In this document: one piece after another, positions 1 to 64,000 of the stretch
Position numbering within the stretch: position 1 is the first letter of the stretch
How the letters are laid out: each line of letters starts with the position of its first letter
NCBI RefSeq assembly: GCF_011299615.1
Contig: NZ_CP049861.1
Coordinates: forward strand, 310,001-374,000
DNA from: Erysipelothrix sp. HDW6C
GTDB lineage: Bacteria; Bacillota_I; Bacilli_A; Erysipelotrichales; Erysipelotrichaceae
Direction of reading: 5' to 3'
Length of the DNA: 64,000 nt
Notes under the pieces: model-generated
Databases searched by the model: none
The model's input: only the letters and a program-made list of their open reading frames with translations
Told to the model about the DNA's origin: nothing
Program-made: the position numbers and the translations under genes

Positions 1-33
1 ATGCGAAAGCATTCCTTTTCTTCAATCATACAA

Positions 34-62
34 TTGACAAAACAGCCTTTTTACATGATAAT
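34..62 (+). promoter_or_regulatory. Promoter of the methionine T-box leader
   Basis: TTGACA at 34-39 and GATAAT at 57-62 are separated by exactly 17 bases, close to the sigma-A consensus. The T-box leader begins just downstream. Read directly from sequence; the transcription start near 69 is inferred. Confidence 0.75.
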
Positions 63-68
63 GAGTAA

Positions 69-311
69 AAAGCAATGAAAGATTAAGTAGTAGGAATCGT
101 TTGCCAAGAGAGTCGGTAGTGGTGTGATCCGATCAAATAGAACCTGCGAATATGGATCTGGAGCTGTATGGTTGAGGGATTCCTAAAATCATACCGATTT
201 ACACCCGTTATTGTGTAAAGTAATTTTACTTACAAAGATCAAATACTGTGAAGTTTTGGTAAATTAAGGTGGTAACATGAGCATGCTCATCCTTAGGGAC
301 GGGCTTTTTTT
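69..311 (+). promoter_or_regulatory. T-box riboswitch, probably tRNA-Met responsive
   Basis: The Stem I distal loop signature AGAGAG...GGTG lies near 109-127. The T-box element (AAGGTGGTAACATG) lies near 267-280. It is followed by a terminator-like stem (GCTC.TCC / GGA.GGGC) and a T run at 305-311. The triplet ATG at 154-156 precedes GATC-TGGAG. In the serS leader of this window TCA precedes ACCC-TGGAG at the same spacing, so ATG is the likely specifier and methionine the likely effector. This fits the MetN and MetI genes downstream. Known behaviour: uncharged tRNA stabilises the antiterminator. The specifier assignment is inference from alignment by eye. Confidence 0.88.
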
Positions 312-332
312 ATGTTTAGAGAGGACACGCAT

Positions 333-1352
333 ATGATCGAGTTTAGAAACGTATCAAAAGAATTCACAACCAATCACGGCAATCTCTACGCTGTACGTGA
401 TGTGTCATTTAAGGTTGAAGCTGGAGAGATTTTTGGTGTTATTGGCTACAGTGGTGCCGGAAAGAGCACACTTGTCCGCTGTATCAATTTGCTTGAAAAA
501 CCCAGTTCTGGGGACGTCGTGATTGATGGTGTTGTCATGAACGATTTAAGTGAGCGCGATCTGCGCGATCATCGTCGCAAAATTGGAATGATTTTCCAAC
601 AATTCAATCTTATGGCATCACGAACTGTTTTCGACAATGTTGCCCTGTCACTCGTAAACTCAAAAATGACAAAGCACGAAATCCACGATAAAGTGACCCT
701 ACTCTTAGACCTTGTCGGTATCCAAGATAAAGCACACGCTTATCCATCACAACTTTCCGGTGGTCAGAAGCAACGTGTCGCGATTGCACGCGCACTTGCA
801 AATGATCCAAAGATTCTTTTATGTGATGAAGCGACCAGTGCCCTTGACCCACAAACGACAACCACCATTCTTAAATTGCTCAAAGAAGTTAATGAGAAAC
901 TTGGAATCACCATTGTCATCATTACACACGAGATGAGCGTCATCAAAGATATCTGTGATCGCGTTGCCGTCATGGAAGCAGGTCAAGTTAAAGAGTTGAC
1001 CGATGTTGTTTCAATCTTCTCCAAACCTCAGGCACAAATTTCAAAGGATTTCGTAAATAATACCACGAATATGAATGAACTCAGTGAGACCCTTACTACA
1101 AACCCTGGTATTTTAAACCTCAAAGAAGGGCAGGTACTCCTTCGCATTGATTTCTATGGTGAAAGTACAAAGGATTCCGTGATTTCTTATATCAGTCGTA
1201 CATTTGAAGTTAATGCATCCATTGTATTTGCAAATATCGAAGTCGTAAAAGAAGATATTATCGGTTCAATGGTTATCATCCTTTCTGGCGAGCGCAAGGC
1301 AGAAGCCTTGGCTTATCTGAACACCATCGATGTGAAAGTAGAGGTGTATTAA
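333..1352 (+). CDS. metN: Methionine ABC transporter ATP-binding protein MetN
   Basis: ATPase subunit of the MetNIQ importer for methionine, at the inner face of the membrane. The 339-residue product has Walker A (GYSGAGKST, about 38-46), a Q-loop, the signature LSGGQKQR, Walker B ILLCDEATSALD and the switch His in ITHE. The C-terminal NIL domain (about 262-339) is the regulatory domain typical of MetN. An upstream in-frame ATG at 312 lies in the T-box terminator T run; AGAGGAC before the ATG at 333 makes the latter the better start. It follows a Met-type T-box and is followed after 1 base by metI. The order T-box, metN, metI supports methionine uptake rather than another amino acid. Confidence 0.93.
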   Translation: MIEFRNVSKEFTTNHGNLYAVRDVSFKVEAGEIFGVIGYSGAGKSTLVRCINLLEKPSSGDVVIDGVVMNDLSERDLRDHRRKIGMIFQQFNLMASRTVFDNVALSLVNSKMTKHEIHDKVTLLLDLVGIQDKAHAYPSQLSGGQKQRVAIARALANDPKILLCDEATSALDPQTTTTILKLLKEVNEKLGITIVIITHEMSVIKDICDRVAVMEAGQVKELTDVVSIFSKPQAQISKDFVNNTTNMNELSETLTTNPGILNLKEGQVLLRIDFYGESTKDSVISYISRTFEVNASIVFANIEVVKEDIIGSMVIILSGERKAEALAYLNTIDVKVEVY

Positions 1353-1353
1353 T

Positions 1354-2033
1354 ATGTTTGAATTTCTCGGTTTTTATGCACCTAACCTCATTACCTATTG
1401 GGATGAATTTATTCTTGGTATTATTGAGACCTTGTATATGCTTGCAGTCTCGGGATTTTTCTCAATCGTTTTCGGAATTATTCTGGGGTGATTCTTGTTG
1501 TCACCCGTAAAGGAAATATTCTCGAAAATCGTTTGGTCTACAATACGATTGATGCACTCACAAATTTCTTCAGAGCCATTCCGTTTGTTATCTTGATAGC
1601 GATGCTTCTGAATGTAACACGCTTTATTTCCGGAGTCCCCTATGGCGTCGAAGGCGTTATCTTTCCACTCATCGTTGGTTGTACACCCTTCTTCATTCGT
1701 CAAGTCGATCTGGCGCTTTCTGAACTGGATAGTGGACTTATCGAAGCTGCACAAGCCATTGGTCTTTCACCCCTTCAGATTATTTTTAAGGTCTATTTGA
1801 AAGAAAGTGTTCCTTCAATTGTGCGATCCATCGCAATTACTTTAATAAGCCTTCTTGGTCTTACTGCATCTGGTGCTGTTGTCGGTGGTGGTGGCTTGGC
1901 ATCGTTTGTCATTCGTTACGGCCACGGTCGTTCAATGACCGATATTACCGTTGCCAGTGTCATTGTCATCTTACTCATCGTTTTGGTTATTCAACTGGTC
2001 TGCAACACCATCATTAAAAAAACATCACATTAA
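1354..2033 (+). pseudogene. metI: Methionine ABC transporter permease MetI, frameshifted
   Basis: Membrane permease of the MetNIQ importer, reading in two frames. The first frame starts at 1354 and encodes the N-terminus and first transmembrane segment, then hits TGA at 1489-1491. The second frame resumes at about 1488 (VILVVTRKGN...) and carries the rest, including the EAA-loop region (SGLIEAAQAIGLSP), to 2033. The break is at a run of four G at 1485-1488; five G would restore one frame of about 226 residues, the normal MetI length. Either a recent frameshift mutation or a sequencing error in a homopolymer. No metQ gene follows; the next thing is a terminator. Confidence 0.85.
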
Positions 2034-2068
2034 AAAATACCGCCGGTGCTAATCTTGGCGGTATTTTG
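2034..2068. terminator. Bidirectional terminator after metI
   Basis: Stem AATACCGCC (2036-2044) pairs with GGCGGTATT (2057-2065), with A and T runs on both sides. It serves metI on the plus strand and the convergent gene ending at 2069. Confidence 0.85.
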
Positions 2069-2434
2069 TTATGATATTGCGATTTCTACGGTTTGATTTT
2101 CATCAATTTCTTGGAGCATCTCTTTGAGTGTCTCCCAAACATTCATCACTTCGTGTGTCTCAAATTCCCAATCTGTTGCAATGTATGCCATGACCTCAAG
2201 GTCTGTTTGCTCGTGCTTGAAGAATGCCTCAAAGATATCATTATTGGTTTCATGATCGATAACCAATACATCAATAACTGATGCATCATCGGTTACATGA
2301 TATGGGAATTCAATTTTAAAGGTTGTACGGAAATAATCCACAAGGGCTAAAATAACATCACCTTGATTTTCAAGATACAGTGATTCAGTAACATCATTAC
2401 GATTCGACTTGCGATTAATTTTTGCGTTGTACAT
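2069..2434 (-). CDS. Conserved-type hypothetical acidic protein, 121 aa
   Basis: Family not recognised. The 121-residue product is acidic and soluble, with no signal peptide or membrane segment. It has a short basic N-terminus (NAKINRKSNRN) and then a mixed alpha/beta-like region ending in a helix with many Glu. AGAGGAGGAAC lies at good spacing before the ATG, so it is a real, well-translated gene. It starts 14 bases after the end of the HAD phosphatase gene, so the two are probably co-transcribed. No function is proposed. Confidence 0.75.
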   Translation of the reverse strand: MYNAKINRKSNRNDVTESLYLENQGDVILALVDYFRTTFKIEFPYHVTDDASVIDVLVIDHETNNDIFEAFFKHEQTDLEVMAYIATDWEFETHEVMNVWETLKEMLQEIDENQTVEIAIS

Positions 2435-2448
2435 GTTAGTTCCTCCTC

Positions 2449-3054
2449 TTAATAGACACCAATTGCGCGTAGATAACGATCAAATAGCGCTGCGTTACCA
2501 TTGAAATGGTAACCCGCAATTCCACATTTCTTTGCACCCACAATGTTTGCCTGTGAGTCGTCGATAAAGAGACAGGTCTCTGGATCGAGTTTGTTTTTTG
2601 TAAGGACATGTTCATAAATGCCACGGTCGGGTTTCGACATGTGAATTTCGCCAGAGATAACAAGGTCATCAAAGTGATTGAAGACATCATAATTGTTGAA
2701 GTAGTCACGGAAGTTTGCTGCAGCATTCGAGCAAAGGTACACGCCATGGCCTGCATCTTTGAGTTGGTGAACAATTTTTACCATCTCCGCACGTTCTGGC
2801 ATGTAATTTTGCCACTCGCGCATCACGCGTTCAGCGACTGCTTGCTGTTCGGGAGATACTTTTTTTAGTGCATCAGTAATAATTTCTTCGAGTGTTGTAT
2901 CGCCATTATCCAATTGCTTCCATCCTTCACCTGCAAAAATGCCATATTTCAAGGATTCGATTTCTTTTGGATCGTGGGTAAATTGCGATAGTATATAGTC
3001 CGGGCTGAAGTCTAATAGGACATTACCCATATCAAAGATAAAGTTTTTATACAT
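2449..3054 (-). CDS. HAD-superfamily phosphatase, YihX-like
   Basis: Cytosolic haloacid-dehalogenase-type phosphatase, 201 aa. The N-terminal nucleophile motif is FDMGNVLLDF (DxGxV rather than DxDxT/V), the form seen in YihX-like sugar-phosphatases. Motif II is LCSN, the Lys is in SKPDRGIY, and motif IV is FIDDSQANIVGAK. The helical cap lies at about residues 15-85. AGGAGGT precedes the ATG. The substrate cannot be read from sequence; a glucose-1-phosphate-type activity is only suggested by the subfamily. It lies upstream of the 121-aa hypothetical gene. Confidence 0.85.
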   Translation of the reverse strand: MYKNFIFDMGNVLLDFSPDYILSQFTHDPKEIESLKYGIFAGEGWKQLDNGDTTLEEIITDALKKVSPEQQAVAERVMREWQNYMPERAEMVKIVHQLKDAGHGVYLCSNAAANFRDYFNNYDVFNHFDDLVISGEIHMSKPDRGIYEHVLTKNKLDPETCLFIDDSQANIVGAKKCGIAGYHFNGNAALFDRYLRAIGVY

Positions 3055-3116
3055 TAAAATACCTCCTACTACCTATTATATTAGTGGGAGGTATCTTAGA
3101 ATACAAGCCTTATTCT

Positions 3117-3905
3117 TTATATTTTGCTTTTTATGAAAAGTTGTTGGTAATTCTGCGCGAGTTGTTCGCGCATATCCTTACCAAAGTGATTGTTCATGTG
3201 CTTTCCAACATATGATACATAAGCTGGTTCATTCCGTTTTCCTCGCATCGGAACCGGGGCAAGAAACGGCGAATCTGTCTCAATTAGAATCCGATCAATC
3301 GGCATGATTTCCAAGACATCACGGACGTTTTGGCCATTTTTGAATGTTGTGATACCACCAAATCCAAGATAGTAACCCATATCTAGAAACTGCTTTGCGT
3401 TTTCGACTGTATCTGTATAGCAATGAATGACACCACGTTTGTTAACGGGATGTTCTTTTAGAATTCGCAGCGCATCTTTAACCGCCGAATCGCCATCTTT
3501 CTCATTACGCAAATGCACAGCAATCGGTAAGTCAAATGCATTTGCAAGTTCAATTTGATGAATAAACATGGCTTCCTGAAGGTTCTTGTAACTGTCATCC
3601 CAGTAATAATCCAAGCCGATTTCACCAACACATACGACTTGCGGATGTGTATAAAAATGTTCTAACGCCTTGATATCTGTTTCAGTCAGTTCGCGTATTT
3701 CTGTTGGATGGACACCAATAGATAGGTCAAACATTGCATCACCATTCACTTTTGATAACGCATTTTCTACTTCTGTAGGTGTTCCACAAATAATATTTAT
3801 TTTTGTAACGCCATGTTCTTTTGCATTTGCAACAATCGTATCAAAGTTTTCAAAAAGACCTTCGCTTGCAATATGCGCATGGGAGTCAATCCAATGATAG
3901 TTCAT
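3117..3905 (-). CDS. tatD: TatD-family metal-dependent deoxyribonuclease
   Basis: TIM-barrel metallohydrolase of the TatD/YabD family, 262 aa. Metal ligands are visible as DSHAH (residues 8-12), GEIGLDYYW, the His of AVHLRNE, the His of GVIHCYT and the late Asp of ETDSPFLAP. GAGGATG precedes the ATG. In many Firmicutes tatD sits near the origin with metG. Here it lies 18 bases downstream of mnmE on the same strand, so it is probably in that transcript. Confidence 0.92.
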   Translation of the reverse strand: MNYHWIDSHAHIASEGLFENFDTIVANAKEHGVTKINIICGTPTEVENALSKVNGDAMFDLSIGVHPTEIRELTETDIKALEHFYTHPQVVCVGEIGLDYYWDDSYKNLQEAMFIHQIELANAFDLPIAVHLRNEKDGDSAVKDALRILKEHPVNKRGVIHCYTDTVENAKQFLDMGYYLGFGGITTFKNGQNVRDVLEIMPIDRILIETDSPFLAPVPMRGKRNEPAYVSYVGKHMNNHFGKDMREQLAQNYQQLFIKSKI

Positions 3906-3923
3906 AACACATCCTCATTTCTC

Positions 3924-5261
3924 TTATTTCCCTAAACAGAAGCGGGCAAAAATTTCATCTAAAACATTCACATCTTCGCGCGGCATGATCACCGATGCCA
4001 ATTCAACATAGGATTCATTGAGATCAATTGTCACAAGGTCAAGTTCCATTCCAAACTCCAATGCTTCAATGGCGCGCTGCATTGCCAAATAACTCTTTTG
4101 AACTGCTGCGATGTGGCGTCTGTTGGAGAGTGTTGGTTTTTCGAGTGCTTGTGTGTGTTCAACATAACGTGTGTTAATTGCATCTCTAAGCGCTTGGACA
4201 TCTCCAGTCAGTGCACTGACCGATACACCATCATCCGCAATTGCTTCTGATAAATCACGCTTGTTATATACGATAATACGTTCCTTATTTTGTGTTGCTT
4301 CAAGTAAGTCGCGATCTTCCTGATCGCGCGTTTGCGATGCATCAAATACTACAATCACAAGTTCAGCACTTTCCAAAGCCTGTCGGCTTTTTTCAATGCC
4401 GATTTGTTCGATAATGTCACCCGTATCACGAAGGCCGGCAGTATCTACAAGGTGTAGGGCAACGTTCTCAAGGCGAATCCACCCTTCGACCAGATCTCGA
4501 GTCGTTCCTGCTATATCAGTGACAATCGCTTTTTCTTCATCCAAAAGCACATTGAGAATGCTCGATTTTCCTACATTCGGTTTTCCAAGAATGACGGTTT
4601 TAACGCCTTCCTTCATAATTCGACCACTTTTTGATTCACGTAAAATTTTCGCAAGGTCTGCTTCAAATTCTTTCGCTAATGGCATAATGATGGCTTCGGT
4701 TAGAACTTGAACATCATCGTATTCTGGATAATCAATATTGACTTCAATATTGGCAATGATTTGAATGAGTTTCTCAAGTAAGGGTTCAATGAGTTGCTTT
4801 ACACTGCCTTGGACACCAGAGATGGCAAGTTCTTGCGCAAATTCATTCGGTGCTTGGATTAATTCCATCACAGATTCCGCTTGCGACAAGTCAATACGAC
4901 CATTTAAAAATGCGCGTTGCGTAAACTCACCTGGCTCGGCATGACGAGCACCTACGGATAAGCAGAGTTCAAGAATCTTACGCGTTACAAGAACCCCACC
5001 GTGACAGCTGATTTCAACGACATCTTCACGGGTATATGTACGTGGCGCACGAAATACGCTTACAAGTACTTCATCTACCGGTTTGTGTGTAATTGGATCA
5101 ATGATATGACCGTATTGAACGGTATGTGAGGGAACTGTTTGCAAGTCACGAGAAAAGAGTGTGTTCGCAAAATCAATTGCTTCCACACCACTGAGTCTTA
5201 TGACGGATATTGCACTTTCTTGAAGTGCTGTTATTATTGCTACTATTGTGTCTGTTATCAT
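3924..5261 (-). CDS. mnmE: tRNA modification GTPase MnmE
   Basis: With MnmG it installs the 5-aminomethyl or carboxymethylaminomethyl group on U34 of certain tRNAs, using methylene-tetrahydrofolate. The start is taken at 5261 (MITDTIVAI...), giving 445 residues. A longer reading to 5321 would add 20 residues rich in Cys and Phe that do not fit the family. The order is an N-terminal folate-binding domain, a helical domain, an inserted Ras-like G domain (GKPNVGKSS, DTAG, NKRD) and the C-terminal FCLGK motif with the conserved Cys. MnmG is encoded at 12.4-14.2 kb. Confidence 0.96.
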   Translation of the reverse strand: MITDTIVAIITALQESAISVIRLSGVEAIDFANTLFSRDLQTVPSHTVQYGHIIDPITHKPVDEVLVSVFRAPRTYTREDVVEISCHGGVLVTRKILELCLSVGARHAEPGEFTQRAFLNGRIDLSQAESVMELIQAPNEFAQELAISGVQGSVKQLIEPLLEKLIQIIANIEVNIDYPEYDDVQVLTEAIIMPLAKEFEADLAKILRESKSGRIMKEGVKTVILGKPNVGKSSILNVLLDEEKAIVTDIAGTTRDLVEGWIRLENVALHLVDTAGLRDTGDIIEQIGIEKSRQALESAELVIVVFDASQTRDQEDRDLLEATQNKERIIVYNKRDLSEAIADDGVSVSALTGDVQALRDAINTRYVEHTQALEKPTLSNRRHIAAVQKSYLAMQRAIEALEFGMELDLVTIDLNESYVELASVIMPREDVNVLDEIFARFCLGK

Positions 5262-5307
5262 GCACTTATTATAAGGAAAAACGAATGAATACGCAAACCA
5301 TCGGCAA

Positions 5308-5330
5308 CAAAAAAGCACCATTGGGTGCTA
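5308..5330 (-). terminator. Terminator upstream of mnmE
   Basis: On the minus strand AGCACC-CAAT-GGTGCT is followed by six T. It overlaps the stop of the small membrane ORF and would close the sirtuin transcript before mnmE. Confidence 0.7.
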
Positions 5331-5426
5331 GCGTTTCAGTAGGTAAGCAATAAGTGTTGTCAATAGTGCGAGCACTACGATCCCCAACCACACAAAATGT
5401 TGCTGTCTTGATGTTTGCCGTTTCAC
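5328..5426 (-). CDS. Predicted single-pass membrane micropeptide, 32 aa
   Basis: A GTG-initiated reading frame of 32 codons. It is preceded by a strong AAAGGAGAT at ideal spacing and followed directly by a terminator. The N-terminus is basic and polar (KRQTSRQQH), then comes one hydrophobic segment of about 18 residues (VWLGIVVLALLTTLIAYL), ending in KR. It begins 10 bases after the second sirtuin gene, so it is probably the last gene of that operon. Family unknown. The ribosome-binding site and terminator placement support it, but no homology can be claimed. Confidence 0.6.
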   Translation of the reverse strand: MKRQTSRQQHFVWLGIVVLALLTTLIAYLLKR

Positions 5427-5436
5427 GGTATCTCCT

Positions 5437-5994
5437 TTAAGATTTGTTCATGATCTTTTCTAATATTTTGCGCACTTCTACTTCTGCATTTTCTTGTACT
5501 TCGACAATCCTTGCACCTTTGCTATAGGCTATCTCACGCAACTGGACGGCGATTTGCGTATATCGCGATGCTCCAATTACAAGAAGGGTATCACCTGTCT
5601 CCATTTTAAGGATGCGATTGATTGCTTTTTGATAGTTGGGTGCGGGATCACCATAAAGCACCGGTTTATTGAACAATTGGTCGGCGTATTCTAATTCTTC
5701 CATCTCCGGTAATACACCATGCAATGCAATGACTGTTTCTGAACCCGCTTGCTCATGAAGTCGGTCGATGTTCATGGTAATCACTGGTATGTTGTAGTCT
5801 GCCAAGGCACGATGGGCATCATTGGGTTTTGCTTTTGAAATAACATCCACCAACCCCCGTACAGTTTCCTTATATTGATCGGGATGATTGAGCGCAAATG
5901 ATCGGTATAATTGATCACGTACCTCTGGTGTTTCCATAAATGTTTGAATTCCCGATGCTTTGCTAATTCCAGCACCTGTAAAAGCGACAATCAT
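5437..5994 (-). CDS. Compact Sir2-family protein, second copy
   Basis: Sirtuin-type NAD-binding protein, 185 aa. Motifs: FTGAGISKASGI (Rossmann NAD site), TMNIDRLHEQAG (cf. TQNID..H..AG), ALHGV with the catalytic His, and PVLYGDPAPNY. It lacks the CxxC...CxxC zinc module and is about 50 residues shorter than usual bacterial CobB-type sirtuins. The conserved Gln of TQNID is Met. Its start overlaps the stop of the upstream paralogue by 4 bases (ATGA), indicating translational coupling. Deacylase activity is plausible but unproven. Confidence 0.85.
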   Translation of the reverse strand: MIVAFTGAGISKASGIQTFMETPEVRDQLYRSFALNHPDQYKETVRGLVDVISKAKPNDAHRALADYNIPVITMNIDRLHEQAGSETVIALHGVLPEMEELEYADQLFNKPVLYGDPAPNYQKAINRILKMETGDTLLVIGASRYTQIAVQLREIAYSKGARIVEVQENAEVEVRKILEKIMNKS

Positions 5995-6551
5995 TGACTG
6001 CCTCCTTTAATTAAATTCTCGAGTACCTTTCGCGTATTGATTTCAGCGTTCTTTTGTATTTCGATAACGCTTGCTCCATTGTTTGCAGCAATCTTACGAA
6101 TGTCATTGGAAATGACCGTATACTCCGAAGCACCAATTACCAATAAAACATCTCCAGTTTTGAGTTGTTGCACTAAGGCAATTCCTTTTGGATAATTAGG
6201 TGCCTGCTCGCCATAGAGTACGGGTCGATTTTCAAGATTAAGTCCTTTTTCACGTTCTTCTTGAGTTGGCACTGTACCATGTAAATTAATGGGATGGCTT
6301 CCAGCTTGTTCATGCAATCCATCCACATTCATGGTTATAACAGGAATATTGTATTCCGCCAACGCCAGATGGGCGTCATTAGGACGTGCATTTGAAAACA
6401 CATCACCCATTGCTGCTACGGATGCACGAAAATCCTCCGGATGTTTTTCGAGATACTCTCGATTTAGCTTTTGTCGGATACCTGGCATTTCATCAAATGT
6501 ATTCAGTCCGGATGCTTTGCTGATCCCTGCTCCAGTTAATGCTATTATCAT
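5991..6551 (-). CDS. Compact Sir2-family protein, first copy
   Basis: Paralogue of the next gene, 186 aa, roughly half identical by eye. Motifs: LTGAGISKASGL, TMNVDGLHEQAG, NLHGT, PVLYGEQAPNYPKG and VIGASEYT. It also lacks the zinc-binding cysteines and carries Met in place of Gln in the TQN motif. The start is placed at 6551 because AGGTGATAGGT sits directly upstream; the GTG at 6560 would overlap that site. The two sirtuins and the 32-aa membrane peptide form a compact unit between the 99-aa membrane protein gene and mnmE. Confidence 0.85.
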   Translation of the reverse strand: MIIALTGAGISKASGLNTFDEMPGIRQKLNREYLEKHPEDFRASVAAMGDVFSNARPNDAHLALAEYNIPVITMNVDGLHEQAGSHPINLHGTVPTQEEREKGLNLENRPVLYGEQAPNYPKGIALVQQLKTGDVLLVIGASEYTVISNDIRKIAANNGASVIEIQKNAEINTRKVLENLIKGGSQ

Positions 6552-6608
6552 ACCTATCACCTAGATTTATTATACCAAATCTAACATGTATTTCCGCTCT
6601 TTCGCCCG

Positions 6609-6908
6609 TTACTCTTTTTCCTTCTTGATAAATCGACGGTAAAGTTTTATCAACACAAGTACAACAAGTAACGTGATTGTGATTGAAAACAACTGAATAA
6701 GCAGATAGTCATTAACAAAACGCACCAACAAGTTGTCTGAGTTTATGGCGAAAAAGGGATTGGGGTCCATTTTGCTAAAAAGGGCAATGTATACAACCAT
6801 TCCCGCGACCACAAATATATCCAAGTACTTCTTACGGTACATGTAAATGCCGAGGGGAATTGCGGCAAGCGCTCCAACTAGACCAATAATTTGCCAAACA
6901 AGATTCAT
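6609..6908 (-). CDS. Small membrane protein, 99 aa
   Basis: No family recognised. Three hydrophobic segments are visible: about 6-23 (WQIIGLVGALAAIPLGIY), 30-43 (DIFVVAGMVVYIAL) and 70-90 (LIQLFSITITLLVVLVLIKLY). It ends in a basic tail (RRFIKKEKE). The start at 6908 is chosen because GGAGGT lies 7 bases upstream; a GTG at 6917 would overlap it. It lies 58 bases upstream of the sirtuin pair on the same strand, so it may lead that operon. Confidence 0.7.
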   Translation of the reverse strand: MNLVWQIIGLVGALAAIPLGIYMYRKKYLDIFVVAGMVVYIALFSKMDPNPFFAINSDNLLVRFVNDYLLIQLFSITITLLVVLVLIKLYRRFIKKEKE

Positions 6909-6961
6909 ATGTAGCACCTCCGTGTCTTCCGATATTTTACCATACTTTACTAATCAAGGTT

Positions 6962-6988
6962 AAAAAAAAACGACCGAAGTCGTTTTAC
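6962..6988 (-). terminator. Terminator after the SDH-protease gene
   Basis: On the minus strand AAACGAC-TTCG-GTCGTTT is followed by a run of T. It overlaps the gene's stop codon. Confidence 0.8.
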
Positions 6989-7992
6989 GAAATATAAACA
7001 ATTTCTTTTTTTATGTCATTTTCAGCATCAAACGTATTCTTATACCAATAACTGTTATCATTAAGAACTTGCCAACGACGTTCATCTTTAATATACGACC
7101 AATCTTTATCATTTTGGTAGTACAGTTGAAGGTCTTTGGCCTCAAGAATATTTAATATTTGGTTGTCATGGTAATTAAACTCATCAAAATCAGTAAATGC
7201 CTTATTACCCATTTCTGAATAGAGACTGTTTAGTTCTAAGAGTAGGTCATGTACTTCAGCATCCAGCTCTTGGACATTCAATCCCAACTCTTTCGCTTCA
7301 CGTGACATGATAGGGAAGGAGTGTGCTGGGTACTCACTGTTGAGTTTCTTACTGATGCGTTCGCACTCCATTTCATCATGATTGTGATAGGATAAGATAT
7401 TCTTAGCCACACGGATAGACAGCGAACTTGAGCGATCTAATGACCCTAAGATAATAGGGTGTACATACTTGTATAGTTCTTGATAATGGTGAACAGCACC
7501 TTGAGGGGCGTTCTCGTGCCATAATTTTTCGATACGTTGGATTTCGTCTTGAGAAACGGACACCTTTCCATTTGTAACTGGATCAATAGGCGATAATTGA
7601 TGACGCTTTGATGAATCAATGGGTGTTAAGTAGGCAAGGGGACCCATATGGATTTCATCCGAACCCAAGGTAATCAAAGTTGCAGATGATGCAGCCTCTA
7701 AAGGGATCAGTGCTGTAACATTCTTTGCATAGTTTCGAATTACATTTACGATTCGCAATGCAGCTACAGTATCACCGCCATCTGACTTAATGAAGATGGC
7801 AACTTTATCAAGATTTCCAACTTCTTTAAAGAGATTATAAAATGCTTGAACATCATTCTGACAGACAGCGCCATTGAATGAGTTCCAATATACAATCATT
7901 GGCATTCCAATCTTCGATTCGATCTTCTCAATTAATGCTTGTGTTTCGCGATACATGAGAGGGGGTTGCTTAATTTCAATGTTGTTTGACAT
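6985..7992 (-). CDS. ClpP-fold serine protease of the SDH family
   Basis: Resembles the SDH serine-proteinase family (Clp/crotonase fold), 335 aa. The N-terminal part (about 30-150) has the fold's signature: VYWNS, an oxyanion-type loop IFIKSDGGDTVAALRIVNVIR, and the nucleophile region PLEAASSATLITLGSDEIHMGPLA with the probable catalytic Ser in ASSATL. It has no signal peptide or membrane anchor, so it is probably cytosolic. The C-terminal third is unfamiliar and rich in Tyr, Asp and Trp. It is a single-gene unit with GGAGGA before the ATG and its own terminator. Confidence 0.75.
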   Translation of the reverse strand: MSNNIEIKQPPLMYRETQALIEKIESKIGMPMIVYWNSFNGAVCQNDVQAFYNLFKEVGNLDKVAIFIKSDGGDTVAALRIVNVIRNYAKNVTALIPLEAASSATLITLGSDEIHMGPLAYLTPIDSSKRHQLSPIDPVTNGKVSVSQDEIQRIEKLWHENAPQGAVHHYQELYKYVHPIILGSLDRSSSLSIRVAKNILSYHNHDEMECERISKKLNSEYPAHSFPIMSREAKELGLNVQELDAEVHDLLLELNSLYSEMGNKAFTDFDEFNYHDNQILNILEAKDLQLYYQNDKDWSYIKDERRWQVLNDNSYWYKNTFDAENDIKKEIVYIS

Positions 7993-8142
7993 GATACGTC
8001 CTCCGTCCCATAATCATAGCGAATCTTCCTTAAAATTTGCATGGCTTGATATGAAATGTTGATTCAATGTAACTAAAGTCATTTTCACAAAAGAGAACCG
8101 CGCTCTACTCACATGTTTCTTAAGATTCTTCATTTTAACCAC

Positions 8143-8167
8143 AAAAAAAGAGTAGCGAATGCTACTC
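8143..8167 (-). terminator. Terminator of the noc-parA-parB transcript
   Basis: On the minus strand GAGTAGC-ATTC-GCTACTC is followed by seven T. It overlaps the parB stop codon. Confidence 0.88.
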
Positions 8168-9028
8168 CATAATATCTAACAATTCTAAAATACGATTCAA
8201 ATCATCATTGTCTTCAAAGTGAATGGTTACTTTGTGTTGATCAATGTTAATGCGTGTTTGTAGTTTCTTTTCAAAAAGTGACTTTGCATATGAGAATTGT
8301 GAATTATCGACAGGTTTTACCGGTACTTTCTCAGTATGCTCATTGTTGATAAGTGCTTCAGTTTCACGAACAGATAATTTACGGTCGTAAATCTGTTGGG
8401 CAAAACGCTCAATCTCTTTTGGATCTTCAAGTGTAACAAGCGGTCTAACATGACCCATCGTGAGTTTATTCTCACTGACCATTTCTTGAACTGATTTTGG
8501 CAAACGTAACAGACGAAGGAGATTGGTTATATGGCTACGTGACTTGCTGACACGTTTCGCGACCTCATCTTGAGTAAGACCCAATCGTTCAATAAGTGAT
8601 TGGTAGCCCGCTGCCTCTTCAATAACATTCAAATCTTCCCGTTGCACGTTTTCAATAATGGCAATTTCCATCATTTGAGCATCGTCAAATTCAACAACAA
8701 TCGCTGCAATGTCTTCCATTCCAGCTTCTTTTGAAGCGCGCAAGCGACGTTCGCCAGCAACAAGTTCGTACCCTTTTTTGGTTTCACGAACAAGGATGGG
8801 GGTAAAGAGTCCGTGTGTACGGATTGATTCTGCCAATTCACGAATTTTTTCTTCATCAAAATGACGACGTGGTTGATAGGGATTGGTACGAACATCTTTA
8901 ACTTTTAGAGTTGTTTTTGTTCCACCAAAATTATCATTTTTTCCTTGTTGGATATCTTCAAGTACATTTGTGACATCATCACCAAAGATTGCTCCAAGAC
9001 CACGCCCTAAACGATTGTTATCGGACAT
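8162..9028 (-). CDS. parB: Chromosome partitioning protein ParB (Spo0J)
   Basis: CTP-dependent clamp that loads at parS and organises the origin region. The start is taken at 9028 (MSDNNRLGRGLGAIF), 288 aa; a GTG at 9037 is possible. It shows the N-terminal LGRGLGA motif that stimulates ParA, NPYQPR, the CTP-site motifs GERRLRA and ENVQRED, an HTH with SKSRSHITNLLRLL, and MGHVRPL. The Arg (SRS) and Gly (MGH) are the residues expected for parS rather than Noc-site specificity. It overlaps parA by 11 bases. Two matching parS palindromes lie at 49.55 and 51.76 kb. Confidence 0.95.
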   Translation of the reverse strand: MSDNNRLGRGLGAIFGDDVTNVLEDIQQGKNDNFGGTKTTLKVKDVRTNPYQPRRHFDEEKIRELAESIRTHGLFTPILVRETKKGYELVAGERRLRASKEAGMEDIAAIVVEFDDAQMMEIAIIENVQREDLNVIEEAAGYQSLIERLGLTQDEVAKRVSKSRSHITNLLRLLRLPKSVQEMVSENKLTMGHVRPLVTLEDPKEIERFAQQIYDRKLSVRETEALINNEHTEKVPVKPVDNSQFSYAKSLFEKKLQTRINIDQHKVTIHFEDNDDLNRILELLDIME

Positions 9029-9809
9029 TTGCTTCACTCTCTTTCTTATGTTGTGATAAGACTTCTTTTGCTAAAGAAGCGTACGCTTTTGCGCCTTCTG
9101 ACTTTAAGTCATATTCAAAGATTGTATTCCCTCGCGATGGTGCTTCGGATAATTTAACATTTCGTGGTATGTTACTCTTATAAACGCGTTCTTTAAAGTA
9201 TTTACGAACTTCTTGTTGGACTTCAACACTTAAGCGCGTTCTCACATCAAACATCGTCAACAATACACCTTCGATTTTTAAGTCTGGGTTGAATAATTTT
9301 TGAACCAAACGAATGGTTGATAAAAGTTGTGTTAACCCTTCAAGTGCATAGTATTCGCATTGAACTGGGATAATAACGGAATCCGCAGCAGTCAGTGCAT
9401 TTGTATTCAAAAGACCTAATGAAGGGGGACAATCTATAATAATAAAATCATAATCGTCTTTAACTTTCATTAGTTTGTTTTTTAGTAATTTTTCACGTCC
9501 GATTTTAAACTCCACCATTTCCAAATCGGCACCAGCAAGATCAATCGTCGCTGGAATGAGATCCATTGGTGGTGTCGTCAATTTTAAGACCACATCGCCA
9601 ACTTCTTTTTCGGTTAAAATTAAATCATAAGTACTTTCCTTGATTGACATGCGATTCGCACCCACACCTTGCGATGCGTTTCCTTGCGGATCAAGATCGA
9701 TCAAGAGTACTTTTTGGCCCAAATACGCCAAGCCTGCTGATAAGTTAATGCTTGTGGTTGTCTTACCAACGCCACCCTTTTGATTTGCTACGGCAATTAT
9801 TTTCCCCAT
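9018..9809 (-). CDS. parA: Chromosome partitioning ATPase ParA (Soj)
   Basis: Deviant Walker-A ATPase, 263 aa, that works with ParB in origin segregation and influences DnaA in related bacteria. Motifs: KGGVGKTTTSINL (residues 11-23, with the signature Lys), LLIDLDPQGNAS, and IIDCPPSLGLLNTNAL. The DNA-binding basic residues of the C-terminal helix are consistent with the family. GAAGGATG precedes the ATG. It lies between noc and parB, as in other Firmicutes. Confidence 0.96.
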   Translation of the reverse strand: MGKIIAVANQKGGVGKTTTSINLSAGLAYLGQKVLLIDLDPQGNASQGVGANRMSIKESTYDLILTEKEVGDVVLKLTTPPMDLIPATIDLAGADLEMVEFKIGREKLLKNKLMKVKDDYDFIIIDCPPSLGLLNTNALTAADSVIIPVQCEYYALEGLTQLLSTIRLVQKLFNPDLKIEGVLLTMFDVRTRLSVEVQQEVRKYFKERVYKSNIPRNVKLSEAPSRGNTIFEYDLKSEGAKAYASLAKEVLSQHKKESEANVR

Positions 9810-9827
9810 TGACTCACATCCTTCAAT

Positions 9828-10577
9828 TTATTTAGGAAAACGAACTGTAATTACAACCTCGTCTTCGGTTTCTTTCATTTCATGCTGAACAGGAATTCCT
9901 GTTTTCTCAATCATACCAATGGATTGCTTGATCGTATTGATTCCAATTTTTACGCTTTGTGAGATACCCCGTGTGATTGGCTTGTGTTTCCGCGGTTTAT
10001 TGACAAGCGTTTCTGTTTGCTTAACATTCAATTTCTTATTAATAATTTCATCAAGAACATGTTCTTGTTTTTCACGCTCAATCCCTAACAAAGCGCGGGC
10101 GTGGCGTTCTGTAATGCGACGCTCTCCCAATGCTCCTAAAACCGGTTCAGGTAGATCAAGAAGGCGGATTTTATTGGCAATTGCGGATTGTGATTTACCC
10201 AAACGTGTCGCCAATTGCTTTTGAGTTATTCCTTGAATCCTTAAGATGTCACGAAAGGCTTTTGCTTCCTCAAGGACACTCAAGTTCTCACGTTGAATGT
10301 TCTCGATGAGTGCAACTGTAGCACTTTTCTCATCATTGATATTACTTATTATTACGGGTACAGTTAGGAAACCGGACATCATCATCGCTCGGTAGCGTCG
10401 CTCCCCAGCAATGATTTCATAATGGTCGCCAACTTCTCTAACGACGATGGGCTGAATAAGTCCATTTTCACGAATTGATTGTGCCAGTTCCATCAGACTT
10501 TCCTCATCAAATATTGTTCTTGGTTGATATCGATTCGGTTTTATCTTTTCAATGGCTAATTCTGTCTGATCAATCAT
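9828..10577 (-). CDS. noc: Nucleoid occlusion protein Noc, without N-terminal extension
   Basis: ParB-family CTPase, 249 aa, encoded directly after rsmG as Noc is in Bacillus. It has NRYQPR, GERRYRA and ENIQREN (CTP-binding motifs). The DNA-recognition residues are of Noc type: Gln in GKSQSAIANK, Lys in NKIRLL and Arg in TERHARALL. Bacillus Noc starts with about 25 extra residues that include a membrane-targeting amphipathic helix. Here the protein starts at MIDQTELAIEKIKPNRYQPR and has no such extension. A strong GGGGAGG precedes the ATG, so the start is secure. The start overlaps rsmG by 8 bases. Confidence 0.88.
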   Translation of the reverse strand: MIDQTELAIEKIKPNRYQPRTIFDEESLMELAQSIRENGLIQPIVVREVGDHYEIIAGERRYRAMMMSGFLTVPVIISNINDEKSATVALIENIQRENLSVLEEAKAFRDILRIQGITQKQLATRLGKSQSAIANKIRLLDLPEPVLGALGERRITERHARALLGIEREKQEHVLDEIINKKLNVKQTETLVNKPRKHKPITRGISQSVKIGINTIKQSIGMIEKTGIPVQHEMKETEDEVVITVRFPK

Positions 10578-11286
10578 GTGCCCTCCCCGACAATGGTGTC
10601 TTCTTTATTTTAGCATAACTGCGTGGATATTTCTTTGGAGTATTTTTAATTTTCACAATTTCTAAATTAAAGCGTTCTCCCAATACATCATCATTAAACT
10701 CATGGGTTCTTAACAATTCTCCACCCAAAATTGTAATCGCCTTTTTAGACTCCTCGTACTCCTCTAATCCGCGCGCACCTTTCATTGCCAGGAACACACC
10801 ACCCACCTTAATAAAGGGGATGCACAGCTCACTGAGAATATCAAGGTAGGCAACAGCACGTGCAGTTGCGTAGTCAAACGATTCACGAGCGTTAACAATA
10901 ACATCTTCCGCTCTTTCATTCAAGATAGTAACGTTGCTTAAGTTGCACGCCTCAACAACACGACTTAAAAAATTGGTACGCTTGGTTGTCGGCTCAATGC
11001 ACGTGACATGGATATCCGGTCGTGCAATTGCAATTACAATACCAGGAAATCCAGCACCACTGCCGATATCAGCGAGTGTTGCTTGGGGTTTCATTGCTGG
11101 AGCAATGAGTAGTGAGTCATAGAAATGCTTGTGGTAGATACCGGCATCATCATCAATCCCCGTCAGGTTTAATACTTTATTTACTTCTTGAATCAAATTC
11201 TTATACGTTAAAAATTGTTCCTTCTGCTTGGGAGAAGCAACAATTCCTAATGGTTCTAACTGCGTTATAAATTCCTCTAAAGTCAT
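10570..11286 (-). CDS. rsmG: 16S rRNA (guanine527-N7)-methyltransferase RsmG
   Basis: SAM-dependent methyltransferase of 16S rRNA, 238 aa. It shows the GidB-type SAM site ADIGSGAGFPGIVIAIARPD and the downstream ATARAVAYLDILSELCIPFIK motif. GGAGTTC precedes the ATG. In most Firmicutes it directly follows mnmG; here a Gfo/Idh oxidoreductase gene lies between them. Translationally coupled to noc. Confidence 0.96.
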   Translation of the reverse strand: MTLEEFITQLEPLGIVASPKQKEQFLTYKNLIQEVNKVLNLTGIDDDAGIYHKHFYDSLLIAPAMKPQATLADIGSGAGFPGIVIAIARPDIHVTCIEPTTKRTNFLSRVVEACNLSNVTILNERAEDVIVNARESFDYATARAVAYLDILSELCIPFIKVGGVFLAMKGARGLEEYEESKKAITILGGELLRTHEFNDDVLGERFNLEIVKIKNTPKKYPRSYAKIKKTPLSGRAHD

Positions 11287-11295
11287 ACGAACTCC

Positions 11296-12267
11296 TTAAA
11301 ATTCAAAATTTAAATCAATACACTTTCGTGCCGCTTCAGCAACTCTAACTACTGCGAGACTGTGCTCAAACAATGCATCACGTTTGGCAAAGTCTTGAGC
11401 ATCACTGATTTCTTTAAAAGCAGCAATTTGGTATGAAAGACGGTGTTTATCTTGAATATTATAGTCGATTTTCGCATCTTTTGTAACGATTTCGACAGAT
11501 TTAATCAGACTCACACTTTCGGGTACCATAATGTATCCTTTTTCACCTTGAATTTGTCCAAAATTGAAAGAAAAACTATCTTTTGCACCGACACATTCCA
11601 CGACGAAGTCATCATACTTCATAGTAAGGATGCCTGAGGTATCAATACCATTCTCATATTGGTTGGCAATATAGGATACCTGATTGGGTGACCCAAAGAG
11701 TCCAACTACAAAATGAATGTTGTAGATGTTAATATCGGCCATGGCACCACCAGAGAAACTTGGATCAAAAACGTTGGTTATAACATGATCGAGCAATTGA
11801 GGATATCGGCTTGAGTATTGACTGAAATTACATTGAATTGCACGAATTCGACCAATGCGCTCCAATTGTGATTTTATATAATCAAAGTGAGGCATGTGGA
11901 TGTTGCAAATTGCTTCAAAAAGCATCAGATTCTTTGCTTTAGCAAGAGCAATCATTTCTTTAGCACGTGCCTCATTACCAGCAAACGGTTTTTCGACAAT
12001 CACATGCTTCCCAGCTTCTAGAGCTTGCATTGTTTGGTGATAGTGTAAACTATTTGGAGATGCAATATAGATAAAATCAATGTCTGCATCGGCAAACATA
12101 ACATCCAGTGCATCGTAACTCTTTTCAATGCCCATCTCGTCCGCAAACGCCCGTGCACCTGCAGCTGTTCTTGAATACGCAGCCACAAAATCGACTCCGG
12201 CTATTTCACGACCTGCATTGATAAATTCTTTAACAATGAATCCACTTCCAATCGTTGCAATTCTCAT
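11296..12267 (-). CDS. Gfo/Idh/MocA-family oxidoreductase
   Basis: NAD(P)-dependent oxidoreductase, 323 aa. It has an N-terminal Rossmann fold (IATIGSGFIVKEFI), the IASPNSLHYHQT strand, and the EKP motif HVIVEKPFAGNE with the catalytic Lys. The C-terminal alpha/beta substrate domain contains GGAMADINIYNIHF, where the typical Gly-Asp and His positions are kept. The substrate is unknown, probably a sugar or cyclitol. GGAGGG precedes the ATG. It lies between the mnmG terminator and rsmG. Confidence 0.9.
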   Translation of the reverse strand: MRIATIGSGFIVKEFINAGREIAGVDFVAAYSRTAAGARAFADEMGIEKSYDALDVMFADADIDFIYIASPNSLHYHQTMQALEAGKHVIVEKPFAGNEARAKEMIALAKAKNLMLFEAICNIHMPHFDYIKSQLERIGRIRAIQCNFSQYSSRYPQLLDHVITNVFDPSFSGGAMADINIYNIHFVVGLFGSPNQVSYIANQYENGIDTSGILTMKYDDFVVECVGAKDSFSFNFGQIQGEKGYIMVPESVSLIKSVEIVTKDAKIDYNIQDKHRLSYQIAAFKEISDAQDFAKRDALFEHSLAVVRVAEAARKCIDLNFEF

Positions 12268-12346
12268 GGTGAACCCTCCTCGTTGTTGCTTTTATTATAC
12301 CACGCTTTAACGGTGATAAAAGTAACTTAACTCGAAGATGATTCGA

Positions 12347-12375
12347 CAAAAAAGAGTCTACTCGATGTAGACTCT
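12347..12375 (-). terminator. Terminator of mnmG
   Basis: On the minus strand AGAGTCTAC-ATCGA-GTAGACTCT is followed by six T. It separates mnmG from the Gfo/Idh-rsmG-noc-par cluster. Confidence 0.9.
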
Positions 12376-12381
12376 TGAATA

Positions 12382-14238
12382 TTAAGGTTGAGTACGTTGT
12401 TTTAAGACAATCGCAAGAATTGCCATATCTGCTGGATTCACTCCTGAGATACGTGATGCTTGTCCCATTGTTAGGGGACGAACCGCACTTAGTTTTTGCT
12501 TTCCTTCAATTGATAAATTGTCAATTGAGTTGTAATCCAGTGTTTCTGGAAGTTTAATGTTCTCCATGGAACGCAGTTTTTCTGCATCTTTCAGGGCCTT
12601 TTTAATGTAGCCTTCGTATTTTATCTCGACTTGAATTTGGAATGCCAAATCGGCGCTGACGTCCATATCAAGTAATTCAAGAACTTCCAGTAATTCAATC
12701 CCTGGACGCTTCACAGCATCATAGACGCTTAAATCATGTGCGTCAAATGGGGAATTCTTTTGTTCAAAATAAGCAATGAATGCATCATTGTGGGGAATCT
12801 TAACTGTTTTTGATGTTTCAATAAATGCATCGATTGTTGCGATATCATCTTCGATAGCCGCATACGCATCAGATCTTAACAAACCAATTTGATGGCCAAA
12901 ATGTGATAGTCTACGGTATGCATTATCATGACGTAGTAACAAGCGATATTCTGCTCGCGAAGTCAAAAGGCGATAGGGCTCAAGGGTTCCCTTAGTTACC
13001 AAATCATCCAACATAACACCAATATAGGCCTCGTCACGTTTAAGAATCAAGGGTTCCTCACCGCGGTTTTTCAGCGCTGCATTAATACCTGCCATTAAAC
13101 CTTGACCGGCAGCTTCTTCATAACCGGATGTTCCATTAATTTGCCCTGCAGTAAATAAACCATCGACAGTCATTATTTCAAGAGACGGTTTCAATTGAAT
13201 GGGATCAATTGCGTCATATTCAATCGCATAACCGTATTTTTGAACGCGCACATTTTCAAGTCCAGGGATGGTTCGAATCATTGCATCTTGAACATCTTCG
13301 GGAAGTGATGAACTTAACCCTTGTACATAGGTTGTATCCAAAGATGCTGCTTCGGGTTCTAAGAAAATTTGATGACGATCCTTATCAGCGAAGCGGACAA
13401 TCTTGTCTTCAATCGAAGGGCAGTATCGCGCACCAACACCTTCAACAACACCCGAGTACATACTGGATTTGTCTAAGTTTGCTTCGATAATTGCATGTGT
13501 ATTTGCATTTGTATAGGTGAGATAACACGCATATTGTTCTTGGATGACATCTTCCTTCTTTGTTGCATTTGAAAAGTAGTAGGGTTTGTCATCACCGGGT
13601 TGGATTGTGGTTTTTGAGAAATCAATACTATCTGTGTAAACACGCGCAGGTGTCCCAGTCTTTAGTCGGAATGTCTTGAGACCTAAAGAACGCAGCGACT
13701 CTGACAATTTGTTTGTGGTAGGATCCCCTTCAGGGCCCGAATGAGTTACTTTATCAGACAGTAGAATCTTGGAACTCATGTATGTCCCGGATGTAATGAT
13801 AACTGCTTTTGCTGCAATCATTTCGCCATCTGCACAGAGAATTCCTGTAATCTTTCCATCTTCCGTCGCAATTCCCTCAACCATCTTTTGAACAATTTCA
13901 ATTCCAGGTTCACTTAAAACAGCATCACGCATCGCTTTGCTGTATTCAATCTTGTCAGATTGGACGCGTAAACATTGCACGCCCGGTCCTTTGCTCGAGT
14001 TTAAAATTCGAAACTGTAATGCCGTCTTATCGGCAATCTTTCCCATAACGCCACCCAGCGCTTCAATCTCACGCACAACAATTCCTTTAGCAGGGCCACC
14101 AATTGATGGATTGCACGGCATTGCTGCGATTCTATCTATATTTATTGTGAAGAGTGCCGTCTTTTGCCCAAGACGCGCTGCAGCAACTGCTGCTTCAACG
14201 CCGGCATGACCCCCTCCAACTACAATTACATCATACAT
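12382..14238 (-). CDS. mnmG: tRNA U34 modification enzyme MnmG (GidA)
   Basis: FAD-dependent partner of MnmE, 618 aa from the start MYDVIVVGGGHAGVEAA, which is preceded by GGAGG. An ATG at 14268 would add ten unlikely residues. Visible features: the dinucleotide-binding GGGHAG, MPCNPSIGGPAKG, the insertion domain with GVGARYCPSIEDKI, and the C-terminal AREVE-type helix region ending in GVNPADMAIL. Own terminator downstream. Confidence 0.97.
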   Translation of the reverse strand: MYDVIVVGGGHAGVEAAVAAARLGQKTALFTINIDRIAAMPCNPSIGGPAKGIVVREIEALGGVMGKIADKTALQFRILNSSKGPGVQCLRVQSDKIEYSKAMRDAVLSEPGIEIVQKMVEGIATEDGKITGILCADGEMIAAKAVIITSGTYMSSKILLSDKVTHSGPEGDPTTNKLSESLRSLGLKTFRLKTGTPARVYTDSIDFSKTTIQPGDDKPYYFSNATKKEDVIQEQYACYLTYTNANTHAIIEANLDKSSMYSGVVEGVGARYCPSIEDKIVRFADKDRHQIFLEPEAASLDTTYVQGLSSSLPEDVQDAMIRTIPGLENVRVQKYGYAIEYDAIDPIQLKPSLEIMTVDGLFTAGQINGTSGYEEAAGQGLMAGINAALKNRGEEPLILKRDEAYIGVMLDDLVTKGTLEPYRLLTSRAEYRLLLRHDNAYRRLSHFGHQIGLLRSDAYAAIEDDIATIDAFIETSKTVKIPHNDAFIAYFEQKNSPFDAHDLSVYDAVKRPGIELLEVLELLDMDVSADLAFQIQVEIKYEGYIKKALKDAEKLRSMENIKLPETLDYNSIDNLSIEGKQKLSAVRPLTMGQASRISGVNPADMAILAIVLKQRTQP

Positions 14239-14304
14239 ATTCAAAGCCTCCGACTTAGATTTTACCATATTTCCGTCTGTTTCGACGATTTTATGCCTAA
14301 ACTC

Positions 14305-14351
14305 TTGACAGGTTTCGCTCGGCGTATTACTGTATTACTATAAATGGTACA
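14305..14351 (+). promoter_or_regulatory. Promoter and possible operator of the GntR-ABC operon
   Basis: TTGACA at 14305-14310 is followed after 17 bases by TACTGT. An imperfect dyad TGTAyyA-N7-TrrTACA spans 14331-14351, between the -10 and the SD. Its position suggests an autoregulatory site for the GntR regulator encoded next. The -10 is weak and the operator is inference. Confidence 0.5.
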
Positions 14352-14366
14352 GATAGGAGTGGGTGT

Positions 14367-14726
14367 ATGATTTCAATTAATACAAAAAGTACAACGCCAA
14401 TTTTTGAGCAAATCGTACAACAAGTCGGAAAATATATCGCCTTGGGTGTTTTGAAACCGCACGAACAATTACCTACTGTACGGGTCCTTGCTAAAGAACT
14501 TGGGATTAACCCCAATACAGTTTCAAAGGCCTACCATGAATGTGAAATGAATGAATTGATTTATTCGATTCCGGGGAAGGGATCGTTTGTAACGGATGCT
14601 ACTGAGGGAGTAAATACCATTGTTTATGATGCCTATGCGCAGTTTTTAAAGGCGCATAACCAACTTAAAGAGTTGGGTGAGACAGAAGAGGCAATTTCAT
14701 TGTTTCTTGAGAGGAATAAATTATGA
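14367..14726 (+). CDS. GntR-family regulator, YtrA type
   Basis: Short one-domain GntR repressor, 119 aa. The winged helix spans about residues 10-75 (PIFEQIVQQVGKYIALGVLKPHEQLP, then TVRVLAKELGINPNTVSKAY). It is followed by a short helical dimerisation tail rather than an effector domain. YtrA-type regulators sit in front of ABC transporter operons and repress them. Here the ABC ATPase start overlaps its stop by 4 bases. AGGAG precedes the ATG. Transcribed against replication. Confidence 0.92.
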   Translation: MISINTKSTTPIFEQIVQQVGKYIALGVLKPHEQLPTVRVLAKELGINPNTVSKAYHECEMNELIYSIPGKGSFVTDATEGVNTIVYDAYAQFLKAHNQLKELGETEEAISLFLERNKL

Positions 14727-15595
14727 TACAGTTCATCAATGTGAATAAGCGCTACGAAAACAAATCAATACTCGAGGATATCAGCATTTCAATTCCACCT
14801 GGAACAATTCTAGGCCTCGTTGGACGTAATGGGGCAGGGAAATCGACTTTGCTACGCCTCATTTGTGGTGTCCTTCAAGCCGATGCGGGAATCGTCGCCT
14901 ATCACGAAGAAAATGTTTATGACAACCCCAATGCAAAAAAAGAAATCTTTTTTGTCAGTGACGATGCCTATTTTATGACCAAAGCATCAATTTTAGAAAT
15001 GAAGCAATTCTACCGTGTCTTCTATAAAAATTTTTCTGAGGAACGCTTCTTTGAGTTGATCAGACTCTTTGGCTTGAAACAAACAGATACAATTGCTTCA
15101 TTTTCAAAAGGGATGAAGCGTCACGTTTCATTAGCTTTGGGAATTGCATCACGTACAAAGGTACTCCTTCTTGATGAAGCTTTTGATGGTCTCGATCCAA
15201 CAATGCGTTTTAAAATTCGCCAAATTATCAGTGAAGAGGTTTCCACATACAAGCGTACTGTTGTCATTTCTTCGCACAACTTGCAAGAACTCGCAGATAT
15301 TTGCGATTCTGTTGCAATTATGGATAACAAACGGATTCGTTTGAATTATACCCAAGAGGATATCATTACGCATTATCATAAATATCGGATTGCCTTTGCA
15401 GAGCCAATCGATCCCGCGCTTTTCGCTGAACTTACTCCTATCTTTTTAGGAGGAAAGGCGAAAATATTTACCATGATTGTTAAAGGGTGTCGTGAAACCA
15501 CTGAACACTATCTCAACAGCCTCAATCCCTTGCTACTAGAACGTGATGACGTTTCACTTGATGAAATATTCATGTACGAAATGGGAGGGTACTAA
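14723..15595 (+). CDS. ABC transporter ATP-binding protein
   Basis: Exporter-type ATPase, 290 aa: Walker A GRNGAGKST, signature FSKGMKRHVSLALG (variant of LSGGQ), Walker B VLLLDEAFDGLD and switch SSHNLQEL. The first about 210 residues form the nucleotide-binding domain; the remainder is a variable tail. Paired with the permease gene 2 bases downstream. Related YtrA-controlled systems respond to cell-envelope stress; the substrate here is unknown. Confidence 0.92.
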   Translation: MIQFINVNKRYENKSILEDISISIPPGTILGLVGRNGAGKSTLLRLICGVLQADAGIVAYHEENVYDNPNAKKEIFFVSDDAYFMTKASILEMKQFYRVFYKNFSEERFFELIRLFGLKQTDTIASFSKGMKRHVSLALGIASRTKVLLLDEAFDGLDPTMRFKIRQIISEEVSTYKRTVVISSHNLQELADICDSVAIMDNKRIRLNYTQEDIITHYHKYRIAFAEPIDPALFAELTPIFLGGKAKIFTMIVKGCRETTEHYLNSLNPLLLERDDVSLDEIFMYEMGGY

Positions 15596-15597
15596 AA

Positions 15598-17601
15598 ATG
15601 AAAACGCTCTTTACATCGCGCATTAATTTTGACTTGATTCGTTTCCATTTCAAGCGCCTTAAAGCATTGACGTTTGTATTTACAGTTTTATTATTTACGA
15701 CATTTCCAATACCGGTTATTATAAAACGTCTTAACATTTACTACAGTCCTACTGAATTGTTCGGAGTGAATGCTGCAGTAGGTACATTAGCTTTTATTAC
15801 GATGGGATTGATGATTATCGCTCCGTTTATCTTCTTCCATTACCTTTTCTCCAGTCGTGCGGTGGATGTGTATCATGCCCTTCCAATTCGACGTCGTGAT
15901 TTGTTTATTACCTATATAGTTACTGCAGCACTTGCTGTACTTATTCCGTTTGCATTAACCTATTTTACCGGCTATATATTGACGTTTCTGCTTTTCGCAA
16001 ATCCTTTTACATCACTTCATATTTTTACTTTTATGCGCCTGGTTGTTATTTTTATTTCGATCAGTGCACTCACTGTATTTGTAATTATGAATACAGGAAC
16101 TCTCTCTGATGCAATCATCTACACCGGTATTTTATCCATCGCGCCTTTTGTTGCCTATGCAGCAATCCAATTCTTCGCAGGTCGATTCATTACAGGTTTT
16201 GCAAGTGGTAGTGGCGATATTCTGCCTTTCATTTCACCACACCTTGCAGTCTTAGCTGTGATTGTACCCATGGGACTGAGTGTTGATCCAAGTATTATTT
16301 CTTCATACTGGTTCATCATTTCAATTATTATCTATGTTGTTTCAATTTGGCTTTATGAACGCCGTCGTTCCGAGAGAACCGAAGAACCCTTTACAAATCG
16401 TGTCTTCTTTTCCTTAATCACTTCCTTATTCACAGCCATACTCTTGGTTGGACTTATTGCATTTTGGTCCACGGTAAACACAATAGATGCATCATTCTTA
16501 TCACCCCGTGTTATTACCATTCCAATATTGTTAGCTTTCGTTGTTTATGTTCTCTTAAACATCATCAAGAACCGTTCAACACGTAAGTTTAAAGAAGTAA
16601 CACGTAACTATGCCATCATGGTCGTTACAACCCTGGTAATATTGTCCACATTCTATTTCACCAATGGTTTTGGGTTCACCGAGAGGATTCCTGATAGCAA
16701 AGATATCGAGAGTATCCAAATTAGCGAATCATCGATAGCGCAAATTCCATTCATTGGGATGACATCAACGAATAAATTAATTTTGAATGACCCCGAGAGT
16801 ATTCGTCAATTCGTTGTTTTCCACGAAGATATCGTTGGCCGCATTGACTCGAAACGAGGGCTCGTATCTGACAACGCCTATGAACTGACCGACCCAAATG
16901 CTGATTACAACAACTATGTAAGTCTTGAATTTGCCTATGTACTGACAAATGGCAGTCGCATGTCGCGTGCTTTCCTTGTCCACAACTCACTTCTTGATAC
17001 ACTCTTGCCGATTGCATTCACTACGGAAGTACAGTCACAAGTAAATCCAATCTTAAGCGGTAAATATTACCCCGACTATGTAGAGTTTTTCTCACCATCA
17101 TTCTCAACTCGCTATACATTTACTGGAAAGTTGGATGAGCTGGTTGAAATCTACCGGCAAGAGATTAGCAATTACACAGTTGATGATTACACCAAGAACG
17201 GGGGGTATCTCAAGTACATTTTAGCTTATGGCTCCGATGACAGAATCTTCCAGTTAAATATTGATGAGCGCCATACCCGTACACTCCAATACCTCGAAAC
17301 GCATCTTATCGACCCCATCGATACCGAGTTTACATTCCAACGCTTCATCGCGCCGATTGAGGATCCTGAGTTTCATTATTATAATCCAATCTCCGGCTAT
17401 GTTCGAAAAACAAACGTTTGGGATATATCCTCTTCGATTTCAGAAAGTTTGACTCTTACAACAGCAGATGCAAAGAAACTCGATACTCAGCTCAAAGCGT
17501 ATGCTTACTCAGAGAATCGTTACGATACATTGTTAATCTATAGTTTCTCTGATGATATCGCCCATTACTTTAGCGTTCAATTACCGATTATTCCAAATTA
17601 A
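15598..17601 (+). CDS. ABC transporter permease with large extracellular domain
   Basis: Membrane protein of 667 aa. The N-terminal region to about residue 350 has roughly eight to nine hydrophobic segments with the internal motif YHALPIRRRDLF, common in bacitracin/YtrC-type permeases. After the last segment (about 340-360, NYAIMVVTTLVILSTFYF) comes a long soluble region of about 300 residues, probably outside the cell, ending YFSVQLPIIPN. It is the last gene of the operon. It probably exports or senses an envelope-active compound; specificity is not readable. Confidence 0.85.
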   Translation: MKTLFTSRINFDLIRFHFKRLKALTFVFTVLLFTTFPIPVIIKRLNIYYSPTELFGVNAAVGTLAFITMGLMIIAPFIFFHYLFSSRAVDVYHALPIRRRDLFITYIVTAALAVLIPFALTYFTGYILTFLLFANPFTSLHIFTFMRLVVIFISISALTVFVIMNTGTLSDAIIYTGILSIAPFVAYAAIQFFAGRFITGFASGSGDILPFISPHLAVLAVIVPMGLSVDPSIISSYWFIISIIIYVVSIWLYERRRSERTEEPFTNRVFFSLITSLFTAILLVGLIAFWSTVNTIDASFLSPRVITIPILLAFVVYVLLNIIKNRSTRKFKEVTRNYAIMVVTTLVILSTFYFTNGFGFTERIPDSKDIESIQISESSIAQIPFIGMTSTNKLILNDPESIRQFVVFHEDIVGRIDSKRGLVSDNAYELTDPNADYNNYVSLEFAYVLTNGSRMSRAFLVHNSLLDTLLPIAFTTEVQSQVNPILSGKYYPDYVEFFSPSFSTRYTFTGKLDELVEIYRQEISNYTVDDYTKNGGYLKYILAYGSDDRIFQLNIDERHTRTLQYLETHLIDPIDTEFTFQRFIAPIEDPEFHYYNPISGYVRKTNVWDISSSISESLTLTTADAKKLDTQLKAYAYSENRYDTLLIYSFSDDIAHYFSVQLPIIPN

Positions 17602-17641
17602 AAGGGGATTCCATAAAGGGATTCCATATGGAATCCCCTTT
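17601..17641. terminator. Bidirectional terminator
   Basis: AAAGGGGATTCCAT (17601-17614) pairs perfectly with ATGGAATCCCCTTT (17628-17641). The loop repeats part of the arm (AAAGGGATTCCAT), so two alternative hairpins are possible. It separates convergent genes. Confidence 0.75.
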
Positions 17642-17643
17642 AC

Positions 17644-18249
17644 TTATTTCTTCGGTATTTCAATATAATTATTCATAGTTACAAGTTTGTTTACGACATC
17701 ATAATCCACATCCATAATGTATCCGAGCCCATTGGGTGTAGCGATTTCACGGAATGTATCAAAAGATAGGGGAGCCAAGAACATGAGGAATGTTTTAACG
17801 ATACCTGAATGGCAAACAATCGTCAATGAATCTTCTCGTGCAACTACCATTTCATCAAGAATCGCATTCAACTTTCCAAAAATACGCAATGCAACCTGTG
17901 AGATTGTCTCACCATTTACATGCGGTTGGTTGCGAATATATACTTCATTATAGGGGATATTATCGATTTGATCCCAACGTATATCTTCGTAATCACCAAA
18001 ATGAATTTCACGAAATGCGGGCGACGATTCATTAATTGGTGTTTCATCACCATAAATTAGTTTGAATGTATCAATTGTTCGGACCAAATCAGATGTATAA
18101 TAGCGATCAGTTTTGGGATATGCGTATGTTTCACGATACTCATGTAATTCTTCAATTCCTTTTTCAGAGAGCTTTGTATCACTCCAACCTGTATAGGTTC
18201 CCAAATCATTTCCAATCGTGTAGCCATGTCGTACCAGTACAATTTTCAT
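17644..18249 (-). CDS. Histidine phosphatase (phosphoglycerate-mutase-like)
   Basis: Histidine phosphatase superfamily, branch 1, 201 aa. The N-terminal catalytic motif is VLVRHGYT. The supporting residues are the Arg in YTSDLVRT, the Glu in FREIHFGDYE and the second His in IVCHSGIVKTF. It is probably a broad-specificity or metabolite phosphatase rather than glycolytic GpmA, given its size and lack of the extended mutase loops. A TTG six bases upstream of the ATG is better spaced to AAGGAG, so the true start may be 18255. Confidence 0.88.
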   Translation of the reverse strand: MKIVLVRHGYTIGNDLGTYTGWSDTKLSEKGIEELHEYRETYAYPKTDRYYTSDLVRTIDTFKLIYGDETPINESSPAFREIHFGDYEDIRWDQIDNIPYNEVYIRNQPHVNGETISQVALRIFGKLNAILDEMVVAREDSLTIVCHSGIVKTFLMFLAPLSFDTFREIATPNGLGYIMDVDYDVVNKLVTMNNYIEIPKK

Positions 18250-18317
18250 AGTCAATCAAATCTCCTTCTGTACTATTCTAACTCATTTTCCTACTGGATA
18301 CCAATTCTAAGAAAGAC

Positions 18318-18352
18318 TTAAAAAGTCACAGTCTGTTTTGGACTGTGACTTT
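18318..18352 (-). terminator. Terminator of metG
   Basis: AAAGTCACAGTC (18322-18333) pairs with GACTGTGACTTT (18341-18352), with T residues after it on the minus strand. It ends 3 bases after the metG stop. Confidence 0.88.
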
Positions 18353-18354
18353 CA

Positions 18355-20286
18355 TTAACTAATTTGTGTTCCGTTAGAAACAACACCACCGGATACAAGG
18401 TCCATGCCTTCAGCATCTTTTGCGGCAAGAATCATACCGTGTGACATGACGCCACGCAAGCTAACAGGTTTGAGATTTTCAACTACGACAACCTTACGAC
18501 CCATTAGGTCGTCGACGCTAAAGTGTTCCACAAGACCGCTGACAACTTGAACTTTCTTTGAACCTAAATCCACTTGGACAACGTACAATTTGTCTGCCTT
18601 AGGATGTTTCTCTACTTCAACAATTGTCCCTGTCTTGAGAATCATCTTCTTAAATTCGTCAATTGTAATTTCATCAACAGCTTCGATTTCTTCCAGACTT
18701 GCTGTAGATGGTGTCATTTGCGCTTCGAGTTTCGCAAGTGTCTCTTCTTTATCAAGACGAGAGAAAATAATTTCTGTCTTTTCAATAACAGGATGCCCCA
18801 GTTCAAAGAGACCAAACTGATGTCCTTGTTCGAAACTGCGGTGTTGGGTTTGGATTTGATCCAAAATCTTTACGGCTGTTTCCGGAACAAACGGTTGCAG
18901 TGCGATACCACCTACGCGAATGAGTTCAACAAGATTGTATAAAACAGTTTGAAGACGGCCATGCGATGCTTCCTCTTTTGCGAGTACCCATGGCTGTGTA
19001 TCATCAATATATTTGTTTCCTTTACGGAAAAGCGCGACGATTTCAGAAATTGCGTCGGAAACATGCAATGTTTCCATCTTATGCTCAACATTTGTCATTA
19101 AAGATTTAATCGATGCGATAAGTTCGTCATCAATCGAATCACTCACAGTGTTTACCGTTAAGGTTCCGCCAAAGTATTTATTGACCATTGAAACTGTACG
19201 ATTCACAAGGTTTCCAATTATATTTGCTAAATCTGTGTTAATGCGTTCAATCATCAACTCATTGGTAATATGTCCATCTCGCTCGTATGGCATTTCATGA
19301 AGCATGATATAGCGAACCGGATCAACACCCAGAACTGCGGCAACATCATCGACATATACGGCATTTCCTTTTGATTTGCTCATCTTACTGTCACCAGTAA
19401 GCAACCATGGATGACCAAAGATTTGATCTGGTAACGGAAGATCAAGTGCCATCAAGAGAATTGGCCAGTAAATCGTATGGAATCGAAGAATATCTTTTCC
19501 AATAAGGTGAACATTTGCAGGCCACCACTCGTAGAATTCAGGGGCGTGATTGCCATCTGCATCGTATCCAATGCCTGTAATATAGTTTACAAGGGCATCA
19601 ATCCAAACATAAATGACATGCTCTGCATCAAAATCAACTGGGATTCCCCATTTGAAGCTTGTGCGTGACACGGCAAGATCAAAAAGTGGCTCTTTCAAGA
19701 AGTTCTGTAACATTTCATTCTTACGAGACTCTGGTTGAATAAAACTTGGATTATCCTTAATATGTTGTACCAAACGATCTTGGTAATTACTCATCTTAAA
19801 GAAATACGTTTCTTCTTGCTGACGTTCAATCGTTGCACCACAATCTGGACAGATGCCATTTTCGACTTGGGAGTCCGAATAGAATGACTCATCTGCTTTA
19901 CAGTACCATCCTTCATAGAATCCTTTAAAAAGATCGCCTTGATCAAAAAGTCGCTTGAATATTTTTTGAACTTGCTCTTTGTGGTATGTATCCGTTGTAC
20001 GTATGAAGTGGTCGTACTCCACATTCATCAATGAAAAGAGTCCTTTGATGACATCTGAAATATTATCAACATGTTGTTTGGGTGTAATGCCTGCAGCATG
20101 TGCATATTCTTCAATTTTTTGTCCGTGTTCATCCGTTCCCGTTTGGAAGTATACATTATATCCTTGTTCCCGTTTGAAGCGTGCAATTGCATCTGCCAAA
20201 ACGATCTCATAGACATTGCCAATATGAGGTTTTGCAGATGTATATGCAATCGCGGTTGTTATATAGTAATTGTTTTTATCTTTCAT
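18355..20286 (-). CDS. metG: Methionyl-tRNA synthetase
   Basis: Charges tRNA-Met; class Ia synthetase of 643 aa. It has KPHIGNVYE (HIGH motif), KMSKS in DSKMSKSKGNAV, and a knuckle with one CPDC pair (GICPDCGATIE). The anticodon-binding helical domain is followed by a C-terminal EMAP/Trbp111-type tRNA-binding domain (about 540-643). GGAGG precedes the ATG. Unlike serS here, it has no room upstream for a T-box leader: only about 100 bases separate it from the next terminator. Confidence 0.97.
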   Translation of the reverse strand: MKDKNNYYITTAIAYTSAKPHIGNVYEIVLADAIARFKREQGYNVYFQTGTDEHGQKIEEYAHAAGITPKQHVDNISDVIKGLFSLMNVEYDHFIRTTDTYHKEQVQKIFKRLFDQGDLFKGFYEGWYCKADESFYSDSQVENGICPDCGATIERQQEETYFFKMSNYQDRLVQHIKDNPSFIQPESRKNEMLQNFLKEPLFDLAVSRTSFKWGIPVDFDAEHVIYVWIDALVNYITGIGYDADGNHAPEFYEWWPANVHLIGKDILRFHTIYWPILLMALDLPLPDQIFGHPWLLTGDSKMSKSKGNAVYVDDVAAVLGVDPVRYIMLHEMPYERDGHITNELMIERINTDLANIIGNLVNRTVSMVNKYFGGTLTVNTVSDSIDDELIASIKSLMTNVEHKMETLHVSDAISEIVALFRKGNKYIDDTQPWVLAKEEASHGRLQTVLYNLVELIRVGGIALQPFVPETAVKILDQIQTQHRSFEQGHQFGLFELGHPVIEKTEIIFSRLDKEETLAKLEAQMTPSTASLEEIEAVDEITIDEFKKMILKTGTIVEVEKHPKADKLYVVQVDLGSKKVQVVSGLVEHFSVDDLMGRKVVVVENLKPVSLRGVMSHGMILAAKDAEGMDLVSGGVVSNGTQIS

Positions 20287-20351
20287 AAGAAGCCTCCGCT
20301 TATTTCCTTGTAATTATAGCCTATTTAGTCCGTTCTCACAACTTATCCATT

Positions 20352-20384
20352 AAAAAACTCAGCCATTAGTTTCAGCTGAGTTTT
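20352..20384 (-). terminator. Terminator after the tyrosine phosphatase gene
   Basis: AACTCAGC (20356-20363) pairs with GCTGAGTT (20375-20382), followed on the minus strand by a T run. Confidence 0.85.
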
Positions 20385-20387
20385 GCT

Positions 20388-21155
20388 TTATCCGACGTAG
20401 ATTTCGTTAAGTTTTAGGATATCATCCGCGCTCAATTGTAATACTTCTTGAACGTAGGTATCAAATGTACCATAATCCTCTTCAATGGCACGAAATGCCG
20501 TACCAATGTATTCGGGGTCAACTATCGTGTATCCTCGATAGTTCTCGATTTGTTCTGGAGTAACATCGGGGAATTTTTCCATCATCTTTTCGAGCATTTC
20601 TTGTTGGTTGTCTTTGTTAAGTTCGTTGGTTCGAAGATAATCTTTCATGATATCTTCTTCAGACGCTCCCAAAATTTTGAGTATTTGAGCGGCCGCAAAT
20701 CCTGTTCTGTCTTTTCCGGCAGAACAATGGAAATATACAGCACCTTCTTCATTTAACAGAAGTTCTTTAAAGAATTGACGGTATTCCATTTGAGCATGAT
20801 CATCACGCACTAATTGATTGTTTAATTGACACATGTGGTCATGAGCAACCGTACTTTTCACTTGGTTCATCATACGCATTGGGTCTGCTGTTGTTCGTTG
20901 ACGTCTTCCTAAGATATCAAGGTGTACATATGTCAATCCATCAATCATGTCATTGGGTTGACGGTCTTGCTCATCCAAGGTTCTTAAGTCAATAACAGTT
21001 TTTAGTTCGTATTCATTCAAAAGGCGATTCACTGTTTGCGAATCAAGATGTTCCAACGGTCCACCGCGTAGTAGTTTATGTGGTTTTACATGACCACCAC
21101 TCACTTGAATGCCTCCGATATCTCGGAAGTTTAATATTTTCTTATGCATTTCCAT
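20388..21155 (-). CDS. Tyrosine/serine protein phosphatase
   Basis: Protein of the bacterial Tyr/Ser phosphatase family (DSP-like), 255 aa. The P-loop HCSAGKDRTGFAA (CX5R) carries the nucleophilic Cys, and NFRDIGG near the N-terminus is characteristic of the family. The general acid is probably one of the Asp residues in the LDILGRRQ region. No signal peptide, so cytosolic. AGGAGG precedes the ATG. Members of this family act on phosphoproteins or phosphoinositides; the target here is unknown. Confidence 0.92.
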   Translation of the reverse strand: MEMHKKILNFRDIGGIQVSGGHVKPHKLLRGGPLEHLDSQTVNRLLNEYELKTVIDLRTLDEQDRQPNDMIDGLTYVHLDILGRRQRTTADPMRMMNQVKSTVAHDHMCQLNNQLVRDDHAQMEYRQFFKELLLNEEGAVYFHCSAGKDRTGFAAAQILKILGASEEDIMKDYLRTNELNKDNQQEMLEKMMEKFPDVTPEQIENYRGYTIVDPEYIGTAFRAIEEDYGTFDTYVQEVLQLSADDILKLNEIYVG

Positions 21156-21171
21156 GTCTTTCCTCCTAATA

Positions 21172-21198
21172 GAAAAAATCCCGATTGGCTCGGGATTA
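21172..21198 (-). terminator. Terminator of the Fur-family gene
   Basis: AATCCCGA (21177-21184) pairs with TCGGGATT (21190-21197), with six T on the minus strand side. It overlaps the stop codon. Confidence 0.85.
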
Positions 21199-21594
21199 GT
21201 TTTTGTTTGTACGTTTTTTCAAACACTCTTTACAAATACCCTCAAAAGTCATGTCATGTTCGATAACAAGACACCCGAGTTCTTTTTCAACAAGTGCGTG
21301 GAGATCATCACGATAGTCAATTTCCACATCATCAATACGGTTGCATTCACGGCAACGGAAATGATAGTGATCGTGGAGGTTTTTATCGTAAATAAATCCC
21401 AACTCAGGATGGCGGACACGATTGATGAGTTTCTCAGAAAAGAGCACGTTTAAATTACGGTATATTGTAGCTATACCGATAGATACGCCCCCATCTTTTA
21501 GGGTTGAGTGAATTTGATCAGCGGTCATATGACCCTCTGATGCTTGAATCACTTCTAAAATCTCTTGTCTTTGCTTTGTTAATTTAATACTCAT
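21196..21594 (-). CDS. Fur-family metal or peroxide regulator
   Basis: Ferric-uptake-regulator family, 132 aa. N-terminal winged helix (RQEILEVIQASEGHMTADQIHSTL, then GIATIYRNLNVL). The dimerisation domain has HYHFRCRECNRI and GICKECLKK, giving the two CxxC pairs of the structural zinc site. Histidines in HDHYHF and EHDMTFEG provide regulatory metal ligands. PerR, Fur and Zur cannot be separated by sequence reading alone; PerR is the commonest single paralogue in this group. Single-gene unit. Confidence 0.9.
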   Translation of the reverse strand: MSIKLTKQRQEILEVIQASEGHMTADQIHSTLKDGGVSIGIATIYRNLNVLFSEKLINRVRHPELGFIYDKNLHDHYHFRCRECNRIDDVEIDYRDDLHALVEKELGCLVIEHDMTFEGICKECLKKRTNKN

Positions 21595-21625
21595 ATCATA
21601 TCACCATGTTAATTATAGCATAGAA

Positions 21626-22600
21626 TTAGCGATCACCGTTAAAAATTGAATTTTTAACAACAACATAATCAACTTTGCGAATTGACTCTAAATCACGACC
21701 ACCCGCATAAGATATTGATGATTGTAAGTCTTGTTTCATCTCTAATAATGTATCGGCAAGATTTCCCTTGTAAGGAACAAGAATCTTCTTTCCTTCAACA
21801 TTTTTATGTTCACCTTTTTGGTACTCTGATGCACTTCCGAAGTATTCTTTGTATGTGACACCATCCACATCAACAATTTCACCAGGCGACTCTTCGTGAC
21901 CTGCAAAAAGCGATCCAATCATACAGATTGTTGCGCCAAAACGAATTGATTTTGCAATGTCTCCGTGGTTGCGAATTCCACCATCGGCAATAATTGGTTT
22001 GCGAGCAGCTTTTGCACACCATGCAAGTGCTGATAATTGCCAACCACCTGTTCCAAAACCAGTTTTTAACTTCGTAATACATACCTTACCAGGACCAACA
22101 CCGACTTTGGTTGCATCCGCTCCAGCATTTTCAAGTTCACGAACTGCTTCAGGCGTTGCGACATTTCCAGCAATTACAAAAGTTGCAGGCAAGTGTTTCT
22201 TTATATGTTTAATCATTGATATTACTTGCTCGGAATGTCCGTGCGCAATATCAATAGTAATGTATTCAGGAATGACGTTATCATGCGCGAGTTTCTCAAC
22301 AAAGTCATATTCAGTGTCTTTAACACCAACACTGATGGATGCAAAAAGCCCTTCAGCTTGCATTTCTTTGGTGAAATCGTAGCGACGTCCTTCGTCAAAA
22401 CGATGCATGACGTAGAAGTAGTTATTCTTTGCGAGCCAAAGTGCGACGGTTTCGTCAACGATTGTCTGCATGTTTGCAGGAACAATTGGCATTGCGAAGG
22501 TATGGTTTCCAAATTTTACAGTTGTGTCACATTCTGAGCGACTTTTTACAATACATTTGTTGGGAATTAACTGAATATCTTCGTAGTCAAATATTTTCAT
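21626..22600 (-). CDS. guaC: GMP reductase
   Basis: Converts GMP to IMP with NADPH in purine salvage. Length 324 aa, a TIM barrel of the IMPDH/GMPR family without CBS domains. Motifs: [18 protein letters not shown] with the catalytic Cys and Thr, [18 protein letters not shown] and [15 protein letters not shown]. The size and the loop [21 protein letters not shown] place it with the second bacterial GuaC type. AGGAGATAG precedes the ATG. Confidence 0.95.
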
Positions 22601-22610
22601 TTTCTATCTC

Positions 22611-23456
22611 CTATTTTTCGTCATGATAATATGCATACAGTTCATTTTTTGAGACTTTATTACGTTTGGCAATTGTTGAAATTGAACGTGAAATTGAATT
22701 TCCTGTTGCAATCTCATCGTCAATTTGGGTAACAAGGCTGCTAAAGTCTATGACACCGATTTCTTGACGCTTGTCGATTACAAGTACAAACTCACCTTTA
22801 ATCACTTCAATAGCTTCAATAACCTCGGAAACAGTGCCTCGTATGAATTCTTCGTGCATCTTTGTAAGCTCACGAACAAGACATATTTGTCTGTCACCGA
22901 GTACATCATACACAATTTCTAATGTCTTTGCTAACTTGTGAACCGATAAATAATAAATTGTCGTCATCGGCAAATCCTTGTTGGTTTCCAACTGTTTCTT
23001 TAGCTGACTTTCCTTGTGTTCAAGAAACCCCATAAAAGCAAATGGTTGAGCTACCAGTCCTGATGCAACGAGGGCATTTAAGAATGCGCTTGGTCCTGAT
23101 ATTGGGACCACATTATAGCCTGCTGCAATTACATCGGTTACTAGAGTTTGTCCAGGATCTGAGATGAGGGGATATCCTGCATCACTAACAAGGGCAATGC
23201 TTTCATGTTCCTTAAATAATTCAAGAATTCCTTGCGCGCTTTCTTTTTCATTATGGGCATGGTGGCTGATTAGTTTTGTCTTTATTTCAAAGTGTTGCAA
23301 TAGTTTACCCGTATTCCGAGTATCTTCTGCTGCGACTACATCGACACTTTTCAATACCTCAATTGCGCGAGGACTCATTTCTTGCAGATTACCGATTGGT
23401 GTCGCAACAAGATAGAGGGTGGGTAGTCCGTTCTTAAAGCTTTGTTGTTTTATCAT
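22611..23456 (-). CDS. rsmI: 16S rRNA (cytidine1402-2'-O)-methyltransferase RsmI
   Basis: Tetrapyrrole-methylase-fold SAM methyltransferase acting on 16S rRNA, 281 aa. Motifs: LYLVATPIGNLQEMSPRAIEVL, AAEDTRNTGKLL, ALVSDAGYPLISDPG and PISGPSAFLNAL. The start at 23456 follows AGGAGGAA; the frame is open for 50 more codons, but that would overlap holB and does not look like the family. It lies 10 bases after holB, as part of tmk-holB-rsmI. Confidence 0.95.
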   Translation of the reverse strand: MIKQQSFKNGLPTLYLVATPIGNLQEMSPRAIEVLKSVDVVAAEDTRNTGKLLQHFEIKTKLISHHAHNEKESAQGILELFKEHESIALVSDAGYPLISDPGQTLVTDVIAAGYNVVPISGPSAFLNALVASGLVAQPFAFMGFLEHKESQLKKQLETNKDLPMTTIYYLSVHKLAKTLEIVYDVLGDRQICLVRELTKMHEEFIRGTVSEVIEAIEVIKGEFVLVIDKRQEIGVIDFSSLVTQIDDEIATGNSISRSISTIAKRNKVSKNELYAYYHDEK

Positions 23457-23466
23457 TGGGTTCCTC

Positions 23467-24408
23467 CTAAAGTACACGGGATTTATGATAGTTAATAAAC
23501 TCATAGCCGAGCTGATCCAAAAGTAGATTCGTGTTGATTCCCGGTCGAATTCGGTCTTTGAGCATGAGCATAATTTTCTTGTAATTGAGTTGTGTTGGTT
23601 CATCAATGTTTGTCACTTTTGCATGGACTGCGCCGTTTGCACTGCTTCCCATCACAACAATCACAATATCCATAAAGAAATCAATATTCTCTTTGTCTAT
23701 TTTCTTGTTTTTGATGCCTTCATGCTGTACGTGAACAACTGCCTCGCGTATTTTTCCTTGATTCAAATAATCAACGAACTCAAACGCGACATCCATAACA
23801 CTCACATAGGCTCCAGATTCAGCAATCACTACCATTTCTTCACTGCTGTTTGATATCCTTGATAAGAGGTAGGCGTCCAGTTCATCAAGTCCTTTGTTGA
23901 GTCCTTCATGGTAAAGTACTTCTTGATCGTGACTCTCAAGTTGTATTAAGAGGCAGCGGGATTTGATTGTTTCAAGAACACGATTGGGTTGGGACGTTGT
24001 CAAGATTGCTGTAATATCACTTTCAGGTTCTTCTAGAAATTTAAGGATACTGTTCATGGCGGAAATACTTGCATTCTCAACGTCTTCAATAATATAGACT
24101 TTATGAGAGTCTTGCTCCATATTTGTTTGGGTAAAGTAATCTTTAAGTGATACGATTTCGTCTTTCTTAATACTCTCGTCACGACTGCTGACGACCTTGA
24201 AATCACCATGTTGGTTGTTCGCAATGCGCTCGCAAACTGAACACGATTGACACGCACCAATTGTTTGTTCACGACACATCAAACTCTGCGCCATATATGT
24301 CGCAAAAGAAAAAGCATCACTTTTTCCAACGACTAGGTATGCATGCGAAACCATATTCTTCTCTTGTTGTTTATGAAATAAGTTTAATGCTTTGGCTTGT
24401 TCTTTCAT
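23467..24408 (-). CDS. holB: DNA polymerase III subunit delta'
   Basis: Clamp-loader subunit, 313 aa. It shows HAYLVVGKSD in place of a strict Walker A, a zinc module (CREQTIGACQSCSVCE), the EDVENASISAMNSILKFLEEPESD strand-helix and TSQPNRVLETIKSRC with the SRC motif. The P-loop is degenerate, which is normal for delta'. Its ATG abuts the tmk stop codon directly. The partner subunit gene dnaX lies in the same window at 53.5 kb. Confidence 0.93.
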   Translation of the reverse strand: MKEQAKALNLFHKQQEKNMVSHAYLVVGKSDAFSFATYMAQSLMCREQTIGACQSCSVCERIANNQHGDFKVVSSRDESIKKDEIVSLKDYFTQTNMEQDSHKVYIIEDVENASISAMNSILKFLEEPESDITAILTTSQPNRVLETIKSRCLLIQLESHDQEVLYHEGLNKGLDELDAYLLSRISNSSEEMVVIAESGAYVSVMDVAFEFVDYLNQGKIREAVVHVQHEGIKNKKIDKENIDFFMDIVIVVMGSSANGAVHAKVTNIDEPTQLNYKKIMLMLKDRIRPGINTNLLLDQLGYEFINYHKSRVL

Positions 24409-25023
24409 CTATAATACGTCCTCAATGATTTTTATTGCTTGTTTTGCGACTGCTTCAACAGTTCTGTTCCCATCAATAACATGAATGCGATCAGGGAAGC
24501 GTTTAATCACTTCTTGATATCCTTCATAGACACGGTTATGGAATGCCTCCCCTGCTAATTCAAGTCGGTCCATGGCACCACGTTTTCCCGTACGTTCCAA
24601 ACCAATGGCCGGATCACAATCGATGAAAATGGTAATATCGGGAAGTCTGTTCTCGATTGCGAACATGTTTAGGTTCCATACGGCATCAATACCAATTCCT
24701 CGAGCGTACCCTTGATATGCCAATGATGAATCAATAAAACGATCACAAAAAACCATCTTACCTGCTTCAAGTGCTGGTAAGATTTTTTCAATTAAATGCT
24801 GACGTCGACTTGCCGCATACAATAACGCTTCGGTACGATCATCCATTTCTGTGTTTACGGGATCCAATATCAGATTGCGAATTTTCTCAGAAATTCCAAT
24901 TCCCCCCGGTTCACGAGTACAGAGCACTTCAATATTCTTTGCCATGAAGTATTCACTCACGTATTTCGTAATTGTTGTTTTCCCACTACCATCTGGTCCT
25001 TCAAATGATATAAATAATCCCAT
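24409..25023 (-). CDS. tmk: Thymidylate kinase
   Basis: Phosphorylates dTMP to dTDP. Length 204 aa. P-loop FEGPDGSGKTT (residues 7-17), the DR motif FCDRFIDSSLAYQGYARG, and a LID region near ERTGKRGAMDRLE. First gene of tmk-holB-rsmI. AGAGGTG precedes the ATG. Confidence 0.96.
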   Translation of the reverse strand: MGLFISFEGPDGSGKTTITKYVSEYFMAKNIEVLCTREPGGIGISEKIRNLILDPVNTEMDDRTEALLYAASRRQHLIEKILPALEAGKMVFCDRFIDSSLAYQGYARGIGIDAVWNLNMFAIENRLPDITIFIDCDPAIGLERTGKRGAMDRLELAGEAFHNRVYEGYQEVIKRFPDRIHVIDGNRTVEAVAKQAIKIIEDVL

Positions 25024-25069
25024 AACGACACCTCTTTTTATTCATTATATCATGCACCCATTCATAAAG

Positions 25070-25098
25070 TTGTTTAAAAAATAGGTTTCCGTTAAAAT
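25070..25098 (+). promoter_or_regulatory. Promoter of the small membrane protein-NUDIX pair
   Basis: TTGTTT at 25070-25075 and TAAAAT at 25093-25098 are separated by exactly 17 bases. The gene starts 28 bases downstream, after an AAGGAG. Confidence 0.6.
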
Positions 25099-25125
25099 AG
25101 GAGAGAGATTAAGGAGTTTTATACG

Positions 25126-25359
25126 ATGAAACTATGGAAAAAAGCATTTACAAGAGCTTCAGAAGATAATATTTATGTAGCAATTTCTTTCTTTTTATTT
25201 GTACTTTTAGTTGTCCACTTTTTCACACGATCACAATGGGCAATTTACGGAATTGGCGTCCTGTTTGTGATTGCAATGATTTATCTTGTTTATCACTACA
25301 TCCAAACCCGAAAGGAAGAAAAAAATGGTAAAAACGTTAAAAAAACAAAGCGAAAATAA
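25126..25359 (+). CDS. Small membrane protein, 77 aa
   Basis: Family not recognised. Two hydrophobic segments, about 17-33 (IYVAISFFLFVLLVVHF) and 40-57 (IYGIGVLFVIAMIYLVYH), are joined by a short loop. A strongly basic tail follows (RKEEKNGKNVKKTKRK). AAGGAG precedes the ATG. Its 3' end overlaps the NUDIX gene by 35 bases in another frame, so the two are likely co-expressed. Confidence 0.7.
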   Translation: MKLWKKAFTRASEDNIYVAISFFLFVLLVVHFFTRSQWAIYGIGVLFVIAMIYLVYHYIQTRKEEKNGKNVKKTKRK

Positions 25360-25858
25360 AAGATACGAAGGGATTATTGTTGACCTTTATAATACCGATT
25401 TTGAAACAGATGCCGGCATTTTCACTGCGGAAGTTTTAAAGCACCCTGGTGGCGCCTGTATTGCAGCAACCCATGACAATGAAACCTTCTATGTTGTTGA
25501 TCAGTTTCGCTTCGGAACGGAGCTTGTTATGACGGAGTTTCCTGCTGGAAAGACAGACCCTGGCGAAGACCCACAAACAGTTGCACTGCGGGAATTACGA
25601 GAAGAGATAGGCTATACGGCACAAACAATTGTCCCATTAGGATTCGTTCACAGTTCACCAGCGTTTTTGAGCGAGACATTGCATCTTTATTATGCGACTG
25701 ATTTAGAATTTGTTGGCCAAGATTTGGATGAAGGTGAGGAATTGCATGTTTATCGACTATCCTTATCCGAAATCGAAGCTCGGATTATGCGAAACGAAAT
25801 AACGGATGCGAAAACTATTGCGCTTGCTTACCGCCTTAAACACTACCTTAATAAATAG
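25325..25858 (+). CDS. NUDIX hydrolase, ADP-ribose pyrophosphatase type
   Basis: Hydrolase of nucleoside diphosphates linked to another moiety, 177 aa. The Nudix box runs from GKTDPGEDPQTVALRE into LREEIGYTA, matching GX5EX7REUXEEXGU. The region before it (FRFGTELVMTEFPAG) and after it (GFVHSSPAFLSETLHLYYA) resemble ADP-ribose pyrophosphatases (NudF). The start at 25325 is placed by AAAGGAAG; an ATG at 25286 lies inside the upstream gene. Confidence 0.92.
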   Translation: MVKTLKKQSENKRYEGIIVDLYNTDFETDAGIFTAEVLKHPGGACIAATHDNETFYVVDQFRFGTELVMTEFPAGKTDPGEDPQTVALRELREEIGYTAQTIVPLGFVHSSPAFLSETLHLYYATDLEFVGQDLDEGEELHVYRLSLSEIEARIMRNEITDAKTIALAYRLKHYLNK

Positions 25859-25860
25859 TT

Positions 25861-25884
25861 AAAGCCCTTAGCGGGCTTTTTTTA
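25861..25884 (+). terminator. Terminator after the NUDIX gene
   Basis: AAAGCCC-TTAGC-GGGCTTT is followed by a T run. Confidence 0.88.
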
Positions 25885-27789
25885 TTGAAAATTATACCCT
25901 AAAACTTCGATAAATGATGCAACCGTCGTTGCTTGTAGTAGCTGATCAATGACCACACTTTCTGTGAGCATCATCGAAAGTGGATCAAAGATATCCGCGA
26001 ATACTTTACGATCATCCTTAGCAATTGTAAGCATAATGACAAGATTAACATCGGTTGTATCCCATCGGATTGGATGTTTGCTGATGAATACGAGCATTGA
26101 TGTCTTCTCTGCATTCATTCGCATGGAGTGGGGAATTGCAATTTTCCCAAATCCTGTGGATGACATCGCTTCCCGATCCATAATTTCTTGTTTGAACATT
26201 TCACCCACACTCCCCATATCTACTGCTTTAGAAACCAAAAAATCAATCACATTTTGCTGGTTTCTTGGTTCATCGTTGAGGAAGAAGGTTTGCGAAGAAA
26301 GCATCGTACTGATGGTCTCTTTAAAGGTGTTGCGACGCTTATTCTCCTTAAGGCGATGGATTGTTTCATAAATTTGTGCAGTGTCACGCTCATTTTTAAA
26401 TGGATTAATCACAATAACAGGCAAGACTGGTGTAGTTTGCAGCGGTTGTGTTGTAATGATTAAATCCACATCGAAATTCTCGATACTAAATTCATCGGTC
26501 ACCATATTTTGGACAACCAAAGAATCATGGAACGTTTCCGTAAGGTGGTTATAAAGATTCTGATTCATGTCGTAGTATTGTGGAAAAATAAAGATGCAAC
26601 TTACCTTGTTACCAAGGCTTTTTTGAGTTTCTAAAGCACCACCAATGTGAAATGCGATGTAGGTAATTTCATCATCACTAATTTGCACATTAAAACGATG
26701 ACTGATATCGTGAGCTACCGAAACTGCGCAATCATAGATCAGAGGACAGCTTTGTTTAATATTCATTGTGATGGGGTTCTTATTGGATCTTCCCATTTGC
26801 AATCGTTTGAGAAGATTATTGATGTGCAATGCAAAGCGAAAGAAGAATTGATTTTCACTAATATCAATATAGTAATAACGATTGATACTTTTAATCAAAT
26901 CATCGACCAAATTCAAAACGCCTTCATCAATATAGGATGCAATGTTTAATTCATTGACGGCGTTAAAGTTGATATTAGATCCCGAACTTAAAATAAGCAG
27001 CGATAACTCATATACTTCTTCTTTGCTGTACTGAATCTGAAAATAAGAACTAATCCGTTGTGTTATTTTTTCTGCAATTTGTATCTCAGTATTGGTACTG
27101 ATAATGTCCATTGTTTCGGAGTCAGAATATGTATTGTTGTGTTGAATTCTGCTGATTGATACCACAATATGTAAAATCAGATTCATCAATGCATAATCGT
27201 TCACAAAATAGTGGGCTTCGTTGAGTGTACTGACGACAATATCACGGATTTTAAATATATTATACTCATCAAAGTTGTTTTGCAATGACTCAATATTGAG
27301 AAAGTTTTGATTGGATTCTTTGTAGAGGATTGATGTTAAGAGTCGTCGTTTATTTTTTTCCAATCCTTGAATAACTACGGTTTGCTTTTCGACTTTCATT
27401 GTTAGTGAGTACGTGTCTAACCTTTTTTTGAGTTGGGCAAGATCGGCACGAACTGTTGACTCACTCACATGAAGTTCGTAGGCAATTGTAACAATATTTA
27501 GATGTTCTTTCTTAATGAGCGAGCGAATAATGTACACAAGACGCTCATCGGGTGTTGAAGGCATTGCGACAACGCTATTAATGGCAATCTGTTTGTAGCG
27601 TTCACGGTTTAGTGCATATCCATACGGTGATGCCTTGATGAGTCCTGGATAGCTTTCATTGATTGACTTGACATAGCTTTTTACAGTTCGCACGGATTTT
27701 CCAAGCGCATCGGCCAAATGTGTCGCATGTATTGATGAAGTTGCACTGCTTAAATGATTCAAAATCTCTACGTACTTCGAGTCCAGCAT
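25882..27789 (-). CDS. PRD-containing transcriptional regulator with EIIB- and EIIA-like domains
   Basis: LicR/MtlR-type activator of sugar PTS genes, 635 aa. The order is an N-terminal HTH (LADALGKSVRTVKSYVKSIN), a second HTH of Mga type (ELHVSESTVRADLAQLKKRL), two PTS regulation domains at about 185-290 and 300-400, a degenerate EIIB-like region near 405-495, and an EIIA of mannitol/fructose type near 500-635 with FGKIAIPHSMRM holding the phosphorylatable His. It is divergent from the EIIB-EIIC-EIIA-GH1 operon and is its probable regulator. GGCGGTGATG precedes the ATG. Confidence 0.9.
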   Translation of the reverse strand: MLDSKYVEILNHLSSATSSIHATHLADALGKSVRTVKSYVKSINESYPGLIKASPYGYALNRERYKQIAINSVVAMPSTPDERLVYIIRSLIKKEHLNIVTIAYELHVSESTVRADLAQLKKRLDTYSLTMKVEKQTVVIQGLEKNKRRLLTSILYKESNQNFLNIESLQNNFDEYNIFKIRDIVVSTLNEAHYFVNDYALMNLILHIVVSISRIQHNNTYSDSETMDIISTNTEIQIAEKITQRISSYFQIQYSKEEVYELSLLILSSGSNINFNAVNELNIASYIDEGVLNLVDDLIKSINRYYYIDISENQFFFRFALHINNLLKRLQMGRSNKNPITMNIKQSCPLIYDCAVSVAHDISHRFNVQISDDEITYIAFHIGGALETQKSLGNKVSCIFIFPQYYDMNQNLYNHLTETFHDSLVVQNMVTDEFSIENFDVDLIITTQPLQTTPVLPVIVINPFKNERDTAQIYETIHRLKENKRRNTFKETISTMLSSQTFFLNDEPRNQQNVIDFLVSKAVDMGSVGEMFKQEIMDREAMSSTGFGKIAIPHSMRMNAEKTSMLVFISKHPIRWDTTDVNLVIMLTIAKDDRKVFADIFDPLSMMLTESVVIDQLLQATTVASFIEVLGYNFQ

Positions 27790-27846
27790 CTCATCACCGC
27801 CTTTCTATATTAGTATACCAATCTTGTCACAACGACGATGTAACTA

Positions 27847-27868
27847 TTTGCACCGCATGCGTGCGAAA
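27847..27868. promoter_or_regulatory. Candidate operator for the PTS operon
   Basis: The imperfect inverted repeat TTTGCAC-CGCATGCG-TGCGAAA is centred on GCATGC, between the divergent regulator and the PTS operon. The half-site TTTGCACC recurs at 27876-27883. A CATAAT at 27897-27902 may be the -10, but no well-spaced -35 is seen, which fits an activator-dependent promoter. Function inferred from position. Confidence 0.5.
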
Positions 27869-27926
27869 AAATAAATTTGCACCACGCTAACCCATTCATA
27901 ATGAAGGTAGAAAAGGAGTTTACATT

Positions 27927-28259
27927 ATGAAAAAACTTAGAATTCTTCTGGTTTGCGGTTCTGGTGCAAGTAGTGGATTTATGGCCGCTAACATGCGCAA
28001 AGCCGCAGCGTCAAAAGGACTTGATGCATCGATTACTGCGCGCAGTGAGTCTGAGATTGAGAATTACATCGACGAGATTGATGTCTTGATGGTCGGACCG
28101 CATCTCGCCTATATCTTAGATGAAGTTGACAGTTACATCGGGGATGCACCTGTTAAGGTAATCCTGATGAGGCCAGAGTATTACGCAACATTGGATGGTG
28201 CAAGAGCAATTGACCATCTGATGCAAGAAATCGGAATGGAGGAACAAACTCATGAATAA
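27927..28259 (+). CDS. PTS lactose/cellobiose-type EIIB
   Basis: Phosphocarrier domain of a beta-glucoside PTS, 110 aa. The P-loop-like LLVCGSGASSGFMAANM has the phosphorylated Cys near residue 10, and DVLMVGPHLAYILDEV is typical of the family. It passes phosphate from EIIA (29.5 kb) to sugar bound at EIIC. AAAGGAG precedes the ATG. The end overlaps EIIC by 8 bases. Confidence 0.93.
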   Translation: MKKLRILLVCGSGASSGFMAANMRKAAASKGLDASITARSESEIENYIDEIDVLMVGPHLAYILDEVDSYIGDAPVKVILMRPEYYATLDGARAIDHLMQEIGMEEQTHE

Positions 28260-29481
28260 ATTAATTCATTGGTTGGAAAATTCATTTGCTCCAAAAATGA
28301 ATAAGGTAAATACAAATGTCTGGATTGTTGGTATCAAAGATGGCATTATGCAGACTTTACCTTTTATCTTTCTTGGTTCTGTATTCTGTATGCTTACAAT
28401 CCTCAACGATTACATTCCAAACTTACCTAATTTCTGGGTGCCTTTTGGTTGGACAATGGGAATGGTATCACTCTTCGTGGCATTTCTCGTCCCATTTAAC
28501 ATTATGGAAAAGAAACGCCTTCGCAAGAATCGAATCAATGCAGGACTTGCCGGTCTTGTTTTATTCCTAATTATCATTACCCCTCAAGTTGTTGCATCGG
28601 GTAACCCTGGATTTGGTCATGAGTCTTTGGGGGCTGGGGGTATGTTTATCGCAATGGTCGCTGGATTGATTTCGGCTGTTGTGTTTACAATTTTCTCGAA
28701 ATTCTCTTTCTTTAAGGAAGAATCCGTTATCCCTGACTTTGTACGCTCGTGGTTTGACTCCATGCTACCGATTGGGATCATCATTCTCTTTGGTTGGATT
28801 GTTGTCGACCTTGTTGGATTTGATTTATACAATATGGTTTTAGCAATCTTCAAACCCTTGGCAGGTCTTGTTGAATCTCCAATTGGATTCCCACTTACCA
28901 TGTTTATTTTCTGTTTCTTATATTCACTTGGTATATCTTCATGGGTTTTAACACCAATCTTAACCCCTGTATTTCTTGATGCGATGCAAGCAAATATCTC
29001 AGGACTTGCTACAAATTTAGTAACAAACTCTACCGTGTATTCATCATATCTATGGGTAGGTGGTATTGGCTGTACTTTCCCGCTTGTCATCATGTGTGCA
29101 ATGTCACGTTCAAAGAAACTCAGTGCTCTGGGAAAGGCGTGTATTGGGCCATCAGTGTTTAACATTAATGAACCCATTGTCTTTGGAGCCATTGCTTGGA
29201 ATCCAATTCTTATGATACCAATGTGGTTGCAAGGAATTATTCTTCCAATCATCGTTTGGGTCTTCACCAAAGTTATTGCCTTTGCTCCGATTCCAAACGT
29301 TGTATTTGAGATGTGGTATTGTCCGTTCCCAATTTCTACGTGGTTAATCACACGTTCGATTCCAGCATTAATCTTACTCGCTGGCGTTGTACTTGTTGCA
29401 ACACTCATCTGGCTCCCATTCTTTAGAGTCTATGAACGCCAACAAATTGCTTTAGAAAATTCTGAATTGAAAGAGGTCTAA
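28252..29481 (+). CDS. PTS lactose/cellobiose-type EIIC permease
   Basis: Sugar-translocating membrane subunit, 409 aa. About ten hydrophobic segments are visible. Family motifs: VGIKDGIMQTLPFIFLGSVF near the N-terminus and GPSVFNINEPIVFGAIAWNP, the conserved NEP region that binds substrate. It follows EIIB and precedes EIIA, the usual cellobiose-type layout. Substrate probably a beta-glucoside or related disaccharide, from the GH1 gene in the operon. Confidence 0.93.
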   Translation: MNKLIHWLENSFAPKMNKVNTNVWIVGIKDGIMQTLPFIFLGSVFCMLTILNDYIPNLPNFWVPFGWTMGMVSLFVAFLVPFNIMEKKRLRKNRINAGLAGLVLFLIIITPQVVASGNPGFGHESLGAGGMFIAMVAGLISAVVFTIFSKFSFFKEESVIPDFVRSWFDSMLPIGIIILFGWIVVDLVGFDLYNMVLAIFKPLAGLVESPIGFPLTMFIFCFLYSLGISSWVLTPILTPVFLDAMQANISGLATNLVTNSTVYSSYLWVGGIGCTFPLVIMCAMSRSKKLSALGKACIGPSVFNINEPIVFGAIAWNPILMIPMWLQGIILPIIVWVFTKVIAFAPIPNVVFEMWYCPFPISTWLITRSIPALILLAGVVLVATLIWLPFFRVYERQQIALENSELKEV

Positions 29482-29482
29482 T

Positions 29483-31257
<1,775 letters not shown>

Positions 31258-31262
31258 AGTTG

Positions 31263-31298
31263 AAAAACCAGAAAACGTTAAGCTTTTCTGGTTTTTTT
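31263..31298. terminator. Bidirectional terminator after the PTS operon
   Basis: AAACCAGAAAA (31265-31275) pairs with TTTTCTGGTTT (31284-31294), with T runs on both strands. It overlaps the stop of the convergent surface-protein gene. Confidence 0.9.
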
Positions 31299-32957
31299 GC
31301 GGATTTGATTTCCTATAAGTATAAAACCTGTTGTCAGGAATGCATATCCGAATAGTATCTTAGTATTTGTAACGCCCGTATTGGGAAGTTTTTCTTCATT
31401 CTTAATTGGTCTGTATTTGAATACAATATCTTGGTGCGTCGGTATGAAAGTCCCTTGAATCTCTTTTTCCAGACTTGCCAATTGATAACCTGGTATGGAG
31501 ATTGCTTCTGCTGTAAAGGGAATACCAATATCACCCTTTTTCATAATTGAATCATGAATGACATTATCATCCTCGTCCACGAAATGTACCGTCACTGATG
31601 ACTCAATGATATCTTTTGAATAGATATGAGTGACCACTTGTTGCATGTCTGTAAACAGGCCCTCAGCATTCTCAGAGCGTATGAAAGTGTATCCATCAAT
31701 CGCAATTGGATTGCTAAAAAACGCATTTCCGATTTTTCCTTGCAGATTTTTCTGAGGTGCAATTGTATTTCCACCTATATCTTTAAAATTTACGATAACG
31801 TTCATACCCTCTTGACGTTCATAGATGTGGGTGACACTTTGAGGATCATGGGTTATCGTTCCATTTATGGGTCCTTCACTCCGAACATAATCATAGTTTG
31901 AGATTTCAGGAGCATCTGCTTGAAACGATTCGCCAATATTTCCATGAATCGTTTGTGTGTTAGCAAGAGGTTGATTCTCAAGATCAACAAACGACACACT
32001 TATCGGTGCACCTTTCGTTTTGACTGCAACATTGATCCTGACACTATAGTTGATTGATCCTGTAAACGAGCGTGCAGGTGGCATGTAGTGGATTGCAAAG
32101 GTCTCAACGTCTTGGGGAAGCGCATCAATTACGATGCCTTCCTCTGTTAATGTGAAGCCATTCGATTCTTGCAAGTATACCCACGTTCCATCTTCGCGTT
32201 CGTATATTATCATCGGTGCACTGGCGCTGTTTGAGCGTGCTGAAAGCAGGGGAATCCCTTGAGTGTCCATCAACGTATCATTTGAATATAAGAGGGGTGT
32301 ATCGTCAGTTTCAGGCCTTTGAACTGAACTTAATGATAGTTCCTCACTTTCCATAACCATTCCATAAGATTCTGACAGATTGTCTGGTAAATTCAATGTC
32401 GAGAAGTCTCTCATTCCAGAACTATATATTGTGAAGATACTGACGGTCCATGTTTCCATCAAACTCCCAATTCCCACAAGTTCTTCACTTGGAATTGGAT
32501 TGTTGTAGCTTCCAATGTGTAAATTACCGACCACATTTTGTGGATTCATAAATTGCATTTCGAAGGGTCTTACAAATAGCGAAGCATAGTTTGGAAACGC
32601 AATCTCTGGCATATTTATAACGCGTACATGCGTTGTATCAAAATTCCTAATCCTTGTCGCATATTCAATCCCTGTGAGATCTACTTCTGTTCCAGCGGGA
32701 AGTAATCGAAAATCTAAACTATAAATGTTATCCATGTCGGCTTTGGTAATCTGCGCAATTTCTTTGCCAAGTTTCTCCGCTACAACGCTTTGTACATTAG
32801 CATCTGGCATCCAGTCAGCAATTGATTCTACGGATCGTTCTTCGTATTGGTCTGTCTCTTGTGTATCTGCGTACATCAATGTTGGCGTCAAAATACTTAG
32901 GACTGCCATCAAGGACAGTATTGCTTTTTTAGTTGTGTTTATTTTTTTACATTTCAT
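31278..32957 (-). CDS. LPxTG-anchored surface protein with three MucBP-like repeats
   Basis: Cell-wall protein of 559 aa, exported and anchored by sortase. A signal peptide spans residues 1-30 (KKAILSLMAVLSILTPTLMYA). The N-terminal part (about 35-320) is of unknown fold. Three MucBP-like modules of about 65 residues follow at roughly 325-390, 391-455 and 460-525; each starts with V.F.D..G/N and ends with a VTHIY- or VFKY-type strand. The C-terminus has LPNTG, a hydrophobic helix and KKTRKA. A TATAAT lies at 32996-32991. MucBP modules bind mucin-type glycans in known adhesins. The sortase at 52.8 kb is a candidate partner. Confidence 0.92.
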   Translation of the reverse strand: MKCKKINTTKKAILSLMAVLSILTPTLMYADTQETDQYEERSVESIADWMPDANVQSVVAEKLGKEIAQITKADMDNIYSLDFRLLPAGTEVDLTGIEYATRIRNFDTTHVRVINMPEIAFPNYASLFVRPFEMQFMNPQNVVGNLHIGSYNNPIPSEELVGIGSLMETWTVSIFTIYSSGMRDFSTLNLPDNLSESYGMVMESEELSLSSVQRPETDDTPLLYSNDTLMDTQGIPLLSARSNSASAPMIIYEREDGTWVYLQESNGFTLTEEGIVIDALPQDVETFAIHYMPPARSFTGSINYSVRINVAVKTKGAPISVSFVDLENQPLANTQTIHGNIGESFQADAPEISNYDYVRSEGPINGTITHDPQSVTHIYERQEGMNVIVNFKDIGGNTIAPQKNLQGKIGNAFFSNPIAIDGYTFIRSENAEGLFTDMQQVVTHIYSKDIIESSVTVHFVDEDDNVIHDSIMKKGDIGIPFTAEAISIPGYQLASLEKEIQGTFIPTHQDIVFKYRPIKNEEKLPNTGVTNTKILFGYAFLTTGFILIGNQIRKKTRKA

Positions 32958-33092
32958 TTGGTATTCCCCTCAATTCTTAGTTTCTCAAGAATTATATCGG
33001 CTACCTATCAATTATTGTGTCATTATGTCATGAGAGTGTTCATTTTCGTAACAAACCATATATTCGGTTCATAAAATTCACGAAACTGCAAA

Positions 33093-33138
33093 ATAAAAAA
33101 TGCCATACCATAAGATCGCTGCGATCGTAATGGTATGA
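33093..33138 (-). terminator. Terminator of divIC
   Basis: CATACCAT (33104-33111) pairs with ATGGTATG (33130-33137), with an inner GATCG/CGATC stem and an A-rich stretch that reads as T on the minus strand. Confidence 0.85.
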
Positions 33139-33156
33139 CACCTCTATACTTTATCG

Positions 33157-33486
33157 TTATTCTGATTTATCAGACTTTGGTAGGATAAATACTTGTTCTC
33201 CTGATTTTGACACTAATTGAGTACCACGCGCATAGTTTTGTACGTAAGCGGGATCTTGTAAGCGTGCTTTTTCATTATTGAGTGAAGCTTGCTCGCTCTT
33301 GATTGTATCAAGTTGTTCCTGTGCAGTGTTAAGTTCGCGATTCAATTGTGCTGTCGATAATAATTCCTTTACAGAATTGGTAATCATAATTCCTGAGAAT
33401 GCAAGAACAGCAACACCAAAAATAGTTGTCGCAATTTTTGCAACAGGTGATAACTTTCTTGTTTTTTTCTTCATCGTTTGAGCCAT
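33157..33486 (-). CDS. divIC: Septum formation initiator, DivIC/FtsB type
   Basis: Bitopic division protein, 109 aa. Short basic cytoplasmic start (MKKKTRKLSPVAK), one membrane segment at about 19-36, a coiled coil at about 40-80 (ELNTAQEQLDTIKSEQASLNNEKARL), and the conserved end DPAYVQNYARGTQLVSKSGEQVFILP. In known systems it forms a complex with FtsL and DivIB at the septum. It lies downstream of rqcP and mfd, the usual Firmicute neighbourhood. The 247 bases between divIC and rqcP hold only a weak palindrome near 33711-33724. Confidence 0.9.
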   Translation of the reverse strand: MAQTMKKKTRKLSPVAKIATTIFGVAVLAFSGIMITNSVKELLSTAQLNRELNTAQEQLDTIKSEQASLNNEKARLQDPAYVQNYARGTQLVSKSGEQVFILPKSDKSE

Positions 33487-33733
33487 TGTGTCTCATCTTC
33501 CTTTACATATTTACTCTTATAATTATACTGACAATTTAGTTCAATGCAAGAGTTGTCACCCAACATTCACGGGCCTTAAGACACTCACATATTTTAACTT
33601 TTCTTGTATCATTTAAGTCATACAGAATTGAAATAATGCGACAACAGTGGCTATTTTAAGTGTTTCATTGTTTTTCAGTCATTTAAACTTGTGATATACC
33701 AGTGTTTTGTCACAAAGTTTTGTGTGAGTAATG

Positions 33734-34003
33734 TTAAGAAAGCGGAGGACGTTCTACTTTTTTGTCAGAAACTAAATCATACATTGGTGGGTTATTTCGC
33801 ATGATTTTGTCGCTTAAAAATGTCACTTCGATTGTGATATGACGGTGTTCGAAACGAATTTCGACCTCATCACCAACGAGAACTTCTGAAGCTGGCTTCG
33901 CTTTCTTGCCATTGATAAAGACACGCTCATCATCAGCAAGTTCTTTCGCGACAGTACGTCGTTTGATAATACGGGACACTTTAAGATATTTATCGAGTCT
34001 CAT
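33734..34003 (-). CDS. rqcP: RNA-binding S4 protein RqcP (YabO/HslR type)
   Basis: Small S4-domain protein, 89 aa: MRLDKYLKVSRIIKRRTVAKELADDERVFING shortened here to its pattern of LDKYL...R..A..L....V.ING. In Bacillus this protein supports C-terminal Ala tailing in ribosome quality control with RqcH. It overlaps the mfd end by 14 bases. AAAGGAG precedes the ATG. Confidence 0.9.
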   Translation of the reverse strand: MRLDKYLKVSRIIKRRTVAKELADDERVFINGKKAKPASEVLVGDEVEIRFEHRHITIEVTFLSDKIMRNNPPMYDLVSDKKVERPPLS

Positions 34004-37000
34004 TGTGGTTCTCCTTTAGGTTTTCTAAAATATAGATTATATCTTCTGCCCAATCTTTATACATTGGCAATGTGATAATAATCGTTTGATTCATATATTT
34101 AATTTTAATTTCACTGGAACGGTCTGATATCAATTCAAAGAGATGAACACCGTCAACCTGTGAACTGTATGCTTCAGTAAAGATGAGTTCAACTTTGTTA
34201 ACGCGTTCTTTAAATGACTTAATACGATCATCTTTAAGGAATATCTCCAAACGTGTTTTCTCCAATAACATGGTGACTGAGCTGGGAAGTTTTCCATAGC
34301 GGTCGCGTATATTTTCATAGAATGCGCTTAATTGTTCCATGGTTTCAATGTCATTGATTTCTTGGTACAGTTCCAATTTCTCACCATCATCACTTGTAAA
34401 GTCAGAAGGGAGATATCCATCAATTTTAAGATTTAGGCGCTCCTCTGTTTCAGGAGTAGTTATTGGTTTTCCTTGGCGTTGTGCAATGGCTTCTTTGAGT
34501 AACTGTACATACAAGTCGATTCCTACGGTATCAATAAACCCTGATTGGTTCCCACCGAGAAGTTCTCCAGCACCCCGAATTGTGAGGTCACGCATGGCAA
34601 TCTTATAGCCACTTCCAAGTTGTGTGAATTCCTTGATTGCTTGCAGTCGCTTTTGTGCAATTTCAGTAATATTACGCTTGTCTGGAACGACAAAATAAGC
34701 ATACGCAAGACGATCTGATCGTCCTACACGACCCTTAATTTGGTAGAGCTGTGACAATCCAAACTTGTGGGCATTGTCCACAATCATTGTATTGGCGTTT
34801 GGAATGTCGATTCCTGTTTCGATGATTGTTGTACACACGAGCACGTTTACATCTTTACGTATAAATTGTAACATAACATCTTCAATATCGTTACGGTCCA
34901 TCTGACCGTGGATAACAGCGACTTTAGCACTTTCGATATTCATGGCCAAATGATTGGCTACATTATAAATGTGTTCGACGTTGTTAAAGAGGTAAAATGC
35001 CTGACCACCACGGTTAATTTCTTTCGAAATAATATCTTGAAGGGTCTTTTCATTCTTTTCAATGACATACGTCATTACGGGAAGGCGGTTGGAAGGTGGT
35101 GTGTTGAGTTGAGAGAGCGAACGAAGCCCAATTAGCGACATTTGCAATGTTCTTGGAATTGGAGTCGCACTGAGTGACAATACGTCCACAGAGACCTTAA
35201 ACTCCTTAATACGTTCTTTGTGTTCAACACCAAAGCGTTGTTCTTCATCGATTATTAATAGACCCAAATCCTTAAACTTGATATCTTTGGATAGGACACG
35301 GTGTGTTCCAATAAGTACATCGACCTTGCCTTCACGAGTGCGTTTGATAATATCCCTTTGTTCCTTATCTGAGACAAAACGATTTAAGACTTCAACAACA
35401 ATTGGAAAGTTTGCAAACCGTTCTTTAAATGTACGCGTATGTTGCGCACTTAAAATTGTTGTCGGACATAAGAAGACGACTTGTTTGTTATCAACGAATG
35501 CTTTGAATGCTGCACGAATGGCAACTTCTGTTTTCCCAAAACCAACATCCCCAATAAGCAAGCGGTCCATAGGAACAGGTCTTTCCATATCCTTTTTGAT
35601 CTCTGCAATCGCAATTTTCTGATCGGGTGTCAGTTCGTATTCAAATTCTTCTTCAAACTCTAATTGATACGCATTGTCAGGACTAAATGCATAACCAACA
35701 CTGTCCATTCGTGACGAATACAAGTTAACAAGTTTATCCGCCACATCGGCCACATCTTGTTTGATGCGGTCTTTATTTTTTTGCCAAGTCGCACTCCCAA
35801 GTTTGCTCAGGCGTACGGCGGTTGCTTCGGAAGACATATATTTACGTACCAGCGAAAACTGTTCTAACGGAACGAAGAGTTCATCACCATCACGATACAT
35901 AATGCGCATGAAATCTTTTTGAACGCCTTCGATTTCTTTTGTTGTAATGCCCATATATTTTCCAATACCATATTGGCGGTGAACGACATAATCTGATGTG
36001 TCTAGATCTTGCAATTGGCTGAGCGATTCGGCCTGTAAGAATTTATTGTCATAGCGATACATACGCTTTTTATAGTGATACAACTCTTTTTCTGTATACA
36101 CAATAATCTGATCGTCTTCTAAAAAGAAGCCACTGCTTATTTCCGAGTAATCTATGTAGATACCATTTTTCTTAGGGTAGTCGGTCAAAATTGCATAATC
36201 AATGCCGGCCACCAACAATTCGCGAATAAAGTCTTCCATGGTATTCTCATCCAAAGCAATAATGACTTTTTGCGTTATGGCTTCTTTACGAATCCACTTT
36301 AGCGTTTCCTGAATGGAGTCAGAGACGATGTTTGCAGCGTGCCACGGAATGTGTACTTCATTTTCAATTTGATATTCATGAACCAGCATGAGTTTCGATT
36401 TTTTTAAGATTGGATTAAAATCAGCATAAAGATCATGAATCGCCAACATCTCACTCATCTCATATTGTTCTTGTACAAATTCATGCACATCTAAGGTGTT
36501 TTGGCTCAGAATACGTTCAATACTTTCAACAGGGCTCAGTACTCTTTGCGCATCTTTGACGTAGTCGTAAATGGTTGCATAGCCTTCCCATAACCCTAAG
36601 AAAGGATATAGGGTCGCATCATACTCTCCCATTAATAATGTTTCACGCTTTAGTTCAACATTATTTCGGAGTTCCTCATCTTTAATTGGAGCAAGACGCG
36701 AGTCAATTGCAGCAACAATCTCGCTGATTTCAGTTTCATTTAAGATAACATCATTTGCAAAGACGAGTGTTGCTGTCTCGTGAACGGCATCTGAGCGTTG
36801 TGAGTCAATATCAAAACTACGCATGCTTTCTATTTCAACATCAAAGAATTCGATCCGCAAGGGTTGATTCATTTGAATTGAGAACACATCACAAACACCC
36901 CCACGTAAGGCATAGGTAAACGGTTGTTCAACATATTTGACGCGTGTGTAGCCCATTTTGTGCAATTTCTTTGCAAGGACTTCCGGAGCAATTTCTTGTC

Positions 37001-37415
37001 CAACAGTAAGCGTAATAATTTCCTCTTGCAGTGTTTGTGGATGGGAAAGCTTTCGCACTGAAGCAATCGCATGAGTGATACAAATGTCATAATCACCAGT
37101 GATGATTTTATGGAGGGCATCAATCCGATTCGCACGCATGATTTCTGATTGTACAATGACTTCAACGCGCAAGGACTCTTCATGGTTATAGTAGACAACT
37201 CGAGAGTCAGGATTCAATCGCTTAATCTCCGCATAAAGATCGGCTGCTTGTTGTTCATTCTCTTTAACAATGAAGAGCGGTTTTGATTGGTTCAATGTCG
37301 CACCAATTGCTAAAAGCGACTCCTGGAGCACGCTTAAATGGGCAAAGTTGTTTTTGCCCTGGGTGTACTGATGTACAATTTCATTATTTTTTAAATACGT
37401 TTTTAACCAATCCAT
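33990..37415 (-). CDS. mfd: Transcription-repair coupling factor Mfd
   Basis: Removes stalled RNA polymerase and recruits the UvrABC system. Length 1141 aa, full for the family. The order is an N-terminal UvrB-like module, an RNA polymerase interaction domain (DLDTSDYVVHRQYGIGKYMG), RecG-like helicase motifs (GDVGFGKTEVAIRAAF, DEEQRFGVEHKE, SATPIPRTL, TTIIETGIDIPNANT) and a C-terminal TRCF domain. Its ATG shares one base with the pth stop (TAATG). Confidence 0.97.
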   Translation of the reverse strand: MDWLKTYLKNNEIVHQYTQGKNNFAHLSVLQESLLAIGATLNQSKPLFIVKENEQQAADLYAEIKRLNPDSRVVYYNHEESLRVEVIVQSEIMRANRIDALHKIITGDYDICITHAIASVRKLSHPQTLQEEIITLTVGQEIAPEVLAKKLHKMGYTRVKYVEQPFTYALRGGVCDVFSIQMNQPLRIEFFDVEIESMRSFDIDSQRSDAVHETATLVFANDVILNETEISEIVAAIDSRLAPIKDEELRNNVELKRETLLMGEYDATLYPFLGLWEGYATIYDYVKDAQRVLSPVESIERILSQNTLDVHEFVQEQYEMSEMLAIHDLYADFNPILKKSKLMLVHEYQIENEVHIPWHAANIVSDSIQETLKWIRKEAITQKVIIALDENTMEDFIRELLVAGIDYAILTDYPKKNGIYIDYSEISSGFFLEDDQIIVYTEKELYHYKKRMYRYDNKFLQAESLSQLQDLDTSDYVVHRQYGIGKYMGITTKEIEGVQKDFMRIMYRDGDELFVPLEQFSLVRKYMSSEATAVRLSKLGSATWQKNKDRIKQDVADVADKLVNLYSSRMDSVGYAFSPDNAYQLEFEEEFEYELTPDQKIAIAEIKKDMERPVPMDRLLIGDVGFGKTEVAIRAAFKAFVDNKQVVFLCPTTILSAQHTRTFKERFANFPIVVEVLNRFVSDKEQRDIIKRTREGKVDVLIGTHRVLSKDIKFKDLGLLIIDEEQRFGVEHKERIKEFKVSVDVLSLSATPIPRTLQMSLIGLRSLSQLNTPPSNRLPVMTYVIEKNEKTLQDIISKEINRGGQAFYLFNNVEHIYNVANHLAMNIESAKVAVIHGQMDRNDIEDVMLQFIRKDVNVLVCTTIIETGIDIPNANTMIVDNAHKFGLSQLYQIKGRVGRSDRLAYAYFVVPDKRNITEIAQKRLQAIKEFTQLGSGYKIAMRDLTIRGAGELLGGNQSGFIDTVGIDLYVQLLKEAIAQRQGKPITTPETEERLNLKIDGYLPSDFTSDDGEKLELYQEINDIETMEQLSAFYENIRDRYGKLPSSVTMLLEKTRLEIFLKDDRIKSFKERVNKVELIFTEAYSSQVDGVHLFELISDRSSEIKIKYMNQTIIITLPMYKDWAEDIIYILENLKENHNETR

Positions 37416-37966
37416 TACTGTTCCTTCACATTATAGATATTCATAAGTTCCAGCACTTCTTTACCTTCGATGATATCTAAAATTGCCTGTGCTGCGCGAT
37501 CAATGGCTGTTTCTTCATCAATTTTTCCCATAACATAATCTGCGGTGTTAATAAGAGGGTTTTTACCAATCCCCACTTTAATACGGGTAAACTCCTGAGT
37601 TCCAAGATGATTGATAATACTCTTGATACCATTCTGTCCACCCGAGCTGCCTTTGGTGCGAATGCGCAAGATGCCTACATCAAGATCTTTGTCATCTGAT
37701 ATAACAATTATATCCTCAGGATACGCATCATAGTAATCAACAATCTCGCGAACAGACTCGCCCGATAGATTCATATAAGTTTGTGGTTTAACAAGTATAA
37801 CCTTTTCACCTCGCACAAATGTTTCTGCGATGAGTGCTTTAAACTTCTTCGTTGTGACACTCACTCCCAAAGCTTTCGCCACTTTATCAATGGTAATAAA
37901 TCCTGCATTGTGGCGCGTTTTTTCATATTGTTTTCCTGGGTTTCCTAACCCGACGATAATTTTCAT
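37415..37966 (-). CDS. pth: Peptidyl-tRNA hydrolase
   Basis: Releases peptides from peptidyl-tRNA. From the ATG at 37966 the product is 183 aa (MKIIVGLGNPGKQYEKTRHNAGF, with the catalytic His in RHNAGF). Other motifs: KPQTYMNLSGESV and the Asp in VISDDKDLD. AAGGTGG precedes this ATG; the GTG at 37975 would overlap it. Coupled to mfd. Confidence 0.96.
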   Translation of the reverse strand: MKIIVGLGNPGKQYEKTRHNAGFITIDKVAKALGVSVTTKKFKALIAETFVRGEKVILVKPQTYMNLSGESVREIVDYYDAYPEDIIVISDDKDLDVGILRIRTKGSSGGQNGIKSIINHLGTQEFTRIKVGIGKNPLINTADYVMGKIDEETAIDRAAQAILDIIEGKEVLELMNIYNVKEQ

Positions 37967-38005
37967 ACATACCACCTTTTAAATAAAAAGAATAAGGGGG
38001 TTCCC

Positions 38006-38620
38006 TTACTCTTTATTTGGATCATAGACGATCTTGAGATGACGATTGCGTCCTGAACCTTCGCTTACTGTGCGAATGTTAGGGAATTCCGTTAATTCTT
38101 TATGAATTGTACGACGTTCATCATTTGGCATTGGATCCAATGTTGCATCAACTTTCGTACGTTGAACTTGTTTTGCAATTCGCTTAGCCATTGCTTTAAG
38201 TTTTTGATAACGTTCGTTCTTATAGTTGTTGATGTCTAAACTAACAAAGAAGCGACGCTTGAACTGTGCGTTCACAGCATTCTTCACCAAAAGGTTTAAG
38301 CCTTCCAATGATTTTCCACCACGACCGATGAGAATTGCATTGTTCTCGGCATTGATAGCAATACGAATGTTGCTTTTACTTTGTTCAACACTGATCTCTA
38401 CAGCTTGCCCCATTCCATCAAAGAATGTTTGCAGGTAAGCCTTCACAAAATCCGATACATCACTGAGAGCATACACTTCAGCAGTTACACTAGCACCAAT
38501 ACCTAAGAAACCTGATTTTTCTTCAATGACATAGTAAACTAATTCATCTGGGTTTACATTTTTCTCGTTTGCAACTTGTTTGAGTAAATCATCCAAATTT
38601 TTGGCTGTATATTGCTTCAT
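38006..38620 (-). CDS. jag: Jag/KhpB RNA-binding protein
   Basis: 204 aa with three domains: an N-terminal Jag_N domain (MKQYTAKNLDDLLKQ, GFLGIG), a KH domain with the loop LIGRGGKSLEGL (about 96-107), and R3H at the C-terminus (NDERRTIHKEL). RNA chaperone linked in other Firmicutes to elongation and envelope control. It directly follows yidC, the usual arrangement. GGGAGG precedes the ATG. Confidence 0.95.
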   Translation of the reverse strand: MKQYTAKNLDDLLKQVANEKNVNPDELVYYVIEEKSGFLGIGASVTAEVYALSDVSDFVKAYLQTFFDGMGQAVEISVEQSKSNIRIAINAENNAILIGRGGKSLEGLNLLVKNAVNAQFKRRFFVSLDINNYKNERYQKLKAMAKRIAKQVQRTKVDATLDPMPNDERRTIHKELTEFPNIRTVSEGSGRNRHLKIVYDPNKE

Positions 38621-38634
38621 GATTGCCTCCCTTT

Positions 38635-39477
38635 TTAGTTATTTGCGTATTTGTTGTTAATGTATAACGTTTGTAATAATTGTGCTAACGCTGAAATCAT
38701 CCAGTATAAACTCATACCAATGTTCCATTGTAGGGCAAAGAATGTGATCATTGCCAATGACATATACATCATTGATTGACCAGGGTTTGCTGCTGGTTTA
38801 TCACCTGGACGTTTCTTCATCTTACGTTTTGTTAAGTATTGTGGTAAGAACATTGATAACGCTTGGAATATAACCATTAATGCAAAGATAACAATGTAGA
38901 CTACGTTTCCTTCTTGGAATCCTTGTACCGGTGTTCTTTCAAGGCTTTCTCCTAAGATTTTACCACTAATGATAAGATCAGCACGTGTTACGGCTTGATA
39001 CATTGCAATCATGATTGGTAATTGTAAGAATTGTCCACCCAATGCTGCCATTGGTTTGATATCGTGTTTTTCAAAGAGTTTTTGCATCTCAGTAGCTTTT
39101 GCCATTTTTGACTGTTGATCAGTACGATTGCGGTATTTTTCCTCAATACGTGCTTGATCAGGTCCGAGCAATTGCATTTTTTGTTGTTGTACTGTTGATT
39201 TGATTGAACTACGAAGAGTAACCAAACGAATTAAGACAGTAACAATAACGATTGATAAGAATGCGCCAGTGTATTGTGCAAAGAAGTTCAATATTTGTGC
39301 CATTGGCCAAACAAAGATTGCGCCAAACCAAGAGTCAACACCCCATGTCCATGCATCACCAAGGTGGATGATTGATTCTGGATAAACTTGTTTTGTAGCA
39401 GGGTCAATGTAGCTTGTACATCCTGTTAACAGAATCAGCAATAGACCCAGGAGTAATATTTTTTTATGTTTTTTCAT
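38635..39477 (-). CDS. yidC: Membrane protein insertase YidC (OxaA)
   Basis: Inserts membrane proteins alone or with SecYEG. Length 280 aa. A lipoprotein signal with lipobox LLTGC at about residues 16-20 precedes five membrane segments. The hydrophilic groove Arg is present in VTVLIRLVTLRSS. The motif ALGGQFLQLPIMIAMYQAV is conserved. The tail ends in NNKYANN and is short, as in Gram-positive YidC. TAGGAG precedes the ATG. Confidence 0.96.
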   Translation of the reverse strand: MKKHKKILLLGLLLILLTGCTSYIDPATKQVYPESIIHLGDAWTWGVDSWFGAIFVWPMAQILNFFAQYTGAFLSIVIVTVLIRLVTLRSSIKSTVQQQKMQLLGPDQARIEEKYRNRTDQQSKMAKATEMQKLFEKHDIKPMAALGGQFLQLPIMIAMYQAVTRADLIISGKILGESLERTPVQGFQEGNVVYIVIFALMVIFQALSMFLPQYLTKRKMKKRPGDKPAANPGQSMMYMSLAMITFFALQWNIGMSLYWMISALAQLLQTLYINNKYANN

Positions 39478-39502
39478 GTAAATCTCCTAACTTACGTACC
39501 TT

Positions 39503-39829
39503 TTATATTTTAACCGTTTTCAGTAGGTTTTCCAAGTCTTTTCGGTTTTCCTCGTAACTTGACTCCAAATAGTTCTTTCGTACCAGAACAATATAGTCAT
39601 AATCACTTGGAATCTCCGTAATTTCATGGAGCATCTCGCGAATTTGTCGCTTTGCTTTATTTCTAAAAACTGCATTACCAAGACGTTTGGGAACAGCAAT
39701 CCCAAAACGCGCATTTTCTTCAGCCCGTTCCTTAATGTATACACAAAACGATCCCGAATTTTTAAATCGTTTGCGTTGCATGATGCTTTGGAACTCAGCA
39801 GCTTTTTTTATCCGTTTCTCTTTTTTCAT
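39503..39829 (-). CDS. rnpA: Ribonuclease P protein component
   Basis: Protein subunit of RNase P, 108 aa. It shows KRIKKAAEFQ, the FGIAVPKRLGNAVFRNKAKRQIRE signature (RNR-type motif, given here as key residues N, R, K, R), and the YIVLVRK strand. The ribosome-binding site is weak. It lies downstream of rpmH, with the rpmH terminator between them, so its expression probably depends on read-through. Confidence 0.95.
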   Translation of the reverse strand: MKKEKRIKKAAEFQSIMQRKRFKNSGSFCVYIKERAEENARFGIAVPKRLGNAVFRNKAKRQIREMLHEITEIPSDYDYIVLVRKNYLESSYEENRKDLENLLKTVKI

Positions 39830-39849
39830 ATGTTTCTTTGTATTTTTAC

Positions 39850-39873
39850 AAAAAAGTCACCCGCATGGGTGAC
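39850..39873 (-). terminator. Terminator between rpmH and rnpA
   Basis: On the minus strand GTCACCC-ATGC-GGGTGAC is followed by six T. It begins 3 bases after the rpmH stop and would limit rnpA-yidC-jag transcription relative to rpmH. Confidence 0.9.
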
Positions 39874-39876
39874 TGA

Positions 39877-40011
39877 TTATGCAGATAACACTTTTCTTCC
39901 TTTTGATCTACGACGTGAAAGTACTCGGCGTCCGCCAACTGTTTTCATTCGGGCTCTAAAGCCATGGACCTTTTGGTGTTTCCGCTTGCTCGGTTGATAA
40001 GTTCTCTTCAT
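39877..40011 (-). CDS. rpmH: Ribosomal protein L34
   Basis: 44-residue large-subunit protein: [18 protein letters not shown], then the [15 protein letters not shown] region and the GRKVLSA end. All family hallmarks are present. GGAGGTGG precedes the ATG. A consensus promoter lies about 55 bases upstream. Confidence 0.98.
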
Positions 40012-40062
40012 TGAAAACCACCTCCAGTTCTTCTTTGTACGATTAAGAGCAAATGCTTAGAA

Positions 40063-40091
40063 ATTATATATAATCTGTTCTCAAATGTCAA
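40063..40091 (-). promoter_or_regulatory. Consensus promoter of rpmH
   Basis: On the minus strand TTGACA (40091-40086) and TATAAT (40068-40063) are separated by exactly 17 bases, a perfect sigma-A match. It reads away from dnaA, at the edge of the origin. Confidence 0.88.
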
Positions 40092-40139
40092 CGCATGCAG
40101 GCAAATAGGCATTTTTTTTTCAAGTTTAAGAAATCTAAC

Positions 40140-40530
40140 ACAAAGTTATCAACAATCGTTACAGTTTTTTTCCTTTTATAACAGTATGGGGGAAAGCATC
40201 CCAATATCTGTTGAGAAATTGTGTTGAGAAATCGTCGAATTATATCTCTAAACTCGTAATCCACACGATTTACCCCATGTTTTCAACAATGTTTATCCAC
40301 ATAATGTGGATAGTGCGGGAAACTACTTTGAACCCCTTATAAACTGCATATTATTGTGTTTGAAATATGTTGTCAATTCGAATTAATCATTCAATTGCTA
40401 AAGTTATCAACAGTTGTGGATTACTTTTTCTACTTTCCCCATTCTTTCCACACACTGAATTTTGTGGACAAATGTGGAAAACTCTTGTTTGTCCACTGAA
40501 TAGGCGGCTTATTCGATTTCCAAATGTGGG
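40140..40530. other. oriC: Left part of oriC: DnaA-box cluster upstream of dnaA
   Basis: The 595 bases between rpmH and dnaA hold no credible gene. DnaA-box-like nonamers: TTATCAACA 40148 and 40404, TAATCCACA 40257, TTATCCACA 40293 (perfect), TGTGGATAG 40305, TGTGGATTA 40415, and weaker TTTCCACAC, TGTGGACAA and TGTGGAAAA between 40445 and 40485. Several are in opposed pairs. A weak extended -10 (TGTTATTAT, 40575-40583) precedes dnaA and its AAGGGAG. Confidence 0.88.
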
Positions 40531-40606
40531 AAACTTGTTTGTAAGTTTTTTTCATAAAAAAAGCCCTTTTTATTTGTTATTATAGTTCTAGTAAGGGAGC
40601 GCTGTT

Positions 40607-41971
40607 ATGACAACAATGAAGTTTTATTTAGAAGATGTTTGGGGCAAAGTCAAATTGTTTATTCAACAAAATAGTCCGCTCGACGATATGATTTTCAAGA
40701 CATATATTGAATCTGATACGCGTCTTGGGGCTTTAAATGAAGCCAGCGCCACCGTCGTTGTATCCACATATTTGCAAAAAGTAATCCTCCAGGATCAAAT
40801 TGATTACCTAAACAAAGCCATCAATAATGTATTAGACAAAGATAATATGGTCTGCGAAGTGATGGAAGAGGGAGAATTTGGTAAGAAAAATCCTGTAAAT
40901 ATTCCTATTATTCCTGAACAGCGTCAAGTTGTTCGTACAGATGGCGTTGTTGCAAATCAAACGTTTGATAACTTTGTTGTTGGACCCAGTAATAAAGAGA
41001 GCCATTCTGCTGCGCTAGGCTGTGCATACCGCCCCGGGCAATTCTATACACCTTTGTTTATCTATGGTAATTCCGGATTGGGAAAAACACACTTGCTCAA
41101 CGCAATTGGTAATTATATAAAAGCAAACAACCCAAATGCTAAAGTTTTCTATACATCAAGTTCTGATTTTGTACGCTTGGTTGCGTCATCCATTCAAAAT
41201 CGTGAAATCGAAGAGTTTAAAGATCAAATGTATGCCCTTGATGTGCTGTTAATTGATGATATTCAATTTTTAGCAGGTAAAGAGAAATCCCATGAGATTT
41301 TCTTCCATATTTTCAATGAACTCATCTACAATCGAAAACAAATTGTTATCACAAGTGATCGACTCCCCACAGAGATTAAGGGGCTTGAGGACCGCTTAAT
41401 TAGCCGTTTCTCATCGGGTCTCTCCGTCGGTGTCGACACACCTGAGTTCGAAACTTCGCTCGCCATATTAAAAATGAAAATTGCAAATCGTAGTGTCGAT
41501 CCTGATGTCTTTGATGAAGATGTATTGAGCTATGTTGCCGCAAATTATTCCAAAGATGTCCGGATGCTAGAAGGTGCACTCAATCGTCTTCTATTCTATT
41601 CCATTCAGTTCTCTGATAATGAACACATTGATATCGATATTGCCATGGCTGCTTTCAAGAGTAGCGGTGAGAAAATTCAATCAACAGAGCTTGATACAAA
41701 AACAATCAAGCGCATTGTCGCCGACTACTATGGTCTCACACAAGCGCAACTGGTATCCAAGGCACGAACAAAAGCAATTTCAAATGCTCGCCATATTGCT
41801 ATCTATTTGTCACGGAAACATCTGGATCTTCCCTACAACAAAATTGGTGAAGATTTTGGAAAACGTGATCACTCTACGATTATCAGTGCATGTGATAAAA
41901 TAGAAAAGAAATTAAAAGTTGATCAGTTATTGGGTAAAGCAATCTTTGAAATTGAAGGAAAATTCAAATAA
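40607..41971 (+). CDS. dnaA: Chromosomal replication initiator DnaA
   Basis: Binds DnaA boxes and opens the origin. Length 454 aa: domain I at about 1-85, linker, AAA+ domain with Walker A GNSGLGKTH and Walker B LLIDDIQF, arginine finger region RFSSGLSVGV, and C-terminal domain IV with the signature GKRDHSTIISACDKIEK. It is flanked by box clusters on both sides. AAGGGAG precedes the ATG. Confidence 0.98.
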   Translation: MTTMKFYLEDVWGKVKLFIQQNSPLDDMIFKTYIESDTRLGALNEASATVVVSTYLQKVILQDQIDYLNKAINNVLDKDNMVCEVMEEGEFGKKNPVNIPIIPEQRQVVRTDGVVANQTFDNFVVGPSNKESHSAALGCAYRPGQFYTPLFIYGNSGLGKTHLLNAIGNYIKANNPNAKVFYTSSSDFVRLVASSIQNREIEEFKDQMYALDVLLIDDIQFLAGKEKSHEIFFHIFNELIYNRKQIVITSDRLPTEIKGLEDRLISRFSSGLSVGVDTPEFETSLAILKMKIANRSVDPDVFDEDVLSYVAANYSKDVRMLEGALNRLLFYSIQFSDNEHIDIDIAMAAFKSSGEKIQSTELDTKTIKRIVADYYGLTQAQLVSKARTKAISNARHIAIYLSRKHLDLPYNKIGEDFGKRDHSTIISACDKIEKKLKVDQLLGKAIFEIEGKFK

Positions 41972-41998
41972 AGTGGAATTTCTGTTCTGCTTTTTTTT

Positions 41999-42135
41999 GT
42001 GGATTTTGTCCACAGTTATCCACAATTGTACCCCATCCTTTTAGGTCACTAATAGTCCTTACCTAAGGCTTATAATGTGTTTTGTCCACTTTCCCACACC
42101 CCTTAGTAATAGTAATTAAAGAATTTACTATAATA
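41999..42135 (+). other. oriC: Right part of oriC: DnaA boxes and DnaA-trio unwinding element
   Basis: Boxes TTGTCCACA 42006, TTATCCACA 42016 (perfect), TTGTCCACT 42082 and TTTCCCACA 42090 are followed by a C run. Then come trinucleotides TTAGTAATAGTAATTAA at 42103-42119 and AT-rich DNA. This box, GC cluster and TAG/TAA trio order is the basal unwinding element described for Bacillus oriC. Opening is therefore predicted just upstream of dnaN. Confidence 0.88.
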
Positions 42136-42191
42136 TAACGCGCGTTGCGTTATTATTATTTCAAGAATTGATGTTCTTGTTCACTGAATTA

Positions 42192-42200
42192 TGGTATAAT
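42192..42200 (+). promoter_or_regulatory. Extended -10 promoter of dnaN
   Basis: TGG-TATAAT at 42192-42200 is an extended -10; the -35 region is weak. dnaN starts 38 bases downstream after GCGGAGG. Confidence 0.65.
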
Positions 42201-42237
42201 AAGACCAATATTAATAATTAAAAAAGCGGAGGCATTT

Positions 42238-43356
42238 ATGAAGTTCAATATCAAAAAACAATCGTTGTATAAATCATTATCTTCTGTTGGTAGAGCAGCA
42301 TCAACTCATTCTCCTTTACCAATTCTCTCGGGAATTAAATTTGACTTAAGAAATGATGCCTTAACTTTAGTTGCAAGTGATTCCAATATTTCAATCCGTG
42401 AAATATTGGTTGCGAATGATGATAATAAACTCACTGTCTATGAAGAAGGTGAAGTTGTTTTAGAAGCGCGCTATATTCTTGAAGCAGTTCGTAAACTTGA
42501 TGCGGATATTATAAACATCGAAATCATTGATGGTGCTTTAACGCGCATCAGTGGTAATAAAGCAGAGTACAATATCAACGGAAGCAAAGCAGATTTGTAT
42601 CCAACCATTGATTTCTCGAAACCCGAGAAAGTTTTCAAATTACCGGGTTTTGTTTTATCTGAAATTATTTCGCAAACTGCTTTCGTATGTTCTACAAGCG
42701 AAGACCGTCCTATCTTTACAGGCGTTAACTTTAAGACAGACGGGAAAATTTTAAACAGTATTGCAACGGATAGCTATCGTTTGGCAAAGAAAACAATTGA
42801 GTTGCCTGAAGCAATTGACTTTAACATTTCTGTTCCTGCATCAAATCTTTATGAAGTGCAAAAATCAATCAGTGAGAACACAGATGTTATTATTGCTGTT
42901 TCAGACAAGCTGGTTCAATTCTACGTGGATTCAACATTGATTCAATCACGCTTAATTGACGGTCTATTCCCAGATGTTAGCCGTTTGATACCTGCAGAAT
43001 ATGGTTTTGAATTACTCGTAAACAAGCAAGAAATGATCAATGCAATTGACCGTTCTTCTTTCTTGAAGAGTGAAGGCTATTGGACTGTCAAACTTGAAGC
43101 AGGCCCTGAAGGGGTTGTTATTAGCTCGAAATCTCAAGAAATTGGATCTTCTGAGGAAGTCTTGAAACCGATTGAATATATTGGCGGCAATTTACGTATT
43201 TCATTCAGCGGTCGTTATATGATTGAAGCGTTGAAGTCATTTAAAACAGATGTTGTTAAAATTAAATTTGTTGGCGAGATGCAAGCATTTGTGCTCTTGA
43301 ATCCAGAAGATAATTCTATCATTCAATTAGCCTTGCCAGTTCGTACATTTGATTAG
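42238..43356 (+). CDS. dnaN: DNA polymerase III beta sliding clamp
   Basis: Ring-shaped processivity clamp, 372 aa, with three repeated clamp domains. Typical regions: PLPILSGIKFDL, the CSTSEDRPIFTGVNFK segment of domain II and the C-terminal LPVRT. GCGGAGG precedes the ATG. Followed by its own terminator. Confidence 0.97.
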   Translation: MKFNIKKQSLYKSLSSVGRAASTHSPLPILSGIKFDLRNDALTLVASDSNISIREILVANDDNKLTVYEEGEVVLEARYILEAVRKLDADIINIEIIDGALTRISGNKAEYNINGSKADLYPTIDFSKPEKVFKLPGFVLSEIISQTAFVCSTSEDRPIFTGVNFKTDGKILNSIATDSYRLAKKTIELPEAIDFNISVPASNLYEVQKSISENTDVIIAVSDKLVQFYVDSTLIQSRLIDGLFPDVSRLIPAEYGFELLVNKQEMINAIDRSSFLKSEGYWTVKLEAGPEGVVISSKSQEIGSSEEVLKPIEYIGGNLRISFSGRYMIEALKSFKTDVVKIKFVGEMQAFVLLNPEDNSIIQLALPVRTFD

Positions 43357-43365
43357 TATATAACG

Positions 43366-43399
43366 TGGATGTTGTCCTACAGGATGACATCTTTTTTTA
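43366..43399 (+). terminator. Terminator of dnaN
   Basis: GATGTTGTCCT (43368-43378) pairs with AGGATGACATC (43381-43391), including G-U pairs, and is followed by seven T. Confidence 0.85.
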
Positions 43400-43427
43400 T
43401 GTTTTTCTACCTGTATATTTTTACCAT

Positions 43428-43436
43428 TTATCCACA
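43428..43436 (+). other. Isolated perfect DnaA box
   Basis: TTATCCACA lies between the dnaN terminator and the S4 gene, 1.3 kb from the unwinding element. It may titrate DnaA or regulate the recF-gyr transcript; function unknown. Confidence 0.6.
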
Positions 43437-43548
43437 GGAACAAACTTTATTTTAATCCAATCGCAATGCGTTATAATGCTATGTTGAAAAGCGTGAAATT
43501 TATTCGAATTTATGTTAAAATAGAAGGGTATCAAAAAGGATGGATAAT

Positions 43549-43750
43549 ATGAAAAAAGAAGTGCCTTATATCACTCTGGGACAATTTCTTAAGATTAAAG
43601 ATTATGTGCAATCTGGCGGAGAAGCCAAGCATTTAATTCATACATTTTCAATTCAAGTCAACGGTGACGAAGAAAATCGCCGCGGTCGTAAATTGTACCC
43701 TGGAGATCAAGTTGTGATTAATGGGGAACCTCATGAAATTGCCAGCGATG

Positions 43751-43761
<11 letters not shown>
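43549..43761 (+). CDS. yaaA: S4-domain protein YaaA (RlbA)
   Basis: Small RNA-binding protein, 70 aa, typical of the dnaN-recF interval in Firmicutes. Features: ITLGQFLKIKDYVQSGGEAK, QVNGDEENRRGRKLYPGD and V.I.GE. The start at 43549 is preferred because AAGGATGG overlaps the upstream in-frame ATG at 43540. It overlaps recF by 11 bases. Confidence 0.92.
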
Positions 43762-46752
<2,991 letters not shown>

Positions 46753-46761
46753 GAGGAACGC

Positions 46762-49275
46762 ATGGAAGAAGAAAAACAATTTGATCGTGTAAAACAACGT
46801 AGTATTTCCGAAGAGATGAAGAAATCGTTTGTTTCGTATGCTATGTCTGTTATTGTCTCACGTGCGCTACCCGATGTTCGTGATGGATTAAAACCTGTTC
46901 ACCGTCGTATTTTATACGCGATGAATGACTTAGGAATGCACAGCGATAAACCTTATAAAAAGTCTGCACGTATTGTTGGGGACGTAATTGGTAAGTATCA
47001 CCCCCATGGTGATACTGCTGTTTATGACTCAATGGTTCGTATGTCACAAGATTTCTCGTATCGATACATGCTCATCGACGGTCATGGTAACTTTGGTTCC
47101 ATTGACGGTGATGGTGCAGCTGCGATGCGTTATACTGAAGCACGTATGTCAAAAATTTCGATGGAAATGCTTCGTGATATTAATAAAAATACAGTTGATT
47201 TCCAACCAAACTATGATGGTGAAGAACATGAACCAACTGTATTGCCTTCACGATTCCCCAATGTACTTGTAAATGGGGGAACGGGTATTGCGGTTGGGAT
47301 GGCTACTAATATTCCACCTCATAACCTTGGTGAAGTCATCGATGCAACAATTGCGTTGATTGAAAACCCTGAGATTACGATTCGTGAATTGATGGAAAAT
47401 TATATTTTTGGTCCTGACTTTCCAACAGGAGCATACCTCTTAGGGCGCTCTGGTATCAAGCAAGCATTTGAAACAGGACGTGGTTCTGTTGTAATGCGAT
47501 CAAAAGTTGCAGTGACAGAATTACCGAATGGTAAGCCAGTTCTAACCATTACTGAAATTCCATACCAAGTTAACAAAGCGAACATGGTTGAGAAAATTGC
47601 CTCACTTGTTCGCGAGAAGTTTATTGATGGAATCACCGACCTTCGCGATGAATCAAACCGTGAAGGAATTAAGATCGTTATTGAGTTACGCCGCGAGGTG
47701 CAACCCGAAGTTGTTCTTAATCAACTCTATCGTTTAACAGCAATGCAGTCATCATTTGGGGTGAATATGCTTGCGTTAGTGGACGGTCGTCCGGAATTGT
47801 TGAATTTATTGCAAATTCTTGAACATTATCGCGACCACCAGATTGAAATTATTACCCGTCGTACACAGTTTGACCTTAAAAAGGCTGAAGAACGGGCTCA
47901 TATTCTTGAGGGAATGATCATTGCCCTCGATAATATTGATGAAGTTATCAATATTATTCGTGCATCCAATGATGATGCTGAGGCAAGTGCCAAGCTTAAT
48001 GAGCGCTTTAATCTCTCACAGATTCAAGCGAAAGCCATTCTCGACATGCAATTCCGTCGTTTGACTGGATTGCAACGTGATCGTGTTGAATCAGAATATA
48101 AAGAATTGTTACTCACAATCGAAGACTTGAAAGATATTCTTGCTAACCACGACCGTGTTTTAAACATCGTGAAGGAAGACTTAATTGAAATCAAAACTAA
48201 ATTTGGTGATCCAAGACGCTCTGAAATCATTGAAGCGGATATTGATATGCTTGATGAGGATTTAATCCCAGTAGAACAAATCGTTGTTTCTATGACAATG
48301 AATGGTTATATCAAACGTACAACCATTGATTCATTCAATGTTCAAAATCGTGGTGGTAAAGGCGTTAAGGGAATGAGCACATATGATGAAGATGTCATAG
48401 ATCAATTCCTGGCACTTTCAACCCATGATTACTTAATGATGTTTACAAATAAAGGTAAAGTTTACCGTATACGTGGATTCAATGTCCCAGCTGCAAGTCG
48501 TACTGCAAAAGGGATACCAGTTGTAAACCTTCTAAACTTGGATGATGGCGAAGTTGTCAAAACACTTGTGAAAGTTCACAAAGATGATGAAGAGTCGAAA
48601 TATGCATTCTTTGTTACAAAACAAGGGATTGTTAAACGTGTTGAAGTGGGTGAGTTTGAATCTATTCGCCAAAACGGTAAGATTGCCATCACACTTCGTG
48701 AAGATGATGAACTTGTTGCTGTACGTATGACAAACGGGGAGAATGAAATTATCATCGGTGGTGATAACGGTAAAGCGGTTCGCTTTAAAGAAGATGAAGT
48801 CCGCGTTATGGGACGAAGTGCCTCGGGTGTTCGTGGATTTGACGTTGACGGCGGAAAAGTTGTTGGTGTTGCCACTGACCGTGAAGGTAACTACATTTTA
48901 GCAATTACTGAAAAAGGATATGGAAAACGTACTGAACTTGAAGAATACCGTCTAACAAAACGTGGCGCTAAAGGTGTAAAAACTGTTAATGTCACTGATA
49001 AGAATGGTAGTCTTGTTGCCCTTCGCGCTGTAAATGGTGAAGAAGAGTTGCTTGTTATTTCAAGTGATGGAACTGTTATTCGAACAGAAGTCAAAAATAT
49101 TGGTGTTTACGGACGATCAACAATTGGAGTACGTATCATCAATGTTGGTGAAGGCGATGTTGTTGCCTCTGTTGCAGTTATTAAACCAACAGAGACAATT
49201 GACGAGGATGCAGAGGCTGTGAGTGAAGACGATTCATTAACAGCTGAAGTCGTAGCCGAAGAACTTATTGATTAA
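46762..49275 (+). CDS. gyrA: DNA gyrase subunit A
   Basis: Cleavage-rejoining subunit, 837 aa. The catalytic Tyr is in RYTEARM (residue 124). The GyrA-box QNRGGKG is present, which marks true gyrase rather than ParC. The quinolone region reads [10 protein letters not shown], with Thr85 and Asp89 at the sites equal to E. coli 83 and 87. Neither is a known resistance residue. AGGAGG precedes the ATG, and it ends at its own terminator. Confidence 0.98.
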
Positions 49276-49282
49276 TATTAGT

Positions 49283-49315
49283 AAACAGCGCGTTAGTAAC
49301 GTGCTGTTTTTCTTT
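49283..49315 (+). terminator. Terminator of gyrA
   Basis: AACAGC-G-CGTT pairs with AACG-T-GCTGTT around 49284-49308, followed by a T run. Confidence 0.85.
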
Positions 49316-49391
49316 TGTGCTTGAATGAGGGTCTTTAACTGGATATTTCCGAGAGGGATTGGGGATTCAAATCAAAAAGCATAAGAGTGTT

Positions 49392-49420
49392 TGACATCAT
49401 ACACCCTTAAGGCTATAATT
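49392..49420 (+). promoter_or_regulatory. Consensus promoter of the serS leader
   Basis: TTGACA at 49392-49397 and TATAAT at 49415-49420 with a 17-base spacer, a perfect sigma-A match. Transcription would start near 49427. Confidence 0.9.
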
Positions 49421-49426
49421 TAAGAA

Positions 49427-49625
49427 ACTCATTGATAGGGACTAATACGAGAGACTTATTGCAGAGAGATGGTGTTTGGTGCAAACCATCATAATGACTT
49501 GTAGTTCAACCCTGGAGAGATTATTCGGCAACAACCGTTATCTGTTTAAGTAATGTTTCACGTGAAACATTAGAAAAAGGGTGGCACCACGATTCAATCG
49601 TCCCTTAAAGCGGTGTTTTTTTATT
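49427..49625 (+). promoter_or_regulatory. T-box riboswitch of serS, probably tRNA-Ser responsive
   Basis: The Stem I distal loop AGAGAG...TTGGTG lies near 49463-49481. The likely specifier TCA is at 49506-49508, followed by ACCC-TGGAG exactly as ATG is followed in the metN leader. The T-box GGGTGGCACCACG lies at 49579-49591 and a terminator with seven T ends at 49621. Just before the T-box, where Stem III is expected, lies a perfect parS palindrome. Transcripts continue into serS when uncharged tRNA-Ser binds, by family knowledge. Confidence 0.92.
49552..49571. other. parS: parS site inside the serS T-box leader
   Basis: TGTTTCACGTGAAACA at 49554-49569 matches the Bacillus ParB-binding consensus at all 16 bases. 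One AT/TT pair on each side extends the palindrome to 20 bases. The RNA copy can fold as an 8-bp stem with an ACGU loop, directly before the T-box element. It lies about 7.5 kb from the origin unwinding element. Confidence 0.9.
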
Positions 49626-49639
49626 TTCAGGAGGAAATT

Positions 49640-50926
49640 ATGCTAGATATTAACTTATTCCGTACTAATCCGGAGCTTATTAAAGAGAACCTAACGAAGA
49701 AGTTTCAAGAAGCGAAGTTCCCTATGGTCGATAAAATCATAGAGTTAGACATCGAATACCGTGGAATTAAGACCCGTGCTGATGAATTACGTGGTCAACG
49801 CAACAGTTTAAGCAAACAAATCGGTATGCTTATGGGGCAAAAGAAAATCGATGAAGCAAATGAAGTTAAATCCCAAGTTCAAGCATTTGCTGAAGAATTG
49901 AAGCAAATCGAAGAACGCGAAGAGCCACTTTATGATGAACTTCAAGCACTTTTAATGCAAATTCCAAATATTATCGCGGATGATGTTCCAATAGGAAAAG
50001 ATGACAGTGAAAATGTAGAACTCTATACAGTTGGTGAACATGAAGAAAAGAACTTTGCAATTCCGTATCATGTCGACATTATGGAGTCGTTTGGTGGTAT
50101 TGATCTTGACTCAGCACGTAAAGTAAGTGGTCAAGGGTTCTATTATCTACAAAAAGATATTGCGAGACTTCACTCAGCGGTAACAACGTATGCTAGAGAT
50201 TTTATGATTGATCGTGGCTATGACTATGTTATACCTCCCTTCATGATTCGTAGTCATGTTGTTACAGGGGTTATGAGCTTTGAAGAGATGGAAAACATGA
50301 TGTATAAGATCGAAGGCGAAGATTTGTACCTTATAGGTACAAGTGAACACTCCATGATTGGAAAATATATCGATACAATTACTCCGGAAGCATCGTTACC
50401 ACACAAACTCACAAGCTACTCACCATGTTTCCGTAAGGAAGTAGGGGCTCATGGCATTGAAGAGCGTGGAGTATACCGCATTCACCAATTTGAGAAACAA
50501 GAAATGGTTGTTGTATGTAAACCAGAGGACAGTGCAGCAATGTTTGAAGAGTTGTACAAGAATTCCGTTGATTACTTCCGTTCTTTAGATATTCCTGTAC
50601 GCGTACTTGAATGTTGTTCTGGAGATCTTGCTGATTTAAAGCATAAGTCGGTAGATGTTGAAGCCTGGAGTCCACGCCAAAAGAAATACTTCGAAGTAGG
50701 AAGTTGTTCAAATCTTACGGATGCACAATCACGACGCTTAAAAATTAGAATAGACACAGAGGAAGGACGTGTGTTCGCACATACCCTGAATAATACGGTT
50801 GTTGCACCGCCACGCATGTTAATTGCATTCTTAGAAAACAACTTACAAGCGGATGGTTCGGTTCTAATTCCAGAAGCACTCCGTCCATACATGGGATTTA
50901 AAGATAAAATTGTTCCAACAAAGTAA
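49640..50926 (+). CDS. serS: Seryl-tRNA synthetase
   Basis: Class II synthetase charging tRNA-Ser, 428 aa from the ATG after AGGAGG. An earlier ATG at 49613 lies in the T-box terminator. The N-terminal coiled-coil arm is at about 30-100. Class II motifs: motif 2 SPCFRKEVGAHGIEERGVYRIHQFEK and motif 3 NNTVVAPPRMLIAFLEN (shown as key region). Expression is under the T-box above. Confidence 0.97.
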   Translation: MLDINLFRTNPELIKENLTKKFQEAKFPMVDKIIELDIEYRGIKTRADELRGQRNSLSKQIGMLMGQKKIDEANEVKSQVQAFAEELKQIEEREEPLYDELQALLMQIPNIIADDVPIGKDDSENVELYTVGEHEEKNFAIPYHVDIMESFGGIDLDSARKVSGQGFYYLQKDIARLHSAVTTYARDFMIDRGYDYVIPPFMIRSHVVTGVMSFEEMENMMYKIEGEDLYLIGTSEHSMIGKYIDTITPEASLPHKLTSYSPCFRKEVGAHGIEERGVYRIHQFEKQEMVVVCKPEDSAAMFEELYKNSVDYFRSLDIPVRVLECCSGDLADLKHKSVDVEAWSPRQKKYFEVGSCSNLTDAQSRRLKIRIDTEEGRVFAHTLNNTVVAPPRMLIAFLENNLQADGSVLIPEALRPYMGFKDKIVPTK

Positions 50927-50951
50927 AAGAACTCCGCAAGGAGTTCTTTAT
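50925..50951. terminator. Bidirectional terminator after serS
   Basis: AAGAACTCC-GCAA-GGAGTTCTT at 50927-50948 is flanked by A and T runs. It also ends the convergent HAD gene. Confidence 0.87.
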
Positions 50952-51733
50952 TCGATAGTCTCTAAAATTTGATTCATAACCGAATTATCCTGGTTGCTTC
51001 CAATAACCTTTGATACAACTGCTTTTACATCATCGTGTGCATTGGATACAGCAAATGAGTGCGTAGCAAGTGTAAGCATGCCAATGTCATTGTGATAGTC
51101 ACCAAAGGACATGACCTCGTCCTCGTGAATACCCAGCGAGTCAATCAAGTGCTTCAATCCTATACCTTTATCAATTCCTGTGTTCATCACATCAATCCAT
51201 ACTTTCCCCGCCATAACGGCGTTAAATTGATTAGAAAGCAGGGGTTCAATCGTATTATGGTAGTTATCAACGGTATTATGCTGACTCATCATCGTTATCT
51301 TAACGATCACATCGTCAATTTTAGATATATCATCCACGATTGTATAGTCGAGATAGTACTCGTGTAAGGGTTCACGATGGGATTCTTCGCGAAGTTCGAC
51401 ATAAGCACGATCAATACTTGATGCGATAATCGATGCCTCAGTGCAAGAACGGCATGCATCAAGAATAAATTGTATGTTTGCATCGCTAATTTCAGAAATA
51501 TAATCGACGGTTCCCTTATTTTCAACAATGGCCCCATTGTCTGATATAAATGCGAGACGGTCGACATAATCGTGTGCCTTATTTTTTATACTGAATAATG
51601 TCCTTCCTGATGCCAACACCAATTGAATTCCCTTTTCTTCGAGCTTCGTTAGAACCAATCCGAAGTTATCAGGGAGTTTTGAATCGTTGTCTAGTAGGGT
51701 GTGATCCATGTCTGTAGCTATAAGTTTTATCAT
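50948..51733 (-). CDS. Cof-type HAD phosphatase
   Basis: Sugar- or nucleotide-phosphatase of the Cof subfamily, 261 aa from MIKLIATDMDHTLLD, preceded by GGAGGT. The reading frame extends to 51769, but that would cross the parS site. Motifs: DMDHTLL (nucleophile Asp), VLASGRT, KGIGLKHLID and SFGDYHNDIGML. The cap is of Cof type (about 85-190). Substrate unknown. Single gene against replication direction. Confidence 0.92.
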   Translation of the reverse strand: MIKLIATDMDHTLLDNDSKLPDNFGLVLTKLEEKGIQLVLASGRTLFSIKNKAHDYVDRLAFISDNGAIVENKGTVDYISEISDANIQFILDACRSCTEASIIASSIDRAYVELREESHREPLHEYYLDYTIVDDISKIDDVIVKITMMSQHNTVDNYHNTIEPLLSNQFNAVMAGKVWIDVMNTGIDKGIGLKHLIDSLGIHEDEVMSFGDYHNDIGMLTLATHSFAVSNAHDDVKAVVSKVIGSNQDNSVMNQILETIE

Positions 51734-51761
51734 AAGAACCTCCACTAAAATTATAGCACAA

Positions 51762-51777
51762 TGTTTCACGTGAAACG
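51762..51777. other. parS: parS site next to the SRP RNA promoter
   Basis: TGTTTCACGTGAAACG matches the consensus at 15 of 16 bases. The next base begins the TTGCAT -35 of the SRP RNA promoter. It lies in the divergent region between the Cof phosphatase and ffs, 2.2 kb from the first parS. Confidence 0.85.
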
Positions 51778-51805
51778 TTGCATTAAACGACAGATTTGGT
51801 ATAAT
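51778..51805 (+). promoter_or_regulatory. Promoter of the SRP RNA
   Basis: TTGCAT at 51778-51783, 16-base spacer, TATAAT at 51800-51805 with an extended TGG before it. Strong promoter, as expected for a stable RNA. Confidence 0.8.
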
Positions 51806-51810
51806 AAGTA

Positions 51811-51897
51811 TGCTACTACAACATATTCTAATGAACCAGGTCAGGGTAGGAATACAGCAGCCTTAATTTAGCTCTTATGTGTGTAGTGGCTTTTTTT
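51811..51897 (+). ncRNA. ffs: Signal recognition particle RNA, small type
   Basis: The conserved helix 8 core CAGGTCAGG-GTA-GGAA-TAC-AGCAGCC spans about 51837-51862, with the GGAA tetraloop. The ends pair: GCTACTACA-ACATA with TATGTGTGTAGTGGC, and a T run ends it. At about 85 bases it lacks the Alu domain of the Bacillus scRNA. The place before tadA-dnaX-recR is the classic Firmicute location. Acts with Ffh to target proteins to the membrane. Confidence 0.93.
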
Positions 51898-51921
51898 ATA
51901 CTCAAAAGTGAGGTAACATTC

Positions 51922-52806
51922 ATGGAACATCAAAAATTTATGCAAGTTGCCTATGAAGAGGCGAAAATAGCTTATGCAAAAGGGGAAGTACCCGTTGGAG
52001 CAGTTATTGTAAGAAACGGCGAAATCCTCGCAAAAGCCCATAATTTGCGCGAGAGCTTGCAACGTGCCAGTGCCCATGCAGAAATTCTTGCCATTGATGA
52101 AGCCTCAACACATTTAAAAACTTGGAATTTATCAGAATGCACACTTTATGTAACGGTTGAGCCATGCCAAATGTGTACAGGAGCCGTAATGCAAGCGCAT
52201 CTTGGTACGATAGTATATGGCGCAAAAGAGCCCAACAGTGGGAGTATTGAAAGCATCTTAAAAATAAAAGAAATTGTTGGATACAATCACTATCCATATA
52301 TTGTTAATGGGATAATGGAAGAAGAGAGTAAAGAACTTATGGTGAATTTTTTTAAAGACCGTCGTGAAGAAACGGTAAAGGTTAAACGCATTACAGAAGA
52401 AACATTTGCAGCATATCTTGAAGTCAGAAAAGAAGTGTTTGTAAAAGAACAAAATGTTGATCTCAGTCTGGAAATTGACGAGTATGACGTCTTGGATAAC
52501 GAGAATGTTGTTCATATCGGTGCATTTTATAAGGGCGATGTCGTTGGAACTGCACGATACTTCAAAAACAACGATACGATGAAGATTGGTCGTGTTGCGG
52601 TTCTAAAGTCGCACCGTCATCTCAAAGTTGGTTCAAAACTAATGGCCTATACCGAGACGCAAGCACGCAATAATGGCTTCAAACGCATGGAATTGGGCGC
52701 ACAAGTGAGTGCTGTTCCATTCTATGAGCATAATGGGTATGCAAAGTATGGGGATATATTTCTTGATGCTGACATCGATCATATCATGATGGAAAAACTA
52801 ATATAA
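51922..52806 (+). CDS. tadA: tRNA adenosine deaminase TadA fused to a GNAT acetyltransferase
   Basis: Residues 1-150 are TadA, which makes inosine at A34 of tRNA-Arg: AHAEILAI with His52 and Glu54, and EPCQMCTGAV with the two zinc cysteines at 82 and 85. Residues 152-294 form a GNAT domain (RITEETFAAYLEVRKEVFV, VGTARYF, IGRVAVLKSHRHLKVGSKLM, FYEHNGYAKYG). Usual TadA ends near 150-165. No stop or frameshift separates the halves. GAGGTAAC precedes this ATG; an earlier ATG at 51877 lies inside the SRP RNA. The acetyl acceptor is unknown. Confidence 0.93.
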   Translation: MEHQKFMQVAYEEAKIAYAKGEVPVGAVIVRNGEILAKAHNLRESLQRASAHAEILAIDEASTHLKTWNLSECTLYVTVEPCQMCTGAVMQAHLGTIVYGAKEPNSGSIESILKIKEIVGYNHYPYIVNGIMEEESKELMVNFFKDRREETVKVKRITEETFAAYLEVRKEVFVKEQNVDLSLEIDEYDVLDNENVVHIGAFYKGDVVGTARYFKNNDTMKIGRVAVLKSHRHLKVGSKLMAYTETQARNNGFKRMELGAQVSAVPFYEHNGYAKYGDIFLDADIDHIMMEKLI

Positions 52807-52834
52807 AAAAAGGGACTCAATTGAGTCCCTTTTA
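52807..52834. terminator. Bidirectional terminator
   Basis: AAAGGGACTCAA pairs perfectly with TTGAGTCCCTTT (52809-52832). It serves tadA and the convergent sortase. Confidence 0.87.
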
Positions 52835-53446
52835 TGTATTCGGTATGGTATTAACGAGTCGACCTTTAACAATAACTCGGTTTGGATCGTTGGTCATTTG
52901 CTCTTTACATGTAACCAATGTAATGGTTGCTTCGTCTGGTGTATCATTGAGTACTGATACATCGGTAGCGTCAACAGTGAAGATATCTGTAATTTCATAG
53001 ACAAACGTTGAAGTTTTATCGTTGAGTTTTACTTCATCGCCAATTTCTAACTTATCAAAGTCGCGGAATACACAGCTGGCACAGTTACCATTGTGACCTG
53101 CGATTGCAAAGTTTCCTTTCGCTGGTGGGTTTGGTGAACTTTCCCAGGCGACAACATAGCGTGATAGATAATTCCAATCATTGGTTTTAGCAATCAGATG
53201 ATTTACGCCCAGTTTATCGATTTGAATCGTACCCCAAACGTTAACATCAACGCCTTCGGTAGGCAATTCGCCATCGTCATTTAAAAGTGGTGCATTCATG
53301 AAGTCTTGCAACTCCTGTTGCTGTGAGCGGCGGTCAAAATATTTTGTACCAACATCATACGCAACAATACCCAACCCAACAACAATCATGATAACTCCCA
53401 CAACTGTGAGGAGATTTAATTTTCTTTTTTTCTTTATATTTTCCAT
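52832..53446 (-). CDS. srt: Sortase
   Basis: Transpeptidase anchoring LPxTG proteins to the cell wall, 204 aa. A basic start is followed by one membrane segment (residues 12-30) and an extracellular catalytic domain. The triad reads His118 (AIAGHNGN), Cys180 (TLVTC) and Arg190 (NRVIVKG). Two further Cys, 122 and 125 (CASC), lie next to the catalytic His, which is unusual. Its likely substrate in this window is the LPNTG protein at 31.3-33.0 kb. No SD is seen; the -10 lies only 6 bases before the ATG, suggesting a leaderless transcript. Confidence 0.92.
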   Translation of the reverse strand: MENIKKKRKLNLLTVVGVIMIVVGLGIVAYDVGTKYFDRRSQQQELQDFMNAPLLNDDGELPTEGVDVNVWGTIQIDKLGVNHLIAKTNDWNYLSRYVVAWESSPNPPAKGNFAIAGHNGNCASCVFRDFDKLEIGDEVKLNDKTSTFVYEITDIFTVDATDVSVLNDTPDEATITLVTCKEQMTNDPNRVIVKGRLVNTIPNT

Positions 53447-53452
53447 ACATAA

Positions 53453-53503
53453 ATTATAAGAGATTAAATAACTAATTACAACCTAGTGCCCCTATGTTAT
53501 AAT
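53453..53503. promoter_or_regulatory. Divergent promoters of sortase and dnaX sharing one -35
   Basis: TTACAA at 53476-53481 serves dnaX (16-base spacer, then TATAAT at 53498-53503 with an extended TGT). The same six bases read TTGTAA on the minus strand, 17 bases from TATAAT at 53458-53453 in front of the sortase. Only one RNA polymerase could use the shared hexamer at a time. Seen in sequence; use is inferred. Confidence 0.6.
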
Positions 53504-53520
53504 GAATAATAGGTGATAAT

Positions 53521-55308
53521 ATGGCTTACCAATCGTTATATCGTAAATATCGACCCGCAACTATGGATGAAGTCGTCGGACAGAAACATATCGTCGATGT
53601 ATTAGTAAATTCAATAAAAAAAGATAAGATATCACATGCTTATCTTCTTTGTGGTCCACGAGGGACAGGGAAAACATCAATTGCTAAGCTCTTTGCGGGT
53701 GCTGTCAACTGTACCGACCCTGATAAAACAATTTGTGGTGTATGTGATAACTGTAAAGCAGTACAATTAAATAATCATCCCGATCTTGTCGAAATTGATG
53801 CCGCAAGTAATAATGGTGTCGATGAAATTCGCAGTCTTATTGAGCGTGTGAAATACACGCCAATTTTAGGGAAATATAAAGTCTATGTTATTGATGAGGT
53901 ACATATGTTAACACAAGGGGCATTTAATGCCCTTTTGAAGACTTTGGAAGAACCACCAAGTCATGTTGTCTTTATTCTCGCTACAACAGAAATACACAAA
54001 GTGTTACCAACAATCATCTCGCGTTGCCAACGTTTTGATTTTACCCGCATACCTGATGAGGGAATTGCCAAGCGTTTGAATCATATTCTTGAACTCGAGA
54101 AAGTACAATCAGAACCCGGTGTTACACAATTAATCGCATCGCTTTCTGGTGGTGGGTTAAGAAATGCACTTACAATCCTTGAACAAGCAATTGTTCTCGC
54201 AGATGAAAAAATCACACTCGCACAAATCTATGAAGCAAATGGCATTATTACTGCTGAAGACAAGATAAAACTCTTTCAAAGCTTTATCAACCAAGATATG
54301 AATGCGCTTCTCGAAATAATCCACGCCTTTAGTGCACAAAGTGTTCATTACGAACGCCTTGTAATGGATTTGGTCAGTGGTCTGAAAGACAGTATCGTGT
54401 ATACACATACGAAGGATATGCGTTTTGCAGATCAAAATGTTATCGAATTCATTACATTCTTAGACGTAAACTATCGTCCCAATGATCGTATTAAAATAAT
54501 CGATGTCCTTTTGGAGTATGTTGAGAAAATGCGTTTCTCACAAAATCCAGAAGTGTACTTTGAAGTAGCTTTAATCGATATCTTTAATTCTCAAGGGGGA
54601 GCTCCTGATACAGTGCATGAAACACCAGCAGTAACTTCTGTACAACCTTTGGTCAAAAAGATAGAACCTCAAACTGAAGTCAAACCTGTATACGAAGCGA
54701 AGCCCGAAACCACAGCAGTCATTCCTGAAACGATGAATGTTCAAGAGGAGGGTCCTGAATCTTTTGAAATTGAAGATGAAGCCGGGGAAGATATCATTGA
54801 AACTATTCCTGAAACAATGGCTTCACCAACAATTCTTGATAATGATATGATTGTGCGCCTCATGGTTACAGCAGATAAAGATCTTCGAATGGTTGATGAA
54901 GAGAAATTCGAAAAAATTAGCATGTATCGTAACAATCCACAATGGGCACGACCAGCGCGCCTTCTCAATGGTGGAAAAGTTGTTCTTAGCAGCTCGTTCT
55001 TTGTTGTTGTTGCCATGAGCAATGATATTGAAGTTCGCGAATTAGCAGAAGAGCGCAATCGCATGGAGTTAAATAAGTTCTCTGAAGTGCTCTTTGATAC
55101 ACCGAAAGTCATGCTATCAACATCAAACCGTCAATTTAAAGAAGCTATTGATGCGTTTGTTCGCTTAAATAAGGATCAAACACTACCGCAACCCGTTCTT
55201 GAACATGAATTGGTTGTGGCTCAATCTGAAGAAATTACTGAAATTAAAGATGAATCACTTGAGAGCGTCTTAGACCTCTTTGGAGATACCGTCACTATAA
55301 TAGATTAG
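53521..55308 (+). CDS. dnaX: DNA polymerase III subunits gamma and tau
   Basis: Clamp-loader ATPase, 595 aa. Walker A GPRGTGKTS, zinc module CTDPDKTICGVCDNC, Walker B VIDEVHML, sensor LATTE and the SRC motif. A Pro/Glu-rich linker (about 360-430) precedes the tau-specific C-terminus. No slippery site for a gamma product is seen in the linker region. AGGTGA precedes the ATG. Confidence 0.96.
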   Translation: MAYQSLYRKYRPATMDEVVGQKHIVDVLVNSIKKDKISHAYLLCGPRGTGKTSIAKLFAGAVNCTDPDKTICGVCDNCKAVQLNNHPDLVEIDAASNNGVDEIRSLIERVKYTPILGKYKVYVIDEVHMLTQGAFNALLKTLEEPPSHVVFILATTEIHKVLPTIISRCQRFDFTRIPDEGIAKRLNHILELEKVQSEPGVTQLIASLSGGGLRNALTILEQAIVLADEKITLAQIYEANGIITAEDKIKLFQSFINQDMNALLEIIHAFSAQSVHYERLVMDLVSGLKDSIVYTHTKDMRFADQNVIEFITFLDVNYRPNDRIKIIDVLLEYVEKMRFSQNPEVYFEVALIDIFNSQGGAPDTVHETPAVTSVQPLVKKIEPQTEVKPVYEAKPETTAVIPETMNVQEEGPESFEIEDEAGEDIIETIPETMASPTILDNDMIVRLMVTADKDLRMVDEEKFEKISMYRNNPQWARPARLLNGGKVVLSSSFFVVVAMSNDIEVRELAEERNRMELNKFSEVLFDTPKVMLSTSNRQFKEAIDAFVRLNKDQTLPQPVLEHELVVAQSEEITEIKDESLESVLDLFGDTVTIID

Positions 55309-55317
55309 GAGAATACT

Positions 55318-55908
55318 ATGTATCCGAAATCCCTACAGGATCTCATTGAATCATTCAAACTCCTTCCTGGAGTTGGACAAAAGACTGCAGAACGCTATGC
55401 TCTAAGTATGTTGGAGCGTAATATTGAAGATGTTAATGTATTTGCTTCATCCTTGGTGACAATGGTCGATACAATCAAAGAATGCACAATCTGCCATAAT
55501 TTAACAGACTCGGACATTTGTCCGATATGTTCCGATAGCAGTCGTGATCGCAGTATCATCTGTGTGGTCGCAAGTGCAAAGGAAGCATTCTCAATTGAAA
55601 AAATGAATGAATATCATGGACTATATCATGTTTTGGGAGGGTTGATTTCTACCCAAAAGGGAATCCTACCTGAACATTTGAATATTGATTCTTTGATTCG
55701 TCGCATTGATGATTCAACCAGAGAGGTTATACTTGCTTTGAATGCTACAGTTGAAGGCGAGATGACATCGCTATATCTTGCAAAGAAACTTGAAGAAACA
55801 ACTGAAGTATCACGTTTGGCATTTGGATTACCAATTGGAGGTCATCTTGATTATGCAGATGACATGACCCTAATGAAAGCCTTCGAAGGGCGTAATCGTA
55901 TTAAATAA
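55318..55908 (+). CDS. recR: Recombination protein RecR
   Basis: Works with RecF and RecO in gap repair, 196 aa. Helix-hairpin-helix LLPGVGQKTAERYAL, zinc motif CTICHNLTDSDICPIC and a Toprim domain (ICVVASAKEAFSIEK; GLYHVLGG). Followed 12 bases later by a gene of unknown function. TAGGAG precedes the ATG. Confidence 0.97.
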   Translation: MYPKSLQDLIESFKLLPGVGQKTAERYALSMLERNIEDVNVFASSLVTMVDTIKECTICHNLTDSDICPICSDSSRDRSIICVVASAKEAFSIEKMNEYHGLYHVLGGLISTQKGILPEHLNIDSLIRRIDDSTREVILALNATVEGEMTSLYLAKKLEETTEVSRLAFGLPIGGHLDYADDMTLMKAFEGRNRIK

Positions 55909-55919
55909 AGGAGAGCGCT

Positions 55920-56786
55920 ATGAGTTCAATTGCCTATCTATCTGATGAGAAAATGATTGAATTTCACCGCAGTAACGGGAACCGTCGCATCAATTTCTGG
56001 CGCTTAAGCACCAAGAATTTTGATCGCTTTGACGTGGGCTCGTTACTTTTCTTTATTGACAAACGTTATATCCATCCGAGTACAAAAGAGAAAGGGATTA
56101 TTGGATATGGTCGTGCGCGCGATATTCGAACAATGAGCGTAAAGCGAACATGGACCGAATATGAATCTCTCAATGGGTTCAAAGATTATGAATCTTTTGA
56201 GGCAACAATTAAAGCCGCCGCAAAAGATGATGTCTTACCCAAACAAATTCAATCCATTGAGCTGGATCATGTTGTTTTTTTTAAGTCACCCTTATACTTA
56301 AGTGAAGTAAATTTTGATTTACCACAACGTCTTGAATCCTTTATTTATCTTCTTGATGAGGGGAGAGATGTTGCTTTGGATCTTCTCATGAAGGCAGATG
56401 ACTTGGGAATTGATCAGTGGTTTGTTGCCATGAATGCAAGTATTGAAATGGACATAATTTATGAAGACATTCGCGAACAGACCATTCGTAATGCCCTGTC
56501 GAAGGTTTCGGTTGAATGGACCCAATTGCAAGAAAACTTAACATTTAGCATTAAGCATGCATCCCGTGTTGGGCCACTGGCATATGATTACAGTGAACGT
56601 GTTACCAAAGTGTACCTGCCATGCTCGTCATTAAAGAATCAATTCTATGAGATTGTTGGTATGGCAACATGGATAAAAAAAGAACTCGAAGGGGTTAACC
56701 TGGAGTTCTATGTTGTACTTAAGAATCAAGTCGATGACTTTACGCAACGACTCAATCTAATGAATTTAAAGCCCTTATATATTTAG
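55920..56786 (+). CDS. Protein of unknown function, 288 aa, N-terminal PUA/EVE-like
   Basis: No family recognised with confidence. The first about 135 residues (FWRLSTKNFDRFDVGSLLFF, then GIIGYGRARDI and HVVFFKSPLY) have the pattern of a PUA/EVE/ASCH-like barrel, which in known members binds modified bases in DNA or RNA. The rest is mixed helical, with a region VTKVYLPCSSLKNQFYEIVG. No signal or membrane segment. AAAGGAG precedes the ATG, and the gap to recR is 11 bases, so it is in the dnaX-recR operon. The 3' end overlaps the convergent CYTH gene by 35 bases. Confidence 0.75.
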   Translation: MSSIAYLSDEKMIEFHRSNGNRRINFWRLSTKNFDRFDVGSLLFFIDKRYIHPSTKEKGIIGYGRARDIRTMSVKRTWTEYESLNGFKDYESFEATIKAAAKDDVLPKQIQSIELDHVVFFKSPLYLSEVNFDLPQRLESFIYLLDEGRDVALDLLMKADDLGIDQWFVAMNASIEMDIIYEDIREQTIRNALSKVSVEWTQLQENLTFSIKHASRVGPLAYDYSERVTKVYLPCSSLKNQFYEIVGMATWIKKELEGVNLEFYVVLKNQVDDFTQRLNLMNLKPLYI

Positions 56787-57294
56787 GTGCTGATGGTTTG
56801 AACTCAATACCCAATTGATTAAGCGTGTTCACGTAGTGTGGGCGCGCTTTTTCATTCGCTTCGAAGAGTTCATATTCAATTTCATAATCTTGGTGATTGC
56901 TGAATGATGTTGAGTCAAGACACCATGTTCCGTATGCATCATCATAGGTCTTGCGCAAGGTACGACTGAAAGCAACCCTTTCTAATTCATAAACATTGAT
57001 GCCCAAATCGTCAAAATATTCAACGAGTCGTTCATCGTTTAGGTTCTGTGCTTTCAGTTCTAATTCATGTTCAAGAACACCATCAGGTTGCGGAGTTTTC
57101 ATCGTAAATTCGTGACGATTACCGATAGTTCGGATACGGCACATGGATTCACGCGCAAAGAGTTGGCGATCGGATGTATCGTAGTACTCATTTAATTGCA
57201 CGTGTGCATTACCGAAAGGTAATGAGCGTGCGAGTAAATCATAATCTGCTTTTGTCAGCATGCTTTTGTATTCAATTTCTAAATGTTGTTTCAT
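56752..57294 (-). CDS. CYTH-domain phosphatase-like protein (YjbK type)
   Basis: CYTH-fold protein, 180 aa, probably a metal-dependent triphosphatase or polyphosphate-binding protein. The ExExK signature is HLEIEYKS at the N-terminus. Basic barrel residues follow (CRIRTIGNRHEFTMKTP, ELELK). The usual YjbK neighbours are RelQ and NAD kinase; here NAD kinase is divergent, 42 bases away, and no RelQ is seen. No clear SD. Confidence 0.85.
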   Translation of the reverse strand: MKQHLEIEYKSMLTKADYDLLARSLPFGNAHVQLNEYYDTSDRQLFARESMCRIRTIGNRHEFTMKTPQPDGVLEHELELKAQNLNDERLVEYFDDLGINVYELERVAFSRTLRKTYDDAYGTWCLDSTSFSNHQDYEIEYELFEANEKARPHYVNTLNQLGIEFKPSAPKYIRALNSLD

Positions 57295-57336
57295 ATAACT
57301 ATGTTACAATAAGAGAGATAGAAAAGGAAGTGGATT

Positions 57337-58119
57337 ATGAAACGTTTTACGACTGTCAATCGCGGCGATAGCGAATCGCAGCGAATCTGCTTGCATATTA
57401 AAAATGAATTAAGCCACGCAGGCTTTACATATGATGCTGCAAATCCTGAATTAGTGGTTTGCGTTGGTGGTGATGGAACCCTATTGAAAGCCTTCCATGA
57501 GTATCTCAATCTCGTTGATAATGTAGCGTTTGTTGGGATTCACACAGGAACGCTGGGATTTTCAACGGACTATACTCAAGACCAAGTGGATTCATTCATT
57601 CACGATGTCATTCACAATACACCAACAATCGATGAAAAACGAATTTTGGAAGTAATGTGTACCAATACGCATAAGACACAGCATTTTATGGCATTGAATG
57701 AAGTGCGTGTCGAAAATATTGTAAAGACACAAGCAATGGATATTTTCATCAACGATCAACATTTTGAAACATTCCGTGGTAATGGTGTTTGTATTTCTGG
57801 ACAATATGGATCAACCGCATACAACCGCTCAATTGGTGGGGCCGTGATATATCCTGGCTTGGATTTATTACAGATGACTGAGATTTCGGGAATTCATCAC
57901 CGTCATGCTCGAAGCTTGGGGTCGCCGTTGGTTATGAATCCTGAAGCAAAGATTACGCTCAAGCATGAATCTTTTGATCATGCTCTGTTATGCTATGATC
58001 ACTTGCACATCCATTTGGATAACATTCATACCATAACAATCAAAAACAGCGATCAAACAATGAAATTTGCACGCTTTAAATCAATTCCTCACATTCAAAG
58101 ACTAAACGCATTATTTTAA
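57337..58119 (+). CDS. nadK: NAD kinase
   Basis: Makes NADP from NAD, 260 aa. GGDGTLLKAF (phosphate donor site), the NE motif ALNEVRVEN, and the GSTAYNRSIGGAVI region binding NAD. AAAGGAAG precedes the ATG. It is followed by a terminator. Confidence 0.96.
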   Translation: MKRFTTVNRGDSESQRICLHIKNELSHAGFTYDAANPELVVCVGGDGTLLKAFHEYLNLVDNVAFVGIHTGTLGFSTDYTQDQVDSFIHDVIHNTPTIDEKRILEVMCTNTHKTQHFMALNEVRVENIVKTQAMDIFINDQHFETFRGNGVCISGQYGSTAYNRSIGGAVIYPGLDLLQMTEISGIHHRHARSLGSPLVMNPEAKITLKHESFDHALLCYDHLHIHLDNIHTITIKNSDQTMKFARFKSIPHIQRLNALF

Positions 58120-58147
58120 AAAAAAGACTGGCAGTTGCCAGTCTTTA
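58120..58147. terminator. Bidirectional terminator
   Basis: AAAGACTGGCA (58123-58133) pairs with TGCCAGTCTTT (58136-58146). A and T runs on both sides. Confidence 0.87.
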
Positions 58148-59350
58148 GTGTCTGTGTCTGTTTTGCGTTTCACTATACATGTGAAATGCAACAGCAATAG
58201 GAATCATATATGACATCAAGGATGAACCCCCATATGAGATAAAGGGGAGTGTAATCCCAGTTATGGGAAGCACTGCGAGAATCATTCCGATGTTCTCCAA
58301 GTGTTGGAAGACAATCATACCAATAATTCCCATCATCATATAACGTTCACGCGGTAAATCAGAGCGGATTGTATTTGAAATTAGTTTGATATCAAATATG
58401 AATACGAGGGCAACAACACTGGCTGCTCCTATAAAACCAAAGTTTTGTGAAATAACCGCAAAAATAAAGTCGGTTTGTGCTTCTGGATAGATAGCGACGA
58501 GTGTACCCAATGGATGTCCAGTCATTCCAGCAGTTCCAATCGATGTTAAGGCTTGAAATAATTGATAGCCATGAGACATAGCATATTTTTCATAGTCCAG
58601 CCAACCATAGAATCGATCCAGACGGTAACTTGTTTTACCACCACCAAGCATCGAGTTCAAGAGTTCTGGGTTGGTACGATACAAGAATACAATTCCCAAA
58701 AGTAAACTTACAGCAAGTGTTCCGATAATAATAAACCATTCACGGCGAACGCCAGAAATGATAAACATGGTTGCCAAACTAAAGAGAATGACAATAGGGA
58801 CACCTGTATCGGGTTGAAGGATAATTAAGATAAGCGGTGGAATGGCAAATTTCGCCATTTTAAAGATGAGTTCAAAATCACTGCGAAACGTCGTCGCTTT
58901 TTTATTAATATTGTGTGTGTTAATCGTGTTGGCTGCTTTGATAATCAGCACAATTTTCATAAACTCGCTGGGTTGGAAGGAACCAATACCGGGAATTTGA
59001 TACCATGCGTTGGTTCCGTTTATGGCTTCCATAAAGCGGAAGTTGATAACACGATAATGGGCCAGAACGAGTCCAAACAGGAACACCATTAAAATCCAAT
59101 AGGCTACATCAATAACAGTAAACATGCGGTCAACGCCAATCTTAAGTAAAAAGGCGACAAGTATGAAACCAATGATATACCACATGATTTGTTTTTGTAC
59201 CAAACTGCGTGCTTCAGCAACGCCTTGATTTAAAAGTGGTGCCGATAAGTAAATAGCAACAATACTAATGACACCAAAGGCAAGCAAGATTAAAAGCAAA
59301 AATTTATCGAGCGTGAAGTGCCGTTTGCTTTCATTAATAAAATTGTTCAT
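58145..59350 (-). CDS. rodA: SEDS peptidoglycan polymerase, RodA/FtsW family
   Basis: Membrane glycosyltransferase, 401 aa, with about ten hydrophobic segments. Family motifs: NAWYQIPGIGSFQPSEFMKI, ILQPDTGVPIVI with the catalytic Asp, and the C-terminal GITLPFISYGGSSL. The FQPSE region and gene context look more like RodA than FtsW, but SpoVE/FtsW cannot be excluded. Its partner class B PBP is not in the window. AAAGGAG precedes the ATG. Confidence 0.88.
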   Translation of the reverse strand: MNNFINESKRHFTLDKFLLLILLAFGVISIVAIYLSAPLLNQGVAEARSLVQKQIMWYIIGFILVAFLLKIGVDRMFTVIDVAYWILMVFLFGLVLAHYRVINFRFMEAINGTNAWYQIPGIGSFQPSEFMKIVLIIKAANTINTHNINKKATTFRSDFELIFKMAKFAIPPLILIILQPDTGVPIVILFSLATMFIISGVRREWFIIIGTLAVSLLLGIVFLYRTNPELLNSMLGGGKTSYRLDRFYGWLDYEKYAMSHGYQLFQALTSIGTAGMTGHPLGTLVAIYPEAQTDFIFAVISQNFGFIGAASVVALVFIFDIKLISNTIRSDLPRERYMMMGIIGMIVFQHLENIGMILAVLPITGITLPFISYGGSSLMSYMIPIAVAFHMYSETQNRHRH

Positions 59351-59416
59351 AGTCGCTCCTTTTGTGAATGATATTTATAGTGTATAATAGTAAAAGAAAA
59401 GTAAGAGGTGTTCCAG

Positions 59417-60973
59417 ATGAATCGTCTTCAAACTTATTATGAACAATTACAGTTACCTGTAAAATCCTTGTTCTTCGGTTCTTTCTTAATTGCAATCGGT
59501 TCTTTGATTGCAAATCCATATATAAACAGTATTTTAAAACTTGATAATGCCACACTCGTTACAATATCACAAATATTGATGAGCTGTGGTGGTATCATTT
59601 TAACATATTTCCCAGTTTATGTTTTCATTAAATTGTTATCACATCAAAAGAATGAAACAAACATTGTGGTTGCGGGGATAATTTCCTATTTAATGTTTCT
59701 TGTAACGATGGTTTTCTTAACACCATCAACATCACCAGAAGCATCTTATATATCCAGCCTCACCATTATGCTTAACGGGAAACAACTGCATGTTTATCGC
59801 ACCGGAATCTTTGGATTGGTGGCGATCTTTTTCTTAATGCGCTTTATTTACCGAAAGACATCGCAAAAACGTAATATTGCGAATCTTTCATATGTTGATC
59901 GTGAAACAACACGCTTGGTAAGTTCCTTAGTGGGTGGTGCAGTAATTGGTGCGCTCTTTGCATTTGGTTGGCCTTATATTATTGATTCACTTTATGGCAT
60001 GATGGAATTCATTTCAAACGATGTAAACAATCCCATGAGTTTGTTTGCATATGGTGCACTTGAACGATTGCTTGCACTCTCAAATCTTGATTCAATTCTT
60101 CACCAGGAATTTTGGCTTAACACCTTGGGTGGAACATGGATGAATCTTGCCGGACAAACATTTGTTGGAGACGTCAACATTTGGGCGGCTCAACTTCAAG
60201 AAACTGTAAATTCATTTGGTGCCGGACGATTTACGAGTGCCTACTATGTCCTCAATATCTTCGCGGTTCCAGGATACTTTATGGCGATATCATCAACAAT
60301 ATCCAATAAAAAAGTTCGCAATGTAAATATTCCTGTGCTCTTCGCAGCAATCGCAGTCTCAATGATCAGTGGTGTCTTGTTACCTGTTGAAATCTTAATG
60401 TTACTCACAAGTCCAACGATTTATTTCTTCCACTTATTTATGACCAGCTTTATTTATGCGATTCTCAGTGGTTTCTCAGTTGCACTTGGGTTCTCCTACT
60501 TTGGAAGTCTCATGTCCGCATCTCCTGGGAATATCATTGACTTACTAGGAATTACTGGAAAATCTGTCTTGATTAGTAAAGTCCTTATTCTTGTATTGGT
60601 AGGTGTTATCGTATTTGTAGCATACTTTGCCTTTACTCGATTCTATTTTGAAAAAATTGCCCTTGATGTTCTTAACGTTACAAATAAAAAAGAACGTATT
60701 AATGAATTTGCAGAAGGCTTGGGCGGTTATGAAAACATTGAGTCTGTCTCAAGTACACTCACACGAATTCATGCAATCATCACCGATCGCGATGCTTTAA
60801 ATGTTGCATCACTGCACCGTCAAGGCGTAACGCGTATCGTTGAGACCCGTCAAGGATTTGTTATTTCCTTGGGGAGTGCTGCATTTATGACTCAAAAAGC
60901 AATTAATAAAGAATTGAAGCGTCTCAAAGCGCTTGAAGTAGTTCAGGAAGTTGATACGAATGAAACACAGTAA
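59417..60973 (+). CDS. Degenerate glucose-type PTS EIIBC-like membrane protein
   Basis: 518 aa, with about ten membrane segments, then an EIIB-like domain (about 430-505). The EIIC part resembles glucose-family permeases but has GVLLPVEI where these have GITEPIEF. In EIIB the phosphorylated Cys (CxTRLR) is replaced: the text reads VSSTLTRIH, with Thr447 at the Cys position (codon ACA, 60755-60757). It cannot be phosphorylated there. The start at 59417 follows AAGAGGTG. It overlaps mutS by 14 bases. Probably a sensor or non-PTS transporter; function unknown. Confidence 0.85.
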   Translation: MNRLQTYYEQLQLPVKSLFFGSFLIAIGSLIANPYINSILKLDNATLVTISQILMSCGGIILTYFPVYVFIKLLSHQKNETNIVVAGIISYLMFLVTMVFLTPSTSPEASYISSLTIMLNGKQLHVYRTGIFGLVAIFFLMRFIYRKTSQKRNIANLSYVDRETTRLVSSLVGGAVIGALFAFGWPYIIDSLYGMMEFISNDVNNPMSLFAYGALERLLALSNLDSILHQEFWLNTLGGTWMNLAGQTFVGDVNIWAAQLQETVNSFGAGRFTSAYYVLNIFAVPGYFMAISSTISNKKVRNVNIPVLFAAIAVSMISGVLLPVEILMLLTSPTIYFFHLFMTSFIYAILSGFSVALGFSYFGSLMSASPGNIIDLLGITGKSVLISKVLILVLVGVIVFVAYFAFTRFYFEKIALDVLNVTNKKERINEFAEGLGGYENIESVSSTLTRIHAIITDRDALNVASLHRQGVTRIVETRQGFVISLGSAAFMTQKAINKELKRLKALEVVQEVDTNETQ

Positions 60974-63470
60974 TTTAACCCCTATGTTGCAACAGTATAT
61001 GGATATAAAGGAAAACACCAATGATGCGTTGGTGTTTTATCGCTTAGGTGATTTCTACGAATTATTCTTTGAGGATGCAATTACTGCGTCGAAAGTTCTT
61101 GATCTTGTCCTTACTGCACGATCTGCAGGTGGAAATGAAAAAGCACCGATGTGTGGTGTTCCACACCATGCTGCAGCAAACTATATTCAAAAACTTGTCG
61201 CCTCTGGATATAAAGTAGCCATTGTAGAACAAGTTGAAAATCCCAAAGAAGTAAAAGGGATTGTCCGAAGAGAAGTTGTTGAAATTGTAACGCCAGGGAC
61301 ATACTTTGAAATGGATGACAATGAAACACGAGAGATTGCTGCGATTCATAGTGACCTTGTTTATGCCACCGTAGTCAGCTGCAATATTGTTAGTGGCGAA
61401 GTACGGGCGATACGCGTGATGAACGACTTTGTCGAAATCATCAAAGTGTTGCAACAATTTCAAGTGAAAGAGATTGTCCTTGCAGAAGATTTCAATCAAA
61501 GTATTATCGCTGAAATTTCTGGTAAAACGGATATTTACATCTCTTATGAAAATGACGTCGACCCAACTATTAAGCATTCGGATAATGCCATACAAAATGC
61601 TTTAGGTCGTCTGAATCAATATCTAATCTATACACACAAACGTTCCTTAGATCATTTAAGTGAGGTTGTGGTATTAAATGATTTATCATACTTACGTATG
61701 GATTATGCAACCATGACAAATCTCGAATTGATTGATCATCAAAAAGGAAAAGAGTTGTCGTTATATCATTTTTTGAATCGGACGCGAACCAACATGGGAT
61801 CTCGTGCTTTAAAGCAATACTTAATGCAACCCCTTGTTAATCTCGAAGATATCAAAATACGTCACAGCCAGATTGATACATTGATTGACGACTATATCCT
61901 TAACGACCGACTTGTGGATCTTCTTAAAGAAACATACGATGTTCATCGTGTCGTAGCACGTTTATCAACAGGAAAACACAACGCTCAAGATTTAGTACGT
62001 CTTAAGAAAACATTGGCAGTGCTTATTGATATTAAAGCAGAACTTACTACTTTTGATGAATTTCAGTTTATTGCTGCAATCGATGGACTGCAACCTGTTT
62101 TGGAAACACTAAGTAAGACTATTTGTGATGATGCCCCGGTTGCATTAAAAGAAGGTCGCACCTTTCAAAGTGGCGTTGATGATGAACTGGATGAATTGTT
62201 GGTTTTATCAAAGAACGGCAAACAATGGCTCATTGAATATGAAGCAGCACAACGCGAACGCACTGGTATTAAAAATCTAAAAGTTGGGTACACACGTGCA
62301 TTTGGATATTACATTGAAATCAGCAAGGGACAAATAGAAAATGTTCGTGATGATTTTGGCTACATACGCAAGCAAACACTTACAGCTGCAGAACGTTATA
62401 TCAGTGAAGAACTTCAAAATTACGAAGTGAAAATTAGTCAAGCAAGCGATCGAATTCTCGAAATTGAATCTCGTCTTTTTGACCAATATTCTGAATTTGT
62501 AAATGGTTATTCAAAGCAAATTCATCATATTGGTGATGCAATCGCAAATCTTGATGTGCTTGTGGCTCTTGCGGAAGTATCTTCACTTCCAGGGTATACA
62601 AAGCCTCATTTTGTCGATGGAAAAGTACTGGATATACGCAATGGGAAACATCCTGTTTTAGAAACAACACTCAAAGATCATCAATACATTGCCAGTGATG
62701 CAATTTTAGATGCTGACGATTATACCTTAATCTTAACTGGCCCTAACATGGGTGGTAAATCTACGTTCATGCGAATGGTTGCTCTCAATGCAATAATGGC
62801 CCAAGTTGGCTGCTACGTACCATGTGAGTCGTTGACAATGAGCATCGTTGATCAGATCTTTACACGCATGGGTGCGAGTGATGATATTCTAATGGGTCAA
62901 TCAACATTCATGGTAGAAATGATGGAAGCACAAGCCGCATTATCAAAAGCGACTGCACATTCGCTGATTTTGTTTGATGAAATTGGCCGGGGAACCTCCA
63001 CCTATGACGGGATGGCCCTTGCACAAGCAATCATCGAATACATTAACAATTCAATTAAAGCACGCACAATTTTCTCAACACATTACCATGAGTTGGTTAC
63101 TTTAGAGGAAATGTACAGTGGCATACGTAATGTTCATGTTGAAGTCCATGAAGAAAATGACCATGTAACATTCCTATACCGCGTCATTGACGGACGTGCT
63201 GATAAGTCGTATGGGATAAATGTTGCACGATTGGCACATTTACCACAAAGTATTATAGATCGCGCTAAGCAAAACTTAGCGTTACTCGAACTTAGCAAGG
63301 ATTCGGTCAATATTGATGCAAAGGTAGTTCAAATTGAAGTTGAACCCCAAGGCTACGCAACCATTAAACACAAACTGCAATCGGTGGATGTAAATCAATT
63401 AACACCCCTTGAAGCACTAATGTTTGTATCCGATCTAAAAAAAGCGTTAGGAGATGATTCACATGAGTAA
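60960..63470 (+). CDS. mutS: DNA mismatch repair protein MutS
   Basis: Mismatch recognition ATPase, 836 aa. The mismatch-binding FYELFFEDA (Phe-x-Glu) near residue 31 is intact. Walker A TGPNMGGKSTFMR, Walker B LILFDEIGRGTSTYDG and STHYHEL are present. It lies between the EIIBC-like gene and mutL, overlapping both. The start at 60960 is preferred over 60951, with AGGAAG about 10 bases upstream. Confidence 0.97.
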   Translation: MKHSNLTPMLQQYMDIKENTNDALVFYRLGDFYELFFEDAITASKVLDLVLTARSAGGNEKAPMCGVPHHAAANYIQKLVASGYKVAIVEQVENPKEVKGIVRREVVEIVTPGTYFEMDDNETREIAAIHSDLVYATVVSCNIVSGEVRAIRVMNDFVEIIKVLQQFQVKEIVLAEDFNQSIIAEISGKTDIYISYENDVDPTIKHSDNAIQNALGRLNQYLIYTHKRSLDHLSEVVVLNDLSYLRMDYATMTNLELIDHQKGKELSLYHFLNRTRTNMGSRALKQYLMQPLVNLEDIKIRHSQIDTLIDDYILNDRLVDLLKETYDVHRVVARLSTGKHNAQDLVRLKKTLAVLIDIKAELTTFDEFQFIAAIDGLQPVLETLSKTICDDAPVALKEGRTFQSGVDDELDELLVLSKNGKQWLIEYEAAQRERTGIKNLKVGYTRAFGYYIEISKGQIENVRDDFGYIRKQTLTAAERYISEELQNYEVKISQASDRILEIESRLFDQYSEFVNGYSKQIHHIGDAIANLDVLVALAEVSSLPGYTKPHFVDGKVLDIRNGKHPVLETTLKDHQYIASDAILDADDYTLILTGPNMGGKSTFMRMVALNAIMAQVGCYVPCESLTMSIVDQIFTRMGASDDILMGQSTFMVEMMEAQAALSKATAHSLILFDEIGRGTSTYDGMALAQAIIEYINNSIKARTIFSTHYHELVTLEEMYSGIRNVHVEVHEENDHVTFLYRVIDGRADKSYGINVARLAHLPQSIIDRAKQNLALLELSKDSVNIDAKVVQIEVEPQGYATIKHKLQSVDVNQLTPLEALMFVSDLKKALGDDSHE

Positions 63471-64000
63471 GGTTCATGTTCTCGATACACATCTTACCAA
63501 TATGATTGCTGCCGGTGAAGTAGTAGAACGTCCCGGTGGTATTATTAAGGAACTTGTTGAAAACTCAATCGATGCGAAAGCAACTCAGATTGAAGTGCGC
63601 ATCAGTGAAGGTGGTATGGGTTCGATTGAAGTGAGCGATAATGGCGAAGGCATGAGTGGGGAAGACCTTGTTCAGGCCTTTGAGCGCCACTCAACCAGTA
63701 AAATTTCTAACACACAAGATTTAAATGCAATTCATACGTTTGGATTTCGGGGAGAAGCCCTGCCCTCCATTGCATCCGTGAGTTACATTGAGGCAACAAC
63801 GAATGATGGTGAAACAAGCCATCGTCTTGTTATTGATAATGGAAAGAAAAGTGACGTTGAACGTTTTGCACGCAATGCAGGAACGACAATCTCAGTTCGA
63901 AACCTCTTTTTAAAGACTCCTGCTCGATTGAAGTATATAAAGAATGTTCACTATGAAACATCAATTATCCAAGATACGATGCAAAAATTTGCAATGAGTA
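63463..64000 (+). CDS. mutL: DNA mismatch repair protein MutL, partial
   Basis: N-terminal 179 codons; the gene runs off the window end. GHKL ATPase motifs: IAAGEVVERP, KELVENSIDAKAT, VSDNGEGM and GFRGEALPSIASV. After ERP the family usually has AS; here it is GG. The ATG overlaps the mutS stop by 8 bases. Confidence 0.95.
   Translation, partial: MSKVHVLDTHLTNMIAAGEVVERPGGIIKELVENSIDAKATQIEVRISEGGMGSIEVSDNGEGMSGEDLVQAFERHSTSKISNTQDLNAIHTFGFRGEALPSIASVSYIEATTNDGETSHRLVIDNGKKSDVERFARNAGTTISVRNLFLKTPARLKYIKNVHYETSIIQDTMQKFAMS

Follow-up and report, generated by a model that had tools for sequence, protein, structure and literature searches.

The leader of the seryl-tRNA synthetase gene serS in Erysipelothrix sp. 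HDW6C contains a palindrome that, with a probability of roughly 85% in our estimate, is used twice: as centromere DNA (parS) and, once transcribed, as Stem III of the serS T-box. This reading is drawn from sequence analysis, and binding of ParB at 49554, sensing of tRNA-Ser by the leader and the resulting switching are inferred from family membership. All coordinates refer to the window, by which we mean the whole stretch of 64,000 nucleotides that was analysed. In the mechanism that we propose, about 22 bases would carry out two jobs. As double-stranded DNA the 16-bp core would be an origin-proximal parS for ParB loading, and the RNA of the palindrome together with a few flanking pairs would form Stem III, which with the antiterminator would constitute the domain that senses tRNA-Ser charging. 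The stem and loop of Stem III are free in sequence, so that any hairpin should suffice, and a perfect DNA palindrome is automatically a hairpin; for these two reasons parS could settle in the slot with hardly any loss to the riboswitch, and the variability of Stem III makes it a natural home for a DNA palindrome. Selection for ParB binding would then freeze the core, and the flanks would evolve as paired RNA. The gene itself is close to the origin, the usual region for parS sites.

The parS palindrome and the T-box leader of serS

The features of the serS region are listed below.

49391 to 49419, plus strand: serS promoter, TTGACA-17-TATAAT, 12/12 (consensus scan)
49423 to 49608, plus strand: serS T-box leader with Stem I, Stem IIA/B, Stem III and antiterminator (Rfam RF00230)
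49506 to 49508, plus strand: specifier codon UCA (Ser), followed by A49509, in front of CCC (sequence reading)
49526 to 49540, plus strand: Stem IIA/B region, CGG...CCGTTA (Rfam alignment)
49551 to 49572, plus strand: Stem III, 9-bp RNA hairpin UAAUGUUUC-ACGU-GAAACAUUA (fold, Rfam alignment, covariation)
49554 to 49569, no strand assigned: parS, 16/16 TGTTTCACGTGAAACA (consensus match)
49578 to 49605, plus strand: antiterminator with T-box bulge, AGGGUGGCACC...CGUCCCU (Rfam, fold)
49586 to 49622, plus strand: likely competing terminator (inferred from sequence; fold weak and not informative)
49640 to 50926, plus strand: serS, seryl-tRNA synthetase, 428 aa (Pfam PF02403 and PF00587)
51762 to 51777, no strand assigned: second parS, 15/16 TGTTTCACGTGAAACG, upstream of the SRP RNA gene (consensus match)

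A first-pass annotation of this DNA had placed a 16/16 parS match inside the serS T-box leader, and this was borne out: TGTTTCACGTGAAACA conforms to the consensus TGTTNCACGTGNAACA at every position and lies within a perfect 20-bp palindrome, AATGTTTCACGTGAAACATT at 49552-49571, and the surrounding leader is matched by RF00230 with 103.7 bits (E 8e-22; gathering score 93). The same annotation had proposed that the palindrome folds as RNA into an 8-bp stem with an ACGU loop at the position of Stem III. Position and loop held, and the stem had to be corrected to 9 bp. In the Rfam alignment the palindrome takes the place of Stem III, the hairpin flanked by Stem IIA/B and the antiterminator, and positions 49549-49575, when folded alone, give a stem of 49551-49559 paired with 49564-49572 around the ACGU loop (-8.0 kcal/mol, z -3.8). 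The window departs from the RRRxG purine string expected 5' of the stem, having AAGUA there. Minimum-energy folding of the whole leader did not recover the T-box fold, and that fold was left unused. The specifier agrees with the downstream gene, and in most relatives in which it is readable a UCN codon is found at the equivalent place.

A terminator-like hairpin at 49283-49309 follows directly after gyrA and precedes the full-consensus serS promoter, which is why the leader looks like a transcription unit of its own. At the distal end, GGUG at 49612-49615 could pair with CACC and is followed by a T run, a pairing that is weak in the fold. As parS lies upstream of this terminator, it would be transcribed with serS on or off. 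A second T-box leader is present in the window at 66-297 (108 bits), before a gene for a methionine-type ABC transporter ATPase.

Only two parS sites with at most one mismatch exist in the 2.36-Mb genome, at 49554 and 51762, which lie 9 kb and 11 kb from dnaA, respectively. Chance would give approximately 0.0009 exact sites and 0.04 near-exact ones in the genome; this rarity, together with the phylogenetic recurrence described below, rules out a chance match as the origin of the parS in the serS leader. The second site abuts the likely -35 region of the SRP RNA promoter (TATAAT at 51800-51805), and in the genus Erysipelothrix a parS is found repeatedly some 820-870 bp downstream of serS. We also considered the Noc binding site (NBS, ATTTCCCGGGAAAT) as the identity of the site at 49554 and rejected it, the sequence being that of parS; no exact NBS was found in the whole genome, which holds only six 13/14 matches.

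The genes for ParB, ParA and a Noc-like protein, and dnaA, lie in the same window.

8162 to 9037, minus strand: ParB (Spo0J-like), Arg and Gly at two parS-type specificity positions (alignment)
9018 to 9809, minus strand: ParA (Soj-like)
9828 to 10577, minus strand: Noc-like protein, Gln and Arg at two NBS-type positions
40607 to 41971, plus strand: dnaA, where the GC skew changes sign (origin)

The minus-strand genes of the window are mnmG, rsmG and those for the Noc-like protein, ParA and ParB, and the order further on is dnaA, dnaN, recF, gyrB, gyrA, serS and then the SRP RNA. At the aligned positions of Caulobacter ParB R173 and G201 the window ParB carries KSR and MGH, and a published specificity rule holds that Arg and Gly are invariant at these positions in parS-binding ParBs (PMC7383237). 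By these residues alone, and in the absence of ParB binding data, the window ParB is of the parS-binding type. The Noc-like protein has NBS-type residues although the genome lacks an exact NBS.

Recurrence at serS and the occupants of the Stem III slot

The arrangement recurs at serS across many genomes. We scanned 84,980 species genomes for a parS within 30 nt 5' of a T-box motif and obtained 76 loci in which the two adjoin; serS follows in 73, the contig ends first in two, and the last is L071 (Actinomycetales), a chance match that is without a T-box and without serS. Apart from the latter, the loci belong nearly all to Erysipelotrichaceae and the rest to other Bacilli. One locus, L102, was set aside as not being a Stem III slot case, its parS lying further upstream, before the CGTTA box and near Stem II. 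No T-box of any gene other than serS was found with a parS in the 84,980-genome scan. A class-wide sample of 395 genomes added six further families with the same parS and T-box before serS, giving seven families in total, although the SerRS proteins of the added families share only about a third of their residues with the window protein. All five members of the genus Erysipelothrix that were searched have the palindrome, in two core variants that are both of the form TGTTNCACGTGNAACA. Among genomes L238-L244, L245-L247 and L264-L270, whose SerRS has this low identity of about one third, most have the same T-box and parS leader; an in-place replacement of serS beneath a conserved leader is possible there.

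What fills the slot in the absence of parS is informative about the RNA. Our family sample comprised 145 genomes with 130 serS loci, 106 of them with T-box motifs, and parS occupies the Stem III slot in 46 of these 106 leaders. Slots without parS are mostly filled by a hairpin unrelated in sequence, with a purine-rich, GAGNG-like string in front of it: a fold of at least 5 bp was observed in 49 of 56 different slots of this kind, and 50 rows yielded 48 different 20-mers. The first-pass annotation had raised the question of whether stem pairing and parS are conserved together among relatives, and they are; where parS is absent, another hairpin is usually in the slot. One group of serS T-box leaders in the family has no Stem III, so that the helix is dispensable in some lineages. 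Conversely, three genomes (L238, L242 and L243) have no Rfam T-box match at serS and yet carry a perfect parS 28 bp before the serS start. T-boxes without parS on the one hand and parS without a T-box on the other imply that either element can occur at serS alone. The slot is thus exchangeable between parS and other hairpins.

The SerRS tree requires 11 changes of the parS state, and well-supported branches account for at least six of them. This tree was built quickly and has long branches, and gain and loss of the slot parS (ancestral presence versus repeated gain) could not be separated. Two loci, L150 and L179, have an apparently decaying parS in slots that still fold. In L264 and L265 (family f10) the 5' arm is repeated, TTGTTTCA-TGTTTCACG-TGAAACAA, which leaves the shared 3' arm two possible partners, of which one gives parS and the other a slightly longer RNA stem; the outer stem of L179, with its decayed parS, is similar.

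The restriction to serS raises the possibility that the overlap is a regulatory device, in which ParB loading damps or gates serS transcription or alters read-through into the gene, or in which serS transcription or Stem III folding alters or displaces ParB. Such coupling would add to dual use and would not exclude it. In its favour, the position is conserved at serS and not at other T-boxes, and precedents exist elsewhere: in Pseudomonas aeruginosa, ParB at two intergenic sites, parS3 and parS4, represses the genes beside them, and in pneumococcus comCDE is affected by one parS (both reviewed in PMC7022226). However, loss of Spo0J left the expression of parS-adjacent genes unchanged in Bacillus subtilis (PMC7022226), the majority of serS T-box leaders in the family lack a slot parS, with many of these genomes carrying parS 3' of serS instead, parS upstream of the terminator would be transcribed in either state of the switch, and the origin proximity of serS alone accounts for a parS there. 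We therefore consider coupling unlikely on present evidence. If it were true, tRNA-Ser charging and origin segregation would influence each other, linking translation to chromosome segregation.

Flank covariation and the nearly invariant core

If one sequence serves as both parS and Stem III, its flanks and its core should bear different marks of selection. At the RNA level, we examined 67 different parS-bearing slots in a gap-free alignment. The first flanking pair is AU in 33 and UA in 31 slots with one mismatch, and the third comprises six pair types with 8 mismatches. The covariation score of the flanks was 0.339, a value that none of 500 shuffles reached; it was 0.110 (sd 0.012) after shuffling and at most 0.099 when the partners were slid against each other. 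These shuffle tests are inflated by the relatedness of the slots. On the tree, flanking pairs 1, 2 and 3 underwent 8, 7 and 22 changes among paired states, respectively. One core pair is broken in a few leaders (L158, L156 and L048).

These data bear on the view that parS merely sits in a part of the leader that tolerates it, the hairpin being a by-product of the palindrome and idle in the RNA. Any transcript of parS would fold, after all, and Stem III is described as a part, variable in stem and loop sequence, of the T-box discriminator, which senses the 3' end of the tRNA (PMC7583486), is absent from some leaders of the family and had only a minor effect when shortened in one study (PMC6197855). 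Against this view, according to a later review the discriminator cannot do without Stem III (PMC7583486), leaders without parS mostly retain a hairpin in the same slot, and the flanks outside the 16 bp covary more than at other parS sites. Here, the helix extends by a mean of 4.0 pairs in T-box slots and by 2.1 pairs at 211 parS sites outside T-boxes, and flanking pairs 1-3 are paired more often than at those other sites (p 1e-7 to 1e-11, with sites that are non-independent). In addition, 73% of the T-box cases, as opposed to 20% of other parS sites, have an RRRNG string in the 12 nt 5' of parS. Flank pairing is not wholly riboswitch-specific, as the flanks of parS outside T-boxes also have some symmetry (the mean of 2.1 pairs compares with 1.0 in shuffled flanks). 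This control is partly contaminated, several of its sites downstream of serS resembling terminators, and because some control sites are hairpins of likely terminators, the comparison is conservative. On balance, we judge an idle hairpin to be distinctly improbable.

The sites just 3' of serS in relatives (L205, L034, L204 and L187; elsewhere, for instance, L084 3885-3900) often have a longer hairpin with a T run. At least three extra pairs together with a T-rich tail were seen at 18 of 102 near parS sites and at one of 62 far ones, and these parS hairpins, which resemble intrinsic terminators, may represent a second RNA use of parS.

At the DNA level, the picture in the slot is the reverse. 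The 16-bp core is almost invariant, with 8 changes in total on the SerRS tree (56 rows), whereas the positions of flanking pairs 1-3 changed 6-21 times each. Most substitutions in the core affect the degenerate position of TGTTNCACGTGNAACA, sometimes symmetrically (TGTTCCACGTGGAACA, TGTTACACGTGTAACA), which gives variants that suit ParB and the helix alike. Under selection on the RNA only, the core would drift as parS-less slots do, which argues that it is kept as DNA. That the core is only a T-box helix resembling parS and is unused by ParB is very unlikely, even in the absence of ParB binding data from these genomes: the core is nearly fixed in a helix whose sequence is free, its changes are concentrated where TGTTNCACGTGNAACA is degenerate, parS occurs at serS even without a T-box, and the genome encodes a ParB of the parS-binding type with only one other site to bind. 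A dual role for the palindrome, as parS in the DNA and as a helix in the RNA, had been suggested from the sequence of this single locus, and flank covariation, the frozen core and the presence of parS where there is no T-box now support it.

Relation to known systems and significance

As a ParABS site (compare Spo0J/parS of B. subtilis), the serS parS is typical in its 16/16 consensus match, its origin-proximal position, the nearby ParA and ParB genes and the small number of sites; it is unusual in lying within a transcribed, structured leader of which it makes one helix. As a T-box of the transcriptional class and serS type (RF00230), the leader has the expected Stem I with UCA, Stem IIA/B, Stem III, T-box bulge and antiterminator, but its Stem III core is apparently fixed by the site of a DNA-binding protein and is not free. 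ParB-family repressors such as KorB, or P. aeruginosa ParB at parS3/parS4, likewise involve a ParB-type protein bound beside a gene, with the differences that no repression has been demonstrated for serS and that the serS site is within leader RNA.

DNA uptake sequences (DUS/USS) of Neisseria and Haemophilus occur as inverted pairs that act as terminators. They are the nearest parallel known to us, since in them, too, a word recognised in DNA serves again as a hairpin in RNA, but there an uptake signal is combined with a terminator and here a centromere with a riboswitch helix. Both parS and the T-box are already known, and their combination appears to be new: we found no report linking parS with a T-box, a riboswitch, serS or Erysipelothrix in the open-licence literature, most subscription papers being outside the scope of this search.

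Collectively, the serS leader provides a natural case, repeated over many species, in which one sequence appears to be under selection both as a protein-binding centromere in DNA and as a structural helix in RNA, two constraints that can be separated base by base. The relatives offer ready-made swaps, with parS, another hairpin or no T-box, and interference between ParB and RNA polymerase at a centromere in an essential transcribed leader becomes testable. For the T-box itself, the slot makes plain that the sequence of Stem III is of little importance.
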